Source of the DNA: Anaerolineae bacterium
Lineage (GTDB): Bacteria > Chloroflexota > Anaerolineae > JAAYZQ01
Assembly (NCBI GenBank): GCA_016926595.1
Contig: JAFGOG010000451.1
Location: forward strand, 1 to 7,554
DNA: 7,554 nt
Direction: 5' to 3'
The notes beneath the pieces were generated by a model, which saw only the letters and a program-made list of their open reading frames with translations, was not told the origin of the DNA and did no database searches. Numbering within the stretch: position 1 is the first letter of the stretch; each line of letters begins with the position of its first letter. This document shows positions 1 through 7,554 of this stretch, piece after piece. The translations under genes and the position numbers were made by a program.

Positions 1-2
1 CC

Positions 3-33
3 AAAAAAAGTGAGCACGCCCTTAGTTCGCGCT
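3..33 (-). terminator. Possible rho-independent terminator of the left operon
   Basis: Read on the minus strand, AGCGCG (33 to 28) can pair with CGTGCT (18 to 13), with one G-U pair and a 9-nt loop. Three bases later comes a run of seven T (9 to 3). It lies about 150 bases after the stop of the cytochrome fusion gene, so the transcript would have a long 3' tail. A second small hairpin (TTTCGC/GCGAAA, 37-50) sits just upstream. The stem is only 6 bp, so this is a moderate call. I see no gene in the rest of 1-180. Confidence 0.42.
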
Positions 34-180
34 GTTTTTCGCGAGCGAAAGCGGTTTACGCCGGCGGGTTTTTTGCAACGTTAAGGTAAACCAACAGACA
101 ACGTAGGATGCTGCTACCATCCCACAACAGTCAAGCCGGTGGCGCGTCGAACTGACAAGTCCCGAAGGGCACTGTTTAAA

Positions 181-3078
181 TCAGCGCCCCGCGGGCGCCG
201 TGAAGCGGAGGAGTAGGTCGTCGATCGCCTCCGCTTCCTTTCTCATGCCCGCGCTTCGTCGTAGAGTCGACAGCCTGCGCAAATCGAACTCCGGCCAGGG
301 CCCGCCGAACATCAGGATGTCCCGTAAGGCCTGTCGCTGAAACGCCTCTGAAGCGTAGCCCCGCGACAGCACGCGGAGAGTCAGCTCCATGCGAACCAGT
401 GGTCCAGGGTCATCGGCAACGGCCGCCAGCCACTTTTTTCTGCCAGTAACGTCGTGGGTGATCAAAGCACCCAACGCGGCGGCGCGTATACCTGGATCGC
501 GGTGACTCGCAAAGGCTTGCAAGCGAGGCACCAGCGACGCGTCTGCTGCCCGTCGCGCGAGCATACGCAGTGCACTGATCACGACCAGGTGATTGGGATG
601 CGATAGCGCTGCGTCGAGCCCTGCCTTTTGCCCTGCATCGTGCGGCATACGTCGTCGCTTGAGAAGCGCGATCGCCTCGACCCAGGCCCTTGTCGAGTTC
701 GCGTCACTCGCGCCCCATCCGCACAGCTGCTCGATGACCCAGGTCTCGTTATGCGTTGAGTGGCAGTTGAGGCAAGCACTTCGCGTCTCGAGCAGCGTAG
801 CTTCGGCAGGGCGCGGAATCGAGATTCCGTGATCCGTGAAGCTCAGGTCGTAGCCGGAATCGTTACGAAATGGTGTGCTAGGCATATGGCAATCGACACA
901 ACGCACCCGGCTGGTCGCCGCAGCATGGACCTTACGCGCCGGACGGCAGTGCTCACCCCTGTCGTGACACCCACTGCAGTTGGCGTCGTCGATTGCCTCT
1001 TTGGCCTGTGAGCCTACGCTATGCGCAGAATGACAGTGCGTGCAAGTCGCCTTTCCTACCAGATGACACGGGCTACTGGAGAATGCGGCCCACTGGTGCG
1101 CAAAGGCCCATCCTCGACCGTCAGCGAGCACACGGGGATCTTCGAGTCCCACCGGGAGCTGGCGAGGCTGGAGCGTCCTAGGATCCCACACACCCGGATC
1201 CCGGTTCAGACCGTGGCAACGTCGACAGCTCTCTTCCAGGCCAGGGGACCGGGACCGGGCGTCGGCATAGGGATCGCTGTCCGGAGCTCGCCCGCGCAGA
1301 GTCTCGTGATAGCGGACATGCGCGCGACCCGGGCCATGACAGGCTTCGCAGCCAACGCCGAATTCGATCGCTCGCTGTCCACCCTGTACACTATGAAGAA
1401 AAGTGCTGTGACAGCCGACGCACCTTGCACGGCCCAGATTGATGGAACCGTCGGCAGACGGGGTGAGATGTTTGCCATAATAGTCCGCGATCTGCTGTAG
1501 CTTCCCGCTCACCCAGAGGTTGGGCGATAGGCTCTGCCGACCGTTGTTATAGATCCAGAGCTGTGCCTGTTGGGTGCGGCCCGTGCCCAGGATCATGGTC
1601 TTGCTGCCAGAAGGCGCTGGTTTATCGAACCGAACAACGGCACTACTATCGGTGGCCCATGCCATAGTACGAGCGTGGGCCGAATGCTTCCACGCGGCGA
1701 ATGATTCTGCGTGACAGTCGCCGCAATGCTGGCTTCGTACGAAGGCAGCCGGAACGATCCAGGACGGAACAGTGTCCGGTACCGTAAAGTCGCGACTGCT
1801 AACCAGGGGAAGGTCGCCTTGGTAGGCTTCGCGTGGCAGCGCGCGGGTACCACCTTCTGCGGAGCAAGTAAACCGATACAATACCGTGGTGTCTTCAGCT
1901 CCTCGACTGACCAGGGAGATCGGGCCGCTGAGCTCGCGATCGCAAAACGGCTGCGCTAGATACGCGCCAGCCAACGCCCTTATCGCGCCGTAGGCTCCTG
2001 AGGGCAGTACCGCCCACGACCGCTCAGCCAGATATGATATCAGTATTCGTTCGTGCCAACCATCGTAAACCTGACCCAGCTGCTGCCCTTCGGCATTTCG
2101 GGCGGAAGCGGTGACCCGAGCCACGGACGACCGCCGCGGACTGCGTGGCGGGTCGAATCCAATGTCGCCCAGGAGACGATCGGCGGCGGGGCTCTGAGAG
2201 GTGTTGATGAAGTGGCTGGCCGTCGATGATGCACTCGTCGCGATCAACATCAGCGAGAGGGCGGGGAGCGCTTGTAGAGGTACGGGCCGCGGACAAGTAC
2301 TTCCAGGGGCGCGAGCCACCATGAGAAACGGCGGGCGTGATACGAATATCACACCGGCCAGCAGCAGGAGCCCCGCTGTCGTGTTCGGCGCCTCGAACAG
2401 CAACAGCGACATCATCACTATATGCAGACCGAACGCGAGCCAGCGATACCGCGGTAACAGGGAAAGCATTGGCGGGAGGGCCATCAACGCGTGCTGGGTA
2501 GGTGGCAACGTCCACCCAAGCACGTTTGCATGCCATAGTCGCCAATCCACCAAGAGCAGCGCGATCTGAATCCGGAACAGCTGGCTGGGTAACGTTGGAG
2601 CATTCAGGGCCGCCGTGGCTGCGCGACCAATCCTGGCCCGATTCCTTATAATATCGGTTACGCGAAGCGAACGCCCAAGCGGCAGCACACATGCCCAAAG
2701 GCACATGATGGACACTATATGATCGGCGAGGTGGCTGAAGTAGGGTACGGCGTGGCGCGTCGTGACGGCGGCGCCGAGCAGCAAAAGAGCCGAGATCCGT
2801 GGCAACAGGCCGAGTGCGAGGGATATGCCAGCGATCGTAGCGAGCACCAGCACCGGTTCAAAAGCCACTGTGAACCACGACTTCGGAAGATCCGATTCGC
2901 CGAGTACCGGCCCTAATTGCCGCGCCCGTTCGATAAAATGCACAGCCAGAAGTGCACAGAGGCCCAGGCGAAAAATCTCTTCTGGGATCACGCGGCACCG
3001 ACAGCCGTGCTCTGCCCAAGAGCCACACCCGGCGGTCGGGTGCGCTTCACTCGATGCAGTTGGCGTCGCAGTAGCCAA
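181..3078 (-). CDS. HTTM membrane domain fused to octaheme c-type cytochrome with C-terminal HEAT-like repeats
   Basis: A 965-residue fusion protein. Residues about 33-285 form a polytopic membrane region with 7-9 hydrophobic segments. The stretch LADHIVSIMCLWACVLPLGR (118-136 region) matches the conserved helix of HTTM/vitamin K-dependent gamma-carboxylase-like proteins. Residues about 300-440 are a heme-free extracytoplasmic linker domain. Residues 446-775 are a cytochrome c554-type multiheme domain with eight CxxCH sites at 452, 553, 577, 618, 679, 701, 727 and 769. It opens with the family-typical CGDCHAESFAAWKHSAHAR and ends with a DHGISIPRP motif. Residues about 815-915 are helical HEAT-like repeats. 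The hemes would be attached in the periplasm, so the cytochrome faces outward and the HTTM part sits in the inner membrane. The role is probably quinone-linked or periplasmic electron transfer; the partner is unknown. The start used is TTG, three bases after the MBOAT stop, with only a weak GGGG upstream. GTG at 2991 (residue 30), just before the first membrane helix, is an alternative, also without a clear SD. Confidence 0.9.
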   Translation of the reverse strand: MATATPTASSEAHPTAGCGSWAEHGCRCRVIPEEIFRLGLCALLAVHFIERARQLGPVLGESDLPKSWFTVAFEPVLVLATIAGISLALGLLPRISALLLLGAAVTTRHAVPYFSHLADHIVSIMCLWACVLPLGRSLRVTDIIRNRARIGRAATAALNAPTLPSQLFRIQIALLLVDWRLWHANVLGWTLPPTQHALMALPPMLSLLPRYRWLAFGLHIVMMSLLLFEAPNTTAGLLLLAGVIFVSRPPFLMVARAPGSTCPRPVPLQALPALSLMLIATSASSTASHFINTSQSPAADRLLGDIGFDPPRSPRRSSVARVTASARNAEGQQLGQVYDGWHERILISYLAERSWAVLPSGAYGAIRALAGAYLAQPFCDRELSGPISLVSRGAEDTTVLYRFTCSAEGGTRALPREAYQGDLPLVSSRDFTVPDTVPSWIVPAAFVRSQHCGDCHAESFAAWKHSAHARTMAWATDSSAVVRFDKPAPSGSKTMILGTGRTQQAQLWIYNNGRQSLSPNLWVSGKLQQIADYYGKHLTPSADGSINLGRARCVGCHSTFLHSVQGGQRAIEFGVGCEACHGPGRAHVRYHETLRGRAPDSDPYADARSRSPGLEESCRRCHGLNRDPGVWDPRTLQPRQLPVGLEDPRVLADGRGWAFAHQWAAFSSSPCHLVGKATCTHCHSAHSVGSQAKEAIDDANCSGCHDRGEHCRPARKVHAAATSRVRCVDCHMPSTPFRNDSGYDLSFTDHGISIPRPAEATLLETRSACLNCHSTHNETWVIEQLCGWGASDANSTRAWVEAIALLKRRRMPHDAGQKAGLDAALSHPNHLVVISALRMLARRAADASLVPRLQAFASHRDPGIRAAALGALITHDVTGRKKWLAAVADDPGPLVRMELTLRVLSRGYASEAFQRQALRDILMFGGPWPEFDLRRLSTLRRSAGMRKEAEAIDDLLLRFTAPAGR

Positions 3079-3081
3079 GAC

Positions 3082-4374
3082 TCACGCCCCGGTTGCTACG
3101 AGCAATGACAATATATTCGAAAACCAAGACGACAGCAGTGGATCGATCAAGTTCCGGAGTGTCAACCAGGCCATAGCCCAACCTACCTGCGCAAAGACCA
3201 CCCAGCTGGCTACGACGCTGAGTTGCTCCAACAACTGCGGCCGCGCATGAGATCCACGCCGGAAAACCCGTGAGTACTCCGTCAAACCAGACCAAGCCAC
3301 AAATAGTAAGGCGAATATTAAAAACGCGAAGGTATAGGCCATCGAGGCTGGTTGCTTGGGATCGGTCAGGTGGGCCAGGTAGTGGTAGATATCGTGCAGG
3401 ACACCGACGCTGACGAAGGTGACGACGATGGCGAGTGCAGTCCGGGCAGCTCGATGTCCGCGGAGCCGCCGGCTGACGTGGAAAGAGATGGGGAAGTAGA
3501 GGTAGCGCATAGCCCACTGGCCCACCCATAGGTTCCAGCGCCGCCAAAAGTCCATCGGGCTAACTGCGAGAAACGGCATCCGGTAGCACTCGGGTGTCGA
3601 GTATCCGATTAACCGCATAGCGCCAATTTGCACACTCGCGACGCCGCTGAGTGCGAAATACAATCCGAGGGCAGCGCCGCCGAAATAGAACACGGTCGAG
3701 AGGTAGCTGACGACCGTCAGTGGCAACAGAACTGGTGGCTCGGGCATCACGAGATGGATACCATCGAAGATAAGCGCGCGGACAATCCAGGCTGTCACAC
3801 CCTGAGCGATGCGCGAGAGGCCGACAAGATCTAGGCGCGGGGCTGACACCCGCTTACTGCGTTGGGGATAGACCAGAACCGGATCGACGACGATGAAAAA
3901 GACGGCTTGGGTAAGCCCCGGGGGCTTCTTGCTACTGGCAGCCTCGATACAGTAGCTATAGGACGAAAGTGTCATGTACCAGCCCATGAAGACGACGACA
4001 TAGGCCCATGCTCGGTTCGTAACCCATACTGCGGGAACGATCATGAAAAGCGTGCAACACGCGACAAAGAGGCCACCGGTGGTGAGGTTTCCGTTGCGCA
4101 GCAGGGAAGGGAGCCTCGAGGTTGCTGCTGCAGCGACGATAAAGTAGAGCAACCCCGCCAGTACCGGCACGTGCCCTGTCCACCTGTCGCCAAGCAGGGC
4201 TGCCGCCGCCAGGATGGCGCTGTAGGATGTGATCGCCACGCCGCGTATGCGTTGGTTCGAGTCGCGGGTAAAGCATGCGTATGCCACGAACGGCAGCAGT
4301 AGACTGCCGAGCTGCCAAAACGACTGGCGTATCGGTTCTCGTAACACCTCTATCCAGAAGGCCGCTTGTGGCAT
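3082..4374 (-). CDS. MBOAT-family membrane-bound O-acyltransferase
   Basis: A 430-residue integral membrane protein with roughly ten hydrophobic segments. MBOAT enzymes move acyl groups to hydroxyls on sugars, lipids or proteins within the membrane. The family block SPMDFWRRWNLWVGQW (272-287), followed by LYFPI, is clear. The invariant histidine of the family is His327 in VGVLHDIYH. A VYPQR segment (168-172) followed by helix LSRIAQGV resembles the usual PYP..F..P region. The length is a little below the usual 450-500 residues. The frame stays open upstream to 4515, but ATG 4374 is preferred: it overlaps the protease stop in TGATG and has GGGAGGG just before it, and the extension would be hydrophilic. 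No DltD/AlgJ-like partner is present in the window, so the acyl acceptor is unknown. The operon context suggests an envelope substrate. Confidence 0.9.
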   Translation of the reverse strand: MPQAAFWIEVLREPIRQSFWQLGSLLLPFVAYACFTRDSNQRIRGVAITSYSAILAAAALLGDRWTGHVPVLAGLLYFIVAAAATSRLPSLLRNGNLTTGGLFVACCTLFMIVPAVWVTNRAWAYVVVFMGWYMTLSSYSYCIEAASSKKPPGLTQAVFFIVVDPVLVYPQRSKRVSAPRLDLVGLSRIAQGVTAWIVRALIFDGIHLVMPEPPVLLPLTVVSYLSTVFYFGGAALGLYFALSGVASVQIGAMRLIGYSTPECYRMPFLAVSPMDFWRRWNLWVGQWAMRYLYFPISFHVSRRLRGHRAARTALAIVVTFVSVGVLHDIYHYLAHLTDPKQPASMAYTFAFLIFALLFVAWSGLTEYSRVFRRGSHARPQLLEQLSVVASWVVFAQVGWAMAWLTLRNLIDPLLSSWFSNILSLLVATGA

Positions 4375-5459
4375 CAACCCTCCCGCGACTTTCCCATCGC
4401 GCGGCGCAACAAAAGCGGGAGCCAAGCACCGAACATGCTCCGCGGCAGATGCGCGCGGTCGTGCTTGCGACAATGCCATAAGAGTAAAACGACCAACATT
4501 AATGATAGCCACCACGCACCGCTTGTTTCAGGACCTGTTCTGACGTACACGCCGCAGCCGGCCGAATAGGGCGCGCCACAACTCTTGGAGCGAGCCCCGG
4601 TTGTGGCGAGCGGCTCACCAGCTCTATCGAGCCCCGGTGCCTGGCAGCTTGGACCGGGACGCCAGCGCCCTTGGTCATCAAAGCAAGGGGTAACATCGTA
4701 GCCGGAGTCAGACTCGAGCCACGTCACCATCTTCGAGATATCCGTGTACCAACCAACCCCGCATTCGCCGACAATGCCCGATGATAGCAAACCGAGCATT
4801 CTCCAATCTGGCTCCGACGCCCCTGGTTCGCTCACGTCGATGAACGCCGGGCCGCTCGAGTCCCCGCGACAGGTGCCGATTTCCATATCACCGATCACGA
4901 TCTCCCTACCCATGCGCACTACCTCTGTCCGGGCGACGCGTTTGATTCCTGGCGTGTCGTCCTCGAGTGAGGCAAATCCAAAGCCGAGAATGGTCACCTC
5001 AGTGCCGGGCTGTACCGAAGCGCGCTCGCATCCGACGCTAGGCGGTATCGCTGCGACATCGCGAAGCGGCTCGGTCAGCTCGCAGTATGCAAAGTCATTG
5101 CCTCGGCCAATGGCCGAGTCTGGATAGACCCGGCACCGCTTGATGTCCACGTGCCGATACCTCGAAGGTTCGCGCAATGCGACGATCCCTGAATCCGGGT
5201 CCATCTCGACATCGAGCGCGCTGCCGAGCCAGGCGCGTTCATGCTCTTCGCCGCAATGCCCAGCGTACACGAGCAGGCGCGGGTGTACGAGCGTCGCACC
5301 ACAGCCGCTTTCCAACCAGACCACACCCGGCCATGCCGACTGAGTGACCTCCTTCCCTCCCAGCAGCGGCTCCTGGCGCCGTGCAACCTCGACGCTCCGA
5401 ACGCTACAACCGGAGAGTACAAGCGGCCAAACCAGTTTCAGGATCTCAAGCCACCTCAT
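4374..5459 (-). CDS. Exported trypsin-like serine protease (S1 family) with lipobox and MYXO-CTERM-like tail
   Basis: A 361-residue protein from ATG 5459. The N-terminus is a short lipoprotein signal with lipobox LSGC (lipidated Cys18). The trypsin fold follows: His68 in VYAGHC, Asp122 in NDFAYCEL and Ser201 in CRGDSSGPAF. The catalytic triad is therefore complete, although GDSGGP reads GDSSGP. Several cysteines suggest disulfides. After the catalytic domain comes a Cys/Gly stretch (CGAPYSAGCG, 294-303), a hydrophobic segment (315-330) and CRKHDR. This is the layout of MYXO-CTERM surface-sorting signals, but about 27 more residues follow, including a second short hydrophobic stretch. An in-frame GTG at 5510 would add 17 residues but lies upstream of the -10 box, so ATG 5459 is preferred. 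It is the first gene of the operon with the MBOAT and HTTM-cytochrome genes. The substrate is unknown. Confidence 0.87.
   Translation of the reverse strand: MRWLEILKLVWPLVLSGCSVRSVEVARRQEPLLGGKEVTQSAWPGVVWLESGCGATLVHPRLLVYAGHCGEEHERAWLGSALDVEMDPDSGIVALREPSRYRHVDIKRCRVYPDSAIGRGNDFAYCELTEPLRDVAAIPPSVGCERASVQPGTEVTILGFGFASLEDDTPGIKRVARTEVVRMGREIVIGDMEIGTCRGDSSGPAFIDVSEPGASEPDWRMLGLLSSGIVGECGVGWYTDISKMVTWLESDSGYDVTPCFDDQGRWRPGPSCQAPGLDRAGEPLATTGARSKSCGAPYSAGCGVYVRTGPETSGAWWLSLMLVVLLLWHCRKHDRAHLPRSMFGAWLPLLLRRAMGKSREG
4378..4384 (-). promoter_or_regulatory. Shine-Dalgarno deciding the MBOAT start
   Basis: Minus-strand GGGAGGG lies 3 nt before ATG 4374, inside the last codons of the protease gene (encoding Arg-Glu-Gly). 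The protease stop TGA shares its final A with the ATG. This arrangement favours termination-reinitiation and sets the MBOAT start at 4374, not at the upstream in-frame start at 4515. Confidence 0.75.
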
Positions 5460-5462
5460 GCC

Positions 5463-5486
5463 ACTCAATACTAGTTCAGGTTGAGT
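5463..5486. repeat. Short inverted repeat between -10 box and start codon (possible operator)
   Basis: ACTCAA (5463-5468) and TTGAGT (5481-5486) are perfect 6-bp inverted arms separated by 12 bp. The spacer also contains the palindrome ACTAGT (5470-5475). The element lies over the expected transcription start and 5' leader of the protease operon, where a repressor site or a small leader hairpin could act. Arms this short can arise by chance. Confidence 0.3.
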
Positions 5487-5514
5487 ATTATAGGACGGGG
5501 CAAAGGCCACGCAA
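5487..5514 (-). promoter_or_regulatory. Putative sigma70-type promoter of the protease-MBOAT-cytochrome operon
   Basis: On the minus strand a perfect TATAAT lies at 5492-5487. A weak -35 (TTGCGT, 5514-5509, three matches to TTGACA) sits 16 bp upstream. Transcription would start near 5480, leaving a leader of about 20 nt before ATG 5459. It lies in the only sizeable intergenic gap among the genes, just where a new operon would begin. The -10 is strong and the -35 poor. Confidence 0.5.
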
Positions 5515-5552
5515 CAACAACACCGGATGCTCGCTTGCTCTTCACGGTACAG

Positions 5553-5562
5553 AACCTAGGTT
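5553..5562. other. 10-bp perfect palindrome AACCTAGGTT in the intergenic gap
   Basis: AACCTAGGTT is a perfect palindrome located about 20 bp after the stop of the membrane-anchored protein gene and about 60 bp upstream of the TATAAT box. It has no loop, and the T run on the minus strand precedes the palindrome, so it does not look like a terminator. A dimeric regulator site is possible. Chance is also possible. Confidence 0.2.
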
Positions 5563-5580
5563 AAAAATCGTTCAAGTTCA

Positions 5581-6246
5581 TCAACGCGTCGGTTCATCTT
5601 CATCCTCTGGGGAGAGAGGTAGTCTGCCGGGGGCAAAGTAGGCAACGATGCTCGCGCCGCTGCTCGTGACCTCGGGCTTGCCCACCCTAACGTCGAAGTC
5701 CGAATTTCGGGGCATACGGGCCATGCTAAAGATCTGTTCGATGTTTTCAAAGGCGAAGCGCACTCGGCAGAGCGTTCGCCTGCACGACACATCCTGAGCT
5801 CGTGGACGGATATCAAGTTTGTCGAATGTATCCAGTAAATAGCGCTCCACAGCGATAGTGTGTTGCGAGTTCACCGACTCATTCAACCAGTGCTCATACA
5901 GAGGTTTCAAGTCCCCCGAGATCTCCGAACCACTTGCCTGCCGGAGGTCGATCGCAGTGCTGGGCGGTGACACTGATAGCTTGCGTTGCCCTGCCTGCTC
6001 ATGATCCGCTTCGGCTGCAGCGGACAAAGACAGCTGGGGCGCGGTCTCGGACGGCTCGGATGGCACGTTATCGGGTTTCCAGGAGGGGGCTTGCGGCAAG
6101 TCCGGTTCGATCGATGCATAAGAGTCCCACTCCGAAGCGGCCGGACACTCGAGCAGTTTCCACATAAAAAAGAGCGTCCATAATACGATCAATGATCCGC
6201 CAATGAGTAGAAAAACACGCACCAGACTAGTACCTATTCGTTGCAT
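5581..6246 (-). CDS. Membrane-anchored extracytoplasmic protein with SCRRTLCR motif, function unknown
   Basis: A 221-residue protein I cannot assign to a named family. Residues 8-28 are one hydrophobic helix after a short basic N-terminus (MQRIGTSLVR), giving an N-in, C-out anchor. Residues 35-110 are a disordered Pro/Ser/Glu-rich linker. Residues 115-210 form a compact domain with DVSCRRTLCRVRF (Cys155 and Cys160), which probably form a disulfide outside the cytoplasm. The last residues are very acidic (PEDEDEPTR). Small proteins with a C-x4-C-R strand like this are, in my recollection, common among uncharacterised myxobacterial envelope proteins. The chosen ATG 6246 overlaps the preceding lipoprotein gene by 13 nt, which suggests coupled translation. 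An in-frame ATG at 6336 would add 30 residues before the helix and has no better ribosome site. It is the last gene before the intergenic gap. Confidence 0.75.
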   Translation of the reverse strand: MQRIGTSLVRVFLLIGGSLIVLWTLFFMWKLLECPAASEWDSYASIEPDLPQAPSWKPDNVPSEPSETAPQLSLSAAAEADHEQAGQRKLSVSPPSTAIDLRQASGSEISGDLKPLYEHWLNESVNSQHTIAVERYLLDTFDKLDIRPRAQDVSCRRTLCRVRFAFENIEQIFSMARMPRNSDFDVRVGKPEVTSSGASIVAYFAPGRLPLSPEDEDEPTR

Positions 6247-7046
6247 TTTGTCTGGGCAGAACAGAGTCCAAGATCGGTTGCTCGCTGACCGCCCAACGGG
6301 TTGGCTTCTCCCACCTGCTGAAAAATCTCCCGGCATGGACCGGGCTCAGTCGGGGTGCCAACACATTCGAATGGGTCCAGGTCTGCCTCGTCGCAACAAC
6401 TGGCAATCGCCAGACAGCCAAAGTCACCGAGGCAGGCCCCAAAGTCGCCCGGGCACTCGCGACACAGGCACTCATTACGCTCGGTAACCGCGTCGATGCT
6501 CTCGAGCGCAGCTCTACAATCGTCCGCGGTCTCCGCAGTCTCGACCCCCAGAAGCCCACTGCAAGTTGGACAGGCGGCAACACGCCGTAGGACATCGGTA
6601 AAGCCGCTCGGCTCGCAGATCGGCTCTGGCTGCTGTTCCTGGAAGCACTTCACGCACCGGTCGTCCACCTCTGACTGGCAATCCTCGACCACAGTGGGAA
6701 TATCCGTCGCCTCCAGGCATTCGCAAACGCTTTGCTTTTCTTCCGGACTAGCCTCGAGTTGCTTGAGTATCTGAATTTCAATTGGAATCTCATCATCGTT
6801 TGGAATCTCACCATCGTTGCTCGAATCTCTGCCGGTCGGGCTGACAGCTGCTGTGCTCACACCTGCATCCTTGGCAGACCTCGAGCCCCTATCAGCCTTT
6901 CCAGCGCTAGGGCTGGTATCCGGCTCGTTAGCCGACGAGTCGTAGCACGCGGTCAGGGCTATAACCACCCCTAACGCAGACGTTTGAACAAGCTTCCTAG
7001 CAATAGTTACGATGCTCGCCACTACTCTATTGAACACATGCGTCAA
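6234..7046 (-). CDS. Cys-rich lipoprotein, function unknown
   Basis: A 270-residue protein. The N-terminus has basic residues, a hydrophobic stretch and lipobox LTAC, so Cys34 is the likely lipidation site. Residues 35-95 are a disordered Asp/Ser/Pro linker containing a duplicated hexapeptide (GEIPND/DEIPIE type). Residues 105-270 hold 20 cysteines, many as CxC or CxxC (CEC 108-110, CVKC 131-134, CPTC 159-162, CLCREC 193-198, CC 217-218). The even number and exported location suggest a disulfide-knitted surface domain; metal binding is less likely but not excluded. There are no CxxCH heme sites. The start is TTG 7046: GGAGG lies 6 nt upstream, the best ribosome site in the window. The gene overlaps the end of the upstream Cys-rich gene by 20 nt and the next gene by 13 nt. 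Confidence 0.83.
   Translation of the reverse strand: MTHVFNRVVASIVTIARKLVQTSALGVVIALTACYDSSANEPDTSPSAGKADRGSRSAKDAGVSTAAVSPTGRDSSNDGEIPNDDEIPIEIQILKQLEASPEEKQSVCECLEATDIPTVVEDCQSEVDDRCVKCFQEQQPEPICEPSGFTDVLRRVAACPTCSGLLGVETAETADDCRAALESIDAVTERNECLCRECPGDFGACLGDFGCLAIASCCDEADLDPFECVGTPTEPGPCREIFQQVGEANPLGGQRATDLGLCSAQTKCNE
6782..6817. repeat. Two-copy 18-bp tandem duplication in the lipoprotein linker
   Basis: Units 6782-6799 and 6800-6817 differ at one base. They encode two consecutive acidic hexapeptides (NDGEIP, NDDEIP) just before the Cys-rich domain of the lipoprotein. The 18-bp period equals that of the larger hexapeptide array in the upstream neighbour. Confidence 0.8.
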
Positions 7047-7554
7047 AACACGCCTCCGTCACGCATTTCTGATATGCCTCCCATTCGTCCTTACAGATCG
7101 AAGGTCCTTCCGGCAGGCACTTTGCCGTACAGTCACACATGTCGTCCGGGTATACTTCATCTGGACAGTCGACGCCACCGTTACACGTGCAATGTCGTCG
7201 GATGCAGTGGTTTATGTCTGGGCAGGTTTCGGACCACACACACCTGGACTCGAGATGAATGCATATAAAGCAAGGACGCTCCGATAGTTCTCCCGCGGAT
7301 TCACGTTCCGAGATCTTCCACAACTCCAGAAAGCGGTCACAGATGCGGTTGGAGGGAGCCTGAGCACTGTCCGGTCGCTCGCTGCTGTCCGGTCGCTCAC
7401 TGCTATCCGGCTGCTCGCTGCTGTCCGGTCGCTCGCTGCTGTCTGGTTGCTCACTGCTATCCGGCCGCTCACTGCTGTCTGGTCTCTCACTGCTGTCTGG
7501 TCTCTCACTGCTGTCTGGTCTCTCACTGCTGTCTGGTCTCTCACTGCTGTCTGG
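7027..7554 (-). CDS. Partial Cys-rich protein with SSE[R/Q]PD hexapeptide repeats (5' end beyond window)
   Basis: The frame is open from the right edge to TAG at 7027, giving 175 visible residues; the true start is outside the window. Visible residues 1-60 are ten units of PDSSE[R/Q], a hydrophilic, probably disordered stalk. A stretch PDSAQAPSNRICDRFLELWK follows, then SER-containing remnants (ISERES, LSERPC). The final region of about 80 residues brings the total to 16 cysteines, in patterns such as CTC, CDC and CxxxxC, ending FDACVQ. A shorter start at TTG 7323 is possible but unlikely: base changes between repeat units are nearly all silent in this frame (AGT/AGC, GAC/GAT, CCA/CCG), so the repeats are translated as part of this protein. 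The gene overlaps the Cys-rich lipoprotein gene by 20 nt. A repeat stalk plus a disulfide-rich domain suggests an exported or surface protein; the signal peptide would be off the window. Confidence 0.75.
   Translation of the reverse strand, partial: PDSSERPDSSERPDSSERPDSSERPDSSERPDSSEQPDSSERPDSSEQPDSSERPDSSERPDSAQAPSNRICDRFLELWKISERESAGELSERPCFICIHLESRCVWSETCPDINHCIRRHCTCNGGVDCPDEVYPDDMCDCTAKCLPEGPSICKDEWEAYQKCVTEACFDACVQ
7053..7057 (-). promoter_or_regulatory. Strong Shine-Dalgarno GGAGG deciding a TTG start
   Basis: Minus-strand GGAGG is separated by 6 nt (CGTGTT) from TTG 7046. It lies within the coding end of the upstream gene. It supports TTG as the lipoprotein start over the in-frame GTG codons at 7037 and 7022, both of which would be too far from it. 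Confidence 0.75.
7375..7554. repeat. Tandem array of ten 18-bp units, continuing past the right edge
   Basis: The unit on the plus strand is TCTCTCACTGCTGTCTGG. The four units nearest the right edge (7483-7554) are identical. The six to the left carry substitutions, mostly third-position silent changes plus Arg/Gln alternation at one codon. It is a coding minisatellite encoding SSE[R/Q]PD. Units adjoin directly with no spacers. Confidence 0.95.

What the first reader, a model, noticed from the sequence alone, without database searches (positions are those of the whole stretch)
181..3078. HTTM (gamma-carboxylase-like) membrane domain fused to an eight-heme cytochrome and HEAT-like repeats
Seen: a polytopic N-terminal region with an HTTM-type helix, then eight CxxCH motifs, then HEAT-like repeats, in one unbroken frame. 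Known: HTTM proteins include vitamin K-dependent gamma-carboxylase, which oxidises a reduced quinone; cytochrome c554-type domains pass electrons in the periplasm. Inference: the fusion could join quinol chemistry in the membrane directly to a periplasmic heme wire, or use electrons for an envelope modification. I know of no characterised protein with this exact architecture.
Basis: partly seen in the sequence, partly recalled or inferred. Interest (0 to 1): 0.75.

Follow-up and report, generated by a model that had tools for sequence, protein, structure and literature searches.

The report
Carboxylase-fold membrane anchor fused to octaheme cytochrome
One bacterial gene joins a membrane module shaped like the vitamin K-dependent carboxylase, but lacking its key catalytic lysine, to an eight-heme electron-carrying protein; in the relatives examined the two halves are separate genes, so this may be a new way to plug a heme chain into the inner membrane.

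Summary
Window 181-3078 (minus strand) is one open frame of 965 residues: a polytopic N-terminus, eight CxxCH motifs, then HEAT-like helices. Pfam and NCBIfam do not recognise the N-terminus, but it is a divergent HTTM module: profile scores beat all 80 shuffles, and Foldseek ranks gamma-carboxylase (GGCX) chains 1-16. The heme part belongs to the cytochrome c554/OcwA/NrfA superfamily, in a large octaheme family; 24 of 41 distinct Myxococcota members show a lipobox-like motif instead of a membrane bundle. I found no second fusion in the 92 HTTM frames, 84+57 octaheme frames and 120 relatives examined. GGCX's catalytic Lys218 has no lysine counterpart (the only Lys in residues 1-440 is K66); the His160 equivalent seems kept. 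Vitamin-K-type chemistry is therefore unlikely. Best reading: an inactive carboxylase-fold module anchoring an octaheme redox domain to the periplasmic face of the inner membrane, possibly drawing electrons from the quinol pool (not shown). Against it: a single contig, unsettled topology, a link domain that fails a sequence test, and no clustering or significant co-occurrence of HTTM with octaheme genes. New domain combination, unknown function.

The parts
181..3078 (-). fusion gene, 965 aa (TTG 3078; alternative start GTG 2991)
2200..2994 (-). residues 29-293: HTTM / gamma-carboxylase-type membrane bundle (predicted helices 33-60, 68-88, 93-110, 117-131, 163-190 broken, 209-225, 231-247, 267-293; from about residue 181 on at low confidence)
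2551..2853 (-). residues 76-176: stretch with direct profile similarity to HTTM proteins
2731..2733 (-). His116, aligned with GGCX His160 (kept)
   Evidence: two-step alignment
2530..2532 (-). His183, aligned in A4 with the catalytic lysine position (GGCX Lys218), lysine lost; A5 aligns this stretch differently
1864..2121 (-). residues 320-405: small alpha/beta domain; in the predicted model it aligns loosely with the GGCX domain after the membrane bundle; no sequence support
   Evidence: negative sequence test
736..1740 (-). residues 447-781: octaheme c-type cytochrome domain (c554/OcwA/NrfA superfamily)
1711..1725 (-). heme motif 1 (CGDCH)
1408..1422 (-). heme motif 2 (CVGCH)
1336..1350 (-). 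heme motif 3 (CEACH)
1213..1227 (-). heme motif 4 (CRRCH)
1030..1044 (-). heme motif 5 (CTHCH)
964..978 (-). heme motif 6 (CSGCH)
886..900 (-). heme motif 7 (CVDCH)
760..774 (-). heme motif 8 (CLNCH)
385..612 (-). residues 823-898: HEAT_2 match inside a C-terminal helical repeat (about 800-961)
3082..4374 (-). MBOAT-family O-acyltransferase gene just upstream (ATG 4374 chosen by me; one search lists the frame from GTG 4515); three bases lie between its stop and the fusion's TTG
   Evidence: coupling inferred from sequence
4374..5510 (-). trypsin-like protease gene with C-terminal hydrophobic segment; its TGA overlaps the ATG at 4374

Best explanation
The gene encodes an inner-membrane-anchored octaheme cytochrome. 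The N-terminal HTTM bundle is a degenerate member of the vitamin K carboxylase fold (fold supported, catalytic lysine lost). It takes the place of the short signal or lipoprotein N-terminus seen in relatives and holds the c554/OcwA-type heme domain and its HEAT scaffold against the periplasmic face of the inner membrane. Electrons would enter the heme chain near the membrane, from the quinol pool or a quinol dehydrogenase docked to the HTTM part, and leave to a periplasmic acceptor or to an open-site heme of the octaheme domain. Supported here: fusion in one frame, HTTM homology, loss of the lysine, family of the heme domain, N-termini of its relatives. Inferred: periplasmic placement, anchoring role. 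Speculative: the quinol link and the final acceptor.
Against: Only one contig carries it. The model shows eight long helices before the link domain (even); with the N-terminus inside this would put the hemes in the cytoplasm, where c-heme attachment does not happen; a weak segment near 190-206 would have to cross, and helices after residue 180 are low-confidence. No gene neighbourhood or significant co-occurrence links HTTM to octaheme elsewhere (53 genomes with both against 47 expected, p=0.17). No evidence of quinone binding. Residues 255-440 show no sequence similarity to the tails of other HTTM proteins. 17 of 41 octaheme frames did not match the lipobox pattern. The MBOAT and protease neighbours point to envelope modification rather than respiration.
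Confidence: 0.5

Rival explanations
1. Redox-driven envelope modification: the HTTM part modifies a substrate (protein, lipid or glycan) in the membrane and the hemes supply or remove electrons, with the neighbouring protease and MBOAT acyltransferase in the same pathway.
For: Of four Myxococcota HTTM proteins scanned, three carry a DCC1-like thiol-disulfide oxidoreductase domain, so a redox partner in the same chain is a theme; some HTTM proteins match the SdpB family model, though below its cut-off, and linaridin clusters hold an HTTM protein assumed to act in maturation, mechanism unclear (PMC9927463, one passage); the operon holds an MBOAT and a trypsin-like protease; His116 seems kept.
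Against: Catalytic lysine absent; no HTTM beside octaheme genes in the loci examined; MBOAT relatives in the best-matching genome have no HTTM or multi-CxxCH frame on their contigs.
Confidence: 0.2
2. Passive anchor: the HTTM remnant is only a membrane tether with no redox or quinone role.
For: Lysine lost; one helix region shortened (gap in A4); many relatives use simple lipid anchors.
Against: An eight-helix bundle is a costly tether; the fold and His116 appear retained.
Confidence: 0.18
3. Metagenomic chimera or a one-off, non-functional gene fusion.
For: Single contig and single cluster member; relatives examined have separate halves; codon usage of the halves differs slightly more than random (22 of 500 permutations).
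Against: In-frame join at a domain boundary, no codon-position break, GC 0.61-0.62 across the gene; eight heme motifs and the five invariant His intact, as expected of a gene under selection.
Confidence: 0.12

Closest known systems
Vitamin K-dependent gamma-carboxylase (GGCX; 9bvq, 9bvk and others)
   Different: No Lys218 equivalent; carries an octaheme cytochrome and HEAT repeats, which GGCX lacks
Bacterial HTTM proteins (PF05090), incl. HTTM-DCC1 fusions and relatives of SdpB (TIGR04033)
   Same: Profile-level homology of the membrane bundle
   Different: Below all curated cut-offs; no DCC1 match; heme domain instead
Octaheme CxxCH proteins with helical-repeat C-terminus (P0003, P0005 and relatives)
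   Same: Eight CxxCH in order, invariant His, C-terminal tails that align with the window's HEAT region; 29-31% identity
   Different: They have a short signal- or lipobox-like N-terminus in place of the membrane bundle; the window has Arg715 where 30 of 34 rows have His
OcwA (6i5b), cytochrome c554 (1bvb), MccA (4rkm), NrfA family
   Same: Heme-domain fold and motifs
   Different: Nine hemes in OcwA (PMC6703420); the CxxCK heme of most NrfA is absent here; none of the matched chains is described as fused to a membrane bundle

Membership tests
HTTM (PF05090) | Pfam score above gathering cut-off | tested here: not met
   no hit at E<=10
HTTM (PF05090) | homology to accepted HTTM proteins by profile | tested here: met
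   hhalign E=1.9e-6; 42.5 vs max 23.3 in shuffles; three of the four reference proteins hit PF05090 above cut-off
HTTM / GGCX fold | membrane bundle of the GGCX fold | tested here: met
Vitamin K-dependent gamma-carboxylase (enzyme) | active-site base Lys218 | tested here: not met
   only Lys in 1-440 is K66; aligned residue His183 in A4, other alignment in A5
Vitamin K-dependent gamma-carboxylase (enzyme) | essential His160 | tested here: met
   His116 aligned through the HTTM proteins; alignment-based only
SdpB (TIGR04033) | NCBIfam score above cut-off | tested here: not met
   no hit for the window
Octaheme c554/OcwA-type CxxCH family | eight CxxCH in conserved order with family profile match | tested here: met
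Octaheme c554/OcwA-type CxxCH family | short signal or lipoprotein N-terminus seen in relatives | tested here: not met
   polytopic N-terminus instead
NrfA nitrite reductase | CxxCK catalytic heme motif | tested here: not met
   no CxxCK in the 965 residues; some NrfA lack it too, so this alone does not exclude
HEAT repeat | HEAT_2 above cut-off and helical repeat fold | tested here: met
c-type cytochrome | covalent heme in the periplasm | not testable with these tools
   needs heme stain and topology assay

The most novel reading that the evidence does not exclude
A carboxylase-fold bundle has been re-tooled into a quinol dehydrogenase: it binds menaquinol where GGCX binds vitamin K, uses His183/His116 instead of Lys218 as acid-base groups, and passes the electrons straight into a covalently joined octaheme chain, a new kind of quinol-to-periplasm entry point unrelated to NrfH/CymA or NrfD.
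Probability: 0.2. Interest if true: 0.85.

Novelty: new variant of a known kind. Interest (0 to 1): 0.5.

Why it matters
The function of most bacterial HTTM proteins and of the very large octaheme HEAT/TPR cytochrome family is, as far as I know, open. A natural fusion is a hint that the carboxylase fold can work beside, or as part of, a heme electron chain. If the quinol link is real, it would be a new way for bacteria to take electrons out of the membrane; if not, it is still a case of a carboxylase-fold pseudo-enzyme reused as an anchor.

Tried and rejected
Pfam and NCBIfam on the N-terminus: nothing. Homologue search with the N-terminus alone: of 8000 scored candidates none at E<=1. First genome-contig scan with the whole protein: 13 pattern matches, no relative. 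Hunt for a second fusion: 92 HTTM frames (with repeats) in 77 loci L083-L159, that is part of the HTTM matches (one search listed a capped set; I used its 30 loci, 40 regions of my choice taken for long frames, and 7 earlier loci): none has 3 or more CxxCH, nor has any other frame of 150 aa or more there. Frames with 6 or more CxxCH: 84 in L001-L082 and 57 in L160-L209; no HTTM frame in those loci. The single CxxCH in several HTTM proteins looked like a heme but lies in a DCC1-like thiol oxidoreductase in the two such proteins scanned (L101, L102). The idea that residues 255-440 are an SdpA-like tail by sequence failed: hhalign 10.1 against shuffles with mean 11.3 and maximum 15.0; only the predicted model, loosely, supports an equivalence to GGCX. 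In the second model (residues 249-965, made without HTTM proteins) most of residues 311-443 fall below pLDDT 50. MBOAT as a linked marker: 227 of 282 genomes have relatives; the best genome (G259, three loci) has no HTTM or multi-CxxCH frame on those contigs. Co-occurrence of HTTM and octaheme in 377 Myxococcota genomes, taking the handles as the same genomes: not significant. Combined full-length alignment A6 was dropped because HTTM sequences fell into the heme region. That the source organism is a myxobacterium is a guess, not tested. Literature: listings of full-text searches showed no paper on an HTTM-cytochrome fusion; subscription papers and preprints were not covered. Passages on sdpABC (PMC6818787) were seen and not used.

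Full report
What is there. Window 181-3078 on the minus strand is one open frame of 965 codons. A gene prediction of the same contig, P0001, starts at GTG 2991 and has 936 residues. It is the last of a run of genes on the same strand: a trypsin-like protease (4374-5510) whose stop overlaps a likely ATG start (4374) of an MBOAT-type acyltransferase (stop at 3082), with three bases between that stop and the fusion's TTG. The protein has eight CxxCH motifs, a Cytochrome_C554 match above the Pfam cut-off, and HEAT_2 helices (just below cut-off on the whole protein, above it on the C-terminal piece).

Is it a working carboxylase module? In GGCX, Lys218 starts the reaction and His160 is essential (PMC9146348, passages). 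Counting along the chain printed places both residues in the alignment; PDB titles name a K217A/K218A mutant. By eye in A5, 30 of the 34 HTTM rows other than the window have a lysine at the Lys218 place. The window has His183 there in alignment A4; A5 aligns the stretch differently. The window has only one lysine, K66, in residues 1-440, so whatever the local alignment, no lysine is available there. His116 aligns with His160. The loss is not unique: second copies of tandem HTTM pairs have Arg (L086, L120). Quinone chemistry of the carboxylase type is therefore unlikely.

The heme part. A search with residues 440-800 gave 1603 proteins at E<=1e-3 among 4538 candidates, 120 listed including P0001 itself. 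The closest, P0003-P0005, are about 30% identical, have the same eight motifs (P0004 is a fragment that starts after the first), tails that align with the window's HEAT region, and no membrane bundle. By structure and profile the domain belongs with OcwA, cytochrome c554, MccA and NrfA (single-sequence matches are weak). OcwA is a cell-surface reductase that has open-site hemes and slowly reduces nitrite (PMC6703420, passages). Across 34 sequences only five non-motif His are invariant in all rows with a letter there; a sixth, kept in 30 of 34, is Arg715 in the window. So not every heme need be bis-His, and a reactive site is possible but not shown.

Is the fusion unique? Among 121 proteins held, only P0001 has more than 117 residues before the first heme. 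Of 41 distinct octaheme frames in the Myxococcota loci, 24 match a loose lipobox pattern before heme 1 and 17 do not (examples printed). HTTM is common there (172 of 377 genomes), as is octaheme (103 of 377 at E<=1e-30), but they co-occur no more than expected (53 vs 47, p=0.17). No HTTM frame lies beside an octaheme gene in the loci examined. Of 50 further octaheme genomes (50 of the 80 loci; none titled Myxococcota), 8 have an HTTM match, in frames of 366-619 aa that are too short to hold both parts.

Mechanism. The simplest reading is a swap of N-termini: the octaheme unit is tied to the inner membrane by a catalytically degenerate carboxylase-fold bundle. Whether the bundle also delivers electrons from quinol is unknown. 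HTTM proteins fused to a DCC1-like thiol oxidoreductase (3 of 4 scanned) show that a redox partner in the same chain is a theme in this group, which keeps the redox-coupled readings alive.

Topology problem. The model shows eight long helices before the alpha/beta link domain, the later ones at low confidence. The loop 136-162 is rich in arginine and should be inside. With the N-terminus inside, eight crossings would leave the hemes in the cytoplasm, which c-heme attachment forbids (established knowledge). The GGCX domain after its bundle is lumenal (recalled), which agrees with a periplasmic heme domain, and a weak segment near residues 190-206 could be the missing crossing, where A4 shows a deletion relative to other HTTM proteins. 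The match of the link domain to GGCX is loose (rmsd 5.6-7.6 A in most of the rows that reach it) and fails by sequence. This must be tested.

Artefact? There is one contig only. The join is in frame and at a domain boundary, with no codon-position or GC break, although codon usage of the two halves differs slightly more than random. A chimera is unlikely but not excluded.

Verdict. It is interesting but rests on a single contig and has no shown function. Mending the counts did not change my odds.

Noticed in passing
L101, L102, L112 (genome-search loci): Myxococcota HTTM proteins carry a DCC1-like thiol-disulfide oxidoreductase domain right after the HTTM bundle, then a further hydrophobic segment and tail; a possible clue to how HTTM proteins get their reducing power.
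   Followed up: partly
L086/L087, L120: HTTM genes in tandem pairs in which one copy keeps the Lys218-equivalent and the other has Arg, as if an active and an inactive subunit pair up.
   Followed up: partly
L087:4157-6535 (+): Second HTTM protein is followed in the same frame by a region that looks to me like an aspartyl protease domain; Pfam reports only HTTM for the chain.
   Followed up: no
window 7367-7554: 18-bp tandem repeat, 10.4 copies, a six-residue unit if translated; the contig ends inside it.
   Followed up: no
window 5581-7046 (-): A Cys-rich protein (6234-7046) and a small protein with one hydrophobic segment (probable ATG 6246, to 5581) overlap and precede the protease, MBOAT and fusion genes; neither matches a Pfam (E<=1) or NCBIfam (E<=10) family.
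   Followed up: partly
window 4374-5510 (-): Trypsin-like protease keeps what looks by eye like a His-Asp-Ser triad and ends in a hydrophobic segment plus basic tail, resembling MYXO-CTERM anchors (resemblance recalled; NCBIfam gave no hit).
   Followed up: partly
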